DNA of 64,000 nt from Pseudanabaena sp. FACHB-2040. GTDB lineage: Bacteria; Cyanobacteriota; Cyanobacteriia; Phormidesmidales; Phormidesmidaceae. Shown here piece after piece: positions 1 to 64,000 of the stretch (within the stretch, counting starts at the first letter, position 1; each line of letters opens with the position of its first letter). The translations under genes were made by a program, and so were the position numbers. The notes below the pieces were generated by a model. It was given only the letters and a program-made list of their open reading frames with translations. It did no database searches and was not told where the DNA came from. The stretch is taken from the NCBI RefSeq assembly GCF_014696715.1, contig NZ_JACJQO010000005.1:744001-808000 (forward strand), written 5' to 3'.

Positions 1-187
1 AGAAAGGGCCGAAGACTCAGCATGGGTCATAGTCAATGAGACGATTCAACAACCAACGGTGACGAAGTCAGGCCTATTAAGCCTAGGGTGAACTTCCTTA
101 ACGTTTGTATTCCCCTCCAGGCGATTAATCTATGCAGTGGGCTGAGCGACTTACTGAGTCCCCTGACAAACTGCGCCCATCGTTAGC

Positions 188-2836
188 TCATTGGGCGGTA
201 GCAGCAGCAGAGATAGTCTTCATTAGCAAAGCCGCTGCCTTATCAGAGCCTAGGGACAACGCCTCTAGGCAGGGAAAGACTGAGAGCTGAGTCCATTGGC
301 AGGCAGCCTGGGTTAAAGCTGGGGTTAGAGTGACTAGAGGGCGGTTTCTCAAGCTAGGCAGTTGGGCCAAACGGGTCAAATAGAGATCGGCATCTGTGAT
401 TGAAGGATCGAGCAGCACCACATGAGGCTTCCAAACCCGACAAAGGACTTCCGCCTGAACTAGATCGTCCACCTCCAGCACCCGGCAGGGGAAGTCATGG
501 AGCCAGCCGCTCAGAGACCAAGGGGGATGGGTTGTGGGTTTGGCAGAGGGCATTTCACTCAGGTGTAGGATCGTGAGCCTAGGCGGTGTCGTCCAGACCG
601 GGGAGGCTGGAGCGGAAGACAACAGGGCCTGCAGGTACGGCAGCAGCTGATCTGGCAGATGCTGCAGGCTGAGGTGGCGGCGGCTGGTCACCCCAGATCC
701 GGCTGAAGCGGCCATCGAGCTTAGAAACACGGGAGGACCGTGGCCCAACGGCGGCACCTTCTCCCAATCTTGCGCCGGGAACGATTCTGAATGAATTAGA
801 ACCAGAGCAGGGGTTAGGCGGCGAGCTTTGTCTAGCAGTTCGGGGTAGGAACGTGCGATCGCAAGTCGATAGGGGGTTTCTTGCAGCAGGTCAGCAACCG
901 TTTCAATGATATTGACCTCGGTGCAGACCAGCAGCAGCAGCTCAGTAGTCGGAGTTGTCTGTTGGGATATTGGAGATACTGGCTGCAGTTCCTCTGAGGC
1001 CTGGGAGCTGGGCTGCTCCTGCTCACCAGGGGGCAGCAGCAGGGTAAAGCGACTGTCTTGGTTAGGAGAAGATATAAAAGTGATATCGCCCCCGTGGAGG
1101 CGCACCAAATGCCAGGTCAAAATCAGGCTCAGCTCGGTACGTCCGGCAGGGGGTGAACTGTCCTCGGCAGGTTCATAGCGATCTCGAAATAGCTGCCCCT
1201 GCAGAGCCGGTGGTAGGCCCTCTCCCCTGCCCCAAACGGTCAGAGCTACCCAGTTACCCCAACTTTCTACCTGCAGGCCCCAGTCTGTTTGATCGTCGAT
1301 ATGGCTCAGCGTGTAGTTGGCTAGGTGCTGCAGCATCTGCCGCAGCCGCAATGGGTCTGCCACGATGATCGCCAGGCCAGGTTCAACGCTCCAGCTAAAG
1401 TGTTTCTCCCGGTCAATGACAGGGGCTGCCGCTGCGGGTACCGGGGTCTGAATTGAGCGTAGGATTTGGGGACCCAGTTCTTGTAGAGAAATAGCGGTTG
1501 GAAACAGCGTTAGCTGACCACAGTCGAGGCGAAACCAGTCCAGCAGCTGATTAACTGTAGAGACGAGCTGCCGCGTTGTTTGATTTAGCAGCCGAGCGTA
1601 GCGAGTCTGGCGGGGATTGAGGGTGCCTAGGCGGGGGTCTTGCAGCAGCGTAGACAGGCCCAGAAGAGAGGTTAGGGGAGACTTAAGCTCATGGTTGAGT
1701 TCAAGCAGCCAGGTGTCTTTGGGTTTGGGTAAGGGCAGCTCTGGCAAAGGCTGGGGGGAGGGGGAAGGTTGATCAGAGGACTGCGGCTGAAGCGCGGGAC
1801 CCGCACGGGCGGGTAGGGCCAGCACTAGCCAGAGATCGGGCACACCTGGCTCTGTGAGGAGAGTGGTCTGGGTGACGGTTTGCTCCTCAGTGGCCGCTTT
1901 CTGAAGCAGGGTGTCGATCCACTGGGAAACCGGCAGAGTATTGGATGACGGCTCTTTGGAACCGCTACGCAGAGGAACTCGGATCAGCTGCCAGGCCAAG
2001 GTTCCTGGACGAGGCTCTAAATTTGAGGGGGCTGCTATGTCAGCTATTTGGGGCACCTGCCCAATCTCTGCTCGATCTCCCATCTGACTGGCGCTAGCCA
2101 GGGTCAACAGCGGCTGCAAAGAGTGAATGGAGCTTTCAAAGGCGCTTTTTAGGGGCTGCCAGTGGGCTACGCTCAGATCGGTAAAGACCTGTTCAGTCCA
2201 GATTCGGTTACAGAATACAGTCTCACCCTCGGCTGCCTGCAGCATGAGGGGTAAGGGAATTTGTTCGATCAGGGTATACAGAGGCGTTTGAAACTGCAGG
2301 CTGTTTCTGAGCGCGTCAGAAATAGGGCTTTTGGGGACGGTCTGAGGCGAGTCTTGGAGACCTGCTGGCAGATTGGGTTGGGTTGCATAGAGCCCAGGAA
2401 GAGATCGCTCAGAGGTCAGGAGTGGCAGCAGCCGATTCCAGTCGAGCATGCCTAGGTAAACTCGCTGGCTGCCGATCACGGCCCAAGGCAGGTTTGCAGA
2501 GCCTACTATTTCTGATAGTTCTTGCTCCAGAGGCTGCTCGGCCAAAATCAGACGAACCGGCTCTATCCACTCAAGCCGATGGCTCAAGCACAAGATCTGA
2601 GCATCGTCTCCAGCAGGGTCACCAGAGCCCACTCCATTAAGAGGCTCTGAGACGGCCATGAGGTACCCCAGCAACTGACTAGCCCTAACGATGCCCAGAG
2701 GCTGGTGGTCTGGGGTCAAAACCATAGCGTAACTGTGGCCACCTCTCCCCAAGGCTTCGGCTACGGCCCTTAAAGGGTCGCTAGGGCTGCAGAGCGGCAC
2801 CTGAAGCAAAAATTGGGACGGGAAGGGCAAAGCCAT
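188..2836 (-). CDS. CBS-domain hybrid sensor histidine kinase, divergent from kaiA
   Basis: An 882-residue two-component sensor protein with no obvious membrane segment. In order it has a CBS-like pair (about 15-140), a PAS-like stretch starting LYTLIEQIPLPLMLQ (about 186-345), a proline-rich linker, a HisKA domain with the phospho-acceptor box NHELKSPLTS (His382), a HATPase region (about 495-602) and two receiver-like domains (about 632-740 and 770-880). The ATP lid is weak: the usual DxGxG reads GRGEG and the second glycine box reads TELSLIL. The first receiver has His-Ser where the phospho-Asp should be (ALVLIHSES); the second keeps VVLLDPS. It is transcribed away from kaiA across a 359-base gap. 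A clock input or output role is an inference from position. The architecture differs from CikA and SasA. Confidence 0.8.
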   Translation of the reverse strand: MALPFPSQFLLQVPLCSPSDPLRAVAEALGRGGHSYAMVLTPDHQPLGIVRASQLLGYLMAVSEPLNGVGSGDPAGDDAQILCLSHRLEWIEPVRLILAEQPLEQELSEIVGSANLPWAVIGSQRVYLGMLDWNRLLPLLTSERSLPGLYATQPNLPAGLQDSPQTVPKSPISDALRNSLQFQTPLYTLIEQIPLPLMLQAAEGETVFCNRIWTEQVFTDLSVAHWQPLKSAFESSIHSLQPLLTLASASQMGDRAEIGQVPQIADIAAPSNLEPRPGTLAWQLIRVPLRSGSKEPSSNTLPVSQWIDTLLQKAATEEQTVTQTTLLTEPGVPDLWLVLALPARAGPALQPQSSDQPSPSPQPLPELPLPKPKDTWLLELNHELKSPLTSLLGLSTLLQDPRLGTLNPRQTRYARLLNQTTRQLVSTVNQLLDWFRLDCGQLTLFPTAISLQELGPQILRSIQTPVPAAAAPVIDREKHFSWSVEPGLAIIVADPLRLRQMLQHLANYTLSHIDDQTDWGLQVESWGNWVALTVWGRGEGLPPALQGQLFRDRYEPAEDSSPPAGRTELSLILTWHLVRLHGGDITFISSPNQDSRFTLLLPPGEQEQPSSQASEELQPVSPISQQTTPTTELLLLVCTEVNIIETVADLLQETPYRLAIARSYPELLDKARRLTPALVLIHSESFPAQDWEKVPPLGHGPPVFLSSMAASAGSGVTSRRHLSLQHLPDQLLPYLQALLSSAPASPVWTTPPRLTILHLSEMPSAKPTTHPPWSLSGWLHDFPCRVLEVDDLVQAEVLCRVWKPHVVLLDPSITDADLYLTRLAQLPSLRNRPLVTLTPALTQAACQWTQLSVFPCLEALSLGSDKAAALLMKTISAAATAQ

Positions 2837-3195
2837 AGGCTAAGTAAGATCAGGTCGCAGAATTTAGGTAAGCACAGTCTGAATTGTATGCATGAACCTC
2901 TATCAAAGGGCCGCCCCACTTGGCCTATAGGGACTCAGTGTGATTTTTTGTGGTGAGGCTGGTGCGATCGCAACCCACCTTCCAAAATAGCTTTCAAAAT
3001 AGAGACAGCCGTTCGGAGATACCCCTACAGTCAAAAATCTGTTTCAGAACGCTCGCTGCCGCCCGTAGGCTCTTACAATTGGTTAGTTTATTAAAACTTC
3101 TTTAAATTATATCTTCAGACCAGTAGACAGCACTTCTTCATATAGAAGCGGCTCTTGTTCTTTCTGTCCACCTGCATTGTGACTCGTTCAACGCT
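2837..3195. promoter_or_regulatory. Divergent intergenic region between sensor kinase and kaiA
   Basis: These 359 bases must hold the promoters for kaiA (plus strand) and the sensor kinase (minus strand). They contain a HIP1-like gcgatcgca and an AT-rich stretch near 3075-3115 just upstream of the kaiA start. No confident -10/-35 pair or operator could be read, and no coding gene is apparent. Confidence 0.45.
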
Positions 3196-4092
3196 TTGCT
3201 CTCAAATCTGCTGATCAACCTCTACATCACCTCAGACAAGGTCCGCCATCTCCTAGAGCCCACCTTGGAGAAGAGTGCATACACCGCCCAATGGCATACC
3301 ACCGAGCGAGACTTCTTCGCCTGGACCCGCGCTAACCACCAATGCACTGACTGTTTGATCTTGCAGAGCACCGATCAGCTTACCTTGATTTTGAGCCAGC
3401 TCAAGCGTCAAGACATTCTGCTGCCGACAATTGTAGTTGCGTCAGAACTCGATCCTCAAATCCTGAGAGAGAATGAAAAAGGTCGACCTGCCGTTCCCTT
3501 GCAGGAGCAGTGTAGCCAGGCTGCTGCTGACTACCATTCCGCCATAACCTGCCTTACCTGGAAAGACCTAGGAGAGTTAGAGCGGCATATCCATCAGTCA
3601 ATTGACCAATTCCTGAAGCTGCCTTCAACCTTGCCAGTCAGTGAGTTGCTGGCCTCAGATGAGAGCGCTCAAACCCTGAGTCTACGGGCTCAACAGCAGC
3701 GACTAACCCAGAAACTAAAGGAGCGGCTGGGCTATTTAGGGGTCTATTACAAGCGCAATCCCGATCATTTTCTACGCAGTATGAGTCAGGCCGAACGAGA
3801 AGCATTTCTCAACCAACTTCGAACTGGCTACCGGGGTATCATCCTTAACTACTTCTCAAACGACGCAGGCCTTAACCAAGAAATCGACGACTTCGTTAAT
3901 ATTGCTTTTCTAGCCGATGTATCGGTGTCTCAGATTGTCGAAATTCACATGGAACTGATGGATCAATTTTCCAATCAGCTCAAGCTAGAAGGGCGCAGCG
4001 AGGAAATTCTGCTGGACTACCGCCTAACTTTAATTGACGTGATTGCTCATCTGTGTGAAATGTATCGTCGTTCTATCCCCAGAGAACCGTAA
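3196..4092 (+). CDS. kaiA: Circadian clock protein KaiA
   Basis: KaiA stimulates KaiC autophosphorylation by binding the KaiC C-terminal tail. This 298-residue copy is full length: an N-terminal pseudo-receiver domain (about 1-140) and a C-terminal helical KaiC-binding and dimerisation domain (about 165-290). The C-terminal signatures [21 protein letters not shown] and [20 protein letters not shown] are all present. Some filamentous cyanobacteria carry a KaiA that lacks the N-terminal domain, so keeping it is informative. The start is TTG at 3196; it gives MLSNL, which aligns with the usual KaiA N-terminus, and no in-frame ATG lies nearby. kaiB follows after 59 bases, so co-transcription is likely. 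Confidence 0.97.
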
Positions 4093-4151
4093 AGGGCTCA
4101 ACTCAGACTTACAATCAACCTTGTTCTGCCCAAAAAGATTCCCCTATTGCC

Positions 4152-4466
4152 ATGAGCTCAGTCAAAAAAACTTACATCCTCAAGCTCTATGTGGCGGGTA
4201 ACACCCCCAACTCCATTCGCGCGCTAAAAACCCTCAACAACATCCTTGAGCAAGAGTTTCAAGGCGTCTACGCCCTCAAAGTGATTGACGTCCTAAAAAA
4301 TCCTCAGCTTGCTGAAGAAGACAAAATCCTAGCGACGCCAACCCTCTCCAAGATTCTGCCGCCGCCTGTACGCAAGATTATCGGTGATCTGTCAGATCGA
4401 GAAAGGGTGCTGATTGGTCTAGATCTTCTCTACGATGAATTGCGAGAAGACGAAGTCTTCAGCTAA
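4152..4466 (+). CDS. kaiB: Circadian clock protein KaiB
   Basis: KaiB is the fold-switching clock protein that binds phosphorylated KaiC, sequesters KaiA and lets KaiC dephosphorylate. The 104-residue product has the family core almost unchanged: [55 protein letters not shown] and [12 protein letters not shown]. It has the normal length of group I KaiB and ends in an acidic tail. It lies 59 bases after kaiA and 157 bases before kaiC, in the canonical order. Confidence 0.98.
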
Positions 4467-4623
4467 CGCTCAAAACGAGGTCACAGCCGAAAGATCGGCG
4501 CGATTACAGGGTATGCTTAATGCTCGGTGCCGCTTTTCAGGTCAACTCCCGATACTCTTCAGGCTGGCACTCTTCTTCAGGATAAAAAACGGCGCTTTAT
4601 AAGATAAATCCTGTTTTAGAAAT
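4467..4623 (+). promoter_or_regulatory. Long kaiB-kaiC spacer, possible kaiC leader or promoter
   Basis: The 157-base kaiB-kaiC spacer is longer than the kaiA-kaiB spacer. It contains two close copies of a CTCTTCAGG-like motif (about 4553-4580) and an AT-rich ataagataaa just before kaiC. No clear Shine-Dalgarno precedes the kaiC ATG. A separate kaiC promoter or a structured leader is possible but not demonstrated. Confidence 0.3.
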
Positions 4624-6180
4624 ATGGCTCAATCCGCTCTTAGCGAAAATCAAAGTCCCCTAAAGCCTCTAGGGGTACAAAAAATCTGCACCATGATCGA
4701 AGGCTTTGACGACATCAGTCATGGCGGTTTGCCGATTGGTCGAGCGACTCTGGTCAGCGGCACGTCTGGAACCGGCAAGACTCTGTTTGCGGTGCAGTTT
4801 CTCTACAACGGCATTACCCGCTTTGATGAGGCTGGGGTCTTCGTTACCTTTGAAGAGTCTCCCGAAGACATCGTTAAAAACGCTTTTAGCTTTGGCTGGG
4901 ATCTGCAGAGCCTGATCGACGAAGGTAAGCTTTTCATTCTAGATGCCTCCCCCGATCCTGAAGGTCAAGACGTAGTCGGCAACTTTGATCTCTCAGCCCT
5001 AATCGAGCGAATTCAGTACGCTATTCGCAAGTACAAAGCCCAGCGAGTTTCGATTGACTCGGTAACGGCGGTCTTCCAGCAGTACGATGCCGCGTCTGTG
5101 GTGCGCCGAGAAATCTTCCGCCTGGTCGCTCGGCTAAAGCAGATGGGCGTGACCACCGTTATGACCACTGAGCGAGTAGATGAATACGGCCCAGTAGCCC
5201 GCTACGGTGTCGAGGAATTTGTCTCTGACAACGTGGTAATTAACCGCAACGTGCTCGACGGGGAACGCCGCCGCCGCACGATGGAAATTCTCAAGCTGCG
5301 CGGCACCACCCACATGAAAGGGGAATATCCCTTCACCATCACTAACGAGGGAATCAACATCTTCCCCCTGGGGGCTATGCGCCTCACTCAACGATCTTCC
5401 AATGCCCGTGTGTCTTCGGGGGTAACAACGCTGGACGAGATGTGCGGCGGCGGCTTCTTCAAAGACTCCATTATTTTGGCCACTGGCGCGACCGGTACCG
5501 GCAAGACGCTGCTGGTCAGCAAATTTCTAGAGGATGGCTGCAGGACTGGTGAGCGGGCGATTCTCTTTGCCTACGAAGAATCTCGCGCTCAGCTCTCGCG
5601 CAACGCCTATTCTTGGGGCATCGATTTTGAGGAGATGGAGCGGGAGGGGCTGCTCAAGATTATCTGTGCTTACCCAGAATCTGCTGGCCTAGAAGATCAC
5701 CTGCAGATTATCAAAAATGAGATCTCCCAGTTCAAGCCCTCGCGCATGGCGATTGACTCGCTGTCGGCCCTAGATCGGGGAGTGAGCAATACCTCTTTCC
5801 GTCAGTTTGTGATTGGCGTGACGGGCTTTGCCAAGCAGGAGGAGATCACCGGATTTTTTACCAACACGACTGAGCAGTTTATGGGGCTGCACTCGATCAC
5901 CGAGTCGCATATCTCCACGATTACCGACACCATTTTGATGCTCCAGTACGTAGAGGTGCGGGGCCAGATGTCGCGGGCCATTAACGTCTTTAAGATGCGG
6001 GGTTCTTGGCACGACAAGGGCATCCGTGAGTACACCATCAGCAGCCACGGCCCCGAGATCAAAGATTCCTTCCGCAACCTGGAACGCATTATCAGCGGCT
6101 CACCCACCCGGATTGCAGTAGACGAGAAGAGCGAACTGTCCCGGATTGTCAAAGGGGTACAGGGAGACGAGATAACGTAA
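4624..6180 (+). CDS. kaiC: Circadian clock ATPase/autokinase KaiC
   Basis: KaiC is the central clock enzyme, a double-RecA hexamer with slow ATPase (CI) and autokinase/phosphatase (CII) activities. The 518-residue protein has two P-loops (GTSGTGKT at 45-52 and GATGTGKT at 288-295), catalytic glutamates E77/E78 in CI and E318/E319 in CII, and phosphorylation sites Ser431 and Thr432 (SHISTITD), with Thr426 nearby. Numbering matches Synechococcus elongatus KaiC without gaps through this region. Residue 402 is Phe (GVTGFAKQ), where S. elongatus has Tyr. The C-terminal tail, where KaiA binds, is present and ends GVQGDEIT. Confidence 0.98.
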   Translation: MAQSALSENQSPLKPLGVQKICTMIEGFDDISHGGLPIGRATLVSGTSGTGKTLFAVQFLYNGITRFDEAGVFVTFEESPEDIVKNAFSFGWDLQSLIDEGKLFILDASPDPEGQDVVGNFDLSALIERIQYAIRKYKAQRVSIDSVTAVFQQYDAASVVRREIFRLVARLKQMGVTTVMTTERVDEYGPVARYGVEEFVSDNVVINRNVLDGERRRRTMEILKLRGTTHMKGEYPFTITNEGINIFPLGAMRLTQRSSNARVSSGVTTLDEMCGGGFFKDSIILATGATGTGKTLLVSKFLEDGCRTGERAILFAYEESRAQLSRNAYSWGIDFEEMEREGLLKIICAYPESAGLEDHLQIIKNEISQFKPSRMAIDSLSALDRGVSNTSFRQFVIGVTGFAKQEEITGFFTNTTEQFMGLHSITESHISTITDTILMLQYVEVRGQMSRAINVFKMRGSWHDKGIREYTISSHGPEIKDSFRNLERIISGSPTRIAVDEKSELSRIVKGVQGDEIT

Positions 6181-6210
6181 GAGAGAAGCCTTGTTAGGGG
6201 GCCTCGTGGA

Positions 6211-6414
6211 TTAGCCGTCGGGAAACTGCCAGCAGGCAATGTATTCGACCTGGGTACTGCCGCACTCGCAGGGGACGCCTTCGCTTGAGTCGACCCACTC
6301 GCGATCGCACTTGCGACAGTGGCAAAAGATGTTGTTGAGGTTAGCCTGGGCTAGCCCAAACTGCCAGCGCTGCAGTTCCTCTGGGGAGAACTGTGAGGGA
6401 GAGTCAGACATCAT
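6211..6414 (-). CDS. Small zinc-ribbon protein, conserved hypothetical
   Basis: A 67-residue protein with two CxxC-type knuckles, CHCRKC (about 31-36) and CECGS (about 49-53), which together look like a small zinc ribbon. No function is recognised. It is convergent with kaiC (30-base gap) and divergent from the MAPEG gene. There are two adjacent ATGs at the start; either could be used. Confidence 0.7.
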   Translation of the reverse strand: MMSDSPSQFSPEELQRWQFGLAQANLNNIFCHCRKCDREWVDSSEGVPCECGSTQVEYIACWQFPDG

Positions 6415-6508
6415 CAGGAGTACGTTTTGGGACTGACTTGTGTTGGGTCAGAAGCTTCTTTATCGTAGAACTGATCCCCAATACTAAATCCCCGATTAGG
6501 AGCACTTT

Positions 6509-6898
6509 ATGACGGTTGATCTCGTCTGCCTGCTGATTTTAGCGCTCTGGTCAATTCCGCTGAATCACATTCCGGCCATTGCTCGGGTCACGCAATCTAA
6601 TGTGGCTTGGGGCATGGGCAACCGAGAAACCTCTCCTAAGGTACCTGCCTGGGTAGAGCGAGCCGATCGGGCCCAGCGCAATCACCATGACAATTTGGCG
6701 ATGATTGCAGCGGTTATTTTAACGGCTGCGGTGGCGGGGCAGGCAGATAGGGTCACTGCGATCGCATCGATTGTCGTGGTGGTCATGCGCCTGCTGCATA
6801 GCCTGACCTATATGCTGGGGGTTATTGGGTTGCGATCGCTAGTTTACTTTGCAGCCTTAGGGGCACTTCTGGTAATCGTTTGGCGGACTTTGACATAG
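6509..6898 (+). CDS. MAPEG-family membrane protein
   Basis: A 129-residue protein with about four hydrophobic helices and the MAPEG-type motif ERADRAQRNHHDNLAM between helices 1 and 2. MAPEG proteins include membrane glutathione transferases, but many bacterial members have no known substrate. An AGGAG ribosome-binding site lies just upstream of the ATG. The gene stands alone and is convergent with the downstream ABC exporter. Confidence 0.85.
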   Translation: MTVDLVCLLILALWSIPLNHIPAIARVTQSNVAWGMGNRETSPKVPAWVERADRAQRNHHDNLAMIAAVILTAAVAGQADRVTAIASIVVVVMRLLHSLTYMLGVIGLRSLVYFAALGALLVIVWRTLT

Positions 6899-6982
6899 AA
6901 GCCGTTCCCGATTCCCGAAGATAGAACCTCTGCTGGGAGCGCAGGGGCTTACGCTCAAACCCACACTGACACAGCAAATCCC

Positions 6983-8905
6983 CTACTGTCCCAACATTTG
7001 CAGCCGATAAAGGCTGGCATAAAGCCCTTGCTGGTCGAGCAGTTCTTCATGGCTGCCCTGCTCGACCAACTCCCCGTGCTTCAGCACCAGAATGCGGTCT
7101 ACGTTTCGGATGGTCGAGAGTCGGTGGGCAATGATAATGGCAGTGCGGCCTACCAGCAGGCGCTCCAGAGCTTCCTGAATCAGGGCTTCGGTGCCGACAT
7201 CAAGGTTAGCGGTGGCTTCGTCGAGCACTAAAATGCCGGGATCGCGGATAGCGGCGCGGGCAAAGGCAAGGAGCTGTTTCTGGCCACCCGAAAGGTTAGT
7301 GCCGCGCTCACGCAGTTCGGTGTCGTAGCCCTGGGGCAGCTGGTCGATAAACCGAGCAATGTTGGTGCGCTCTGCAGCTTCGACCACCGCCTCAATCGGG
7401 TAGTTTTCGCCCAGGGTGATGTTGCTTTTGACGTCGCCCGCAAAGAGAAATCCATCCTGCAAAATTACGGCCATGCGCCGTCTTAGCTCTGACTGGGGCA
7501 GGTCGCGAATATCTACACCATCGAGCAAAATGCTGCCCTGATTGATGTCGTAGAGACGGCACAGTAGTCGAATGATGGAGCTTTTGCCAGCCCCCGTGGG
7601 GCCAACCAGCGCCACCTTTTCGCCTGGACGAATGGTGAAGTGCAGGTCTTTGAGAACGTACTCGTCAGTTTTGTAGCCAAACCAGACATGGTCAAAACGA
7701 ATTTCAGAGGCTTTGACTGGCGACGCTTCTAGCGTTTCGACTTGATGGGCTACAGCTGGGTTGACCGCATGACTAGCAGCCATGGCTTCAGCAATGGCGT
7801 TCAGCCGCGCTGGATTTTGCACGTCTAGCTCAGAGATGGGAACTGGCCGTTCCGGATCTCGAATCTCAATGGGCACATTGAATAGGTCAGTAATTCGCTC
7901 AACAGCGGTAAAACCGGCCTGAATCGCAGTGAACTTATCAGCAAACTGGCGCAGCGGATCGAAAAGACGCTGGGCAAAGAGAATAAAGGTAGCTAGCGTG
8001 CCAAAGGTCAGGGCCTCCTGCATCACTAGGTAGCCGCCTAACCAGAGCACACCTGCGATCGCAACTAGAGAAATCCACTCCAGCGTTGACGACACCGCCG
8101 AATCGTGAAAAATTGTCTTGTCAACCGCCTCAATGTAATTTTGGTTAGTCGCCCGAAACAGTTCGCCGTTAAAGCGTTCCCGCCGAAATAGCTGCACCAC
8201 GTTGAGGCCAGAAATGTTTTCCTGCAGCATGGCATTGAGCTCGGAGAGCTGCTCCCGCGCCTTATAGTTGGCCTTACGGTACTGCTGCTGGAAGTAAATA
8301 ATCAGCCAAGTCACCGGCAGCAGCAGTCCCAGCAGCATCAAAGCGAGCTGCCACTGCATACTAAACATAACGACCAGCAGCACCAAGATCGAAAACAGGT
8401 CGCTGAGAATGCCAACAGCTCCGGTAGAAAAAACGTCGCCCAAAGCATCCACATCACTGGTGAGGCGAGTGATTAGCTTGCCTACCGGAGTGCGGTCAAA
8501 AAAGCGTACTGCCAGCGAGGCGACGTGACCAAACAGATCATTGCGAATATCTGCCGTAATGTACTGCCCGGCCCTTTGCACCAAAAAACTCTGCCAGCCA
8601 TCTAGCACCAGCCGCACAGCCACAGTGACTAGCAGCAGCGCAATCAGCAGATTCAGTCCTCCCTGCAGAGTCTGCCCCTGCAAAAACCGATTCACTGGCT
8701 CCTGCCGAATCAGCGAGATCGCCTGCCCAATCAGCACCGGCTGCAGTGCGTTAGCCAGAGATAGCGGCAGCAGCAGCAGCAAAGGCAGCAGCAGCATCCG
8801 TCGATTCCTGCGGATGTAGGGCCAGAGCTTGAGAAACAGCCGCCAGTCACTGCTAGAACGGCGCTGGCTAGAGGAAGTTTTAGGAGAAAGAGTCGCGGGA
8901 GTCAT
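6983..8905 (-). CDS. ABC exporter, fused permease and ATPase
   Basis: A 640-residue half-transporter of the MsbA/multidrug type. An N-terminal six-helix exporter domain (about 35-345) is followed by a linker and a nucleotide-binding domain with Walker A GPTGAGKSS, the signature LSGGQKQ, Walker B ILVLDEAT and the switch-region IIAHRLS. The full transporter would be a homodimer or a heterodimer with a partner encoded elsewhere. The substrate cannot be told from sequence; lipid or drug export is usual for this class. It appears monocistronic. Confidence 0.9.
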   Translation of the reverse strand: MTPATLSPKTSSSQRRSSSDWRLFLKLWPYIRRNRRMLLLPLLLLLPLSLANALQPVLIGQAISLIRQEPVNRFLQGQTLQGGLNLLIALLLVTVAVRLVLDGWQSFLVQRAGQYITADIRNDLFGHVASLAVRFFDRTPVGKLITRLTSDVDALGDVFSTGAVGILSDLFSILVLLVVMFSMQWQLALMLLGLLLPVTWLIIYFQQQYRKANYKAREQLSELNAMLQENISGLNVVQLFRRERFNGELFRATNQNYIEAVDKTIFHDSAVSSTLEWISLVAIAGVLWLGGYLVMQEALTFGTLATFILFAQRLFDPLRQFADKFTAIQAGFTAVERITDLFNVPIEIRDPERPVPISELDVQNPARLNAIAEAMAASHAVNPAVAHQVETLEASPVKASEIRFDHVWFGYKTDEYVLKDLHFTIRPGEKVALVGPTGAGKSSIIRLLCRLYDINQGSILLDGVDIRDLPQSELRRRMAVILQDGFLFAGDVKSNITLGENYPIEAVVEAAERTNIARFIDQLPQGYDTELRERGTNLSGGQKQLLAFARAAIRDPGILVLDEATANLDVGTEALIQEALERLLVGRTAIIIAHRLSTIRNVDRILVLKHGELVEQGSHEELLDQQGLYASLYRLQMLGQ

Positions 8906-9111
8906 AGGAAAGGAGGGTACTGGGGTAGGTGCAAACTCGTTGATGCATGTTCACGCGTGCGCACCACGCCTGATGCTGTACCAAAATCGGCCAGCGCATA
9001 CAGGTTTAAGTCAATTAATCCAATCAACTGCTACTGTAACGCGACGACTACCCAATCATGAACCCAGGCCCCAACTAGTTCTAGTTGGGGCCACACCTTC
9101 CCTAGCAACTG

Positions 9112-10245
9112 CTAAGCATGCACCATGAGGAACTGGCCATTACCGTTGATCTCGCCATCACAAGTGGCAAAGCTGGTACATAACCAGATGAGATAAAACC
9201 GCCAAATACGGCGAAACTTCTCGAAGTCAATGCCGTAGTCTAAGTCCTTAATTTCCTCATAGCTATCGTCAAAATTCTGTAGCCAGGCAGCCATAGTTTT
9301 ATGGTAGTTAATGCCGTTGAGATACCACCGTTTTATTGTTTTCAGATCTTTGTTAATACTCGGAGGCGTATCAAAACTCCAGTAGCGCCCGTGCGGAAAT
9401 ATGTACTTGTGGGTATAAGCGCTAGAGACGTTGTTGGGGGTCCGCACCGTAATAATGTGCAGGAAGAATTTTCCGCCCGGCTTGAGAAGAGTAGCCACCT
9501 TCTTAAAGGCATGGGTTAAATTTCCTACATGGCAAAAGACGCCCACTGAAAGCACCTTATCAAAAGATTCCTTCAACTCAACCTGGTTAATGTCTCCTTC
9601 AACTAACGTAAAGCGCCCCGAACTGAGATAGCTCTTTGGGTCCTGCATCTTGTGGCGCATGTAGTCGCACTGCTCATGGCTAAGATTAACCCCGGTAAAT
9701 CTAACGTTAGGAAACTTAGACATGACATAGTTAGGGATGCATCCCCAACCACAGCCAAAATCTAAGACATTGTCTCCATCTTGAATATCCAGCTTCTCAA
9801 TCAAGTCATCAATCATCTGCATTTGAGCCTGCTCGAGATTAGCTGCTCCCTTTTCCCACAGCGCCATGCTGTATTTGGGGTAAATTACGTCCCAGTTTCC
9901 TAGCATTTGATTAAGCATTGCCTGAGGGCGGTCGTAATGAACCTTCATCAGGTCGTTTGCCCCTTCCGCTACATTCTCGGTTTCGTGTAGAACCCATTCA
10001 TAGGGCGCAAGCAGTGCGGGGAAGTTTTTAAACAAAGTAGATAGAGACGTGTGGAAAATAGCTTTCAACGCCGGATCGGGAATCTCCAGACCGTTGATGT
10101 AAGACTCTCCCAGGGCCATCTGCAGCCCGTTAACAATACCTACAGCTCCACGAGTCGCCATGTAAGCCAGGGAGCTCTTTGTATTAATGTCGCCAATAAT
10201 TGGAATATGTCGCTGGATACCTTGATCGACAGAAGTGCTTGTCAT
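9112..10245 (-). CDS. Cyclopropane-fatty-acid-synthase-like SAM methyltransferase
   Basis: A 377-residue class I SAM-dependent methyltransferase. Motif I VLDFGCGWGCIP sits near residue 160, with motif-II-like FTLVEGDI and LLKPGGKFF later. The fold and the GVNLSHEQ segment place it near CFA synthases and plant N-methyltransferases such as coclaurine N-methyltransferase. The N-terminal 100 residues are extra and not recognised. A GGAG ribosome-binding site precedes the ATG at 10245. Nearby desaturase genes suggest, but do not prove, a lipid substrate. Confidence 0.75.
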   Translation of the reverse strand: MTSTSVDQGIQRHIPIIGDINTKSSLAYMATRGAVGIVNGLQMALGESYINGLEIPDPALKAIFHTSLSTLFKNFPALLAPYEWVLHETENVAEGANDLMKVHYDRPQAMLNQMLGNWDVIYPKYSMALWEKGAANLEQAQMQMIDDLIEKLDIQDGDNVLDFGCGWGCIPNYVMSKFPNVRFTGVNLSHEQCDYMRHKMQDPKSYLSSGRFTLVEGDINQVELKESFDKVLSVGVFCHVGNLTHAFKKVATLLKPGGKFFLHIITVRTPNNVSSAYTHKYIFPHGRYWSFDTPPSINKDLKTIKRWYLNGINYHKTMAAWLQNFDDSYEEIKDLDYGIDFEKFRRIWRFYLIWLCTSFATCDGEINGNGQFLMVHA

Positions 10246-10655
10246 AACAAATCTCCAGATCCTTTAGGGGTAAGGATTTAGTAGCAGACTAACACGGTAA
10301 AAAAGTCCTTAATATTCCTTAAAAACGGCTAAACTCCCCGTAAATTCACCTTTTGAACCAGTTCTTAAATACCGCCTTTATTCCTTAAAATATGATTAAA
10401 AATTTGGGCTATTAGCAGCTGCTTTGGTTTTTCAACCAGGACTCCGGCGCAGGCAGACGCAATAGACAGGGATTTAAGCAAGGTTGCTAGAGACTAATGA
10501 TGCCTCAATTAATATCTAGCCCCTAAACACAGCAAGAGATGGCCTTTTCAAGCCATCTCTTGCTGTACGAACACTACAGCAGAGCTTAACCTCCGCTCGT
10601 TCTAAGGAGATCTTGGTCGCTACCAAAGCAACTCATGAGGCTGCTCAAGGCAGCG
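10246..10655. other. Intergenic region with hairpin and direct repeat
   Basis: A 410-base gap between two minus-strand genes. It holds the promoter region of the methyltransferase, with a 12-base direct repeat tattccttaaaa at 10313-10324 and 10379-10390, and a 15-bp perfect hairpin at 10529-10566 on the desaturase side. No gene is visible. Confidence 0.5.
10529..10566 (-). terminator. Strong hairpin downstream of desaturase gene
   Basis: The arms acagcaagagatggc and gccatctcttgctgt pair perfectly over 15 bp with an 8-base loop. It lies about 90 bases after the minus-strand desaturase stop. No T-run follows on either strand, so it may be a processing or stabilising hairpin rather than an intrinsic terminator. 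Confidence 0.5.
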
Positions 10656-11543
10656 CTAAGCTTTCTGAAGTGCGCCAGTCTCACTGGCAGCCTGCAGGAG
10701 TTCTACCTCAGAAGGAAGCTTAAGATCAGACGCTAAATTCAGTTTTTCTAGAAGAAGAATAAACCAGTAGGTAGGGTCTGGTAAATACACTACTTTGCCG
10801 TCTCTCACGGAAAATCCATGACGAGCTGACCACTGAAAAGCGTGATGCAGATTGTGCCAGCCCTCACCCAATGTAGCAACTGCAACAAACCAGTTGTTTC
10901 GGCTCTGGTCAGTTGTTACAAAGGGTTGTTCGCCAACAATATGAGCCAGGGAATTAACTAGAGCAACACCATGAAAAAGGATTGTAGTGCTTAGGAAAAA
11001 AGCTCCTAAGAACTCAAGTCCACCTATCCAAAATGAAACGGCTCCTAGAAGAAGTAGCGGAACAAAGTGAAAGCGATCTATCAGCTTTAAACCCCAATCT
11101 GCTTCGACATCAGCAGGTAAGCTATGGGGCATAGAATCACCTGTCAAAAGCCAGCCAAACTGAGCCCAAAGAAAGCCTCTAAGTCCTGTATAGGGTGTAT
11201 AGGGGGAGTGGCGATCGCCCGCCATATCAGAATGATTATGATGCCCCTGAATATGATGCCCTTTCCACCAATTAGGCCCCATTTGACCGGCAGAAGATGC
11301 AATGAAGCTGCCCACCCACTTCACAACTGCCGGTGCTTGGTAGGACTTGTGAATAATTAGTCGATGGTAGATACCTGTAATGCCAAGCATTCTGACTACG
11401 TAGAGCATGAACCCCCAGAGGAGGGCCTGCCAAGATAGACCTGTCATGAGAGGAAGCAGAGCTCCCAAATGAAATATCACGACTTGAAGAGGCCCTAGAT
11501 TGTAACTTAAAACTAATAGCCGAGGATACTTGTTTGCCACCAT
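10656..11543 (-). CDS. Fatty-acid desaturase, delta-9/DesC type
   Basis: A 295-residue membrane di-iron desaturase that would place a double bond in acyl chains of membrane lipids. The histidine boxes are HRLIIH, the cluster GHHIQGHHNHSD and WHNLHHAF, in the usual order and spacing for stearoyl-CoA/acyl-lipid delta-9 desaturases. Four hydrophobic helices are visible. A second, more typical DesC-like desaturase is encoded at 13862-14689. Regiospecificity cannot be fixed from sequence; some relatives act on other positions. Confidence 0.85.
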   Translation of the reverse strand: MVANKYPRLLVLSYNLGPLQVVIFHLGALLPLMTGLSWQALLWGFMLYVVRMLGITGIYHRLIIHKSYQAPAVVKWVGSFIASSAGQMGPNWWKGHHIQGHHNHSDMAGDRHSPYTPYTGLRGFLWAQFGWLLTGDSMPHSLPADVEADWGLKLIDRFHFVPLLLLGAVSFWIGGLEFLGAFFLSTTILFHGVALVNSLAHIVGEQPFVTTDQSRNNWFVAVATLGEGWHNLHHAFQWSARHGFSVRDGKVVYLPDPTYWFILLLEKLNLASDLKLPSEVELLQAASETGALQKA

Positions 11544-11841
11544 TAGAAGCAGAGATTAAGCTCGTGAATTACTCTTGGTTATTCTAAGGGCGTCTTAATA
11601 TAATTGCCCTGCTACAGATTTCGAGCAGCTCAAATTATATTGGGCTACGCCAAGCACAAAAGCCACGCAAAATTACGGCCTAGTTTTCTGGCCCATCTGA
11701 TATTGAAATAGCCTCTATCTAATGGGAGAGATTTGCAAATTTTGGCAAAAGGATTTGGCTATCAAGTTCTTGCAAAAAACTCCTCAGTTTCGCTGGTGAG
11801 GCTGAGCTCGGTGATTTCAACAAAAGTAGTTAAGCCACTTT

Positions 11842-12486
11842 TTAAGCAGGCACGTTAACCTGCTGACGCAGCTTTTCAATAATGTCGTTTAGCCCATCGG
11901 CGTTAATGCGGTAGCTGAGGGGGTGGGCAATCAGCCGGGCAGTGCTTTGGTAGAGAATCTCTAGCTCCATCAAGTTATTTTCCCGGAGAGTCTTGCCGGT
12001 GGAAACCAAATCAACGATCGCTTCAGACATGCCCGTAATCGGCCCCAATTCTACCGAACCGTAGAGGGGCACAATTTCTACCGGCAGATCCAAACTTTGA
12101 AAGTACTCACGGGCACAGTGGACAAACTTGGAGGCTACCCGACTATGGGGAGCTAAGTCTAACGCCGAACGGTAGGAGCTGCTAGCCTTGACAGCTACAG
12201 ACATGCGGCAGCCGCCAAAGCCTAAATCAGCTAGGTTCGCCACATTAGGCTGCTTTTCCCGCAGCACGTCGTAGCCCACAATGCCGAGCTGGGCTTGGCC
12301 ATATTCCACATAAACAGGCACATCCTGAGCCCTGACTAGCAGCGCATTAGCCTGGCCTGTGGGGTCAGCGATCTGAAGCTGGCGGTTGGCTTTGTCCTTA
12401 AACAAACTAAAGTCTAGGCCCACGGATTGAAACAAACGAATACTGTCGTCTAATAGTGCCCCTTTGGGCAGTGCAATGGTTAGCAT
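11842..12486 (-). CDS. hisG: ATP phosphoribosyltransferase, short form (HisG)
   Basis: HisG performs the first step of histidine biosynthesis, joining ATP and PRPP to give phosphoribosyl-ATP. The start [16 protein letters not shown] and the PRPP-binding segment [16 protein letters not shown] are diagnostic. At 214 residues it is the short form, which lacks the C-terminal regulatory domain and normally needs HisZ as a partner; no hisZ lies in this window. It sits 59 bases after the minus-strand PLP enzyme gene, so the two may be co-transcribed. Confidence 0.95.
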
Positions 12487-12545
12487 GGGGTCCTCTCAAC
12501 CGGCCTTCGTCATCTTATCAAGCGATGTCCTGTTTACTGGGCCAG

Positions 12546-13769
12546 TTACTGGGCGGGGCCAATGGCGGCAACGGCAGCTTCTAATGCGATCGCAACATGG
12601 CTCCAATGAGTACCGCCCTGGCAGTAGACGATGTAAGGCTCTCGCAGGGGGCCATCGGCAGACAACTCAGAGGTGCTACCATCAATGAAAGTACCGCCTG
12701 CCATCACCAGCTCACTCTCGTACCCCGGCATTCCCGCTGGTACTGGTTCTACATAGGAGTCTATGGGAGAGTGTCGCTGCACCGCCTTACAAAAGGCAAC
12801 TAGCTTTTTTGGTGTGCCCAGCCGTACGGCTTGAATTACGTCCCGCTGAGGTGCGTCCATCGGAGGATTGACGGCATAGCCCAAATCATGGAAGGTAGAG
12901 GCAATCAAATAGTTGCCCTTCATGGCCTCTCCGACCATCTGAGGCGCTAGGAAGAAACCTTGGAAAAACAGTCGGTTCTGATTTAGCGTAGCGCCGCCGC
13001 TGCTGCCAATGCCAGGGGCAGTTAAACGGCAAGTAGCGGCCTCTACCAGATCGGCCCGTCCGGCCACATAGCCACCCGTTGTCGCAATTGTGCCGCCAGG
13101 GTTTTTAATCAGCGATCCGGCTATAAGATCGGCTCCTACCGCTGTTGGTTCGCGATCTTCTACAAATTCTCCGTAGCAGTTGTCTACAAAGCAGACGGTA
13201 TCAGGATTTTGCTGCTTCACCAAAGCCACAATTTTTTCAATCTCGGCAATTGTCAGGCTAGGCCGCCAACTATAGCCACAGGATCGCTGGATCAGCACCA
13301 GCCGGGTGTCAGGACGTACAGCAGTTGCCAGCGCGGCCCAGTCTATCGTACCGGTGGCGGTCAGCTCCAACTGGCGATAGCGAATGCCAAACTCCTTGAG
13401 CGATCCTTGCCCTGTCTCCCGCAGGCCGATGACTTCTTCCATAGTGTCGTAAGGAGCCCCGGCTACGGCCAGCATCTCATCGCCGGGTCGCAGCACGCCA
13501 AAGAGAGCACATGCGATCGCATGCGTACCCGAGACAAACTGCACCCTTACCGCTGCAGCCTCGGCCTCCATAACCGCCGCAAACACCTGATCGAGCGTCT
13601 GCCGCCCCAAGTCACCATGCCCGTAGCCCGAAACCCCCGAGAAATGGTGGCTACCGACCCGAAACTGGCGAAAAGCCGCCAGCACCCGCTCCAAATTTTT
13701 CTTGACCTGGAGGTCAATTCCATAAAAAATCTGAGATAGTGTCTGTTCTGATAAATTAAGTGTTTTCAA
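12546..13769 (-). CDS. PLP-dependent methionine gamma-lyase/aluminium-resistance family protein
   Basis: A 407-residue fold-type I PLP enzyme of the family often named aluminium resistance protein. Visible family features are HHFSGVSGYGHGDLGR near the N-terminus, the cofactor-ring segment VQFVSGTHAIACALFG, CFVDNCYGEF with the PLP-contacting Asp, and SLIKNPGGTIATTGGY carrying the Schiff-base lysine. The true substrate is uncertain; a C-S lyase role is a family-based guess. A HIP1 site lies inside the gene. Confidence 0.85.
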   Translation of the reverse strand: MKTLNLSEQTLSQIFYGIDLQVKKNLERVLAAFRQFRVGSHHFSGVSGYGHGDLGRQTLDQVFAAVMEAEAAAVRVQFVSGTHAIACALFGVLRPGDEMLAVAGAPYDTMEEVIGLRETGQGSLKEFGIRYRQLELTATGTIDWAALATAVRPDTRLVLIQRSCGYSWRPSLTIAEIEKIVALVKQQNPDTVCFVDNCYGEFVEDREPTAVGADLIAGSLIKNPGGTIATTGGYVAGRADLVEAATCRLTAPGIGSSGGATLNQNRLFFQGFFLAPQMVGEAMKGNYLIASTFHDLGYAVNPPMDAPQRDVIQAVRLGTPKKLVAFCKAVQRHSPIDSYVEPVPAGMPGYESELVMAGGTFIDGSTSELSADGPLREPYIVYCQGGTHWSHVAIALEAAVAAIGPAQ

Positions 13770-13861
13770 TTTTTACAATGGATTAAGTTTCGCCGCCTTA
13801 AAGCGCGGACTTTATTGTCGCGCGAAACTTGCTTTCCCTGTCCACAAACTGAGATTTTTAC

Positions 13862-14689
13862 ATGACTGTTGCTACTGCTGCTCGCCCCGCGATTAACTGG
13901 CCGACCTCCATCTTTATGGTGGCAGTTCACGCTGGGGCACTATTTGCTTTGCTCCCCAGCAACTTCAGGTGGTCGGCCGTTGGCGTTGCGCTGTTTCTCC
14001 ACTGGTTCACCGGCTGCCTCGGTATTACCCTAGGATGGCATCGCCTGATTGCCCACCGTAGTTTTCAGGTGCCCAAATGGCTAGAATACTTTTTCGTCTT
14101 CTGCGGTAGCCTAGCCTGCCAGCATGGGCCAATTGAGTGGATCGGGCTCCACCGACATCACCACACCCACTCTGATCAGCCCAGCGACCACCATGATTCC
14201 AACAAAGGGTTCTGGTGGAGTCACATGGGTTGGCTGTTGAGAGAGGTTCCGGCCCAAGAAGAAATTGACCGTTATGTCCGAGACATTGCCACCGATCCGG
14301 TCTACCTTTTCTTTAATAAATACTTTTTTCCTCTACAGGTGGTTTTGGGGGTTCTGCTCTATGCTCTGGGAGGTTGGCCCTTCGTCGTTTGGGGCATTTT
14401 TGTTCGCCTAGTTGTGGTCTATCACTGCACTTGGCTGGTCAACAGCGCTACCCATAAGTTTGGCTACCGCAGCTACCAAACCGAGGACAAGTCCACTAAC
14501 TGCTGGTGGGTAGCTGTCGTCACCTATGGTGAAGGTTGGCACAACAACCACCACGCCTTCCAGTACTCAGCCCGACACGGCCTTAAATGGTGGGAAATCG
14601 ACATGACCTGGATGGTCATTAATTTTCTGCAAATGGTTGGCCTAGCCCGCAAAGTGAAGCTGGTGGATAGCGCCGAGGCTTCAGCTTAA
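13862..14689 (+). CDS. desC: Delta-9 acyl-lipid/acyl-CoA desaturase (DesC-like)
   Basis: A 275-residue membrane desaturase with the three His boxes HRLIAH, HRHHH and HNNHH (WHNNHHAFQYSARHGLKWW), hallmarks of the cyanobacterial DesC family that introduces the first double bond into stearoyl/palmitoyl chains. Four hydrophobic helices surround them. It is divergent from the PLP enzyme gene (92-base gap). It is only moderately similar by eye to the desaturase at 10656-11543, so the two are separate paralogues rather than a recent duplication. Confidence 0.9.
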   Translation: MTVATAARPAINWPTSIFMVAVHAGALFALLPSNFRWSAVGVALFLHWFTGCLGITLGWHRLIAHRSFQVPKWLEYFFVFCGSLACQHGPIEWIGLHRHHHTHSDQPSDHHDSNKGFWWSHMGWLLREVPAQEEIDRYVRDIATDPVYLFFNKYFFPLQVVLGVLLYALGGWPFVVWGIFVRLVVVYHCTWLVNSATHKFGYRSYQTEDKSTNCWWVAVVTYGEGWHNNHHAFQYSARHGLKWWEIDMTWMVINFLQMVGLARKVKLVDSAEASA

Positions 14690-14790
14690 GAAAAGGCAAA
14701 GGGTAGGAAGAGGGGCATAAGGGGGAGCCGTAAGGGGTTCTCAGCCTCTGACTGCCTCCCTTACCTACCCAAAGACTTGCTCAATCAGAC

Positions 14791-14843
14791 AAACTAAGTG
14801 GGTCTAGAGACTGCCAAGGCTGGTTTCTAGACCCACTTAGTTT
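14791..14843. terminator. Bidirectional terminator hairpin between desC and proA-like gene
   Basis: The arms aaactaagtgggtctaga and tctagacccacttagttt form a near-perfect stem of about 18 bp around a loop of about 15 bases. T-runs flank the stem on the right (plus strand) and A-runs on the left, so it can end both the plus-strand desaturase and the minus-strand proA-like transcript. Confidence 0.85.
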
Positions 14844-14869
14844 TTGCAGTAGTCAACTGAAAAGCCCGG

Positions 14870-16123
14870 TTAAATGCCTTGAATGACGTGCTTAACGGTC
14901 ATCAGCGCTTCTAGGCCAATAAAGCCGCTGCCCCGCCAGCGTTGGGAGGTCATGCCGAGGGAAATAGCCGATGCCTGAGTTGGGTTGCGGGAAAAGCGGG
15001 GAGAAGCATTGATATAAACCGCTGCGCTCTGCACCGCCTGGGTAAACCTATAAGCCTCCCGGTAAGATTCTGTAGCTAGGCAGTCAGCATGGCCGCTGCT
15101 GTGGCGGTTGATCAGGGCAGCAGCGGTTTCCAAGCTGTCTACTCGGCGCAGCGCCACCATCTTTTCTAAGTAGGACTGGTCCCACTCGGCACTGTCTAGA
15201 GGCAATAGATCGGGCAGGGTATCCAGCAGAGCGTTATCGCCCCGCAACTCAAAGCCCTGCTCCCAAAGCTGGCGGCAAAGCTGAGCAACTGATGCAGGAC
15301 TGTGGCTTTCGTGAATCAGAACTTTTTCAATCGCGTTAACGGCGTCGGGCTCGCCTCGATGGCTGTCTAAAATAAGCTTAAAGACCGTCTCCAATTCCCC
15401 CGAAGCGGCCCAGTACAGATAGCAGTTGCCCATCGCCGTGGGCAAAACAGAAATAGTCGCCTGCCGCAACACTTGCTGAATCAGGGAGGGGCGGCCGTAA
15501 GGAATAATCAGGTCAACCCCTTCAGATTGAACCAGCTGAGTACGGGCCGCATCGCCCTGATCAGACGACAGCGAGAGAATGCAGTCTTCGGGTAGGTTGA
15601 CCCGATCCAATGCTCGGTGCAGAATCTGGGTGATAGCCTGATTGCTCTGGCTAGCCTCATTGCCGCCTTTCAAGATTAGGCCATTGCCGGTTCGTACACA
15701 AAGCCCAGCTGCGATCGCAGTTAGCTCTGGAAATGCTTCGTAAACCAGGCCAATCACTCCCAGCGGCACAACCTGCCCATAGCCCGTAGCTGACTGGTTC
15801 ATGCGCCTCAAGGGCTGCTGAGCCAACACTCGCGGATCGCCCAGCGAGCTTAGCCGCCGCAGGATTTTAGCGGTGGTTTGAATGCGCTCTGGGGTGAGCT
15901 TTAGCCAGTCCAGAACCCGCTCCGGCACAGCCATCTCCAGACTGGCTTCCAGATCAAGCGTGTTGGCCTCTAGCACCTCATCTTGGTTTTTCTCCAGCTC
16001 ACTGGCCATCACCTCTAACAGGTGGCTTTGGCTGACAGCACCCGACTCGAAAAGTTTCCGAGAAGCTTGCCGGACCTGGTAGATTGCGTAAGTTAAGTCA
16101 GAAGAAGATCCAGTCAGGGTCAT
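14870..16123 (-). CDS. proA: ProA-family glutamate-5-semialdehyde dehydrogenase-like protein lacking the catalytic Cys
   Basis: A 417-residue protein matching ProA along its length (VPLGVIGLVYEAFPELT, LCVRTGNGLILKGGNEAS, SGFIGLEALMTVKHV). ProA reduces gamma-glutamyl phosphate in proline synthesis through a cysteine thioester. In E. coli ProA that cysteine lies in RPSTCNTVETLLV; here the aligned segment is EPDAVNAIEKVLI, with Val (codon GTT) in place of Cys. The glycine-rich IPRGG segment has also become IPYGRPS. It is therefore probably a paralogue with altered or lost activity, and the symbol marks family only. It is followed 4 bases upstream by the gene at 16128. Confidence 0.75.
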   Translation of the reverse strand: MTLTGSSSDLTYAIYQVRQASRKLFESGAVSQSHLLEVMASELEKNQDEVLEANTLDLEASLEMAVPERVLDWLKLTPERIQTTAKILRRLSSLGDPRVLAQQPLRRMNQSATGYGQVVPLGVIGLVYEAFPELTAIAAGLCVRTGNGLILKGGNEASQSNQAITQILHRALDRVNLPEDCILSLSSDQGDAARTQLVQSEGVDLIIPYGRPSLIQQVLRQATISVLPTAMGNCYLYWAASGELETVFKLILDSHRGEPDAVNAIEKVLIHESHSPASVAQLCRQLWEQGFELRGDNALLDTLPDLLPLDSAEWDQSYLEKMVALRRVDSLETAAALINRHSSGHADCLATESYREAYRFTQAVQSAAVYINASPRFSRNPTQASAISLGMTSQRWRGSGFIGLEALMTVKHVIQGI

Positions 16124-16127
16124 GATG

Positions 16128-16538
16128 TTAGCGCCGGGAAGCTAACCAAAACATAAATACTAGCAGCAGAGACACGATCAACGCTGCCAGCAGGCGCACT
16201 GCCATCTGTGCGCCTGCTGGCGTTTGAAGCGTCGCCAGCAGCAGCAACAGCACCATCAGTCCAAAGAGAACCACCATCATCAGGGGCACATAACTGGTGC
16301 TCAAGACAGAGCGGTCAAGCCGCCACTGTTGACCTGTCCAGCGCCAAGCCCGTTTGTAGGGATAGTGGCTAGAAAGCTGTTCCAAAACGTAACCGTCGTC
16401 ACGAACAACAAAAATCTGCTGGCAGCGATCGCAACCAAAAGCCTCCGTTAAAGCAATCGGCACAATCCGCCCCCGCCGCCGACAAGGGCAGGGATAATCA
16501 GCATTCAGGTCAATCTTTTGACTCTTGTGAGAGCGCAC
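16128..16538 (-). CDS. Zinc-ribbon protein with two C-terminal membrane helices
   Basis: A 136-residue conserved cyanobacterial-type hypothetical protein. The N-terminus carries CPCRRRGR and CDRC cysteine pairs that fit a zinc ribbon (residues about 17-40), followed by a tryptophan/arginine-rich linker and two hydrophobic helices (about 84-107 and 112-132). It lies directly upstream of the ProA-like gene with a 4-base gap, so they are likely co-transcribed. Function unknown. Confidence 0.7.
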   Translation of the reverse strand: MRSHKSQKIDLNADYPCPCRRRGRIVPIALTEAFGCDRCQQIFVVRDDGYVLEQLSSHYPYKRAWRWTGQQWRLDRSVLSTSYVPLMMVVLFGLMVLLLLLATLQTPAGAQMAVRLLAALIVSLLLVFMFWLASRR

Positions 16539-16757
16539 GGCAGCCCAAACGAAATAGGAACGGAGGCTATTCAGCCATGTTCACACATTAGCTAATGCCA
16601 ACGGGGAAAACAAGGCAACCTTGTGAAGGAAAACCAAGATGCACAAAGGCTTTTGATGAAGCTTGTAGAACAATATATACCGCAAGAGGGGTGACCCTCG
16701 AAGGGTTCGAGCGGGTTAGCTCCTTTAACGAGTCACCTTTAAATCAGCCTTTTAAAA

Positions 16758-16829
16758 AGCGGGTAACGCGATTCGAACGCGCGACATTCACCTTGGCAAG
16801 GTGACGCTCTACCACTGAGCTATACCCGC
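16758..16829 (-). tRNA. tRNA-Gly(GCC), first copy
   Basis: The minus strand folds as a complete 72-base cloverleaf: acceptor GCGGGTA pairs with TACCCGC, the D-loop AGCTCAGTGGTAGAGC, anticodon stem-loop with GCC, and T-arm GCGCGTTCGAATCGCGT. The CCA end is not encoded. An identical copy lies 1.1 kb downstream. Confidence 0.97.
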
Positions 16830-17138
16830 ATGGCGTTTAGCTGAGAAACCTCACTAAACACGCTTTGAAGCCGTTTGCTTCATCTGCATTACGTATCATA
16901 GCACCTCACAGCGCAATTTTTTAAGCAGCAATACAACCCTTTAACGCCTAATTTTTTCTAGAGGGATTCTTAAATGTATAAGTGACGCCTTGAAATGCTC
17001 GAAAGACCTGTGATAGTACTTGTCTCACGTCTTCAGCCCAACCAAGTCTGAAAAACGCCCCTGAATTACCAGTGGGCCCTTGCCGGACAAGCAGACCGTT
17101 TCTGGAAAACGCATCCCTCTGGTGGAACTGCAATTGCT
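16830..17138. other. Intergenic region between tRNA-Gly and coiled-coil gene
   Basis: About 309 bases with no recognised gene. It carries the promoter for the tRNA on the minus strand and for the coiled-coil gene on the plus strand. Confidence 0.4.
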
Positions 17139-17726
17139 ATGACAACCGAAAGACTGCATATGGCAATCAAAAATTTCGACAACATGAATCAGATGGTTGA
17201 GCGGTACACCCGTCTCTGTCGGGCCTATGTGAAACTCTCCGAACAGTTCCATCAACTCGACATAGAGCACATGAAGCTAAAGGGGAACATGGTGCCCCTG
17301 CTTAAAGCTGTCAAGGTGTACAAAAATCAAAATACCCAGCTAGAGCAGCAAAACCAAGAGCTGCAGCAGACGCTGGTCGCCGCCGACAGCCTTCACCGCT
17401 CGGAGGTGCAAAATCTAGTTGCTACTTATGAGGAACAGTTACAAAGCCTAAAAAACCAAATCGATGAGCTTAAAGCTCTCGAATGGTTCACTACAGAAGA
17501 CGCCCATAGAGATCTAGCCGAGGCAGAGCAGCAGATCGCCTTAGACGAGGAAACCTTTCAAGAAATCGCGCAAGACGCTCTCCCTGACCTAACTGAGGAT
17601 GAAAAGGCTTTGCTGGTAGAGTATCACGCAAACCCCGCTAACTTCGTCGTGCAAGGTCTTGAGCCTATCCTCTTAGAGCAAAGCACCGCCAACGGCCGCC
17701 CTTCCCTCGAGACTTCCCGCTGGTAG
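17139..17726 (+). CDS. Coiled-coil protein, conserved hypothetical
   Basis: A 195-residue, mostly helical protein. Residues about 20-110 have long heptad-rich helices (QLEQQNQELQQTL, LKNQIDEL) that predict a coiled coil; the C-terminal half is acidic (LAEAEQQIALDEETFQEI). No signal peptide, membrane segment or catalytic motif is visible. The gene lies between two identical tRNA-Gly genes. There is a second possible start at Met8. Function not recognised. Confidence 0.65.
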   Translation: MTTERLHMAIKNFDNMNQMVERYTRLCRAYVKLSEQFHQLDIEHMKLKGNMVPLLKAVKVYKNQNTQLEQQNQELQQTLVAADSLHRSEVQNLVATYEEQLQSLKNQIDELKALEWFTTEDAHRDLAEAEQQIALDEETFQEIAQDALPDLTEDEKALLVEYHANPANFVVQGLEPILLEQSTANGRPSLETSRW

Positions 17727-17891
17727 ATCGAGCAGCGGTAGAAAATTTGGGGTCAGGCAGATGAACGTTCCTCTGCAGCTTTGACCCCTGCGACTTTACC
17801 CCTGCGGCTTTGGGGTCGGTGGCCCTAGGGCGGTCACTGCCCACCACTCGAAGCCGATTTAAGACTTGGCTCAGCTTTAGGTCAATTCAAA

Positions 17892-17963
17892 AGCGGGTAA
17901 CGCGATTCGAACGCGCGACATTCACCTTGGCAAGGTGACGCTCTACCACTGAGCTATACCCGC
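17892..17963 (-). tRNA. tRNA-Gly(GCC), second copy
   Basis: Identical over all 72 bases to the tRNA at 16758-16829, with the same GCC anticodon. A shared aaaa precedes the discriminator-side end in both; flanks otherwise differ. Confidence 0.97.
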
Positions 17964-18049
17964 AGGGCTGACTGACTTAATTGCCAGTTTCCACTGTTTT
18001 TAGTGTTACAAAAAGTGCTCCTAATGTCAACACCCCCACATGTAGGGGA

Positions 18050-18655
18050 TTAGCCAGGAGACTGGGATGACGGAGCGACAGCCGCAGTTTGATCCCCAGG
18101 CGCAAGTGCCCCCGAGACGTTAGCCGACAGCGCCTGGGCAGCGTTGGGCAGGCTGTTAGACGAAGCAGATCCAGGCATACTGCGAATCTGCCGCATCAGG
18201 CTACCCATTTCAAGGGCACTCATGGCATAGTCCCAGCCATGGTTACCCTTGATCCCAGCTCGTTCTAGAGCCTGCTGCATGTTGTCTGTAGTCAGCACCC
18301 CAAAGATAATCGGGACGCCTGTCTGAAAGCCTGCTGCCGCAATCCCTTTAGAGACTTCTGCCGAGACATAGTCGAAGTGGGGCGTGCTGCCCCGGATCAC
18401 GGCTCCCAGGCAAACAATAGCGTCGTAGCGACCAGTCAGGGCCAGCTGACGGGCCACTAGGGGTATCTCAAAACTGCCGGGAACCCAGGCATAGTCTACC
18501 TGGGAGCCGTAGGGGTCGATATCGACGCCATGGCGCTTCAGGCAGTCCTGGCACGCTTCCACAAGCTTCCCGGTTACGAGATCGTTGAATCGACCAATCA
18601 CCAGAGCAAACCGCAGCGGTTCTCCAGCAGTGAAGGTGCCTTCAAAAACAGCCAT
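18050..18655 (-). CDS. ribH: 6,7-dimethyl-8-ribityllumazine synthase (RibH)
   Basis: RibH condenses 5-amino-6-ribitylaminouracil with dihydroxybutanone phosphate to give lumazine, the riboflavin precursor. Typical motifs are ALVIGRFN near the start, [10 protein letters not shown] and [16 protein letters not shown] with the catalytic His. The conserved enzyme ends near residue 155; about 40 extra Ala/Ser/Pro-rich residues follow. It begins 13 bases after psbZ on the same strand, so the two are probably co-transcribed. Confidence 0.95.
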
Positions 18656-18668
18656 AGAGTTTTAAGAC

Positions 18669-18857
18669 CTAGACCACAAAATAATTTAAGCCGCCTACTA
18701 AAACTACCAGCACACCCCAAAGGATAGAGCCCAGCAGGATCAGCCGCTTAGACTGGTCCCAGTTTTGGGGAGAAGCATAGGCGACCGGCACATACACAAC
18801 CAGAGCGAAAGACAGCAAAACCAGGGCAAACATGGCAATCTGAAACAGGATCAGCAT
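18669..18857 (-). CDS. psbZ: Photosystem II protein PsbZ (Ycf9)
   Basis: A 62-residue, two-helix thylakoid protein of the photosystem II core periphery, important for PSII-antenna interaction. The sequence matches PsbZ end to end: an N-terminal helix (residues 1-28), the loop [13 protein letters not shown] and a second helix ending GGLNYFV. It is directly upstream of ribH, with a 13-base gap. Confidence 0.97.
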
Positions 18858-19144
18858 TGTTTTCTCTCTCCAACACAGCAGGGATCGGGGGAAAATAATG
18901 GCCCTCTAATGACTACTCTCTAAAGAGCCATTCATCACTTTCCTGCCTAGTACGCTATCAGAAATCTGTCCCCTTGCGAAAGTCCAAATCCGGCCGACAG
19001 AGCTAACTGCACGCTGGTCTGAGCCTATGATGAAGGAGACTGAGGCGGGTTTGAGAAAGCTTTAGCCAAGCTAGCGCCTGCTGGCTAGCTGGCGAAACTC
19101 AATTTGCTAAAACCTGAATTCGGCGGAATTCGACGGGAATCTAG

Positions 19145-21919
19145 ATGGATTTGGTTCTTTGCCACACCACAGCTGACTTCGATACCCTAGGTGCCGCAGT
19201 GGGAGTAACCCGCCTGCTGCCGGGCAGCCGAATTGTGCTGGCAGGGGGCGCTCACCCGACGGTTCAGACGTTTTTAGCTCTGCATCGCGATGAATACTCC
19301 CTGATTGAGCGACGGGCAGTGGATCTAGGCCAGGTGCGCTCCCTAACCGTCGTTGATGCCCAAGACCGCGATCGGCTGGGACCGGTGGCAGACTGGATTG
19401 ATTGGGCTGAGCAGCAGGAGATTCCGATTACCCTGTACGACCATCACACCCAAGCAACGGGGGACATTCGAGCTGATCACCGCTTGGTAGAGCCAGTAGG
19501 GGCAGCGACAACTCTGGTGGTGGAACAGCTCCAGTCTAAAAACCTGGGCCTGAGTGTGACTGAAGCAACGGTCATGGCTCTGGGCATTCATGTTGATACG
19601 GGTTCTCTTAGCTTTGAGCAGGCTACGGCTCGCGATGCGCTGGCGCTGGCTTGGTTAATGGCGCAGGGTGCTAGCCAAAGTGCGATCGCAGAATTTGTTG
19701 AACCTGGGCTCTCTCCTACCCTGCAGGCCCTACTGACCGAGGCCATGGAATCGCTCACGATCGAAACCCCTCGGGGGTTTAGGCTAGCTTCGGTGCTGCT
19801 GTCTTTGGAGAACCACGTACCTGGGCTATCGGGCCTGACCGAGCGGCTGATGTCGCTCTGCGACAGTGACTGTTTTTTGTTGGGAGCATACTATCCACTC
19901 AAAGCTGAGGAAGACAAAGCCAGAGCCAAGCTGGTGCTGATTGGACGAGTGCGGGGCCGAGCAGCGGCTTCAGCCAAGGGCCACGGCATCAACTTCAACC
20001 AGATTTTCCAGCCGTTGGGTGGGGGTGGCCATCCTACTGCTGCCGCTGTTACCCTGACCACACCAGACCCTCGGGAGGTGATGGGGCAGGCGATGGCGCA
20101 GGTGCGATCGCAAGTCCCCCAGCCCCCTAGCGCCCGAGAGCTGATGTCTTCCCCAGTGCGAACGATCCGGCCTAGCACGACGATTCAAGAGGCCCAACGC
20201 ATCCTGCTGCGCTATGGCCACTCCGGGCTTTCAGTCGTCAACGCCGAAGCTGAACTGGTGGGCATTATTTCCCGCCGTGATATTGACCTAGCTTTGCACC
20301 ACGGCTTTAGCCATGCTCCGGTTAAGGGATACATGACCACCAGCCCTAAAACCATTCAGCCCACCACCTCTTTGCCCCAAATCGAGCAGCTGATGGTGAC
20401 CTATGACATTGGCCGTCTGCCGGTGCTGGAGGGGGAGAACCTGGTCGGCATTGTGACCCGCACCGACGTGCTGCGGCAGCTACACCAGGAGCAGCAAGAA
20501 GCCTACACCGACGAAGACGAAGCCGCCAACTGCCCCCCCTCACCCACCCGGCTGCTGTCGCCAGAGATCTTAGCCGAGCGGCTACGGCAGGCGCTCAAGC
20601 CTGATCTTTGGGATATTTTGCAAGAGATGGCCGAGGCGGCTCAGACCAAGGGTTGGCACCTGTACCTCGTGGGGGGAGCCGTGCGGGATCTGCTGCTGAC
20701 ACCAGCCCCACAGAGTGTTGAGCTAAAAGATCTCGATCTAGTGGTAGATGGCTACTACCAGACCGCTCAAGTCGGAGCTGGGGTAGCGCTGGCAGAGTCA
20801 ATCAAGGCATCCCACCCAGAGGTAGAGCTACAAATCTACGGGCGCTTTCAAACAGCAGCCTTAGTCTGGCACAAGGATAGCCCTGGTGACCTGGCAGCTC
20901 TGATGATTGATGTGGCGACGGCCCGCACTGAGTTCTACCCCTATCCAGCGGCTAACCCTGAAGTCGAAGCCAGCTCCATCCGGCAAGACCTGTACCGCCG
21001 AGACTTTACTATCAACGCCATGGCCATTCGCCTGACTACGCCGGGAACGGGCACGCTTTTAGACTTTTTTGGCGGACTGCTTGACCTGCGTCAGGAGCGG
21101 GTGCGAGTGCTTCATGCAAACAGCTTTATCGAAGATCCAACTCGGATCTATCGGGCAGTGAGGTTTGCGGTGCGCCTCGGCTTTGCCCTCGACCCTCAAA
21201 CCGAGAGCCGCATTCAGCACGCCTTAGAGAGCGGTATCTACACCCAAATGCAGCGCCAGGTAGCGCGGGTACCGGCCCTACAGGCCCGTCTGCGAAATGA
21301 GTTGGAATACATCTTAGAAGCTGATTACTGGCAGCCAGCGCTGCACTGGCTGGAGCGGCTGGGCGCACTTCAGTGCCTGCACCCAGATCTAGTGATGGAC
21401 TCCCGCCTCTGGCACCAGCTGCGCCGCCTAACGCGGTGGATTGAGCACTTTGATCTAGAGCTGCAGATGCGGCCCTGGGAGCTACGGCTGCAGCTGCTGC
21501 TAGCGGCGGTGCCGCCGTCGGATCGGCGGGCCGTAGCCGAGCACCTGCAGTTGCCCCTAGCCAGCCAGCAGCGGCTCGACACGTTAGAAAATCAAGAACA
21601 AGCGTGGCTACAGTCCCTGTCTACCCGGCTCCCCCCCAGCCAGATAGTGCGACAGCTGCAAGCGGCAGACCTAGAAATGCTGCTGCTGGTCAGTGCCCGT
21701 CATTCCCGGCCCCTGGGACAGCTGATCTGGCGCTACCTGACCCAGTGGTCGAAGGTCAAACCGCTGCTCAACGGCAATCACCTCAAGGCGCTGGGCTACC
21801 GACCTGGGCCTCAGTTCCGAGAAATCCTAGAGACGCTGCTTGATGCTACTCTCGACCAGCAGATCCAAACCCGAGCGGAGGCGGAGGCTTTTCTCGCCAG
21901 CCGTTATCCCCTAGGCTGA
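19145..21919 (+). CDS. DHH-CBS-tRNA nucleotidyltransferase fusion (CCA/poly(A) polymerase family)
   Basis: A 924-residue fusion. The N-terminal DHH phosphoesterase (DFDTLGAA, DHHT, HVDTGS) and DHHA1 element GGGGHPTAAA occupy about 1-320. Two CBS domains follow (about 335-455). The C-terminal half is a class II tRNA nucleotidyltransferase/poly(A) polymerase: YLVGGAVRDLLL, catalytic DLDLVVDG, RRDFTINAMA and the helical RNA-binding part. In cyanobacteria such fusions are assigned a role in adding A or CCA to tRNA, with CC-adding sometimes done by a second enzyme; the split here is not known. The DHH part may act in nucleotide or oligoribonucleotide turnover. The pseudokinase gene follows closely. 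Confidence 0.9.
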   Translation: MDLVLCHTTADFDTLGAAVGVTRLLPGSRIVLAGGAHPTVQTFLALHRDEYSLIERRAVDLGQVRSLTVVDAQDRDRLGPVADWIDWAEQQEIPITLYDHHTQATGDIRADHRLVEPVGAATTLVVEQLQSKNLGLSVTEATVMALGIHVDTGSLSFEQATARDALALAWLMAQGASQSAIAEFVEPGLSPTLQALLTEAMESLTIETPRGFRLASVLLSLENHVPGLSGLTERLMSLCDSDCFLLGAYYPLKAEEDKARAKLVLIGRVRGRAAASAKGHGINFNQIFQPLGGGGHPTAAAVTLTTPDPREVMGQAMAQVRSQVPQPPSARELMSSPVRTIRPSTTIQEAQRILLRYGHSGLSVVNAEAELVGIISRRDIDLALHHGFSHAPVKGYMTTSPKTIQPTTSLPQIEQLMVTYDIGRLPVLEGENLVGIVTRTDVLRQLHQEQQEAYTDEDEAANCPPSPTRLLSPEILAERLRQALKPDLWDILQEMAEAAQTKGWHLYLVGGAVRDLLLTPAPQSVELKDLDLVVDGYYQTAQVGAGVALAESIKASHPEVELQIYGRFQTAALVWHKDSPGDLAALMIDVATARTEFYPYPAANPEVEASSIRQDLYRRDFTINAMAIRLTTPGTGTLLDFFGGLLDLRQERVRVLHANSFIEDPTRIYRAVRFAVRLGFALDPQTESRIQHALESGIYTQMQRQVARVPALQARLRNELEYILEADYWQPALHWLERLGALQCLHPDLVMDSRLWHQLRRLTRWIEHFDLELQMRPWELRLQLLLAAVPPSDRRAVAEHLQLPLASQQRLDTLENQEQAWLQSLSTRLPPSQIVRQLQAADLEMLLLVSARHSRPLGQLIWRYLTQWSKVKPLLNGNHLKALGYRPGPQFREILETLLDATLDQQIQTRAEAEAFLASRYPLG

Positions 21920-22035
21920 AGGGGCTTTAGCTTCAGGGTTTGTCTAAAGACACAGACATTCCAGTCAGAATTGTCTCGGACAGGATAAAGTGGGCAGGAA
22001 TAAATAGTCGTGTGCGATCGCAACGAGCCTACCCT

Positions 22036-23724
22036 ATGACCCTTCCGGTTGGTACCGCTTTACAGAAAGGCAGCTACATAATCGACGCCTTCTGTTTTGA
22101 GGATTCTCTAGGCCCGACTTACCTAGCCACTCAGGTAAGAACTGGCCAGACCCAGCAGATCAAAATTTTAGGTGCGCGGCGACCCGATCAGATCCCAGAT
22201 CAGGAGGTGCGATCGCAATTTCAGAGCTATCTTGAGCAGGTCAATGCGCTCAACCACCCCCACATTGTTCAGCCCATCACAGGTTTTGAAGAAGAGGGCG
22301 TTTTTTATCTGGTAATGGAAGCCGCCATCGGCCAACCCCTGACCGCCCGCATCACCCCCCAAACACCTTTGTCTGCCCAGACAGCGCTCCAGGTTCTACA
22401 GCAGCTCAAGCAAACCCTTGAGACCTTGAGGCCGCTGGGCTGGGCTGGGCTCACCCTGGCTCCCGATCAGCTCTGGCTGCGGCAGCGCCGGCTGCTGCTG
22501 ACCGGCTTTGGCTTTCCGCCGTCTGGTTTCGAAGCAGCTGTTCCAGAAGAGGAAGTAGTTGCCCAACTAGCCCAGCTCCTATTTTTCCTGCTGACGGGTG
22601 AACTGGCAGCATCAGTTCAGGCCCCGGCAGTCCACTTGCGCCATCGGCGTCCGGGGCTGCCTGTTGGGTTTGAGGCAGCCGTGGAGCAGGGGCTGGCCCC
22701 TGCCCGAACTCCCCAAGCCACCCTTTCTCTCTCTGCCTGGATGGATCTACTGCCCCAGCTACCGGCCTCTGGAGCAAACGGGCAAACAGCCCCATTAAAG
22801 CTGCCAGAACCGGCTCAGAACCAGACAGCTGCCGGCTCCTCCCCTATCCCTGCCCTGGCTGCTGCCCCTGTGGAGGACGCAGCCTTAACAGACCCCACTC
22901 CAACGGTTCCAGCAGATGCAGCCGAGCCAATTCTAGCCGCAGCAGTAGCAGCCCCTAAACCGGTTCCAGCCGCCACTGAGTCCCCAGCTTTTGATAGAGC
23001 TCAATTTGGTAAGGCTCAAGACAACTTCGCCCCCGCTTTTTCCGGTTCACTAGCTGCCGACCCTCAGACCGTTGCAGCCAAGCTACCCAAGCGACGGCCC
23101 TTCTGGTTGACTCCCCAGGTCGGGCTCGTGCTCACTGGGCTAGTTGCTAGCGTTGCCGGGTTAAGCTTTGGCCTGTCGCTCCGACTGCGCGCTCCGGCCG
23201 CCCCCAATAGCTCCAGGCTAAACCCAGAGCAGGCTTTCCCACCCCTGCCCGACTGGGGCGGAGACGATCCGGTCGCAGAATTTGACACGCCCTATTTGCC
23301 CGACGACTCGGTTCGCCGAGAGCGGCCCAACGATACCCCCCGCAGAGAATTACCCGCCACAGAACCCATTGAAAGACCGATTGAGCGAGCTCCAGCTCGC
23401 AGGGTAGCCCCACCCCCCGTACAGGAAGACTATGCTGAGCCTCCTGACCAGTGGGAGAGTAGCCCCGGCAGCGAAGATGCGATCGCAGACCCGTTCACCC
23501 CAGCAGCCGAACCCCCCAGCATGGCTGACCCCCTACCGCCAGTTATTCAGCCATCCGAGCTGCCTCCGACCAGAGATGTGCCAATTCCAGCTGCACCGCC
23601 AGCCCCACTATTAGCACCGAATTCTCCAGCGATCGAAAAAAGCCCTCCCAGCGATCCGGCTCCCAGCTTCTCTCGTAGTGCTGGCTCTGCCGTAGCAGCC
23701 CCTGCCCCCATCAGCAGTCCCTAA
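22036..23724 (+). CDS. Membrane-anchored Ser/Thr pseudokinase
   Basis: The kinase-like domain begins GTALQKGSYIIDAF, so ATG at 22036 is preferred over a TTG at 21940 (32 residues longer). The P-loop is degenerate, a QIKIL lysine may replace VAIK, and the catalytic HRD loop reads TLAPDQLW while DFG reads LTGFGF, so catalysis is unlikely. After a Pro/Ala-rich linker there is one membrane helix (LVLTGLVASVAGLSFGLSL) and a long Pro/Ser-rich tail of about 180 residues that contains repeated Glu/Arg/Pro patches. It is probably a binding or scaffold protein. Confidence 0.75.
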   Translation: MTLPVGTALQKGSYIIDAFCFEDSLGPTYLATQVRTGQTQQIKILGARRPDQIPDQEVRSQFQSYLEQVNALNHPHIVQPITGFEEEGVFYLVMEAAIGQPLTARITPQTPLSAQTALQVLQQLKQTLETLRPLGWAGLTLAPDQLWLRQRRLLLTGFGFPPSGFEAAVPEEEVVAQLAQLLFFLLTGELAASVQAPAVHLRHRRPGLPVGFEAAVEQGLAPARTPQATLSLSAWMDLLPQLPASGANGQTAPLKLPEPAQNQTAAGSSPIPALAAAPVEDAALTDPTPTVPADAAEPILAAAVAAPKPVPAATESPAFDRAQFGKAQDNFAPAFSGSLAADPQTVAAKLPKRRPFWLTPQVGLVLTGLVASVAGLSFGLSLRLRAPAAPNSSRLNPEQAFPPLPDWGGDDPVAEFDTPYLPDDSVRRERPNDTPRRELPATEPIERPIERAPARRVAPPPVQEDYAEPPDQWESSPGSEDAIADPFTPAAEPPSMADPLPPVIQPSELPPTRDVPIPAAPPAPLLAPNSPAIEKSPPSDPAPSFSRSAGSAVAAPAPISSP

Positions 23725-23807
23725 ATTCTCAGCTTGACTGCCTCTGCCGAAAGGCACTGGACAGGAGCGCTATAATTCTCTCAAGATAGGTCTATTAAGC
23801 TTTTTTT

Positions 23808-24134
23808 ATGAGCAACCCGATGTTACATGCTTTTTTCATCGGTCGAGCCCTGGCAGAAGCGACTGGCGACCAGGTAGAACGACTGATGACCAATGCCCTG
23901 AGTTCTCTGGGTAAGTTTGATGCAGAACAGCGGGAGAATCTGCGCCAGTTTACCGAAGAGGTTATGGCCCGGGCCCAGCAAGCAGAGGCGACAGCAGCGC
24001 AAGAAACTGTAGGTGCGCCGACGACCGTTGTTGGAGATGGGCAAGCCCAAGATTTGCAGCAGACAATCGACCTGTTAAGGGCCGAGATTGCCCAAGTTAG
24101 GGTGGCCCTGCAGCAGTATCGGGCATCCTTGTAA
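23808..24134 (+). CDS. Conserved cyanobacterial small protein
   Basis: A 108-residue helical protein beginning MSNPMLHAFFIGRALAEA. The N-terminal helix FFIGRALAEATGDQVE and C-terminal QQTIDLLRAEIAQVR give it a coiled-coil look. No catalytic motif is visible. It belongs to a family widespread in cyanobacteria and plastids as far as I recall; function unknown. It lies upstream of the UbiB-type kinase on the same strand. Confidence 0.7.
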   Translation: MSNPMLHAFFIGRALAEATGDQVERLMTNALSSLGKFDAEQRENLRQFTEEVMARAQQAEATAAQETVGAPTTVVGDGQAQDLQQTIDLLRAEIAQVRVALQQYRASL

Positions 24135-24192
24135 AGGGATTAGCTTTGTGTCTTGTTTTTTTATGCCGCAGTTTGCTGATTGAGGAGTTTGA

Positions 24193-26052
24193 GTGTCTGC
24201 CGTTTCCAAGGAACCCGTATCAGAATCTTCAGTTACCCCACCTGCTCTGCCGGTAGGGGAATTGAATGGTTCCGCTGCAGGAGTGACAATCCACCCGTCT
24301 GAGATTTCGGAACCGGCTCACGCCTCTTCCCTGGCCCCTCAACTCCCTGAGGAAACGGTCGACAAAGGGGCCCCTTTTAGCCAAAACGCTTACCGCTGGA
24401 ACCGGGGTCGCTACTCTCGCAGCCGTCGGTTTGTTGATATCTGGAGCTTTGTCCTGAAGCTATTGGGCTCTCGCTGGCTTTACAACAAGCCCTGGAGCTA
24501 CAACGGAGCTATGACTCCCGAAAAGCAGACGGCCCGTCGCCGCCGTCAGGCTGCGTGGATTCGGGAAACCCTGCTGGATCTAGGGCCCACCTTCATTAAG
24601 GTAGGACAGCTGTTTTCGACCCGAGCCGACATTTTTCCCATTGAATATGTAGAAGAATTGTCTAAGCTTCAAGATCGGGTGCCTGCGTTTAGTTATGAGC
24701 AGGCCCGAGAGATAATTGAGGCTGACTTGGGTAAGCCGATTCACGAGCTGTACCGCACCTTTGACCCCATTCCGCTAGCCGCTGCCAGCCTTGGGCAGGT
24801 GCATCGGGCTCAGATGCACTCTGGGGAAGAGGTTGTAGTCAAGGTGCAGCGGCCTGCCTTAAAGTCTTTGTTTGAAATTGACCTGTCTATTCTCAAGGGG
24901 ATTGCTCGCTATTTCCAAAGTCACCCTGAGTGGGGCCGAGGCCGAGACTGGCTAGGCATCTATGATGAGTGTTGCCGAATTTTGTGGCTAGAGATTGACT
25001 ACCTTAATGAAGGCCGTAACGCCGACACTTTCCGTCGCAACTTTCGTTTAGAAGATTGGGTGAAGGTGCCTCGCGTATTTTGGCGTTTGGCCTCGCCCCG
25101 CGTGCTTACCCTGGAGTATATGCCCGGCATCAAGATCAGTCACTACGAGGCGCTAGAAGCGGCTGGACTAGACCGTAAGCGGCTGGCGCGGCTGGGAGCC
25201 CAGGCATACCTACAGCAGCTCCTGAACGATGGGTTTTTCCATGCCGATCCCCATCCTGGCAATATTGCTGTTAGCCCCGGTGGAGCCCTTATTTTTTACG
25301 ACTTTGGCATGATGGGCCAGGTGCAGCCCATGACTCGACAGCGGCTGATGGGCACATTCATGGGAGTAGCCCAGCGCAACGCTGACCAGGTGATGAACTC
25401 TCTGGTTGATCTCGGGGCACTAGTAGAAATGGAGGATATGGGGCCAATCCGGCGGTCTATCCAGTATATTCTGGATAACCTCATGGATAAGCCCTTTGAA
25501 GAGCAGTCTGTGAACGCTATTAGTGACGATCTCTATGCGATCGCATACGATCAGCCCTTTCGCTTCCCGGCTACTTTTACCTTCGTGATGCGGGCTTTCT
25601 CTACCCTAGAAGGGGTTGGGAAAGGATTAGACCCCGAATTTAACTTCATGGAAGCCGCTAGACCCTTCGCCACACAGCTTATTATGGCCCCTGGAAATTC
25701 AAGCGAGACCAACAGCATTTTGGGAGAGCTGAGCCGCCAGGCAGCTCAAGTCAGCACTAGTGCTCTGGGCCTGCCCCGACGGATCGAGGACACCTTAGAC
25801 AAGCTGGAGCGGGGCGATATTCGGGTGCGGGTGCGCTCTATTGAAACCGACCGGATGCTGCGGCGGGTGAGCAGCGTTAATATGGCGAATACCTACGCTA
25901 CCCTGGTGGGAGCATTTACCCTGTCGGCAACCCTGCTGCTGGTATTTGAGTTTCTCTGGGTAGCTGCGATCGCAGGGGCATTGGCAGCCGTCACTGGCAT
26001 TGCCTTTATCCGAACAGTCCTGCGAGTCAATCGGGCTGATCGCCTTCCCTAG
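24193..26052 (+). CDS. ABC1/AarF/UbiB-family atypical kinase
   Basis: A 619-residue ABC1-type kinase. The family motif KxGQ appears as FIKVGQLFSTRADIFP, the Ala-rich loop as AAASLGQVHRAQ, the VAIK-like lysine as VVVKVQRP, and the catalytic loop and metal site as FFHADPHPGN and YDFGMMGQ. Two membrane helices end the protein (about 565-610). Relatives support isoprenoid quinone (plastoquinone, ubiquinone) pathways or plastoglobule-like lipid homeostasis. The start is GTG at 24193 with GAGGA upstream. The PP2C gene follows 21 bases later. Confidence 0.9.
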   Translation: MSAVSKEPVSESSVTPPALPVGELNGSAAGVTIHPSEISEPAHASSLAPQLPEETVDKGAPFSQNAYRWNRGRYSRSRRFVDIWSFVLKLLGSRWLYNKPWSYNGAMTPEKQTARRRRQAAWIRETLLDLGPTFIKVGQLFSTRADIFPIEYVEELSKLQDRVPAFSYEQAREIIEADLGKPIHELYRTFDPIPLAAASLGQVHRAQMHSGEEVVVKVQRPALKSLFEIDLSILKGIARYFQSHPEWGRGRDWLGIYDECCRILWLEIDYLNEGRNADTFRRNFRLEDWVKVPRVFWRLASPRVLTLEYMPGIKISHYEALEAAGLDRKRLARLGAQAYLQQLLNDGFFHADPHPGNIAVSPGGALIFYDFGMMGQVQPMTRQRLMGTFMGVAQRNADQVMNSLVDLGALVEMEDMGPIRRSIQYILDNLMDKPFEEQSVNAISDDLYAIAYDQPFRFPATFTFVMRAFSTLEGVGKGLDPEFNFMEAARPFATQLIMAPGNSSETNSILGELSRQAAQVSTSALGLPRRIEDTLDKLERGDIRVRVRSIETDRMLRRVSSVNMANTYATLVGAFTLSATLLLVFEFLWVAAIAGALAAVTGIAFIRTVLRVNRADRLP

Positions 26053-26073
26053 CTCTTTTCCCCCGCCAATACC

Positions 26074-26835
26074 ATGATCAAGCGCTACTACTCTGGTCTG
26101 ACCGACCCGGGGCTGATTCGATCCAGCAACCAGGATGCCTACTGGATAGACTCTGTTGGTCGCTTTTTCATTGTGGCAGACGGCATGGGTGGTCATGCGG
26201 GTGGACAGGAAGCCAGCCGACTTGCTACAGAGGCCATCCAGACCTATCTAGAAAAGCACTGGAGCGACGACACCGGCACCGACATCCTGCTGAAAGAAGC
26301 GCTGCTAAGTGCCAACCAGGCCATCCTAGATGACCAGATGCGGCATCCGGAGCGAGCCGACATGGGTACGACCGTAGTTGTGCTGACCTTTCGTGATAGC
26401 GATGACTCACCCTGGTGCGCCCACGTCGGCGATTCCCGCCTGTACCGGCTGCGAGGGCACCACCTAGACCAAATTACCGAAGACCACACCTGGATAGCCA
26501 GAGCCATTCGAGAGGGAGAGCTCAGCCAGAACCAATCGCGCAGTCACCCCTGGCGGCATGTGTTGTCGCAGTGCCTAGGACGCGAAGACTTAACTCAGCT
26601 AGAGGTTCAGCCCCTAGAGGTTCATGCAGGGGACCGGCTGCTGCTGTGTAGCGACGGCCTGACAGAAGAACTTTCCGACCATCTGATTGCCTCGCATCTA
26701 AAATCAATCCGCTCCTGCGAAGCTGCCGCCACAGCGCTTATCAACTCAGCCAAGCAGCGAGGCGGTCGGGACAACATCACGGTTGTAATCGTTTCACTTC
26801 AAACCACCGTGCCCGGCACCGTAATAGAAGCCTGA
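26074..26835 (+). CDS. PP2C-type Ser/Thr protein phosphatase
   Basis: A 253-residue PPM-family phosphatase. The metal-binding motifs are NQDAYW and VADGMGGHAGG, followed by DMGTTVV, HVGDSRLYRL, LLLCSDGLTEEL and GGRDNITVV. It is the common single-domain form. It sits 21 bases after the UbiB-type kinase gene, and its partners may include the pseudokinase and Ser/Thr kinases nearby, but this is positional inference only. Confidence 0.95.
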   Translation: MIKRYYSGLTDPGLIRSSNQDAYWIDSVGRFFIVADGMGGHAGGQEASRLATEAIQTYLEKHWSDDTGTDILLKEALLSANQAILDDQMRHPERADMGTTVVVLTFRDSDDSPWCAHVGDSRLYRLRGHHLDQITEDHTWIARAIREGELSQNQSRSHPWRHVLSQCLGREDLTQLEVQPLEVHAGDRLLLCSDGLTEELSDHLIASHLKSIRSCEAAATALINSAKQRGGRDNITVVIVSLQTTVPGTVIEA

Positions 26836-27365
26836 AGGGCTTAGAAGCTCAGTCCTAAGGTAGTGGCTATAAATCACCTTATTTAAGCCGTCAGAGGGAG
26901 ATCTGGGGGAAGGTTCGGTCCTGTTTGCCTAGGGCTACGGATCGATGCCCAAGCCTCCCTCCGACTGCTATTTTTCAAGTATCGGCAACTAAATTGCTGA
27001 TTGAGCCAGTTTTAGAGCCCACAGCGTTTACCTGAGTTGGCTACGCCAAGTGGATTCTAAAATCGGGTTTCATTCCGTCCTGGGATATGAACTAAAGATA
27101 GATTTTTGTTTTTCTGTTACCTTTGGCACTTTTGTCAACTGGGTATTAGTTAAAAAATGTAAACCTATCTGGAATAGATAACAGATTCTAGGATGAGTTG
27201 GTATACTGCGCCCATAAAATCAGTCAAAGCGCAGTTGTCAAACGATTGTTATAATTGTTAAAACATTGGATAACTGCAGCGAGGCGACCTCTCATCGCTT
27301 CCAAGCAGCAGACCCAGATCTGTTTTCCAACGCTACACGTTGTCTCTCATTACTGGAGAAGAACC
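26836..27365. promoter_or_regulatory. Long upstream region of nblA
   Basis: A 530-base gene-free stretch. A long inverted repeat (26890-26900 with 26955-26965) followed by tattttt is a possible terminator for the phosphatase gene. A 13-base palindromic ttggctacgccaa sits at 27037-27049. A TATAAT at 27250-27255 could be a -10 for nblA, though no good -35 is seen at the right distance; activator dependence is plausible. No clear NtcA site (GTA-N8-TAC) was found. Confidence 0.4.
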
Positions 27366-27560
27366 ATGAACGAACCGATGCAACTCTCCTTAGAACAGCA
27401 GTTCAGCCTGCGTTCTTTCGAAAGCCAGGTGGAAAAGATGAGCCGAGAGCAGGCACAACAGTTTCTCGTTAAACTCTATGAGCAAATGATGATGCGGGAA
27501 ACCATGTACAAGCATTTCCTCCGGCATGAGTGGGGTATTGGCCCCAGCCCTCAAACCTAA
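27366..27560 (+). CDS. nblA: Phycobilisome degradation protein NblA
   Basis: NblA binds phycobiliproteins and the Clp protease and drives phycobilisome breakdown during nutrient or light stress. The 64-residue product starts MNEPMQLSLEQQFSLRSFES and has the conserved core QFLVKLYEQMMMRETMY. Start at 27366 is chosen because the family begins there and GGAG lies 9 bases upstream; a longer reading from 27255 adds unrelated residues. Its presence indicates phycobilisome antennae. Confidence 0.96.
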   Translation: MNEPMQLSLEQQFSLRSFESQVEKMSREQAQQFLVKLYEQMMMRETMYKHFLRHEWGIGPSPQT

Positions 27561-28175
27561 TGGCTGGCTCTCCTAGGTCAGCCTGAACCTGGTCAAAGGA
27601 GACGACCTCCCTCTCTTGCTTCGTTCCATCCGAAAAAAGCTGGGGATGCTGGGGCGTCAACTTTTTGGCCTGACACTCGAAGTTCTGCCGATACGTTACC
27701 TTTTGACTGTTTACTTTGTAACTGCTGCTCACACCGCTCATGCTTCATACAGGTAATGCAGCCAGTCTCATAGCCTGCGTTAAAGTCGTTAGCCGTTTTT
27801 CTCAAAAGCAGCACTTAAGCTTTGCCTTTTCTCTCGCGTCAGTACTAGCTACTAGCGCAGCTAAGCTTCTCTGCGTAACTTGACCCCTTCTAGATCTCTG
27901 CTCCTCGCTACATCGGAGCTTCTAAGTTTCTGCCGTAGACTCACCTTTAGCCTTACTTAGGCTGCAGCTTTCATTTCTATTTCTTAGCAGCCTGCCCATT
28001 TCGTGTAGAATTTTGCCAGAAACCGAGACAGGCTGACAGAAACTACCCCTTAGGAGCATTTCATCTCACCTAAGACCTCGTATCTTGGTTCAGGGTAGGG
28101 GCCTGGCTGCCTGAGGACAGAGTTTGAATGCTACTGTTAGGTCAGGCACTGTCAGTTGTAACTCAACCAGAAACC
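27561..28175. other. Gene-free region between nblA and usp
   Basis: About 615 bases. I see no plausible gene, only open frames that lack recognisable protein sequence, and no clear terminator. It contains the promoter for the downstream stress protein. Confidence 0.4.
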
Positions 28176-29054
28176 ATGTTTCAAAGGGCGTTGATCTGCA
28201 CCGATTTTTCGGACGGAGTGTACCGGCTGGCTCAATTCGTGCCGAGCTTAGCTGCGGGAGGCTTTCGCCAACTCGTCTTTTTTCACAATTTGTCTGTCGA
28301 AAGAGGACGTGAAATTCCTAGGAGTAACCCCGAGCAGGTTGAAACTACGCGAAAGCAGCTGACAGACTTACTGCGAGACGTGCCTGCAGAGGTAAACGTT
28401 AAGGTTGAGGTGCAGGTCGGACGCGCCAGCGACAACATTCTCCGACTAGCCAAAACAACCAAGTCTGATGTCATCATTCTGGGAACGCCAACGCGCACTC
28501 TGCTAGAGGAAAAGCTTTTTGGCAGCACCACTATGCAGATGGCCGAGCGAACTGAGGTTCCCTTGCTAATTTTGCGGCCTCAGCTTATTTCTACCTACAC
28601 CACTGAAGAGCTAGATCTTCGCTGTCGCCACCTCTTTCGCTATCTGCTGATTCCCTACGAGGGCAGCGCGGGGGGTGACTATCTGCTTCAGCAGATTAAG
28701 CAACAGGTGCAGTCTAACCCCCATTCGGTATTGGAACGGATACGCTTGCTCTGGGTGGTCGACGACAGCGTGCGCCGGGAGTTGCGTGGCGACCAGCCCA
28801 AGCAAGCTGCCCAGGCCAAACTTGAGCAGGTTCAGAAGGATTTAGCAGCTCTAGATTTGGTGGTCAATACCTCAGTTGTGGAGGGAGATCCTCTGCAGGA
28901 GATTTTGGCGGCGGCTGAGACCCACGATATTGGCGCGATCGCAACCTGTTCGCGCAATCTGGGCGGCGTGATGAAATGGACTGTGCCCAGCGTAACGCGG
29001 GAACTGGTGCGAAATTCCTGGCATCCACTGCTGTTTTATCCCTCAGCGCGGTAG
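28176..29054 (+). CDS. Universal stress protein with two UspA-like domains
   Basis: A 292-residue double UspA domain protein. The first domain begins RALICTDFSDGVYRLAQ and ends with the nucleotide loop ILGTPTRTLLEEKLFGST-TMQM (G-x2-G-x9-GS/T type). The second starts HLFRYLLIPYEGSAGGD and ends IATCSRNLGGVMKWTV, with a weaker loop. Start at 28176 places the first beta-strand at the N-terminus; an upstream Met at 28128 would add 16 residues. UspA-type proteins bind ATP or act in stress survival; no precise role is known here. Confidence 0.85.
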   Translation: MFQRALICTDFSDGVYRLAQFVPSLAAGGFRQLVFFHNLSVERGREIPRSNPEQVETTRKQLTDLLRDVPAEVNVKVEVQVGRASDNILRLAKTTKSDVIILGTPTRTLLEEKLFGSTTMQMAERTEVPLLILRPQLISTYTTEELDLRCRHLFRYLLIPYEGSAGGDYLLQQIKQQVQSNPHSVLERIRLLWVVDDSVRRELRGDQPKQAAQAKLEQVQKDLAALDLVVNTSVVEGDPLQEILAAAETHDIGAIATCSRNLGGVMKWTVPSVTRELVRNSWHPLLFYPSAR

Positions 29055-29104
29055 GAATACGGCTGTTGAGACCGTTTCTTAGCTTTGCTAGCCCCAGCTC
29101 AGCC

Positions 29105-29359
29105 CTACTCAGACAAATCCGAGCCCGTGTCTACATAAATAGACTCTAGCTGCCGCAGTACCTTAGGCTTGAGCTTTTCATTGAGCTCGTTGCGGAGGAG
29201 GTCTTTGCTGATATTAGCGCCGCCCAAAGACGGTTGCGATCGCGCTGTCAAAATCCAATCCTTCAACAGCGTTTTTTGAGGAGTGGCCACTCTACAAGTC
29301 AGCACGTGGGCACACCGTTGAGGCCCTTCTAAGGCAAACAGCAGCAGCTTGTAGTAGCA
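29105..29359 (-). pseudogene. Displaced C-terminal part of the adjacent Ser/Thr kinase
   Basis: From 29359 to the TAG at 29105 a frame encodes 84 residues starting CYYKLLLFALEGPQRCAHVL and continuing TCRVATPQKTLLKDWI. This continues the C-terminal domain of the kinase gene but in the next frame. Removing one base near 29361 (GAAATGC to GAATGC) would fuse them as GQE-CYYKLL. Translation could alternatively start at a GTG near 29305. Confidence 0.7.
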
Positions 29360-30623
29360 TTTCCTGACCAGCAGGCGTTTTTAAGTCCAGGTAGCAGGGC
29401 AGCCAGCGGGGACCGTGGCTGCTGCTGTAGAGTACGGTTAGCCACAGCACCATTGGGTGAGGTGACAGCGTACAGATGAAGGTGTTGTAGCGGGTACTGA
29501 TTAGCCTGCGCTCGATTTCAAGCTGAGGCATCATAGCCCACAGGGTTGGCAGAGATCCCTTGCTCATGGGCAGAGCACAGGGGAAGACAATTTCTGCTGT
29601 GGGCTTGCCTTTGGGCCAAACTGACAACCGGCAAACCTGATCCTCCTGCAGCTCCGTTTTGGGTTCAACGCTGGTGGTAACTGGCAGGCGCGACAGCGTG
29701 GCGCTAATGCGTTGGCCAATGCGAAAGCCTGCGACGAATCGATCTTCTAGGGGCTCTAGCGATCGCAAAATCTCTTCCACGGTCTGAGGTCGGTTATCGG
29801 GCTGCTTCTCCAGGCAGCTCATTACCAGATCCTCCAGCAGTTTGGGGACCTTTAACGACGGGTCTAATTCACTAATAGGCTTAGGTAGTTGAGATTGATG
29901 AACTCTATACCAGCCGCCAAAGGTATTGTTGCTGGCCCGCAGAGGCAGCTTACCGGTAAGCATTTGAAACATCAGAATGCCCAGGCTGTAGATATCGCTG
30001 CGGCTATCCAGTTCTAGGCCCTCCATCTGCTCCGGCGAAGCATAGGCCAACGTACCCATAAAACAGTTGGTCTGATCCCCACCACTCTGCATGAGTTTGG
30101 CGATGCCAAAGTCCAGCACTTTAGCCAGCTCTCCCAAAGAAGGGTCTTGAACAATCAAGATATTGCTGGGCTTAATATCGCGGTGAATAATCGAGACCGG
30201 ATCGGCCTTGCCCTTTAAGATGATGCCCTCATGGGCCGACATCAACCCCAGACAGATCTGTCGGGTCAGACCCAAAAACCGGGGAATAGGCAGCGGCTGA
30301 GAATTGATTAGCTGGCTCAAGCCTTGCCCTCGCAAATACTCCATCACATAGAAAGGGACATTCTCATCATTCACACCGTAATCAGTTACGCGCACCACGT
30401 GAATACTTTTCTGACCCAGCTGGGCACAGGTCATAGCCTCCTGCAGAAAACGATCTCGCATCTTCTCCGTCAGCAGCGTCTGGGAAAGAAACTTAATGGC
30501 GACTTTGACATTTCCCAACAGCGCGTCTTCTGCCAGATATACCTTTCCCATCGATCCCTGACCCAAGGGTTCGATCAGTTCGTATCTATTGCCAAGCTTG
30601 TGATGAAAGTTAGGATCTGGCAT
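29292..30623 (-). CDS. Ser/Thr protein kinase with C-terminal domain, apparently frameshifted
   Basis: A 443-residue Hanks-type kinase with a full catalytic domain (about 12-285): P-loop GQGSMGKVYLAE, VAIKFL, HRDIKPSNIL, DFGIAKLM, ASPEQM and DIYSLGILMFQML. A C-terminal domain of unknown role follows (about 310-425). The last 20 residues (LLQAAAVCLRRASTVCPRADL) look unrelated to such domains, whereas the +1 frame continues sensibly to 29105, so the reading frame is probably broken near 29360. No membrane helix is visible; the kinase core is intact. Confidence 0.85.
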   Translation of the reverse strand: MPDPNFHHKLGNRYELIEPLGQGSMGKVYLAEDALLGNVKVAIKFLSQTLLTEKMRDRFLQEAMTCAQLGQKSIHVVRVTDYGVNDENVPFYVMEYLRGQGLSQLINSQPLPIPRFLGLTRQICLGLMSAHEGIILKGKADPVSIIHRDIKPSNILIVQDPSLGELAKVLDFGIAKLMQSGGDQTNCFMGTLAYASPEQMEGLELDSRSDIYSLGILMFQMLTGKLPLRASNNTFGGWYRVHQSQLPKPISELDPSLKVPKLLEDLVMSCLEKQPDNRPQTVEEILRSLEPLEDRFVAGFRIGQRISATLSRLPVTTSVEPKTELQEDQVCRLSVWPKGKPTAEIVFPCALPMSKGSLPTLWAMMPQLEIERRLISTRYNTFICTLSPHPMVLWLTVLYSSSHGPRWLPCYLDLKTPAGQEMLLQAAAVCLRRASTVCPRADL

Positions 30624-30966
30624 GGGGGGTTCTTAGCAGGTCAGGCAAGGAAACTACAGGTCGTTGACGTAGACGCTATCTCTCTGCAATTGAAACACAG
30701 GCCTAAGACAGATGCCCTAGGTCGCCATTTGAATACGGCATGAAGCGGAGGTTGAAGCCGATCCAAATGACGCCTGAGCAAGCTAGTCGCTTCTCAAACA
30801 AAGTGCACCACGTTTGGGGGGTTCTTGCACCCTAGGTTGTAGAACAGCTTTAAAGACAGCCTAGCACCGTCCTACAAGGCTGCTCAGAGAGAATTCCCCA
30901 TTTGTAGAATTCCCACTGGGAAGAAAACCCTCTCACCTGCTAGCCCAGTCACCTAGAAGTGAGCGT
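30624..30966. other. Intergenic region, nothing recognised
   Basis: About 343 bases between two minus-strand genes. No gene or clear terminator is visible; it holds the upstream region of the kinase gene. Confidence 0.4.
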
Positions 30967-31437
30967 TTAAAGAGAAATGGCTTGCCGCTGCAGCGTCGCC
31001 TCCATAGCACTGGTCAGGTAATGCCCGGTCATAATTCCACTAGAAAGATGATAGCGTTCCTCGTCCAGCCGGTAGAGGGTTTCAAACCCAGTCCGCCGCT
31101 GCCGATCGCCCAGAGCCCAGTAGCGCTGAATAATTGAGTCGGGGGCTACCCATCCTTCTCCCTCAACTCGGCCCAACAAACTGTGCTGCAGTACAAATGT
31201 ATATTGCCGATCTCCGCTGGTCAAGCGACCCCGGTACTGTAAGGCAATCTCTTCCAGTGTGCTATCTGGAAAAATCAGCTTCATGACCATGGTGAACCAG
31301 TCATCACGACTCCAAGCAACCAGAATTTTCCCTTTGACCGGAATCGGTAAGGTGTCGCGCTCTAACCAACTTCCATGCAGCGTCCAACGCCCTGGTTCAA
31401 CTAAAAAACTATGAACCACGAGGTGCTCCCTGAGCAA
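30967..31437 (-). CDS. Conserved hypothetical protein
   Basis: A 156-residue soluble protein rich in aromatic residues and alternating beta-like strands (GRWTLHGSWLERDTLPI, QYTFVLQHSLLGRVEGEGW, YHLSSGIMTGHYLTSAMEA). The pattern suggests a beta-barrel or lipocalin-like fold, but this is inference. No family function is recognised. It lies 136 bases downstream of anmK on the same strand. Confidence 0.65.
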   Translation of the reverse strand: MLREHLVVHSFLVEPGRWTLHGSWLERDTLPIPVKGKILVAWSRDDWFTMVMKLIFPDSTLEEIALQYRGRLTSGDRQYTFVLQHSLLGRVEGEGWVAPDSIIQRYWALGDRQRRTGFETLYRLDEERYHLSSGIMTGHYLTSAMEATLQRQAISL

Positions 31438-31573
31438 TCAATCGCGATAAGACCAGTATTCCCATAGATGGAGCTGTATGACTCTTTTAAGAATACGCGC
31501 TCTTGCTGGCAATTGGCTGGATCTACAGTCTCAGGCAGAAAGCTTGGCAGCTTCAGTCCACCAATCTCTAGAG

Positions 31574-32746
31574 CTAATAAAGGCTGTTGAGGGAAGGTTG
31601 AGGCACATTTCCCAAGTGGATATCTCCCAAAAGCTGAGATCGTCTGGCTCCTGTCACTGCTGGCAGATTGCCGGAGACACCCTGCCAGCGCCAAAATCCC
31701 AGCACGGCTAAGGCAATTGCTTCTTTAAAGTCCGCAGGCACCCCAGCAGCATCTGTAGTGATAACGGGAATAGGGTCTAGATGGGCCTCCAGACGCCGCC
31801 GTAGCAGTAGGTTGCGGCTGCCACCGCCACATAGCAGCACCTCATCCGGCAAAGCGGGCAAAAAGCGCCGGTAGTTGTCTGCAATAGAAGCTGCCGTGAA
31901 CTCTGTCAAAGTAGCTAAAAAGTCAGCATCCGATAGGCCGTGGTCTTGGGCATCGTGGCGGCAGTCTTCTAGGTAGGCCCAGCCAAAGAGCTCTCGTCCA
32001 GTCGATTTAGGGGGCAAAATCTGAAAGAACGGGTGGGCTAGCCACTGCCGCACCAAGAGTTCGCAGGGAGTTCCCTGGGCAGCCCAGGCTCCGTCTTGGT
32101 CATAGGTAAGCTGCCCGCCTGAGAGAATCTGAACGGCAATATCAAGGAGGCTGTTGCCCGGCCCGGTATCCCACCCCAGTACAGGGGGCAGGCTGACTTC
32201 ATCGGCGCTGCCCCCTGGCAGGTAGGCAACATTGCCAATGCCGCCGATATTCTGCACGCAGCGGCTACGGTCGGGGTGGCTCAGCAGGCAGGCGTCAACC
32301 GGGGGCACCAAGGGCGCACCGTGACCCCCCACAGCCAAATCGGCCTGACGAAAATTGCTCACGGTCGGAAGTTGGCTCAGTGCGGCAATTACCTCTCCCC
32401 GGCCCAGCTGCAGGCTATAGCCCAGCTGACTATCTTGGGGCGGGCGGTGGAAAACGGTCTGGCCGTGGGAGGCAATTAGATCGGCAAATCCATACTGAGA
32501 CTGAAGTTGCTGGGCGGCATTGGCGAAGGCGTGTGCGATCGCATCATCCAATTCGGCCAGTTCGGCGATTGAGAGCGGTTGCCCTGAGGCAACAGAGAGG
32601 ATATGCGATCGCACATCGGGCGAGTAAGGCAGCATCAGCCCCCCCAAAAACTCCCAGGACAGCCGATAGCCCTGGCCAGAAATCTCGACTAGCGCCGCAT
32701 CGATACCGTCGGCAGACGTACCGCTGATTAGTCCAATAACTCGCAT
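31574..32746 (-). CDS. anmK: Anhydro-N-acetylmuramic acid kinase (AnmK)
   Basis: AnmK recycles peptidoglycan by cleaving and phosphorylating anhydro-MurNAc to MurNAc-6-phosphate. Motifs of the ASKHA fold are seen: [20 protein letters not shown] (phosphate loop), [38 protein letters not shown] with catalytic Asp and LLCGGGSRN. The 390-residue length is normal. The ktrA-like gene ends 21 bases upstream, so they may be co-transcribed. Confidence 0.95.
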
Positions 32747-32767
32747 CAGGTCTCCTTAGCCAAGCAA

Positions 32768-33472
32768 CTATACCGGCAGACGATCGATTCCCTTATTGCT
32801 GCCAATCACAACCATCACCGATCCGGCCCGCAACCGCGCTACGGGGCTGGGGTTAATCTCAAACTTGCCAGGGTTGCTTTCCTGACTCACAGCCAGCAGC
32901 GTTAGACCATATTTATTGCGCAGGTCTAATTCCACAATGGTCTTTTGGTGAAACGCCTGAGGCACGATCACTTCCACAATGCTATTTTCTGGGTCGATTT
33001 CAAAGCGCTCTAGAATATTAGGCCGAGTCAGGGAACGAGCGAGCTCACAGCCCATCTCATGTTCTGGGAAGACAACGTGGTCAGCCCCTACCCGCCTCAA
33101 CAGCTTGACGTGAATCTCTGAGGAAGCCTTAGCGACCACATGAGGAACGCCAGCCTCCTTAGCGTTGAGCGTCGTAATAACGCTCTCTTCAACATAGTTG
33201 CCAATAGCCACAATCACTGTGTCAAAATCTGGAATTCCCGCTTCTTTTAGGGCGCTGGGCTGAGTCGAATCAAGCTGCACCGCGTGGGCCGCGATCTGGT
33301 CAGTCAACGCCTGCGCAACCCGTCGCTCATCAGAGTCAATGCCCAGCACTTCGTACCCCATACCGTGTAGCGTGCCGCATACTGCCCGACCAAAACGTCC
33401 TAGGCCGATAACAGCAAATTGTCGGCTGGGGCTGCGGAGAGTTTGAAAAAAAGACAGAGAGGCCAGATTCAC
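32768..33472 (-). CDS. K+ uptake regulatory protein, TrkA-N/KtrA type
   Basis: A 234-residue protein with a Rossmann RCK_N domain (FAVIGLGRFGRAVCGTL with GxGxxG, then IDSDERRV) and an RCK_C/TrkA_C domain (about 145-228). KtrA-type octameric rings bind NAD(H)/ATP and gate the KtrB potassium channel. No ktrB gene lies in the window. It precedes anmK on the same strand by 21 bases. Confidence 0.85.
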   Translation of the reverse strand: MNLASLSFFQTLRSPSRQFAVIGLGRFGRAVCGTLHGMGYEVLGIDSDERRVAQALTDQIAAHAVQLDSTQPSALKEAGIPDFDTVIVAIGNYVEESVITTLNAKEAGVPHVVAKASSEIHVKLLRRVGADHVVFPEHEMGCELARSLTRPNILERFEIDPENSIVEVIVPQAFHQKTIVELDLRNKYGLTLLAVSQESNPGKFEINPSPVARLRAGSVMVVIGSNKGIDRLPV

Positions 33473-33605
33473 GTCTACACGTTCCTTAAAGGACAGTATT
33501 TAACCATTATCAATGAAGTAGGTCCAGCGATTTTCCTAGCCTCAACCGTGCGTCAACAAAGTCTGCCAGGAATGCTAGTCTAGCTAAATGGTCTTGGGTT
33601 TAGAG

Positions 33606-34775
33606 ATGGACGTGAATATTCAACTTGGTCGCGGCAAGACAGTCCGCAGAGCCTACGGCATTGATGAAATTGCGCTAGTTCCAGGTCCACGCACCCTAGA
33701 TCCTCAACTTGCGGATACCCGCTGGCAAATTGGTGGCATTGAGCGAGAAATTCCTATCATCGCCAGCGCCATGGATGGGGTCGTGGACGTGCAGATGGCG
33801 GTGCGGCTGACCGAATTAGGAGCCTTAGGGGTATTAAACCTGGAGGGAGTTCAGACTCGGTACGAAGACCCCAACCCCATCCTCGACAAAATTGCTTCTG
33901 TCGGCAAAGAAGAGTTTGTCTCCCTTATGCAGGGCCTCTATGCAGAGCCGATTAAGCCTGAGCTGATCCAAAAGCGAATCCAAGAAATCAAGGCTCAGGG
34001 GGGCATTGCCGCCGTTAGTGCCACCCCAGCAGGAGCCGCTCGGTTTGGTCAAGTAGTAGCCGAGGCTGGAGCTGATCTTTTCTTTGTCCAGGCGACAGTT
34101 GTTTCAACGGCTCACCTCTCCCCCGAATCAATCACCCCTCTAGACTTACCCCAGTTCTGCTCTGAAATGCCCATTCCTGTCATTCTGGGCAACTGTGTTA
34201 CCTACGAAGTAACCCTAAATCTGATGAAAGCGGGTGCTGCTGGCGTTTTAGTTGGCATTGGCCCTGGGGCTGCCTGCACCTCTCGGGGAGTTCTGGGTAT
34301 TGGCATCCCTCAGGCAACCGCAGTCGCAGACTGTGCCGCTGCCCGCGACGACTTTTACCGCGAGACCGGCCGCTACGTACCGGTTATTGCCGATGGTGGT
34401 TTGGTGACTGGCGGCGATATCTGTAAATGTATTGCCTGTGGGGCTGATGGTGTCATGATTGGTTCGCCCTTTGCCCGTGCTGCTGAAGCGCCAGGTCGTG
34501 GCTACCACTGGGGCATGGCCACGCCTAGCCCTGTCTTGCCCCGAGGAACTCGAATCAAAGTGGGCACCACCGGCACCCTAGAGCAAATCCTGCGAGGACC
34601 GGCCCAACTCGACGACGGCACCCACAATTTCTTGGGCGCACTGCAGACCAGCATGGGTACCCTAGGAGCCAAAGACCTAAAGGAAATGCAGCAGGTTGAG
34701 GTGGTCATTGCTCCCTCTCTACTCACTGAGGGTAAGGTCTATCAAAAAGCTCAACAGCTGGGCATGGGTAAGTAG
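33606..34775 (+). CDS. guaB3: GuaB3-family IMP dehydrogenase-related protein
   Basis: An IMPDH/GMP-reductase family barrel enzyme without the CBS pair found in GuaB. Visible features are GKTVRRAYGIDEIALVPG at the N-terminus, ASAMDGVVD, VGIGPGAACTSRGVLG (catalytic Cys loop) and VIADGGLVTGGD. Cyanobacterial GuaB3 has been reported to work as an IMP dehydrogenase in guanine nucleotide synthesis. I place the start at Met33606; an upstream ATG at 33588 adds only six residues. Yfr1 and trxA follow, as in Synechocystis. Confidence 0.9.
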   Translation: MDVNIQLGRGKTVRRAYGIDEIALVPGPRTLDPQLADTRWQIGGIEREIPIIASAMDGVVDVQMAVRLTELGALGVLNLEGVQTRYEDPNPILDKIASVGKEEFVSLMQGLYAEPIKPELIQKRIQEIKAQGGIAAVSATPAGAARFGQVVAEAGADLFFVQATVVSTAHLSPESITPLDLPQFCSEMPIPVILGNCVTYEVTLNLMKAGAAGVLVGIGPGAACTSRGVLGIGIPQATAVADCAAARDDFYRETGRYVPVIADGGLVTGGDICKCIACGADGVMIGSPFARAAEAPGRGYHWGMATPSPVLPRGTRIKVGTTGTLEQILRGPAQLDDGTHNFLGALQTSMGTLGAKDLKEMQQVEVVIAPSLLTEGKVYQKAQQLGMGK

Positions 34776-34928
34776 ATTAAATTAGTTACCCACCGCAGCA
34801 GAGCTCGCTCAGCTATTTCTGAGAACTTTGGTAGTTGTTAAGACAATTTCTTGACGACCGCACATTAATTTGCTTATAAGACCGTCTTCAATGGCAGATT
34901 CTGAAGTGCCCACTGTAGAATAGAGAAA
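34776..34928. other. guaB3-yfr1 spacer
   Basis: Contains the guaB3 3' end and a TAGAAT (34916-34921) that is suitably placed as the -10 of Yfr1. Confidence 0.5.
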
Positions 34929-35002
34929 AGCGGAGACGAAAGTTTCCGTTCACTCCTCACACCACACTCCGCCCAAATCATTGATTTGGGCGGTTCCTTT
35001 TT
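34929..35002 (+). ncRNA. yfr1: Small RNA Yfr1
   Basis: All signatures of Yfr1 are present: a 5' hairpin (cggagac, loop gaaa, gtttccg; 34931-34948), the single-stranded conserved ACTCCTCACAC (34952-34962), and a 3' terminator hairpin with ccgcccaaatca/tgatttgggcgg arms (34969-34993) followed by a T-rich tail. A TAGAAT -10 box lies at 34916-34921. Its place between a guaB-type gene and trxA matches Synechocystis. Yfr1 is an abundant cyanobacterial RNA with antisense targets among porin mRNAs and stress roles. Ends are estimated. Confidence 0.95.
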
Positions 35003-35286
35003 GGGCAGTTTTTCTTGGGGTCAGGTGAGCGCGACGGAGCTTGGGCTGGCCATGAGCAATTGATGGCTTTAGTTTGACTTTCGACTCCCAGCGATTCGAT
35101 TTTCCGGGTTGGAGCCTAAGCTTTTAGCCAAATTTTTAGCTGTAGGTTCTAACTATGGGAATATTCTGCAGCAGTTCCCAGTTATTGTGGGCAGTTCTGG
35201 TCTAATGTAGAAGTCAGCGGCCAAAAGTACGGAAATCTGGCTGTGTTAATATTTTTTGTACGTTATCGAGGCAAGGACGTCGAGGC
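35003..35286. promoter_or_regulatory. trxA upstream region
   Basis: A 284-base stretch between Yfr1 and trxA with no gene. It should contain the trxA promoter; no element was assigned. Confidence 0.4.
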
Positions 35287-35607
35287 ATGGCAGCCGCACA
35301 AGTCACAGATTCTACGTTTAAACAAGAGGTACTGGAAAGCGACGTTCCCGTCCTGGTGGATTTCTGGGCACCCTGGTGTGGTCCCTGCCGGATGGTCGCT
35401 CCAGTGGTAGACGAAATTTCTGAACAATACGAGGGTCAGGTTAAGGTCGTTAAGGTCAACACCGACGAAAACCCCAGTGTTGCTAGCCAGTATGGTATCC
35501 GCAGCATTCCTACCCTGATGATATTTAAAGGGGGGCAACGGGTTGATATGGTGGTGGGTGCTGTGCCCAAAACCACGCTAGCAAACACTTTAGAGAAATA
35601 TCTTTAG
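35287..35607 (+). CDS. trxA: Thioredoxin (TrxA)
   Basis: A 106-residue m-type thioredoxin that reduces disulfides of target enzymes in light/dark regulation. The redox motif WCGPC lies at [14 protein letters not shown], and the later cis-Pro loop reads SIPTLMIF. It is a typical single-domain protein. A good terminator hairpin follows at 35678-35710. Confidence 0.97.
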
Positions 35608-35677
35608 GGTCTTCAGGCTAAATTGCTTGAGTTAACCCTGACAATTTGCATCACCCGTTTAATTCTTTCTTTTACTT

Positions 35678-35710
35678 GTGCGTCTGACTAACTAGTCGGG
35701 CGCACTTTTG
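35678..35710 (+). terminator. trxA intrinsic terminator
   Basis: Stem gtgcgtctgact pairs with agtcgggcgcac (12 bp with two G-T wobbles), loop aact, followed by ttttgtt. It lies about 70 bases after the trxA stop. Confidence 0.8.
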
Positions 35711-35797
35711 TTAGCGATTTGCCAGCCGCCCAAATCTCCTAGATCCTGATAAAACTCGGTAGAATGGGGTGCTACCCATTTCAAACTTCTGTGATAA

Positions 35798-36862
35798 ATG
35801 GTTTCGCTTCCCTCCTCCATTCCCGCTGATATTCAGGCCGAATTCCAAAGCTTGTTTGAGCAGCTGCCCAGCATGGAACACGGCAAGTTGATTAGACAGG
35901 TGTTGGAAACCATCCTACGCATGATAGGACGGGAAGCAGATCGGCTGGACTGGAAAATCTTGAATTATGCGCTCCTAGATATGGAGCAAGGCTTTCAAAT
36001 TTTCTATCCCTACCGTCACGTTCGTAAGATCACCATTTTTGGCTCGGCCCGGCTCCCTGCTCACAGCCCTGAATATCAGTTGACCCGAGAATTCGCCCAG
36101 CGCATCAGCCAACAGGGTTTTATGGTCATGACGGGGGCAGGGGGTGGCATTATGCAGGCGGGTAACGAAGGGGCAGGCCCAGAGCATTCCTTTGGTCTTA
36201 ATATCCAGTTGCCCTTTGAGCAGGGAGCAAACCCGATTATGGCGGGCGATCCCAAACTCATTAACTTCAAATATTTTTTCACCCGTAAACTGTTTTTTCT
36301 GCGAGAGAGTGATGCCTTAGTGCTGTTTCCTGGCGGCTTTGGTACGCAGGATGAAGCTTTTGAGTCTATTACCCTGATTCAGACAGGCAAATCCAACCCC
36401 CTGCCGCTGGTGTTGGTAGACATCCCCGGCGGCGACTACTGGCACAGCTGGGATACCTATGTTCGCGATCACCTGGTGAAGCGAGGTCTAGTTAGCCCCG
36501 ATGACCCCTGTCTCTACACAATTACCGATAACGTAGAGGATGCCTGCGAGGCGATCAGCAGCTTTTACCGGGTGTTTCACTCGTGCCGCTTCTTTGGCGA
36601 TCGCCTAATTATTCGCCTTAAGGCTGACCTATCAGATGCCGTAATCGATCAGCTCAACAGTGAATTTAGCGGCATTTTAGCAAAAGGCAAAATCGAGAAA
36701 GGTCAGGCGCTGCCCGTAGAAAAGGGAGACGAAACCGAGACCTTGCCCCGGCTCATTCTCCACTTTAACCACCGAGACTTTGGACGGCTGCACCTGCTAA
36801 TCCGCCGGATCAATGAGCTAGGCATCCATCACCCCGAAACCGACCATCCTGAGCAAAAGTAG
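35798..36862 (+). CDS. LOG-family (lysine decarboxylase-like) protein
   Basis: A 354-residue protein with the Rossmann core motifs ITIFGSARL, VMTGAGGGIMQAGNEGA and the family signature LFPGGFGTQDEAFE. LOG family enzymes release cytokinin bases from their nucleotides or hydrolyse other ribose-5-phosphate bonds; the old lysine decarboxylase label has little support. About 90 N-terminal and 100 C-terminal residues flank the core, so this is a long variant. Confidence 0.85.
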   Translation: MVSLPSSIPADIQAEFQSLFEQLPSMEHGKLIRQVLETILRMIGREADRLDWKILNYALLDMEQGFQIFYPYRHVRKITIFGSARLPAHSPEYQLTREFAQRISQQGFMVMTGAGGGIMQAGNEGAGPEHSFGLNIQLPFEQGANPIMAGDPKLINFKYFFTRKLFFLRESDALVLFPGGFGTQDEAFESITLIQTGKSNPLPLVLVDIPGGDYWHSWDTYVRDHLVKRGLVSPDDPCLYTITDNVEDACEAISSFYRVFHSCRFFGDRLIIRLKADLSDAVIDQLNSEFSGILAKGKIEKGQALPVEKGDETETLPRLILHFNHRDFGRLHLLIRRINELGIHHPETDHPEQK

Positions 36863-36922
36863 ATAGCCTCCTGGAGGGAGGGCTAGGGCTGTTAGAGAGC
36901 TTTCTACAGCGCTGCATAAACA

Positions 36923-36950
36923 AACCCTCAGCGCAAAGGCTGAGGGTTTT
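36923..36950 (+). terminator. Terminator between LOG gene and pheS
   Basis: Perfect 10-bp stem aaccctcagc/gctgagggtt around gcaaag, followed by ttttc. It can serve the plus-strand LOG gene, and the A-rich left side allows some effect on the minus strand. Confidence 0.75.
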
Positions 36951-36990
36951 CAGGAGCTAGAGCAAACCTTTAGAGCAACTTAAGACAGCG

Positions 36991-37992
36991 CTAGAACTGC
37001 CGCAGGAACTTCAGGTCGCTGGAGTAGAGGCGGCGGATATCGTCGATCTGATACTGCACCATCGCAAACCGCTCAATGCCGATGCCTCCGGCAAAGCCAG
37101 AGTAGACTTCGGGGTCGTAGCCAACGGCCTTGAGCACATTGGGGTCGATCATGCCGCAGCCCAACACCTCTAACCAGCGCCCCTGCCACTGCACGTCTAC
37201 CTCCGCAGAGGGCTCAGTGAAGGGAAAGAAGCTGGGCCGCATGCGAATCGCCACATCGCCATAGAGCGCCTGAATGAAGGCTTTGACGGTGCCCTTGAGA
37301 TCAGCAAAGGTGATGCCTTTGTCAATCGCGAAAAACTCAAGCTGGTGGAAGACGGCAGCATGGGTAGCATCGACGGTGTCGCGGCGGTAGCAGCGGCCTG
37401 TGGCCACTACCCGCAGTGGGGGTTCATGCTCCTGCATGTAGCGGATCTGTACGTTGGAGGTGTGGGTCCGCATCAGGTCGCCGTTGGGCAGGTAGAGGGT
37501 GTCCTGCATGTCTCGGGCCGGGTGGTCGGGCAGAAAGTTAAGCGCCTCAAAGTTGTAGTAGTCGGTTTCGATTTCTGGGCCAGTAGCCACGGTGTAGCCC
37601 AGCCCGACAAAGATATCGACGACCTGGTCAATGATGCTGTTGATAGGGTGAATTCGTCCCTGGGGTGTGTACACCCCAGGCATGGTCACATCCAGGGTTT
37701 CGGCGGCAAGCTGGGCCTGAATCTTTTCCGATTCTAGGGCTGCCTTGCGGGCCTCTAGTCCGCCTTGGAGGGCGTCTTTAACGGTATTAGCCAGCGCTCC
37801 GATGTGAGGACGTTCTTCGGCAGAGAGTTTGCCCATTCCCCCCAGAACTTTGGAGAGCTCGCCTTTTTTGCCCAGGTAGCTGACTCGCAGGGCTTCTAAT
37901 GCCTCTAGGGTGGGGGCAGTTGCGATCGCATCAACCCCCGTTGCCTGAAGGGTCTGCAGTTGAGTCTGTAGATCTGTAGGTACTGTAGTCAT
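36991..37992 (-). CDS. pheS: Phenylalanyl-tRNA synthetase alpha subunit (PheS)
   Basis: PheS is the catalytic subunit of alpha2beta2 PheRS, charging tRNA-Phe. The 333-residue product shows an N-terminal helical arm (1-90), motif 2 [11 protein letters not shown] with [16 protein letters not shown], and motif 3 [16 protein letters not shown]. It is full length. The partner pheT is not in the window, as often in cyanobacteria. Confidence 0.97.
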
Positions 37993-38319
37993 CCCGGTCG
38001 TGATTCAGTAAACATGGACAGCAATGCCTGGGCCAGTCGTCTCGGTAGAAACGAGGCTTCTTCCTAGTGTATGAGGTTTAGGGTTTAAGGTTTAAGGTTC
38101 AGGGCAAGGGTAGAAGGCAAAGGATAAAAGGTTTAGGGTTTAAGGTTCAGGGCAAAGGGCGGAAGGCAAGGAGCAAAGGGTTTAAGGTTTGAGGTTCACG
38201 ATTCACAGCCCTAGCACTCTCTTCCTTCTCGATCTCCCCATCTCTCCCATTTTCTCTACCCCCCTTACACCCTGTACCCTAAACCTTATACCCTCACCCC
38301 ACCTGCTACCCGCGCTCCC
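37993..38319. repeat. pheS-surE spacer with degenerate tandem repeats
   Basis: A 327-base non-coding region. About 38085-38200 holds three imperfect copies of a unit with ggtttagggtttaaggtt followed by cagggcaa and aagg runs, spaced about 50 bases. Farther right, accctaaacctta is the reverse complement of the start of this unit, so the whole block could fold into a long stem. No gene is present. Confidence 0.75.
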
Positions 38320-39171
38320 ATGAATCTTCTGATTAGTAACGACGACGGTGTTTTCGCTCAGGGAATCCGAACGCTAGCCAATACCCTGGCCGCCGCCGGG
38401 CACTCAATTACGGTAGTCTGCCCCGACCGAGAGCGCTCAGCCACAGGGCACGGCCTCACTATTCATCAGCCGATTCGGGCAGAAATTGTCGAGTCCGGGT
38501 TTCACCCCTCCATCAAAGCCTGGGCCTGCTCAGGTACGCCAGCCGACTGCGTTAAACTAGCGCTAGGAGCACTTGTGGAGGAACCGCCCAATTTCGTTTT
38601 GTCAGGCATCAATCACGGGCCTAACCTGGGCACCGATGTCCTCTACTCAGGCACTGTCTCAGCAGCGATGGAAGGGGTGATCGAAGGCATTCCTGCGATC
38701 GCACTTAGCTTAGGCAGCTATGTACATCAGGACTTTCTGCCAGCCGCCCATGTTGCTCAAGCTCTTCTGGCCCACTTTAGCCAAACGCCCTTAACTGTGC
38801 CGCTGCTGCTCAACGTCAACGTACCAGCAGCCAAAGCCAGCCATCTTAGAGGAATTCAAATCACGCGCCAAGGCATCCGCCGCTACCATGACCTGTTTGA
38901 AAAGCGGCTCGACCCCCGAGGCAAGACCTACTATTGGCTAGCTGGGGAAGTCTTAGAAGACGTGGAAGACCCCATCGGTAATCAAGGTTGGTCGGAAGAA
39001 ACCGCACAAGCACTGAGACCTGTCTCTACGGATGTGCAGGCAGTCAAAGAAAACTATATTTCAATTACCCCCCTCCAGTACAACCTCACCTCCCTGGCCG
39101 GTCTACCCCAGCTACAGACAGCCATCGCCGATCCTGCCAAATTGTTCTCATCGTTCGTCCACAATGTGTAA
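38320..39171 (+). CDS. surE: 5'/3'-nucleotidase SurE
   Basis: SurE hydrolyses nucleoside 5'- and 3'-monophosphates and short polyphosphates. It has the metal motif [13 protein letters not shown] at the very start, [21 protein letters not shown] and [24 protein letters not shown] with the key Asn and Ser. The 283-residue length is slightly above E. coli SurE. Confidence 0.96.
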
Positions 39172-39324
39172 AGAGTTTGCAGGAGTCTGATGAGAAAAGC
39201 TATCTTTGGCAAAATGCACTGATATCCCCATTGCTGGGTAATCTTATTTAAGATTGGAATGTGGTGTAACGTCTGGGTGATCCGCATCTAAGCTAAGTGA
39301 TTCATCCGCCGCCCAAACAAATTC

Positions 39325-40209
39325 ATGGCTGAAGCACAAAACCAGTTTATTGTTCGCTTTTGGGGAGTACGGGGGAGCATTGCCTGTCCCGGGCCGGAGA
39401 CCGTGAGTTACGGCGGCAATACCTCCTGCATCGAAATGTTAATCGGAGGCCACCGTCTGATTTTTGACGGGGGAACTGGCCTGCGGGAATTGGGGCTCTC
39501 GCTGCTGCGGGAGATGCCTCTAGAGGCCAACCTCTTCTTTACCCACTCCCACTGGGATCATATCCAGGGCTTTCCCTTCTTTGTGCCGGCCTTTGTACCG
39601 GGCAATCGGTTTTATATCTATGGTGCGATCGCGCCCAATGGCTCCACCATTGAGCAGCGCCTCAACGACCAAATGCTTCACCCCAACTTTCCGGTGCCGC
39701 TGCAAATCATGGGGGCTGACCTCAAGTTTTGCGACATCGAGATTGGCGAAACCGTCCGAGTCGAAGACATTAAGGTCGAAAATGCCCTGCTCAACCACCC
39801 TGGTGAAGCGGTTGGCTACCGCGTTTCGTGGAACGGCCGAGTAGCTGCTTATGTCACCGACACCGAGCATTTCCCAGACCGGCTAGATGAAAATGTGCTG
39901 TGGCTGGCGCGTGATGCAGACATCATGATCTACGACGCCACCTACACCGACGAGGAATATCACAACGAAAAGTCCAGCAAAGTAGGCTGGGGCCACTCCA
40001 CCTGGCAAGAAGCTGTAAAAGTCGCCAAAGCAGCCAACGTCAAAAAGCTGATTATTTTCCATCACGACCCGATTCACAGCGACGACTTTATGGATCGGGT
40101 GCAGCTAGACACTCAAGCAGTGTTCCCCAACAGCATTGTTGCCCGGGAAGGCATGGAAATTGATTTGATGACGATGGATCAGCCAGCTTACCTTGAGACA
40201 GCTTCGTAG
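39325..40209 (+). CDS. MBL-fold metallo-hydrolase
   Basis: A 294-residue metallo-beta-lactamase fold protein. Zinc ligands are THSHWDHIQGFPFF, NHPGEAVGYR, YVTDTEH and IFHHDP. The start FWGVRGSIACPGPETVSYGG is typical of a widespread cyanobacterial family with no proven substrate; phosphodiesterase-like activity is a family guess. It follows surE after 153 bases, on the same strand. Confidence 0.85.
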   Translation: MAEAQNQFIVRFWGVRGSIACPGPETVSYGGNTSCIEMLIGGHRLIFDGGTGLRELGLSLLREMPLEANLFFTHSHWDHIQGFPFFVPAFVPGNRFYIYGAIAPNGSTIEQRLNDQMLHPNFPVPLQIMGADLKFCDIEIGETVRVEDIKVENALLNHPGEAVGYRVSWNGRVAAYVTDTEHFPDRLDENVLWLARDADIMIYDATYTDEEYHNEKSSKVGWGHSTWQEAVKVAKAANVKKLIIFHHDPIHSDDFMDRVQLDTQAVFPNSIVAREGMEIDLMTMDQPAYLETAS

Positions 40210-40594
40210 AGGCGGAGAGGGCAGCAGGTAAGGGGCAAAGGGCAGCAGGTAGGAAGGCGAGGTTTTGCTTTTCAACCCGTGGCTCAGCTTCAATTGAGCC
40301 TTCAAGACAGGGGACTCCTCCTGATCGTCAGTTCTTGTAGCTTCCTGAGAGGCAAGACTACTCCTTGACAAGCAATTCTCAGGGACTTCTCACTCTGTAG
40401 GTTGTCAGGCAGGCTAGAAACAGTTCTTAATGACTTAGGGTCTTTTTTAGGGAAGTAGGAAGTAAGGTTAGTGAATCAAGTTGGCCTGGGCAGCTGTTCT
40501 CTAGGCTCTACGCTTGCTTCCATCCCCTATTTAAGCAATTAGAGAGATTGCGGCTGCTTTGGGGAAATGACCGATCAGTGTTGCAAGAACTGTT
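40210..40594. other. Intergenic region, purine-rich at start
   Basis: About 385 bases without a gene. The first part repeats gggcagcaggta in ggcaaaggg-like context, similar in style to the spacer at 37993-38319. Confidence 0.4.
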
Positions 40595-42862
40595 ATGACG
40601 ACTTCCAAAGTCAGGTCTAGATTATTTAGGCGGGCCTACCGGAGCGTAAATCTTCGGGTGCAGCGGGCCACATTGATGATGCTGGGCGTGGTTTTTCTGG
40701 CTGGGGCAGTTGTGGCAGCCTGGTTTGCAGGAGAAGCTCGGACTACCGCCATTTTTGCCCAACTCCAGGTAATTCAGCAGAACCCTCCCATGTGGGTAGA
40801 GGTGCCGATGGTGGCCGGGGAGTACCTGCTGGCCCCAACGGTGATTTTGCTGCTGCTGACCCTGACCATTACCCGGCTCCACCCCCAGCCTCGGCCTTGG
40901 TCCCGGTTTGTGGTGGTCTCTATTCTGCTGGTTCTGGTCACTCGCTATGTGTTCTGGCGCAGCCTGACCACTCTGAACCTGAGCGATCCGCTGACAGGCA
41001 GCTTCAGTTTGGGCCTGTTTTTGATGGAAATGGTGGGGCTGCTGAGCAGCATCATTCAGCTAGGGCTAATGCTACGGGTACGCGATCGCAGACCTCAGGC
41101 CGATCAATTACAGGTCGCTGTGGCAACAGGAGAGTACTTGCCTACGGTAGACGTGTTTATCCCTAGCTACGACGAGCCCGCCTTTATTTTGCGACGCACC
41201 GTGATTGGCTGCCAGGCGATAGACTACCCCCACAAAACGATCTATCTGCTGGACGACACGCGGCGGCCCGAGATCGCGGCGATGGCGGCGGAACTGGAAT
41301 GCGAATACATCAGTCGGCCTCAGAACCAGCATGCCAAAGCCGGTAATTTAAACCATGCGATCGCACAGACCCACGGTGAGCTAATCGCCTCCTTCGATGC
41401 CGATTTTGTGCCGACCCGCAATTTCTTGCGCCGCACCGTCGGCTTTTTCCAAACTCCGGAGGTAGGCCTAGTTCAGACCCCCCAGAGCTTCTATAACCCC
41501 GACCCAATCTCTCGAAATCTGGGGCTAGAGGGCATACTAACACCGGATGAAGAGGTGTTCTACCGCCAGATTCAGCCCATGCGGGATGGAACCGGCAGTG
41601 TGGTCTGTTCAGGGACATCTTTTGTCATGCGGCGCAGCGCCCTAGAAGCCTCGGGTGGCTTTGTCACGGAATCGCTCAGCGAAGACTACTTTACCTCCGT
41701 GCAGTTGGCAGCCCACGGCAATGAAGTGATCTACCTGGACGAAAAGCTCAGTGCTGGGCTAGCAGCAGAGACGATTTCTGCCCATGCCACCCAGCGGCTG
41801 CGCTGGGCCAGGGGGACGCTGCAGGCCTTTTTTATCGACTCCAACCCCCTAACTATCCGAGGGCTAACTCTAATCCAGCGGCTCGGGCATCTAGAGGGGC
41901 TGCTGAGCTGGTTTAGCACCATTCCTCGCGTTTACTTTCTGCTAATGCCCTTGGCCTACTCATTTCTGGGGGTGATTCCGATTCGTGCCAGCCTGCGGGA
42001 AGTGCTGTATTACTTTCTGCCCTATTACCTGGTGCAGCTAACGGTGTTTGGCTGGCTCAATAACCGTTCGCGCTCGGCGCTACTGTCGGATATCTATAGC
42101 CTGGTGCTGGTATTTCCCCTGGCAGCTACAGTGATTCAGGTCATGCTGCGGCCTTTTGGTAAAGGGTTTAAGGTGACACCTAAGGGCACCTCTAGCGATC
42201 GCTTCCACTTCAACTGGGGGCTGGCTTGGCCGCTGGTGCTGATGTTTATCGTCACTGCCGTCAGCCTGTGGCGAAATTTGGGCTGGTGCTTGGCGGCTGG
42301 CTGGAGCGGCGATCACCTGCGGGGGCTAGGGCTAGGCTGGATTTGGAGCAGCTACAACTTGGTCATGATCGGCATTGCGCTACTGGTTTTAATGGATGTA
42401 CCTCGGCCTGACTCTACCGTTTGGTTTGATCTGCGTCGGGTAGTCAGGCTGACGCTGGAGTTGCCCGATTCCGGCCCGCAGACCTGGTGGGGCACTACAA
42501 CTCAGTTTTCGGAGAATGGCGCAGTGGTTGAGCTGACGCAGTGGGGCATTCCCCCGCTGCAAGAGGGTCTGGTACTGGCGGGGGAAATTGCGATCGCAGA
42601 AGAAAACCTGCAGCTCAAAGGCACCCTGGTCAACGTGGATCTGAGCGGCAACAGCCCCCTTGTTCGCATTCAGTTTGAGCCACTGACGTTGGAGCAGCAC
42701 CGAGTCTTGATAGAAACGCTGTTTTGCCGTCCAGGGCAGTGGAAACGGTGGGATAGCCCAGGGGAGTTGCGATCGCTTTGGCTCTTGCTGAAGATTTTGT
42801 TTCAGCCCCGGGTGCTGACCCGCAATGTCAATGTGAAGGCGTTGTCAGTGGCGCAGAGTTAG
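40595..42862 (+). CDS. Cellulose-synthase-like GT2 glycosyltransferase with C-terminal PilZ-like domain
   Basis: A 755-residue membrane glycosyltransferase. Two N-terminal helices and more before the catalytic domain are followed by D,D,D,QxxRW residues: DD at 220-221, DAD at 268-270, SED at 362-364 and QRLRW at 400-404, also QTPQSFYNPD. A further cluster of membrane helices covers about 430-605, and a C-terminal PilZ-like domain follows (RRVVR and TQFSENG; the usual D/N of the second motif is Gln). BcsA-type enzymes synthesise beta-glucan using UDP-glucose with c-di-GMP control. No bcsB-like gene is adjacent. Polymer identity is uncertain. Confidence 0.88.
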   Translation: MTTSKVRSRLFRRAYRSVNLRVQRATLMMLGVVFLAGAVVAAWFAGEARTTAIFAQLQVIQQNPPMWVEVPMVAGEYLLAPTVILLLLTLTITRLHPQPRPWSRFVVVSILLVLVTRYVFWRSLTTLNLSDPLTGSFSLGLFLMEMVGLLSSIIQLGLMLRVRDRRPQADQLQVAVATGEYLPTVDVFIPSYDEPAFILRRTVIGCQAIDYPHKTIYLLDDTRRPEIAAMAAELECEYISRPQNQHAKAGNLNHAIAQTHGELIASFDADFVPTRNFLRRTVGFFQTPEVGLVQTPQSFYNPDPISRNLGLEGILTPDEEVFYRQIQPMRDGTGSVVCSGTSFVMRRSALEASGGFVTESLSEDYFTSVQLAAHGNEVIYLDEKLSAGLAAETISAHATQRLRWARGTLQAFFIDSNPLTIRGLTLIQRLGHLEGLLSWFSTIPRVYFLLMPLAYSFLGVIPIRASLREVLYYFLPYYLVQLTVFGWLNNRSRSALLSDIYSLVLVFPLAATVIQVMLRPFGKGFKVTPKGTSSDRFHFNWGLAWPLVLMFIVTAVSLWRNLGWCLAAGWSGDHLRGLGLGWIWSSYNLVMIGIALLVLMDVPRPDSTVWFDLRRVVRLTLELPDSGPQTWWGTTTQFSENGAVVELTQWGIPPLQEGLVLAGEIAIAEENLQLKGTLVNVDLSGNSPLVRIQFEPLTLEQHRVLIETLFCRPGQWKRWDSPGELRSLWLLLKILFQPRVLTRNVNVKALSVAQS

Positions 42863-42937
42863 GAAAAGGGGAAATGCGGGGTGGACGGGTAGATGGGGGA
42901 AATTGTAGAGGCGGTGTCTGTAGCCCTGGGGGAAGAA

Positions 42938-43927
42938 CTAAGAGGGGGGGCTGCGCCGTTGGCGGATTTGGCTCATGAAGAAGTCTTCCAGGGAGGGGCG
43001 GGCTAACTGGAGCGAGACCAGTTCGCCGCCGGTTTGGCGAATAGCGCTGAGCAGGCCATCAGGATCGCCTTTGACGGTGCCGTGCCAGAAACCGCCTTGG
43101 AAATCAAGATTGCTGAGCCACTGTTTCAAAGCTTCAGGCTGGCCGCCGTGGCCTTTGGCAACGTATTGGTTCTCGGTGCCCAGCAAATTGTTGAGGTCGC
43201 CGACACACACCAGTTCTCCCTGGTCGAGGATGGCGATGCGATCGCAAATCACCTCTACATCCGACAGCACGTGGCTGTTGAAAAAAATGGTTTTTCCCTG
43301 GGCCTTGAGCGACAAGATAATTTCTCGTACCTGAAAGCGCCCGGTTGGGTCTAGCCCGGACATCGGCTCATCGAGAAACACCATGTCGGGGTCGTTGATT
43401 AGGGCCTGGGCCATGCCGACTCGCTGCATCATGCCCTTGGAGTACTGCCGCAGCTGTTTTTTGCGCGCTGCTGCTTGGGGCAGGCCAACTAGATCCAGCA
43501 GTTCGGGAATGCGCTTGCGCTGAACCGAGGTTGGAATTTGGAACAGCCCTGCTGTGTACTCTAAAAATTCCCAGCCGGTCAAAAAGTCGTAGAAATAAGC
43601 GTTTTCAGGTAGATAGCCAATGCGCTGCTTTACCGACTGATGGCCAACGCTCTCATCCATTACCCGGACGCGGCCTGAAGTCGGGCGGATAATGCCTAGC
43701 AGGATTTTCAGCAGCGTTGTTTTACCGGCTCCGTTTGGCCCTAGCAGACCAAAGGTTTCGCCCTGATACACGGTCAGGGAGCAGCTTTTCAGCGATGCAA
43801 TTTTTTGATTTAGCCAAAACCCGGCACGGTAAACCTTACTCAGCTCGTAGGTCTGAACTACGATGGGTTGGGTAGACAAACTTGCCTCCTGCACCGAAAG
43901 AGAAGACAGAGAACTCATGGGCGGCAA
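42938..43927 (-). CDS. ABC transporter ATP-binding protein
   Basis: A 329-residue soluble ABC ATPase: Walker A GLLGPNGAGKTT, Q-loop, signature QYSKGMMQRVG, Walker B MVFLDEPMSGLDP, and a C-terminal extension (about 240-320) of the sort seen in multi-subunit exporters (NodI/CcmA-like). The N-terminus is extended by about 25 residues. No permease gene is adjacent in the window on this side, so its partner is unknown. Confidence 0.9.
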   Translation of the reverse strand: MPPMSSLSSLSVQEASLSTQPIVVQTYELSKVYRAGFWLNQKIASLKSCSLTVYQGETFGLLGPNGAGKTTLLKILLGIIRPTSGRVRVMDESVGHQSVKQRIGYLPENAYFYDFLTGWEFLEYTAGLFQIPTSVQRKRIPELLDLVGLPQAAARKKQLRQYSKGMMQRVGMAQALINDPDMVFLDEPMSGLDPTGRFQVREIILSLKAQGKTIFFNSHVLSDVEVICDRIAILDQGELVCVGDLNNLLGTENQYVAKGHGGQPEALKQWLSNLDFQGGFWHGTVKGDPDGLLSAIRQTGGELVSLQLARPSLEDFFMSQIRQRRSPPS

Positions 43928-43985
43928 CGTTTTGTGTCACGCTAGAAGTGGTGCAACTTCAAGAATACCCAGAAATTAAGCCTTT

Positions 43986-44138
43986 ATGGACCGTTCTAAA
44001 TTCGTTGCCATTTTGACTGGGGTAATTTCCCTACTGCTAGCGGTAGGCTACCTAGTGCTGGTGCAAATTTTGGATTTTCGCGGCGAAATGTTGCCCGCGC
44101 CCGTTTCCCTACTGCCCATGCTGTTTGGCCTACCGTAG
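43986..44138 (+). CDS. 50-residue membrane protein, conserved cyanobacterial type
   Basis: A short ORF reads MDRSKFVAILTGVISLLLAV, then GYLVLVQILDFRGEMLPAPV and ends SLLPMLFGLP. One hydrophobic helix (about 7-29) is followed by a charged turn and a Pro-rich end. A similar short protein is, to my recollection, common in cyanobacteria. It is divergent from the ABC ATPase gene (58 bases). Function unknown. Confidence 0.7.
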   Translation: MDRSKFVAILTGVISLLLAVGYLVLVQILDFRGEMLPAPVSLLPMLFGLP

Positions 44139-44214
44139 AGACGCGCTAGCAAAGCCTTAGCTGAGTCATGCCCGGAGAGCTATTGCCCAGGGAGCTACTT
44201 AATCGCGTCTCTAC
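44135..44214. repeat. Inverted repeat gtagagacgcg ... cgcgtctctac
   Basis: Perfect 11-bp arms at 44135-44145 and 44204-44214 enclose about 58 bases. It starts inside the stop of the 50-residue gene and ends before purB's stop, and may act as a terminator for both. A related element lies at 52804-52840. Confidence 0.75.
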
Positions 44215-44221
44215 GAGATGG

Positions 44222-45547
44222 TTAAATGCAAAGGCGTTGGTAAACGGCGTCGAGGTTCCGCAGGTGCAGATTGGGGTCGAAGCACTCACCGATCTCTTCG
44301 GGAGAGAGGTATTTCTGTACTCGCTCATCTTCTGAGATCAGCTGGCGGAAGTTGCCGCCTTCGGTATTCCAGGCCGTGTGGGCGCAGGACTGGACAATGG
44401 CATAGGCTTCTTCCCGAGCTAGGCCCTTGCCCACCAGCGTCAGCAGTACTCGCTGGCTGAAGACGACACCGCCGTAGACGTTTAGGTTGCGCTTCATGTT
44501 TTCGGGGTAGACCAGCAGGTGTTTGACCAAGTCGGTGGTCTCTACCAGCATGAAGTGAATCAAAATGCAGCTATCAGGCAGAATCACCCGCTCTACAGAG
44601 CTGTGGGAGATGTCTCGCTCGTGCCAGAGGGCCACGTTTTCCAGAGCGGCCATGGCGTTACCCCGGACAATGCGGGCGCAGCCGGTCAGCCGCTCGGAGC
44701 GGATAGGGTTGCGCTTGTGGGGCATGGCAGAGGAGCCTTTCTGGCCTTTGGAGAAAAACTCTTCGACCTCTAGCACGTCCGTCCGCTGTAGGTTGCGAAT
44801 TTCTACCGCAAAGCGCTCAATGGAAGCCGCTAGCAAAGCTAGGGCGTTCATGAATTCGGAATGGATGTCGCGGGAGATTACTTGGGTTGAAGCGGTGTCG
44901 GGCTTGAGACCCAGCTTTTGGCAGGCCAATTCTTCAATTTTTGGATCGATGTTGGCATAGGTGCCGACAGCCCCAGAAATCTGACCAACGGCAATGTGAT
45001 CTTGCAGGGCGCTGAGCCGTTCGCGGTGGCGCAACATTTCAGCCAGCCAGCCAGCCAGCTTAAAGCCAAAGGTGATGGGCTCGGCGTGGATGCCGTGGGA
45101 ACGACCAATCATGATCGTGTCCCGGTGCTCTTGAGCTTTGTAACGGATAGCTTGGATCAGGTTTTCGACGTGGGCCATGATTACCTGCAGACTGTCTACC
45201 AACTGCAGCGACAGGGCGGTGTCGATCATGTCTGAACTGGTCATGCCTAGGTGGATGTAGCGCCCGGCATCGCCCACGTACTCGTTGACGTTAGTGAGAA
45301 ACGCGATGACGTCGTGGCGAACTTCAGCCTCGATTTCGAGAATTCGTTTGGGGTCGAAGTTGGCCTTTGCCTTGATCTCGTCTACTGCCTCTGAGGGGAT
45401 GTACCCCAACTCTGCCTGGGCTTCGCAGACGGCGATTTCGACCTTAAGCCAGGTCTTGTACTTGTAGAGTTCGGTCCAGAGTTCGCCCATCTCGGGCAAG
45501 GTATAGCGTTCGATCAAGGGTGGTGACGCAGAATACAACCGATCCAT
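44222..45547 (-). CDS. purB: Adenylosuccinate lyase (PurB)
   Basis: PurB acts twice in purine synthesis, splitting SAICAR and adenylosuccinate to release fumarate. The 441-residue protein has LIERYTLPEMGELWTE near the start, TSSDMIDTA, GRSHGIHAEPITFG and the catalytic signature SSAMPHKRNPIRSE. The ATG at 45547 gives an N-terminus about ten residues longer than usual; a TTG at 45517 would match the typical family start. Confidence 0.96.
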   Translation of the reverse strand: MDRLYSASPPLIERYTLPEMGELWTELYKYKTWLKVEIAVCEAQAELGYIPSEAVDEIKAKANFDPKRILEIEAEVRHDVIAFLTNVNEYVGDAGRYIHLGMTSSDMIDTALSLQLVDSLQVIMAHVENLIQAIRYKAQEHRDTIMIGRSHGIHAEPITFGFKLAGWLAEMLRHRERLSALQDHIAVGQISGAVGTYANIDPKIEELACQKLGLKPDTASTQVISRDIHSEFMNALALLAASIERFAVEIRNLQRTDVLEVEEFFSKGQKGSSAMPHKRNPIRSERLTGCARIVRGNAMAALENVALWHERDISHSSVERVILPDSCILIHFMLVETTDLVKHLLVYPENMKRNLNVYGGVVFSQRVLLTLVGKGLAREEAYAIVQSCAHTAWNTEGGNFRQLISEDERVQKYLSPEEIGECFDPNLHLRNLDAVYQRLCI

Positions 45548-45762
45548 TGTGAAGGAAAGTTCACACCACAGGCAACAATTTTTTGAGAAGGGATGGGGTC
45601 AAATATTGAGCTTGCTCGTTAGAGGGGCCATGTACTGCCTGACTTCCGCTGTTGTAAGCTCGGAAGACTAGCTTTACCTTTCTTAATAACTTTGTCTTCA
45701 ATCGTTAAACTTGGCTGGCCTGTGCTGCCAGGGCTATAAATAAGTCTGGGTAGAAAAAGCTT

Positions 45763-46380
45763 ATGGATGATCTGACGGCCAAAATTTTTCCCTATCTAGA
45801 AGTTATTCGAGCTAACTGGCGCTGGATGGGGTGGAATACAGTGCTGGCCCTGATTCCTCTAGGGTTAGCTGTTGGCTTGTTTCGCCGCAATGTCCGTCAG
45901 TCAATTTTGTGGTGGTTAGGCTTTGCTCTGTTTTTTGCTTTTTTGCCAAATGCGCCCTATGTGCTGACGGATGTGGTTCACCTGTTTGAGAGCGCTCAAA
46001 CTGGCTATTCTCCTTGGGTGGTAGGGCTGGTAATGGGGCCGATGTACGGAGTGTTTCTGCTGATTGGCTTTGCTGCTTACGTCGGGTCAGTCGTGTCAAT
46101 GGGGCGATATGTAGATCAGCAGGGCGGCGGGCGTTGGGTAACGGGGATTGAACTGGGAACGCACGGACTGTGTGCGATCGCAATCTACTGGGGCCGCTTC
46201 TGGCGCTTTAACAGCTGGGATTTGGTGACTCGACCCCAAGTGCTGCTAGCCCAGATCTGGCGGCATCTGTTTGACCCGCAGCAGGCAGCCACAATTAGCC
46301 TAATCTTTGCTGGGTTAGCCCTTGCCTACTGGGCAGGCAAGCGAGGAGCCTTGGTCTTAGTAAATAAGCAGGAAAGCTAG
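45763..46380 (+). CDS. DUF1361 integral membrane protein
   Basis: A 205-residue membrane protein with six or so hydrophobic helices, containing the family-like FLPNAPYVLTDVVHL and IYWGRFWRFNSWDLVTRP. The family is DUF1361; its role is not established. A cyanobacterial-type upstream region of 215 bases precedes it. Confidence 0.85.
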   Translation: MDDLTAKIFPYLEVIRANWRWMGWNTVLALIPLGLAVGLFRRNVRQSILWWLGFALFFAFLPNAPYVLTDVVHLFESAQTGYSPWVVGLVMGPMYGVFLLIGFAAYVGSVVSMGRYVDQQGGGRWVTGIELGTHGLCAIAIYWGRFWRFNSWDLVTRPQVLLAQIWRHLFDPQQAATISLIFAGLALAYWAGKRGALVLVNKQES

Positions 46381-46423
46381 CTCCGTGCAAAATTCTTTGC
46401 CTGCCCGAAGAGGTTGGGGAATG

Positions 46424-46777
46424 CTACCGCACCAGCACGATTAAAAAGCTAATGCCAATCAGGGCCACTAGGGCGATCAGCCCAGCCCGTCGATTCACCC
46501 AGAGCCGCATCTGCTGTCCGGGCGGAATCACAGGGCGGTCGGCCTTGGGATCTTGGTAGGCGTTGTGGTAGAGAGTACAGGTTTCGGCGTGGGGCCGCTG
46601 GGGAAAGGTGCAGGTGTCATCCAGGTGATAGGTACAGCTTTCACACAAGGCGGCTTCGCCCTCGGCCCGGTAGAGGGGGATGCCGGGATGCCCATGAGCC
46701 TTTAGCGCCAGACCACATTGGGGGCAGCGGATAGCGTTTGCTTCGACCTTAGCCTGACAACGGGGGCAGGGGCGCAT
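46424..46777 (-). CDS. Zinc-ribbon protein with C-terminal membrane anchor
   Basis: A 117-residue protein. It begins MRPCPRCQAKVEANAIRCPQ, a double-CxxC zinc ribbon (residues about 4-22), has additional cysteines (CESCTYHLDDTC, CTLYHN) and one C-terminal helix (about 93-115). No function known. Confidence 0.75.
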   Translation of the reverse strand: MRPCPRCQAKVEANAIRCPQCGLALKAHGHPGIPLYRAEGEAALCESCTYHLDDTCTFPQRPHAETCTLYHNAYQDPKADRPVIPPGQQMRLWVNRRAGLIALVALIGISFLIVLVR

Positions 46778-46813
46778 TTGTCCTTCTCCAAACGCTGACC
46801 GTATCCTAGCGCA

Positions 46814-47125
46814 CTAGCCTGGCACCGGAAATCGCCGCACCTGAAACTCCGTTGACTCAACCATTTCGTAAGACAGCCCAAAGGCGGCATCAAATCTTTC
46901 GGTTATCTGAATCAAATCTGCCTCTGGGATCGCTTTCCACTGTTCGCGGGTGGCCCAGCGAATCACAAAAATGAGCGATCCCGCATCGTCAGGATCAATC
47001 CAGACCTCTTTTGAGACAAATCCGGGATATTGGCTCAGTGCCGCTGTCCAGATCTCGGTATCTAGCTCGATATACCGTTCCCGGCTTTCGGGGGACATGC
47101 AAAATTTGAGCCACTCAATCACCAT
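46814..47125 (-). CDS. TIGR03792-type small protein
   Basis: A 103-residue protein of the cyanobacterial family named TIGR03792, with MVIEWLKFCMSPESRERYIE and WIDPDDAGSLIFVIRWA. It resembles dimeric alpha-beta barrel (ABM-like) proteins. Function unknown. A separate, more canonical ABM protein lies at 54290. Confidence 0.8.
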   Translation of the reverse strand: MVIEWLKFCMSPESRERYIELDTEIWTAALSQYPGFVSKEVWIDPDDAGSLIFVIRWATREQWKAIPEADLIQITERFDAAFGLSYEMVESTEFQVRRFPVPG

Positions 47126-47173
47126 AATTTGCCAAACCTGTTTCTCTTTGCAGTTTGAACATATTTTTTGAAG

Positions 47174-47965
47174 CTAATCTGCCGGGATCACCTGAACAGT
47201 GCCTCGGATGTCGATCTGTCCAGCAGTCAGGGTGAGTGAGTCAATCTGTACTTCTGGCCCCAGATCCAGCTCAAACCCGTCCAGGCTAATCGGCTCTGAT
47301 CCCGCTGTAGTTCTCAGGCTAGGCTCATGCAGGATCAGGATATGACCTTCGCGAACAGCTAGCCCTGTTTGTAGCGTCACGGCAGCGGCAGCCCCCTGAG
47401 TGGGTAGCAGGGTGAGGGTGAGCTGATTGGGCGCGATCGCAACCTCACCCACCCGAAACTGCGCATGATCCCCCTGCAGCAGCCCACCTAGATAGGGCCG
47501 TAGGTCTTGTCCAGGACGCTGCACCACCATTAACTGCTGGAGAAAGTCTCGAATACCGTCGCGCAGCAGGGGCGCGGCTAAAGAAGCCACCAGGTCACGC
47601 TCCTGAATCACAACCTTGCCCACTATAGGAAAGCGCTGTAGCAGCCGCAGCGGTTTGCCCCGCATCACCTGACCTAAATTAATGCGAATTTCCAAGGCCT
47701 CTACCTGCACATGGCTCAAGTGCAGGCCCTGGTACACGGCCCGGTCGGCTGCGATCGCAGCTTTGGGCACGTAGCCCGATAAAATCTGGCGATCCCGCCC
47801 CTCTATCTGAAACACCAGATTTTCCACCTGATCTACCTGAGTTTGGATCAGCAGGCGCACCGCTGGGGGCAAAATTCGGCTAATTACCCGGCTCCCCCCT
47901 CGCTGCGAGGCTTCACCTAGCTGATTAACGGCCACAGTGTCCTCTACTGGCTCTTCATTTACCAC
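47174..47965 (-). CDS. DUF2993 (LmeA-like) protein
   Basis: A 263-residue protein of the LmeA-like DUF2993 family, with a beta-rich pattern (VENLVFQIEGRDRQILSGYV, GLHLSHVQVEALEIRINLGQ). Relatives in actinobacteria bind phospholipids at the cell envelope; in cyanobacteria the role is unknown. No signal peptide is clear. Confidence 0.8.
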   Translation of the reverse strand: MVNEEPVEDTVAVNQLGEASQRGGSRVISRILPPAVRLLIQTQVDQVENLVFQIEGRDRQILSGYVPKAAIAADRAVYQGLHLSHVQVEALEIRINLGQVMRGKPLRLLQRFPIVGKVVIQERDLVASLAAPLLRDGIRDFLQQLMVVQRPGQDLRPYLGGLLQGDHAQFRVGEVAIAPNQLTLTLLPTQGAAAAVTLQTGLAVREGHILILHEPSLRTTAGSEPISLDGFELDLGPEVQIDSLTLTAGQIDIRGTVQVIPAD

Positions 47966-48308
47966 TCAAAGCTCTCCTGTTTAACTTGCTACGACGGCTT
48001 ATAGGGGCAATCAGGCTGTATTTGACTGTATCAGAGGAACCCTCTGCGGGCTGGGGATCACTCTGTCATGAATTTTTGACATTTTAGAGTTAGCGGCTCA
48101 ATTTATTTGTCACGGCTTCCTGACATTGCGATCCCCGAATCCTGCATTATTTGGTAAATCGCTCAACATATAAGGATTTCAGGGACTTGATCCCCAAAGC
48201 CTTTTTTGCAATAGTATCCCCATACGATTGATCCCCGACGGTCATACATGATCCCAACCAGGGTCCAATGGCCCTTAGCAGTCCTGAAGCAGGAGGTAAC
48301 ATCCGACC
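47966..48308. promoter_or_regulatory. Upstream region of the DUF4912 gene with repeated GATCCCC
   Basis: A 343-base gap. The motif gatcccc or its complement occurs at 48053 (reverse), 48130, 48189 and 48230, with a shortened gatccc at 48250; spacing is irregular. A strong aggaggtaac ribosome-binding site lies at about 48290-48300. The repeats may be binding sites or a local sequence bias. Confidence 0.45.
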
Positions 48309-49589
48309 ATGTCTCAACGTCCCCCCCTCGAAGAAATGACTCTACGGCAGCTTCGCCGGGTTGCCAGTGAATATGAAGTGTCGCGCTACAGCCGCATGCG
48401 CAAGACTGAGCTAATTGACTCAATTCGCGCGATTGAAGTTAAGCGGGGTCTGGCCCCGGTAGCTAGCGCTACGATGCCTGTTCTAGAGAGCCAACCTCCG
48501 GTTGAAGCTCAGACCGAAGTTGAAGCCTCAAAGTATTACGCTGCGCCCACCCCAGCAGTCGCTATCTTGGCTACGGTCGATGAAGAATTGCCCGACCTAC
48601 CCAGTGGTTATGGTGAAAGCCGCATTGTACTCATGCCCCGCGATCCCCAATGGGCCTACGCCTACTGGGACATCCCCAACGACCACAAAGAAGAGCTGCG
48701 GCGTCAAGGCGGAGTGCGGCTGTCGCTACGCTTCTACGACGTCACCGAAATCGATCTGGGCTACCAGAGCCCCCATAGCCTGCAGCAGTATGAGTGCGAT
48801 GAGCTAGCCCGCGAATGGTACATGCCCGTGCCAGTTAGCGATCGCGACTATGTTGTAGAAATCGGCTACGTCTGCAATGATGGCCGCTGGCTAGTGCTAG
48901 CCCGCTCTGCACCGGTTCACGTTCCACCGGTCTACCCCTCCGACTGGATTGAAGATCACTTCATCACCGTGGATTGGGAGTCTGAGTTGAAGGGCAAGAC
49001 GCTGATGATGCTGACTCACCCCAGTCGTCAGGCTGCCTCTGCTCCCGCCGAAGCAGGCAATGTGATTTACGACAACATCTTTGGCATGGCTCAGTCGGCA
49101 GAAGCCCAGCGGGTAGCCGGTTCACTGTTCGGCTCTATGCAGCACACGGCCGGATCAGCATCGATGCAGATGGTGCCTGAGCAGGCTGTCAGCTCCTATG
49201 TTTTCCCCTCCGGCGTGGGAATGTGGGCAGGGGCCGTTTCCAACATGTCGGGTCTATCGGGTCTGACAATGTCTGGAGCTGGCTTCTCTGCCTCCGCACC
49301 ACCAATTCGGCCTCGCCAGTTTTGGCTGATTGCCGATGCTGAGCTGATTGTCTATGGCGCAACCGAGCCCGACGCTACTGTGACCATCGGCGGCAAGCCC
49401 ATCAAGCTCAATCCCGACGGCACCTTCCGCTTCCAGATGTCTTTCCAGGATGGTCTGATCGACTATCCCATCATGGCAGTGGCTGCCGATGGCGAGCAGA
49501 CTCGCTCCGTCCACATGCAGTTCACCCGCGAAACCCCCTCCCGCAACACCAACACCAAAGAGGAACAGGTGCTGGAGTGGCTTAACTAG
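48309..49589 (+). CDS. DUF4912 domain protein with SAP/Rho-N-like N-terminus
   Basis: A 426-residue protein. The N-terminus (LEEMTLRQLRRVASEYEVSR, then RMRKTELIDSIRAIE) resembles a SAP or Rho-N nucleic-acid-binding fold (about 7-50). DUF4912 follows (LMPRDPQWAYAYWDIPNDHK, about 108-225). After a low-complexity Met/Ser/Ala middle, a C-terminal repeat-like domain reads YGATEPDATVTIGGKPI. It may bind DNA or a surface partner; unproven. An aggag ribosome site precedes the ATG. Confidence 0.8.
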   Translation: MSQRPPLEEMTLRQLRRVASEYEVSRYSRMRKTELIDSIRAIEVKRGLAPVASATMPVLESQPPVEAQTEVEASKYYAAPTPAVAILATVDEELPDLPSGYGESRIVLMPRDPQWAYAYWDIPNDHKEELRRQGGVRLSLRFYDVTEIDLGYQSPHSLQQYECDELAREWYMPVPVSDRDYVVEIGYVCNDGRWLVLARSAPVHVPPVYPSDWIEDHFITVDWESELKGKTLMMLTHPSRQAASAPAEAGNVIYDNIFGMAQSAEAQRVAGSLFGSMQHTAGSASMQMVPEQAVSSYVFPSGVGMWAGAVSNMSGLSGLTMSGAGFSASAPPIRPRQFWLIADAELIVYGATEPDATVTIGGKPIKLNPDGTFRFQMSFQDGLIDYPIMAVAADGEQTRSVHMQFTRETPSRNTNTKEEQVLEWLN

Positions 49590-49627
49590 GTCGGGATTAG
49601 TCCGTTTTAACTGCGAAACACTACTTT

Positions 49628-49657
49628 AGGCACAGCTGACGCTGTGCCTTTTTTTTG
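49628..49657 (+). terminator. Intrinsic terminator of the DUF4912 gene
   Basis: Perfect stem aggcacagc/gctgtgcct with loop tgac, followed by eight T residues, about 40 bases after the stop. Confidence 0.92.
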
Positions 49658-49811
49658 CGCAGGTTTACTGCAAAGGCAATCCGCAAAAGCAAAAATTAGG
49701 GCAAAGCTACTCAATTTACGGCCAATTTTACTGTTTTCTCTAACCCAGGTCGGTATTGTGCAGCGGCTGACCTAGCTATAGTTTGGGTGGCATCTGGCTA
49801 AAGAAGCGCCT

Positions 49812-51371
49812 ATGAAATTCACGACCGAACCCAACGTTGAGACCAAAATCAACCGGATGAAAACGCGGGTGCGGTGGTCCCATCCCCAAGTCTTGCAGCG
49901 GAGAATTGATCAAACCACACTAAAGATTGCCGATGGTCATAGCGAGGAAGCAGATTTTTCTTTTCTGGTCATGGGCGACAGCGGCACCGGCAACCACCGG
50001 GGAGACAACCCCCAACGGCGGGTTGCAGAGGCGATGCTCGACCATCAGGAAGACTGCCGGTTTGCCCTCCACACAGGGGATGTGGTTTACCTTGTAGGCT
50101 CTAAGGAGCAGTACCCAGACAATTTCATTCGACCCTATCGGGAATGGCTGCTGGGTGGAGACGACCCAAAGGCGGTTTGCTACGACCAGATGGTGTTTAA
50201 AAAACCGATTCTGCCGGTGCTGGGTAACCATGATTACTATGATTTGCCCTGGTGGGTCAGCGTAGCTTCTGGCGTCACTTCACCCCTGCGAAAGCTACTG
50301 GTTGCGCGCCTTGATCTTGATGTGGGCTGGCATGGCTCTTTTCAAGGTGATGCTTTTGCCAGAGCCTTTATGGATTACCTGCAGGGAGTGCCCGAAGGCC
50401 AGCTAGGCGAACACTTAGACCGCTATTACCAGGCAGAAACCGAACAGGGGCGCTGTCTCTGCTATACGCCGGGCGAGTTTACCCGATTGCCCAACCGCTA
50501 CTACAGCTTTCGCTACGGCGGCATTGATTTCTTTGCGCTAGACTCCAACACCTTCAATGAACCCCTGCCGATTCCTGATACGGCCGAAGGACGGCAGTAC
50601 CGCGAATCTCTTAGAGAGCGCAGAGACAGTTTGGAAGAGGAACGCAGCCAGCTTCTGATGCAGGCGACTGGCATGGGGGGCGAGACAAACGACGATCCCG
50701 ACGCCCTGCCGGAAATCTACACCGAGCTAGAGCAGTTGGAGGAGCAAATTTCAGATATCGATAAGCAGCTCTCCAGTTCTCGCAAGGTTAGGATGGATTT
50801 TGATCAGCTCAAGTGGCTGCAGCAGCGGCTGGTTCAGTCGTGGCAAAACCCTGAAGTGCGCGGTCGAGTGCTGCTGTTTCACCACCCGCCCTATGTTACC
50901 GAGTCGACCAAGTGGTATCAGGGGCAAACCTTGGCCGTGCGATATAACCTGCGGCAAGTCCTGCAGAAGGTGGCGGCTCAGGTGGGGGACTTGGCCCGGG
51001 ACCGACCGTTGGTAGACTTAGCGCTCATGGGCCATGCCCACTGCCTGGAATATCTTAAAACTGAAGATACTGGCCATGCAGATAGCCATATTAACTGGCT
51101 GATCTGTGGCGGCAGCGGCTTTAGTCTGCGGCGGCAGCGGCCTGAGGGCCCTGAACTGGAGGAGGGTTCGGGCCAAACAGTGGCGCGATCGCATCTCTAC
51201 CTGGGTCGCAGTGGACATGGCTCTTCCCGCAGGCGACCCTACTCATTTCTTCGGGTTGACGTTGGAGCAGGCCATCCTCCCCAGATCACCCTCAGGCCCT
51301 ACGTAGTAGAGAAGCACCAGGGAAGCTGGAGCGCTTATCCCAAAGAACCGATCGAGGTGAGTTGTAAATAA
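49812..51371 (+). CDS. Calcineurin-like metallophosphoesterase
   Basis: A 519-residue phosphoesterase. The metal-binding motifs are VMGDSGTGNHR, HTGDVVYLVG, VLGNHDYYD, LFHHPPY and MGHAHCLEY, which are the canonical blocks of the calcineurin-like fold. An insertion at about 265-330 is rich in Glu/Gln and may form a coiled coil. The substrate is unknown. It is full length and stands alone. Confidence 0.85.
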   Translation: MKFTTEPNVETKINRMKTRVRWSHPQVLQRRIDQTTLKIADGHSEEADFSFLVMGDSGTGNHRGDNPQRRVAEAMLDHQEDCRFALHTGDVVYLVGSKEQYPDNFIRPYREWLLGGDDPKAVCYDQMVFKKPILPVLGNHDYYDLPWWVSVASGVTSPLRKLLVARLDLDVGWHGSFQGDAFARAFMDYLQGVPEGQLGEHLDRYYQAETEQGRCLCYTPGEFTRLPNRYYSFRYGGIDFFALDSNTFNEPLPIPDTAEGRQYRESLRERRDSLEEERSQLLMQATGMGGETNDDPDALPEIYTELEQLEEQISDIDKQLSSSRKVRMDFDQLKWLQQRLVQSWQNPEVRGRVLLFHHPPYVTESTKWYQGQTLAVRYNLRQVLQKVAAQVGDLARDRPLVDLALMGHAHCLEYLKTEDTGHADSHINWLICGGSGFSLRRQRPEGPELEEGSGQTVARSHLYLGRSGHGSSRRRPYSFLRVDVGAGHPPQITLRPYVVEKHQGSWSAYPKEPIEVSCK

Positions 51372-51705
51372 GAATCTAGGGCGGCTCTTGGTCTTCTGAC
51401 GTGCAAGTCCATGATTCACCCCTGCCCACGCTGAGCCAGCGCAAGGCTTTAAAGTGGCTGGCAACCACGCTTGTAAACTAGCGACACGCTGCAGACTTAA
51501 TTCCTTCAGGGTGAGGCTTTCTGCTGCTGGCTCATGCCGTTTGCTTCTGGCTATCGCCAATTCATAGCAACAAAGGCTTGACAGTGCATCGGGAAATCGT
51601 ATTACACTCGGAAGAGCTAATTGAAAACTATTTTCATTAAACGAAACTAGTTGAAAACAGGTGTGTTCGTCTGTTTTTGCTTGAACAGGAGTCGGATTTA
51701 GAGAT
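51372..51705. promoter_or_regulatory. Upstream region of futA-like gene, with Fur-box-like palindrome
   Basis: A 334-base region without a gene. Fifteen bases tgaaaactattttca at 51622-51636 form a palindrome with six-base arms and three-base centre, resembling a Fur box. A further ttgaaaac copy follows at about 51651-51658. Confidence 0.5.
51622..51636. promoter_or_regulatory. Possible Fur box
   Basis: The palindrome TGAAAA-CTA-TTTTCA is AT-rich and symmetric, close to the Fur consensus. It lies about 70 bases upstream of the iron-binding-protein start. It is a prediction only. Confidence 0.5.
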
Positions 51706-52791
51706 ATGTGGAATCGACGCAACTTTTTAGCCTTGGCTGCCAGCACCGCTGTTGTCATTACTGCTGCCTGTGGCTCCTCCCAACAGGGAGATGTGGGGTC
51801 TGGAGCTTCTGAGGAAGCCAATACGGCAGGGGGTAATCAGGGCGAGGTCAATGTTTACTCTTCGCGCCACTACGACAGCGACGATGCTATTTACCAGCGC
51901 TTCACTGAGGAGACGGGCATCGAAGTGAACCTGATCGAGGGCGATGCTGATGAGTTGACCGAACGGATTAAAAATGAAGGGGCAAACAGCCCTGCCGATG
52001 TATTAGTCACGGTAGATGCCGGTCGGCTATGGCGGGCAGAGCAGGACGGTCTGTTTCAACCGGTTGAATCGACAGCGCTCACCCAAGCTATTCCCGAAAA
52101 CCTGCGCCACCCTGAGGGCCTTTGGTTTGGGTTGACTCAACGGGCGCGGGTGCTAGTTTACAACAAAGAAGCGGTTGAGCCCTCCGAACTGTCTACTTAC
52201 GAAGCCCTAGCAGAGCCTCAGTGGCAGGATCGGGTCTGCGTGCGTAGCTCAGGCAACATTTACAACCAGTCCCTTTTGGGCTCCATGATCGAGTCGGATG
52301 GAGCCGCCGAGACAGAAGATTGGGTAGAAGGGCTGGTTGCAAACCTGGCGCGGGAGCCAGAAGGCGGCGATATCGACCAGATCAAGGCTGTGGCGGCAGG
52401 CCAGTGCGATGTTGCAATTGTCAACCACTACTACTGGGCGCGATTGGCCAAATCCAGCGACCCTGATGAGCAGGCGGTGACCGAGGCAACCGGCGTGTTT
52501 TTCCCCAACCAGGAAGACCGGGGCACCCACGTCAATATCAGCGGGGCTGGTGTTGTGGCGAATGCGCCGAATCGGGAAAATGCGATCGCATTTCTAGAAT
52601 TTCTAGTCACGCCAGAGGCTCAAGAGATTTTTGCCAACAGTAACAATGAGTATCCTGTGCTGCAGGGGGTCGAGATTGATCCGGTGGTCTCTGAGCTAGG
52701 GAACTTTAAGGTAGACGAAACTAACGTCTCTGCCTACGGCCGCAACAACTCAGAGGTGGTCAAAATCGTTGACCGCACTGGTTGGAAGTAG
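51706..52791 (+). CDS. futA: Fe(3+) ABC transporter substrate-binding lipoprotein, FutA-like
   Basis: A 361-residue periplasmic iron-binding protein. The N-terminus has twin arginines (RRNFLALAAS) and a lipobox ending at Cys22 (ITAAC), so it is likely a Tat-type lipoprotein anchored in the membrane. The mature part has the FutA-like start VNVYSSRHYDSDD with an early Tyr and the later NHYYWARL tyrosines that coordinate ferric iron in homologues. It belongs to the iron (FutA/FbpA) cluster of binding proteins. A FutC-like ATPase gene follows, but no permease gene. Confidence 0.88.
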   Translation: MWNRRNFLALAASTAVVITAACGSSQQGDVGSGASEEANTAGGNQGEVNVYSSRHYDSDDAIYQRFTEETGIEVNLIEGDADELTERIKNEGANSPADVLVTVDAGRLWRAEQDGLFQPVESTALTQAIPENLRHPEGLWFGLTQRARVLVYNKEAVEPSELSTYEALAEPQWQDRVCVRSSGNIYNQSLLGSMIESDGAAETEDWVEGLVANLAREPEGGDIDQIKAVAAGQCDVAIVNHYYWARLAKSSDPDEQAVTEATGVFFPNQEDRGTHVNISGAGVVANAPNRENAIAFLEFLVTPEAQEIFANSNNEYPVLQGVEIDPVVSELGNFKVDETNVSAYGRNNSEVVKIVDRTGWK

Positions 52792-52803
52792 GCGATTTCA
52801 GCA

Positions 52804-52840
52804 GTAGAGACGCCTTAGCCCTAGGGGCTGGCGTCTCTAC
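52804..52840. repeat. Hairpin gtagagacgcc ... ggcgtctctac
   Basis: An 11-bp inverted repeat (52804-52814 with 52830-52840), with a second inner stem agcccta/ggggct. It lies 12 bases after the futA-like stop and could be its terminator or a short dispersed repeat; the arms match the element at 44135-44214. Confidence 0.75.
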
Positions 52841-52930
52841 CTGGGAAAGATTTGCACGTACGCATAGGCAAGTCTTTCCTACGTTAGCCAAGGAGTGTTT
52901 CAGGTAATAGCTGCTCTTCAGATAGCATTG

Positions 52931-52947
52931 TTGAGTAAAATTTTCAA
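52931..52947. promoter_or_regulatory. Possible second Fur-like site
   Basis: ttgagtaaaattttcaa is an imperfect AT-rich palindrome about 115 bases upstream of the futC-like start and could be a Fur site. Weak by itself. Confidence 0.3.
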
Positions 52948-53060
52948 TAAAAGCCAGTTTCCGGGGTTAGGCTTTATAGAGAAGCCCTAGAGGTCTTTTT
53001 TTCCCAATTTGCCCCAATCCGGGTTTTAGCTAGAGTCCCTCAATTCGTTTAAGAAAACCT

Positions 53061-54188
53061 ATGTCAGCTCCCGTTGTTCTCCGCATCGAAAACCTCACTC
53101 GGCAGTTTGCACCCAATGCTTCGCCTGCGGTAGATGGGGTTAGCCTGTCCCTCCGTCAGGGAGAGCTGCTGGGCTTGCTAGGGCCTTCTGGATGCGGTAA
53201 GACAACGCTGTTGCGGCTCATCGCCGGATTTGAGCAGCCCAATGCAGGCACCATTGAACTGGCGGGTCGCCCGGTCTGTGGCTCTTGCTGGGTCACCCCA
53301 GAGCAGCGGGATGTGGGCATTGTTTTTCAGGACTACGCGCTATTTCCCCATTTGACTGTTGAGAAAAACATTGCCTTTGGGCTGCAGCACCTGGCCCGCA
53401 AAAAGGCCCTACCAGCAAAGGCCGTCGAGTCGAGAACGGCAGAAGCGATCGCACTGGTTGGCCTACAAGGCCTAGAGAAGCGCTACCCCCACGAACTGTC
53501 GGGAGGGCAACAGCAGCGAGTAGCCCTAGCTCGTGCCCTGGCTCCTCGCCCTTCTTTGATCCTGCTAGATGAGCCCTTTAGCAACCTAGATGTGCAGGTG
53601 CGCCTCTATCTGCGCCAAGAGGTGCGAGACATCCTAAAGCAGGTGGGCGCTTCTGGCGTATTTGTTACCCACGATCAGGAAGAGGCACTCGCTATTGCCG
53701 ATCAGGTTGCTGTCATGCGCCAAGGCCAGGTTGAGCAGATGGGCACCCCTGAAGAAGTCTATAGCCAGCCAGTCTCACGCTTTATTGCTGAATTTGTTAC
53801 CCAGGCCAATTTTATTCCGGCCCGCCGCTCTGGAGCTGGATGGGAAACCGAAGTGGGCTGTTTCGACGTGGCCATAGAGCCCTGCGAGGCCCTTAAGGAA
53901 AGCCCCGAACTCACCGCCGGAGACCTGATGATCCGCCAGGAAGACCTGCATCTAGAGGCCGATGAGTCAGCCCCGCTACTGGTGCGCGATCGCCAGTTTT
54001 TAGGCCGCGAGTACAAATATTGCCTGCTCACGCCTTCCGGTCGCACCCTTCATGCCCGCACCACCATCGGCCAGCGAATCGACATTGGCGATCATGTCCG
54101 AGCCTCGATCAAGCAGCCTCACCTGCGTTTCTTTCCAGCCCCGGTAAGAGCCGTTAATTCACCTGCGCGCTCCCTCTCGGTTGCCTGA
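53061..54188 (+). CDS. futC: Iron(III)-type ABC transporter ATPase, FutC/FbpC-like
   Basis: A 375-residue ATPase with Walker [13 protein letters not shown], signature [15 protein letters not shown], Walker [13 protein letters not shown], His-switch [14 protein letters not shown], and a C-terminal TOBE-like domain (about 280-360) as in FbpC/PotA importers. The substrate is inferred as ferric iron from its position after futA; polyamine or other cations are alternatives. The permease (futB) is absent from the 269-base gap. Confidence 0.85.
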
Positions 54189-54289
54189 CAGAAGCAACAC
54201 AACGCTGCCGTTGCAGGAAAAGCAAAGTTAATGGCAAGACCCTGGGTTTGGGTTAGGCTGTCCCTTGTGGTGCAGTAAATAAAAGCTCT

Positions 54290-54586
54290 ATGCCTAGCTC
54301 TATACGAACCATTACGCGAGTCATTGCTAAGCCTGACTGCGGGGCTGTCGTCAAATCCTTGCTGCAGTCTTTGGTGTTCCCCAGCCGCGAAGAACCTGGC
54401 TGTTTGGGCTACGAGCTTTGGCAGGGGCTGCACGGCAGCGAATTTGTCACGATTGGCGATTGGCAAGACGAAGTGGCGCTAGTGGCTCACCTCAGATCGG
54501 CCCATGTCTATGAGTTCTCAACTGAAGTTGTGGAATACTTGGCTTATCCGCCTGATGTGCAATGGTATGGGCAAGTAGAAGCTTAG
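54290..54586 (+). CDS. ABM-domain (quinol monooxygenase-like) protein
   Basis: A 98-residue dimeric ferredoxin-like fold, with VIAKPDCGAVVKSLLQSLV, EEPGCLGYELWQ and FVTIGDWQDEVALVAHLRSAHV typical of the ABM family. Some ABM relatives are heme-degrading (IsdG); no heme motif was seen, so I call it only ABM-like. It sits after the iron genes. Confidence 0.8.
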   Translation: MPSSIRTITRVIAKPDCGAVVKSLLQSLVFPSREEPGCLGYELWQGLHGSEFVTIGDWQDEVALVAHLRSAHVYEFSTEVVEYLAYPPDVQWYGQVEA

Positions 54587-54793
54587 ACCCCGTTATTTCT
54601 AAATTGAATAGTGAAAGCAGCGAGCGGATCAAATGCGAGTCATGTTGAATTGCTCAACACGACGCTATGCATTCCGAAATTCGCAAGAAACGCCTATCTG
54701 CAATCTCATCACTAAAGTATTCTTCAGTGAGTTTTACAGTTTAGGCTTCACTGCATTCCCCTAAATCTGATCATCGAATCAGAATATACCAGT

Positions 54794-55267
54794 ATGCATC
54801 AGGAAAACCTTGCTAAATGGCTGCTTGCCGCTGCTGCAATTTCAACCCTGACGATTCCGATTGGGGTTGATGCCGTTTTATTTGCAAACGGTCATATGAA
54901 CAATCCTGCCTGGTTGCCTCACGCTAAGCTCCACTGTGCTATGTCATTCTTTGCAGCGACATCGCTGGGAAGTGCGGCCTTAGCGATTGTAAAGGTGCGC
55001 CCGACAAGCGATCGCTTTTCAATGGGACTAGCTGCATTTCTCGGCTCTGCGTTTTGGATTGGGCTAATTGCCGCTGGATTTTGGCCTGGAACGTCCTATG
55101 GCTTTCTCAATGACCCGGCGCTGGGCAATGTTCGCGAGCCTGAATTTGCTGGAGTCTCGATTTACCCAAACGTTGTGGCGGCTGTCATCACGATTGCGAT
55201 CGCAATCACAGGCTATTGGTTAACCGGCCAAGCAAAGCCAATTAGCGATCGCAGCAAGATATTGTGA
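54794..55267 (+). CDS. Small four-helix membrane protein, hypothetical
   Basis: A 157-residue protein with four predicted helices (about 8-30, 45-65, 77-98 and 126-144). A motif HMNNPAWLPHAKLHC lies between helices 1 and 2. Function not recognised. Confidence 0.65.
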   Translation: MHQENLAKWLLAAAAISTLTIPIGVDAVLFANGHMNNPAWLPHAKLHCAMSFFAATSLGSAALAIVKVRPTSDRFSMGLAAFLGSAFWIGLIAAGFWPGTSYGFLNDPALGNVREPEFAGVSIYPNVVAAVITIAIAITGYWLTGQAKPISDRSKIL

Positions 55268-55351
55268 TTAGAGGGGCGATAGTTTTTGTTATAAGTTGCA
55301 CGCTTTGATGGACACGCTTTGCTTTGCCTATCAGTTATGTTTTAAAAGCCT

Positions 55352-55654
55352 ATGAAGACACCTGAGCAATGTGAAAATATGGCAGATCTCCGAGCTGAAA
55401 TAGATCGGCTAGATCGTCAAGTTATTTCGCTCCTCAGTCAGCGTTTTGAATATGTTAGAGCTGCTTCAAAATTCAAAACGAGCGAAGTCACTGTTAAAGC
55501 GCCTGAGCGCTTTCAAGCGATGTTAAAGCAACGCCGTAGTTGGGCAGAGGAGGAAGGATTAAATGCTGATGTAATAGAGAAAATGTACCAAGATTTAGTA
55601 AATTATTTTATTGAGGAAGAGATGAAGCACTGGCAACAATCCAAAAACAAGTAG
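55352..55654 (+). CDS. PchB-type isochorismate lyase/chorismate mutase
   Basis: A 100-residue AroQ-fold helical protein close to Pseudomonas PchB over its whole length (MKTPEQC, YVRAASKFKTSE, APERFQAML). Active-site residues equivalent to Arg14, Arg31 and Lys42 are present; the equivalent of Gln90 is Glu90. PchB makes salicylate and pyruvate from isochorismate and has weak chorismate mutase activity. No pchA-like gene is nearby, so the pathway is unclear. Confidence 0.85.
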   Translation: MKTPEQCENMADLRAEIDRLDRQVISLLSQRFEYVRAASKFKTSEVTVKAPERFQAMLKQRRSWAEEEGLNADVIEKMYQDLVNYFIEEEMKHWQQSKNK

Positions 55655-55790
55655 AAGCGCTGCAAAACTTTAGCAGAGAGAATGAGCTGCTGTAAGGTTA
55701 TCAGTGAGACACTTCTTTAGCATGGTTATGAGAGAATGCTGTCTTGAAAAGCCGCAAAAAGCAGCCTTCCAAGAGTAGTAGGCAATACAG

Positions 55791-56183
55791 ATGAGTATGA
55801 CCAGGGTTTTCAGCAGTTCCAAATTTTTTCAGCCGGCAGATGGAGAACCTATTCGTTCAGTCATTACAGAGTCTAAAGATGCTGTCGTTGTAGCTTGGCA
55901 CATCAAGCCAGGACAAGAAATCTCCGCACATATTCATCCCAACGGACAAGATACTTGGACTATTTTGGCTGGAAAAGGCGAATACTTTTTAGATGAAGCG
56001 GGCACTACAAAGTCAATTGTTGCAGGGGATATAGTCGTCGCCTATCCTGACTGTGTGCATGGGGTATTCAATAATGGCGACGAACCATTAGTTTTTATTT
56101 CAGTCGTATCACCAGCCGATGCAGGGTATCAACTCGTCTCATTGGGAAATTCTTTAGTTGGTGTGAGTGGTGAAGTGGTTTAA
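55791..56183 (+). CDS. Cupin-domain protein
   Basis: A 130-residue single cupin barrel with the two motifs, ISAHIHPNGQDTWTILAGKG (His-rich metal site, G..E) and GDIVVAYPDCVHGVFN. The function may be metal-dependent or purely binding. It lies just after the PchB-like gene; no link is proven. Confidence 0.85.
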   Translation: MSMTRVFSSSKFFQPADGEPIRSVITESKDAVVVAWHIKPGQEISAHIHPNGQDTWTILAGKGEYFLDEAGTTKSIVAGDIVVAYPDCVHGVFNNGDEPLVFISVVSPADAGYQLVSLGNSLVGVSGEVV

Positions 56184-56380
56184 GAGGGACTGGGCAAGGT
56201 CGCTCAGCATTAGCCTCGGGTTTTGGCTGTAAACAGCAGCCCAGCGTAATCCTTGAGGCAAATGGTTGAATATCACTGCTGAGGATTTTGAGGTTTTCTC
56301 CTGTGGTTGGCCTGAACTGCTAGGGAGTAAAAATCCGTATTAAGATCAGAAGCTCTCAGTGAAATCGTTTCGTAACGTTC

Positions 56381-58738
56381 ATGCTCAACATTGTTCAGGC
56401 CATTGCTGACGAACTCAGTCTCAAAACCACTCAGGTTCAAGCCACGCTAGACCTGTTTGATGAGGGAGCGACGGTGCCCTTTGTTGCCCGCTACCGCAAA
56501 GAGCGCACCGGGGAGCTAGATGAGACTCAGCTGCGGCAGATTGCCGATCGCTTTGCCTACCTGACAGAACTAGAAGCCAGAAAGCAGACGGTACTGAATG
56601 AAATTGCATCCCAAGGCAAGCTCACGGACGAACTCAGGGCCAAAATCGAAACTTGCGAGCTTAAGACCGAGCTAGAAGATCTCTACTTGCCCTACCGCCC
56701 CAAGCGCCGCACCCGCGCCACAATGGCTAAGGAAAAGGGCTTAGAGGCGTTAGCAGACTGGATCGAGCAGCTCAACCGTGATGGGACGAGGGTAGAGTCC
56801 CTATCATCTGAAGCGGCCAAGTATGTCTCTGAGGACAAGGGTGTTGCCAGCACTGACGAGGCGCTACAGGGGGCTGCTGACATTTTGGCTGAGCGTGTGG
56901 CCGAATCTGCAGATCTAAGGGCCTACGTGCGCGAAACCTTCTTGAAGCGGGGAATATTCACCTCCAAGATTAAGCCCGACCACCCCGAAGGCTCAACCAA
57001 GTTTGAGATGTATCGCCAGTACCAGTCTGCGGTTAAAGACATTGCACCCCACAACCTACTGGCGCTGCTGCGGGGCGAAAAAGAGGGCATTCTCAAGCTG
57101 GAGCTGACCTTTGACGAGGAGCAGATTTTGGCAGAGCTAGAGAGCGAGGTGATTCGCACTAAGGCTTCTGCTGTCCGTAGCTTTTATCGGGCCATGATCG
57201 AAGATGCCTTTGATCGCCTGATGAAAGGCTCCCTCACCAGTGAAGTGATTGCCGAGAAGAAAGCCTGGGCTGACGAAGAATCAATCCAAACTTTCGAGGC
57301 CAACCTGAAGAATCTGCTGCTGTCGGCCCCGGCGGGCATGAAGCCTACCCTCGGCGTAGACCCCGGCTTTCGCACGGGCTGCAAGGTGGCAGCACTAGAT
57401 CATACGGGCAAGTTCTTAGAATATCAGGCCGTGTTTCCCCACCAGTCTGATCGGCAGCGACAGCAAGCAGCAGCCACGCTGAAGGCGATGATCCAGAAGC
57501 ACCGAATTGAGCTGATTGCCATTGGCAACGGCACCGCTAGCCGCGAAACCGATGCTTTTGTCGCCGAAGTGATCAAAGATCTGGAGCAGCCCCCGATCAA
57601 AGTGATGGTGAACGAGTCGGGAGCCTCGATCTACTCGGCCAGCGAGGTTGCCCTAGAGGAATTCCCTGAACTGGATGTGACCGTGCGCGGAGCCATCAGC
57701 ATTGCTCGCCGCCTGCAAGATCCGCTGGCAGAACTGGTCAAAATCGATCCTAAATCTATCGGTGTGGGCCAGTATCAGCACGACGTAGACCAAAAGCGGC
57801 TAAAGCAAAAGCTAGATGAAACGGTAGAAAGCTGCGTTAACTACGTGGGCGTAGACCTGAATATGGCCTCTAAGCAGCTCTTGACCTATGTGTCAGGAAT
57901 TTCGCCTGCGATCGCAAACAACATCGTCGCCTACCGCAACGAAAATGGCGCGTTTCGCACCCGCAAAGAACTGATGAAGGTGAAAAAGCTTGGCCCCAAA
58001 GCCTTCGAGCAAGCAGCAGGATTCCTCCGTATCCGCGAGAGCGAGAATCCGCTGGACAACACCGCTGTTCACCCTGAGAGCTATGGGATTGTGGGTGCGA
58101 TCGCAACCGACCTACAGCTGCCCCTAGTGCAGATCACCCAAGCCACCGACCGGCTCAAAACCCTCGACCTAAAGCGTTACATCACTGATACCGTAGGCGA
58201 ACCCACCCTGCGCGACATCTTCCAGGAACTGGAGAAGCCCGGACGCGACCCCCGTGACCAGTTCACCTACGCCCAGTTTCAAGAGGGGGTGAACGAGATC
58301 AGCGACCTGAAGCCAGGAATGCAGCTAGAGGGTGTGGTCACCAACGTCGCTAACTTCGGAGCCTTCGTCGATATCGGAGTGCATCAGGACGGGCTAATCC
58401 ACGTCTCTCAGCTAGCCGATCGCTTTGTCAGCGACCCCAAAGAGATTGTCCACGTCGGCCAGGTGGTAAAGGTACGAGTTATGGAGGTCGATGTCAAACT
58501 CAAGCGCATCAGTCTCTCCATGCGGGCCAATTCCGATGGTGGCAAGCAACCTCAAAGCGCTAAGCCCGCCGCTACAAAGGGCAAACCCCAACCCAACAGC
58601 GGTAAAACTCAACCCAACAGCGGTAAAACTCAACCGAGCAGCAATAAGCCCCAACCAAGCCCCAGCGAGCCGTCGGCCAATTCTAAACAAGCTACTCTGA
58701 AAGACCTTCAGGCCAAGTTCGGAAAGCCCAAACGCTAG
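56381..58738 (+). CDS. tex: Tex-family RNA-binding transcription accessory protein
   Basis: A 785-residue Tex protein, with the N-terminal helical domain, a YqgF-like region containing LGVDPGFRTGCKVAALD, the helix-hairpin-helix region (SGISPAIANNIVAYRNENGA) and an S1 domain (GMQLEGVVTNVANFGAFVDI). The tail (about 715-765) carries repeats of PNSGKTQ type. Tex binds nucleic acid and affects transcription and stress tolerance in bacteria. Confidence 0.95.
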   Translation: MLNIVQAIADELSLKTTQVQATLDLFDEGATVPFVARYRKERTGELDETQLRQIADRFAYLTELEARKQTVLNEIASQGKLTDELRAKIETCELKTELEDLYLPYRPKRRTRATMAKEKGLEALADWIEQLNRDGTRVESLSSEAAKYVSEDKGVASTDEALQGAADILAERVAESADLRAYVRETFLKRGIFTSKIKPDHPEGSTKFEMYRQYQSAVKDIAPHNLLALLRGEKEGILKLELTFDEEQILAELESEVIRTKASAVRSFYRAMIEDAFDRLMKGSLTSEVIAEKKAWADEESIQTFEANLKNLLLSAPAGMKPTLGVDPGFRTGCKVAALDHTGKFLEYQAVFPHQSDRQRQQAAATLKAMIQKHRIELIAIGNGTASRETDAFVAEVIKDLEQPPIKVMVNESGASIYSASEVALEEFPELDVTVRGAISIARRLQDPLAELVKIDPKSIGVGQYQHDVDQKRLKQKLDETVESCVNYVGVDLNMASKQLLTYVSGISPAIANNIVAYRNENGAFRTRKELMKVKKLGPKAFEQAAGFLRIRESENPLDNTAVHPESYGIVGAIATDLQLPLVQITQATDRLKTLDLKRYITDTVGEPTLRDIFQELEKPGRDPRDQFTYAQFQEGVNEISDLKPGMQLEGVVTNVANFGAFVDIGVHQDGLIHVSQLADRFVSDPKEIVHVGQVVKVRVMEVDVKLKRISLSMRANSDGGKQPQSAKPAATKGKPQPNSGKTQPNSGKTQPSSNKPQPSPSEPSANSKQATLKDLQAKFGKPKR
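58560..58660 (+). repeat. In-frame tandem repeats in the tex 3' end
   Basis: A 21-base unit, caacccaacagcggtaaaac with one more base, recurs two to three times and encodes PNSGKTQ-type steps. Confidence 0.8.
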
Positions 58739-58776
58739 CAAACCCTCACGCGATATCAAGATCTCGCCGGAGATTT

Positions 58777-58865
58777 GTAGGATGGGTAAAGCAAAGCGTG
58801 CCCGTCATTCTGCTTAAATGTTTAGGATTGTGATGGGCACGGGCTTTGCCCTTTGCCCATCCTAC
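58777..58865. repeat. Inverted repeat gtaggatggg ... cccatcctac
   Basis: An 89-base element with arms gtaggatgggtaaagc at the left and its near complement ctttgcccatcctac at the right; the inside keeps gtgcccgtcat / atgggcac. It looks like the short MITE-like elements spread in many cyanobacteria. No coding. Confidence 0.8.
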
Positions 58866-58890
58866 TTTGCCTTACTCTTTTTGCAGAATA

Positions 58891-58918
58891 GCCCCTTTCA
58901 GAATTGGCTGAAGGGGCC
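58891..58918. terminator. Hairpin between tex and a minus-strand gene
   Basis: Arms gcccctttcag and ctgaaggggc with one bulged T around aattgg. It may end tex and/or the converging gene; no T-run on either side. Confidence 0.45.
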
Positions 58919-58935
58919 TAACTCACTGGGATAGA

Positions 58936-59172
58936 TTAGCTTTCTAATTCTGCATTAGGAGCACTTCTCTTAATCAATACACTGATGTACTCTCCGGTTG
59001 CTCCTATGAGTTGTGGTTGAGTCCAAAAAGTCTTGTCAGCGTAATTCAAAGTGGCCAGTAGTTTTTGCGTTGCAACGATTGCTCCATAGTCCCCGATGAG
59101 AATGTGCTTCAGCGTTTCCTGGCTAGAGAGAACCGGGATGGAGCGCAGTAATTCAGTTTTTCTAGTGATCAT
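58936..59172 (-). CDS. Hypothetical protein, 78 residues
   Basis: A small protein beginning MITRKTELLRSIPVLSSQET, with no recognised domain, signal or membrane segment. It is convergent with tex. Function unknown and the ORF is only moderately secure. Confidence 0.5.
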   Translation of the reverse strand: MITRKTELLRSIPVLSSQETLKHILIGDYGAIVATQKLLATLNYADKTFWTQPQLIGATGEYISVLIKRSAPNAELES

Positions 59173-60224
59173 GTTTCTACCTTTTAAAGGAAAACAGGGA
59201 GGTCACTAGTAGCCCCTTAAAGGTAGTCGAACAGGGGCACTAGGCTAAAATGAGCCTAGCGCTGCCTTTCTACCATCTCTAGATTGGGAGCGTTAGGGGG
59301 ATTGAGAGACTGATCCTCTCTCTTTCTCCCGTCTAGGCTCTCCCTGCACTTAAAACGGTATCAGAACCGCTCAGGGAGTTCAACCGTATTTAAGGAAGTC
59401 CTGAAAAATAGGGTGAGTTATCCCTGCGGGCTATGAATAGCGCTGTAATGAGCGAGTGTTCATTTGCAGTGTGCTTTTTCCAGGCTTCCTAGTCGTTCGT
59501 CTGCGTTCTTAGCTCCAGAGGCATTTTGTAGAGTGCCTGTTGCTGCTAATAGAGCTTTTCCTATAAAATTTTGGCAAAAAGTAAAAACCTTCCGGGTGTC
59601 TCCTAATCCTCAGGTATATTAGAAGTTTTCTAGAGATTGAGTTTGTAGCTACTTCAAAAACAAGTAAGAACTTTGTGAATTTGTCGGGCATCGGTTATCA
59701 ACACTTTTCCCTGAACTATAAACTGTGATTAAGCAAATCTTGGGAAACTGCATCAACCCCTGAGCATGGGTAGAGCTATTCATTAGAGGAACTAGTTATT
59801 CCCCCTGCCCAGTCCCGTATAGAAGTATTTCATATTAAGTGTGTTCAGTCAGGTTTCGTCACTCAAAACCTGTAGCTGCATTGGGCTTTGGTGAGCTTAA
59901 AAATTAAATGGTATTGCTGAGTAATGCCTTACTAGAATCAGCCTGCGTAGGATTCTAGGCATCCTCAGACTAATGCTTAGCTCTACCTAGCTGACAGGTT
60001 GAGCACATCTTTTTATTCTTTAGAAATTCGTTTTAGCTGTTTTAATACTAGTTCTAACTGTTGGAGCTGAATGCTGTGTCGAGCGCGAATTTCTGTGCTC
60101 TTACTAGCCAATTTAGTAGCTTGACAGTCAGGAGATTAGTATAAGCCGTGTGCTTCATTTTGCTGGGAAGTTCCTGTTATCTGCAACATCTTCAGACAAC
60201 CTCTCTACTCCCCCTCGAAACACT
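59173..60224. other. Gene-free stretch upstream of the DUF4347 gene
   Basis: About one kilobase, AT-richer than its neighbours, with no recognisable protein in six frames. It contains a small hairpin ctaggctaaaatgagcctag near 59240 and a palindromic segment ctccctg ... cagggag (59340-59378). Short frames here look random. Confidence 0.5.
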
Positions 60225-60797
60225 ATGTGTCCAACAATTAATCTCTTTCCTGGTTCCAGCGTGGTCACGCAAGAGGCAGTTTCCCATCAGGTTATGGATT
60301 TTGCCCGCCGCACCCTAGTTGTCTTTGACTCTCGCGTTCCCGACCTCACTACTCTGTTAAACGCGCTTGTTAAAAACACAACATCCTATATTCTGACCCC
60401 AGAAGAATACCCCCTGTTAACTATCACCTACCTACTCAGCAAAACTAGAACCAGGCGATTGGCCTTGGTCGCCCCTGGCGCTCCTGGCCTTATTCACCTC
60501 GGTGCAGAGTGCCTTGACCGGGCGCGCGTTAAAGCTCGAGCTGGTCTACTGCAAGAGTGGGGCGTTGAAGAGATCGACCTCTATAGCTGTAGGGTGGGCC
60601 AGGATGGTCGCTTTATTGAAGAACTGGCGCAGCAGACAGGAGCACGGGTTGCGGCTGCGACAGGTCTAGTCGGTTCTGCTGCTCAAGGTGGAAGCTGGAA
60701 GCTAGCCAATCAAAGTTCCTCTGCAGTTTTTGACCTCAAACGTCTGCAGGCCTACAAGTCAGTTCTCAGTGGCGAGGAGCTTAGTAAGGCTAGTTGA
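60225..60797 (+). CDS. Stand-alone DUF4347 protein
   Basis: A 190-residue protein built of a DUF4347 domain: LVVFDSRVPDLTTLLNAL, then IDLYSCRVGQDGRFIEELAQ and GLVGSAAQGGSWKLA. DUF4347 normally opens very large repeat adhesins or hemolysin-type proteins. Here it stands alone. The start ATG at 60225 (MCPTINLF) is preferred over 60150 by domain position. The ABC exporter starts 58 bases later. Confidence 0.75.
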   Translation: MCPTINLFPGSSVVTQEAVSHQVMDFARRTLVVFDSRVPDLTTLLNALVKNTTSYILTPEEYPLLTITYLLSKTRTRRLALVAPGAPGLIHLGAECLDRARVKARAGLLQEWGVEEIDLYSCRVGQDGRFIEELAQQTGARVAAATGLVGSAAQGGSWKLANQSSSAVFDLKRLQAYKSVLSGEELSKAS

Positions 60798-60854
60798 ACC
60801 TAAAAGATGCATCCGTAGGAAACAGGCCCCTCTTCCAAGCGCTATCTTGGAAAT

Positions 60855-62705
60855 ATGACAAGATGGCGCTTTCGCAATCCCCTGCGATGGGGGTCCCGAC
60901 GGTTGCGGGACTTAGGACAATCTCTCTCGATTTATCAATACGGTGGTCGCGCCATTCAGCTGGTGTGGACGACAGACTGGCGGCTGACGCTGTTTCTAGG
61001 TGGGCTGACGCTGGTAGCAGGTTTGTTGCCAGGTGCGATCGCATATGTCGGCAAACTGATTGTCGATAGTGTTGTGCTGGCCTCTCAGTCAGGTTTAGCT
61101 GAAGATCGCATAACCGCTCTCACCTACCTGGGTGTTGAAGCAGGGTTGGTAGCAGTCTTAGCTGCAGCTAACCAGGGGCTAAACCTGTGCCAGTCGCTGC
61201 TGCGGGTGCTGCTAGGGCAAAAGGTCAACGTGCTGATTCTAGAAAAGGCCCAGACGCTTACCCTAGAGCACTTCGAAGACTCCGAGTTTTACGACAAGAT
61301 GACGCGGGCTCGGCGGGAAGCCTCAAACCGGCCCTTGAGCATGGTGACGCGCACCTTTGGCTTTGTTCAGAGCGTGCTTTCTCTGATTGCTTACGGCGGC
61401 CTGCTGCTGCAGTTTTCTGGGTGGGCAGTGCTGATTTTGGTGCTGGCGGCAGTGCCCGCCTTTGTGGCAGAAACTAAATTTGCCGGAGAAGCCTTCCGCC
61501 TGTTTAAGTGGCGATCTCCCGAAACCCGTCAGCAAACGTATTTAGAAACCCTGCTAGCCCGCGAAGATTTTGCTAAGGAAGTAAAGCTGTTTCAGCTAGG
61601 GCCTTTGCTGCTGCAGCGCTACCGAGACATTTTTCAGGGGCTCTATGCCGAAGATCGCAACCTGACGATTCGCCGCAGTGGGTGGAGCTACGGGCTGGGG
61701 CTGGTGAGTACGGCAGCCTTTTACGTGGCCTATTGCTGGATTGTGCTAGATGCGATCGCAGGTCGCATCTCCCTAGGCGACCTAACCATGTACCTAACCG
61801 TCTTTCGCCAAGGACAGAGCACCTTTACCAGTGCCCTCAGCTCAATTGGCGGCATGTACGAAGACGGGCTGTATCTCTCTAACCTGTACGAGTTTCTAGA
61901 GCAGCCCGTGAGCGAAGAGAATGGCTACGCCCGCTCTGGCCTGTTTCCTGAGGATGGGCTGCGGTTTGAAAACGTTTCCTTTTCCTACCCAGGTAATCCC
62001 GAACCGGCCCTGCACCAGGTCTCTTTTCACCTAAAGCCAGGGGAAAAGCTAGCGATCGTTGGCGAAAACGGCTCTGGTAAGACCACTCTAATCAAGCTGC
62101 TGACTCGTCTCTATATACCCACAGGCGGGCGGATTCTGCTGGATGGCCGAGACTTGAAGGATTGGGACATTGAGGTTCTGCAGCAGCGGATTGGCGTGAT
62201 CTTTCAAGACTTTGTTCGCTACCAGTTCACGGTGGGCGAAAATATCGGCACCGGAGACGTCAGCCACTTTGAAGCCGAAGACCTCTGGCAAACCGCGGCT
62301 CACAAAGGCACCGCCACCCCGTTCATCGAATCTCTGCCTCAAGGGTTTCATACCCAGCTAGGCCGCTGGTTTAAGGGTGGTCAAGAGCTGTCGGGCGGTC
62401 AGTGGCAAAAAATTGCGCTCTCTCGCGCTTTCATGCGCACCCAGGCGGATGTGCTGGTGCTAGACGAACCCACCTCGGCAATGGATGCCGAAGCCGAAAG
62501 CCAGATCTTTGATCACTTTCAAACGGTTACGGAAAAGCAAATGGCGATTCTTATCTCCCACCGCTTTTCCACCGTTCGCCGAGCTGACAAGATTATTGTG
62601 CTAGCCAGGGGTGCTCTGATTGAGCAGGGCACCCACGAAGAATTGCTCAGTCAAGATGGCCGCTACGCCCGTCTGTTTTCTATGCAGGCTGCTGGATATC
62701 GCTAA
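60855..62705 (+). CDS. ABC exporter, fused permease and ATPase
   Basis: A 616-residue half-transporter with a six-helix domain (about 35-340) and an NBD: Walker A GENGSGKTT, signature LSGGQWQK, Walker B VLVLDEPTSAMD, H-loop ISHRFS. The membrane domain is divergent from the exporter at 6983. It is next to the DUF4347 gene, same strand, 58 bases apart, so co-transcription is likely. Substrate unknown. Confidence 0.88.
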   Translation: MTRWRFRNPLRWGSRRLRDLGQSLSIYQYGGRAIQLVWTTDWRLTLFLGGLTLVAGLLPGAIAYVGKLIVDSVVLASQSGLAEDRITALTYLGVEAGLVAVLAAANQGLNLCQSLLRVLLGQKVNVLILEKAQTLTLEHFEDSEFYDKMTRARREASNRPLSMVTRTFGFVQSVLSLIAYGGLLLQFSGWAVLILVLAAVPAFVAETKFAGEAFRLFKWRSPETRQQTYLETLLAREDFAKEVKLFQLGPLLLQRYRDIFQGLYAEDRNLTIRRSGWSYGLGLVSTAAFYVAYCWIVLDAIAGRISLGDLTMYLTVFRQGQSTFTSALSSIGGMYEDGLYLSNLYEFLEQPVSEENGYARSGLFPEDGLRFENVSFSYPGNPEPALHQVSFHLKPGEKLAIVGENGSGKTTLIKLLTRLYIPTGGRILLDGRDLKDWDIEVLQQRIGVIFQDFVRYQFTVGENIGTGDVSHFEAEDLWQTAAHKGTATPFIESLPQGFHTQLGRWFKGGQELSGGQWQKIALSRAFMRTQADVLVLDEPTSAMDAEAESQIFDHFQTVTEKQMAILISHRFSTVRRADKIIVLARGALIEQGTHEELLSQDGRYARLFSMQAAGYR

Positions 62706-62853
62706 CCTCAGAGCATTAATCGCAGGGTGTGTCACCTTAAACGCACCGTACCGATTCCCTGAAGGGAGCTGCTCTTTGCCGAATCTGGTGCATCACAGCT
62801 GCAATGACATATCCTACCGATGCTGGACGTAGATCTCTGCGCCCTGAGCAGTC

Positions 62854-63486
62854 TTAGGGCGCTAATGCTGTCCCCACCAGACAAGCCCCCGTTAGGCTGG
62901 CCCCCTCTAAATGGGTACCCTCCAGCTCTGAGCAGAGCAGATTGGCTCCGGTCAGGGTCGCGCCAGACAGATTCGCCTCTCGCAGGTCGGCTTCCTCTAG
63001 ATTGGCATTGTCTAGCCGCGCCCCCTGTAGATCGGCTCGTGACAAGTCAGCCCCCTGTAGGTTTGCCCCGCTCAAGTTGGTGCCGCGCAGGTCAACTCCC
63101 CGCAGGTCAACTCCCTGCAGATTCACGTTCATCAGGTTGGCCCCGCTGAGAAAGGCCCCAGCCAGACTCACCCCGCTGAGGCGAGCCCCCATCAGGTTAG
63201 CGCCGCGCAGGTTGGCCCCGCGCAGGTCGGCCCCAGAGAGGTCGCACTGCATCAGGTTAGCTCCCCAGAGGTTGGCCCGCAGGTCGGCTCCAGCCAAATT
63301 TGCCCCCATCAGGTTGGCTCCCTCTAGGTGAGCGCGGGACAGATTGGTGCGGGACAGGCCAGCTCCAATCAAGTTGGCTCCGGCTAGCTGCATGCCAGAC
63401 AGGTTAGCACCCGTTAAGTCTTCGTCTTCCAGGTCAGCACCGGCTGCATGGCGCAGCTGCCCCGACCGAATTGCCTCAATATCCAT
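62854..63486 (-). CDS. Pentapeptide-repeat protein
   Basis: A 210-residue protein made mainly of A(D/N)LxG-type pentapeptides (ANLIGAGLSRTNLSRAHLEG), which would fold as a right-handed quadrilateral beta helix. The function of such proteins is usually unknown. It lies 10 bases downstream of the next minus-strand gene, so they are likely one operon. Confidence 0.88.
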   Translation of the reverse strand: MDIEAIRSGQLRHAAGADLEDEDLTGANLSGMQLAGANLIGAGLSRTNLSRAHLEGANLMGANLAGADLRANLWGANLMQCDLSGADLRGANLRGANLMGARLSGVSLAGAFLSGANLMNVNLQGVDLRGVDLRGTNLSGANLQGADLSRADLQGARLDNANLEEADLREANLSGATLTGANLLCSELEGTHLEGASLTGACLVGTALAP

Positions 63487-63496
63487 AGCTCAGCGA

Positions 63497-64000
63497 TTAA
63501 GAGGACAGCGTTTCTGAAGGTAGAACCACAGGTTCTTCGTCATCAATATTGAGCAGGCCCGCGCCCAGGCTCAGCTTGGTTGGAATGCTGGGCAGGCTAA
63601 TCCCCTGCTGCAGCCCTTTCACCATCAGACTGAGAATGTCTACCAGCTTTGGATCCCATCGCTGGGACTGCTCAGCCTGACACGTGCTTAGGGCAGATCC
63701 CAGCAGTTCACTGAGGTCGGCGTCTTGGGGGGCTTGCGATCGCAGCTCCGCCAGCCGTTGCTGGAAGGTGCTCACCAGCCCCAACATACGTGACTCCAGC
63801 GGAATCTCATCACCGGCCAGTCCGGCAGGCAGGCCCTGGCCGTCCCAGCTCTCATCTTGGTGGGTAATAATGGCAGCGACTGCCCGCAATCGGGGCATGA
63901 TTCGCAGGGCCTGAGTACCGGGAACTAGAGGACAGCTGGGGGCATCGTCTGGCGACCCCATGCTCTCAGCAGTGGAGGGGGCAATGCGGTAAAGCAGCCC
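63497..64000 (-). CDS. HD-GYP-like protein, cut by window edge
   Basis: The reading frame stays open to the window edge, past a Met at 63961, so only the C-terminal 167 residues are seen. The segment HQDESWDGQGLPAGLAGDEI then PLESRMLGLV fits the HD-GYP subtype in the c-di-GMP phosphodiesterase superfamily; the HD metal residues lie outside the window. A C-terminal tail of about 65 residues is unrecognised. It is 10 bases upstream of the pentapeptide-repeat gene. Confidence 0.7.
   Translation of the reverse strand, partial: GLLYRIAPSTAESMGSPDDAPSCPLVPGTQALRIMPRLRAVAAIITHQDESWDGQGLPAGLAGDEIPLESRMLGLVSTFQQRLAELRSQAPQDADLSELLGSALSTCQAEQSQRWDPKLVDILSLMVKGLQQGISLPSIPTKLSLGAGLLNIDDEEPVVLPSETLSS

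Follow-up and report, generated by a model that had tools for sequence, protein, structure and literature searches.

Passages of a 2007 survey of cyanobacterial kinases describe a subfamily, cbSTKI-other, whose members have long unidentified C-terminal domains (PMC2176072). A frame-changing mutation in a cyanobacterial kinase gene is described in parts of two other reports, in which a 1-bp insertion in spkA (sll1574/1575) of glucose-tolerant Synechocystis sp. PCC 6803 is linked to the loss of motility (PMC4632739, PMC10068330). Here we analysed a Ser/Thr kinase gene whose reading frame is broken near its 3′ end, located in a 64,000-nucleotide stretch of DNA (the window). Comparison with relatives suggested that 23 nt were recently deleted from the gene, in this lineage or only in the strain, and that its frame was broken in this way, a reading to which we assign a probability of roughly three in four.

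An intact kinase domain followed by a broken frame

The gene lies on the minus strand at 29292–30623, where a 443-aa open reading frame starting from the ATG at 30623 encodes a Hanks-type Ser/Thr kinase with a truncated C-terminal region. Its protein kinase domain (Pfam PF00069; residues 14–286; 29766–30584, minus strand) is intact, scoring 141 bits with the Pfam Pkinase profile against a cut-off of 31.7, and the HRDIKPSN, DFG and SPEQ stretches, which we take to be the catalytic motifs, are invariant between the window protein and nine homologues. The score above the cut-off and the invariant motif columns together place the protein among the Hanks-type Ser/Thr protein kinases. The kinase is present as one copy in the window genome, which gave one match at E 1e-30.

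Near 29357, at about residue 422, the protein departs from its natural frame, so that the full-length form of the family, with a complete C-terminal region in one frame, is lost at this point. What follows is an aberrant, out-of-frame tail of 21 residues (29295–29357, minus strand) that ends at a stop codon at 29292–29294. A sequence-only reading of this DNA had called the Cys/Arg-rich tail unlikely, and these last 21 residues were indeed unlike the homologues seen; inspection by eye of 58 other homologous loci, with several genomes represented twice, found the in-frame tail in none of them. The natural C-terminus resumes in the +1 register, where a frame beginning CYYKLLLFALEGPQRC is open from about 29356 down to the stop at 29105 and comprises 83 codons plus the stop (29105–29356, minus strand), as that reading had also described. 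The openness of this frame is the weaker evidence, because 368 of 20,000 base shuffles of the downstream segment also stayed open; its homology to the C-termini of relatives is the reason why it is not due to chance. The proposal that the frame of a Ser/Thr kinase gene is broken was thus borne out by the 443-aa open reading frame, its unlike tail and the homologous +1 frame.

Neither Pfam nor NCBIfam gave a match of its own to the C-terminal region of the kinase, and Pfam gave none to the C-terminal region of a homologue. The AlphaFold model of a homologue was of low quality, with a mean pLDDT of 54.6 and values below 50 across most of residues 295–512. Phycobilisome-linker repeats and one unrelated protein were returned by a profile search against solved structures (E 0.001–0.44) and were taken as chance matches, in the case of the linkers because every linker stretch scored below 7 bits.

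Spacing between the two parts in related genomes

Relatives were searched with the kinase open reading frame (query P0001) and with the downstream piece (query P0002). Counting the window's own genome, 54 of 59 genomes had a P0001 match with an E-value of at most 1e-30 and 51 of 59 a P0002 match at E 0.001, and a class-wide search with P0002 matched 237 of 388 genomes. Matches of the two queries were paired by contig and strand; every one of the 57 P0002 rows entered the pairing, together with the 56 P0001 rows able to pair, and rows that belonged to other kinases or to pieces far upstream were set aside. A partner was found for 56 P0002 rows including that of the window, and one row, from G058, was left without a partner. 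The sequence-only reading had proposed comparing the C-termini of homologues, and in this comparison the two parts lay in one frame in 55/55 paired homologous loci, all of which follow the frame whose stop in the window is at 29105 rather than the in-frame tail; the window alone was out of frame.

We measured the spacing from residue 422 of P0001 to residue 4 of P0002 and found 27 nt in 51 of the 55 paired loci and 30 nt in one, the spacing being not comparable in three loci where the upstream match stops near residue 320. The corresponding spacing in the window is 4 nt, and therefore 23 nt are missing. The junction lies at 29356–29362 on the minus strand, with a breakpoint that is uncertain by a few bases. 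By eye, the 23-nt segment was present in 58 other loci (several genomes twice), and it includes a Leu that is invariant across eight homologues.

The only other genome of the genus compared, G001 (the sister genome), is also the only close relative among the genomes used, which limits the comparison, and is itself a draft that is 78% complete. Its homologue is spread over two contigs and carries the 23 nt that are absent from the window gene, and its protein reads through the site in one frame. Protein identity to the window was 93% over residues 1–255, 90% over residues 210–425 and 92% in the C-terminus, and at the nucleotide level 747 of 916 positions aligned over the stretch, with all 23 gap positions falling at the junction, where BLAST splits them around one base. 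The sequence-only reading had attributed the break to one extra base. Removing one base from GAAATGC does join the two frames as it had claimed, but the resulting protein is eight residues short of that of the sister genome, and both the sister alignment and the family spacing gave a difference of 23 nt, by which a one-base insertion or a single-base indel error was rejected. It is this family-wide spacing count that distinguishes the loss of a short segment from a slip of one base or from programmed frameshifting, and neither a complete 443-aa kinase nor a one-base error is the right reading of the gene.

Among the class-wide matches listed, open frames shorter than 300 aa besides that of the window were found in G022, G198, G223 and G274. 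The G022 match, at the end of a contig, keeps its frame across the site, and in G198 recognisable homology is lost before the site is reached, no more than about 125 nt from the contig end. In the draft genomes G223 (L088) and G274 (L089) the kinase frame is broken elsewhere, roughly within residues 240–338 in the former and within the first 51 residues in the latter, and the deletion site is in frame in each.

Several other arrangements were observed in passing. Two further genomes have a divided kinase, in both cases with the break far upstream of the site: in G032 (C1:1736579-1739039) about 1.1 kb, perhaps an insertion, separates the pieces, and in G002 (C8:44500-45797) there is a stop and a break near residues 105–118. 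At least five relatives of one genus (G003, G016, G023, G028 and G033) have two neighbouring kinase copies on the same strand. The window itself has a pair of minus-strand tRNA-Gly (gcc) genes, at 16758–16829 and 17892–17963, some 1.1 kb from each other.

Origin and age of the break

A 23-nt deletion would take nearly eight codons out of the C-terminal region of the kinase and, since 23 is not a multiple of three, would put translation into the wrong frame, adding 21 unrelated residues before a stop located 187 nt ahead of the natural one. A frame-breaking change that is absent from relatives, as expected of a pseudogene formed by recent deletion, is what the comparison found. We infer that the living cell carries the deletion and that the product would be a kinase without the C-terminal end, probably impaired in regulation or stability. 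The event is an ordinary recent gene-truncating change, or else an assembly error, and involves no new mechanism.

Assembly error is the first alternative to weigh. On this account the gene is intact in the cell and 23 nt were dropped from the consensus by an assembly or sequencing artefact, which we consider rather unlikely, even though constraint is as strong on the orphaned C-terminus as elsewhere in the protein and the break was seen in this genome only, across the 59-genome search, the paired loci and the class-wide matches listed. We checked the frame of 19 open reading frames of at least 150 aa within 11842–39171 against the sister genome, leaving out 13209–13739, which overlaps another open reading frame, and 39325–40209, of which only the start was covered. 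Net gaps not divisible by three occurred in three of the 19, and in two of these (11843 and 23724) the gaps were traced by hand to the last bases of the open reading frame. The frame was therefore kept in 18 of the 19, with the kinase as the sole exception, and this, together with the fact that a loss of 23 nt is unlike a homopolymer-type error, favours a true deletion over an artefact. The genome is also rated 99.95% complete in 44 contigs. A search of the sister genome for direct repeats spaced 23 nt apart found none, which speaks against an artefact but also leaves a true deletion with no obvious slippage route. A perfect 11-nt inverted repeat (29338–29348 and 29418–29428), located within runs of Ser and Leu codons and also present in the sister genome, flanks the deletion site; we claim no mechanism of deletion, because the missing stretch sits inside the loop of this repeat.

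Selection on the two parts was compared by the NG86 method. Against the sister genome, the 83 orphaned codons had a dN/dS of 0.056, and the 212 upstream codons, limited to residues 211–422 as the part on the same sister contig, had a dN/dS of 0.066; dS was in the range of about 0.85–0.90, at 0.899 downstream and 0.845 upstream. The downstream part had seven amino-acid differences from the sister, most of them at sites that vary among 64 loci (some genomes twice). We therefore consider the deletion to be recent, because the orphaned part shows no decay. As a rough bound, it would be younger than about 8–14% of the window branch, assuming that the orphaned part has been neutral since the deletion and that half of dS falls on the window branch. 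The missing decay is expected equally from an artefact or from continued translation.

It is also conceivable, though quite improbable, that the truncated kinase is a functional variant, with altered control of the intact catalytic domain, that would have been kept by selection in this strain. Still less credible is the narrower proposal that truncation was favoured because a kinase without its C-terminal end would be altered in activity, a change that would resemble the frameshift in spkA. The window protein has a whole catalytic domain, and two reports offer a precedent in which laboratory lineages carry a kinase gene with a frameshift (PMC4632739, PMC10068330), yet the change observed here resembles any recent loss.

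We likewise give very little credence to the C-terminus still being made, whether by programmed or compensatory +1 frameshifting or by translation starting anew from the GTG at 29305. In its favour, purifying selection has acted on the open downstream frame, and this GTG start codon lies within the last part of the upstream frame; however, the two-frame arrangement was found in 0/55 paired loci, a +1 product would retain the shortfall of eight residues, Rfam gave no match within 28900–30900, and the RNA around the site folded no better than shuffled sequences (z +1.16, with 178 of 200 shuffles at least as good). The prfB frameshift site has a stop codon at the junction, whereas the junction here has none. 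A programmed +1 frameshift was therefore rejected on conservation, spacing, Rfam and RNA fold. Among the three causes that the sequence-only reading had offered, a true mutation is the best explanation, a sequencing error survives only as an assembly loss of 23 nt, and programmed slippage is without support.

Comparison with described kinases

If the 23-nt deletion is real, this genome lacks the full-length version of a kinase with a C-terminus found widely across the class (237/388 genomes). From its length and architecture, the kinase was considered as a possible orthologue of SpkC (Slr0599). As passages of the 2007 survey outline the cbSTKI-other subfamily, the kinase resembles its members in having an N-terminal kinase domain, a length of more than 400 aa and a C-terminal region that neither Pfam nor NCBIfam recognises, but it differs from them in that its C-terminal end is cut off (PMC2176072). 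Like spkA, as portrayed in parts of the two reports cited above, it is a Ser/Thr kinase gene that a single lineage has split between two frames and other lineages have whole; unlike spkA, in which the change is a 1-bp insertion, the window gene has a 23-nt deletion, and it may encode a different kinase (PMC4632739, PMC10068330).
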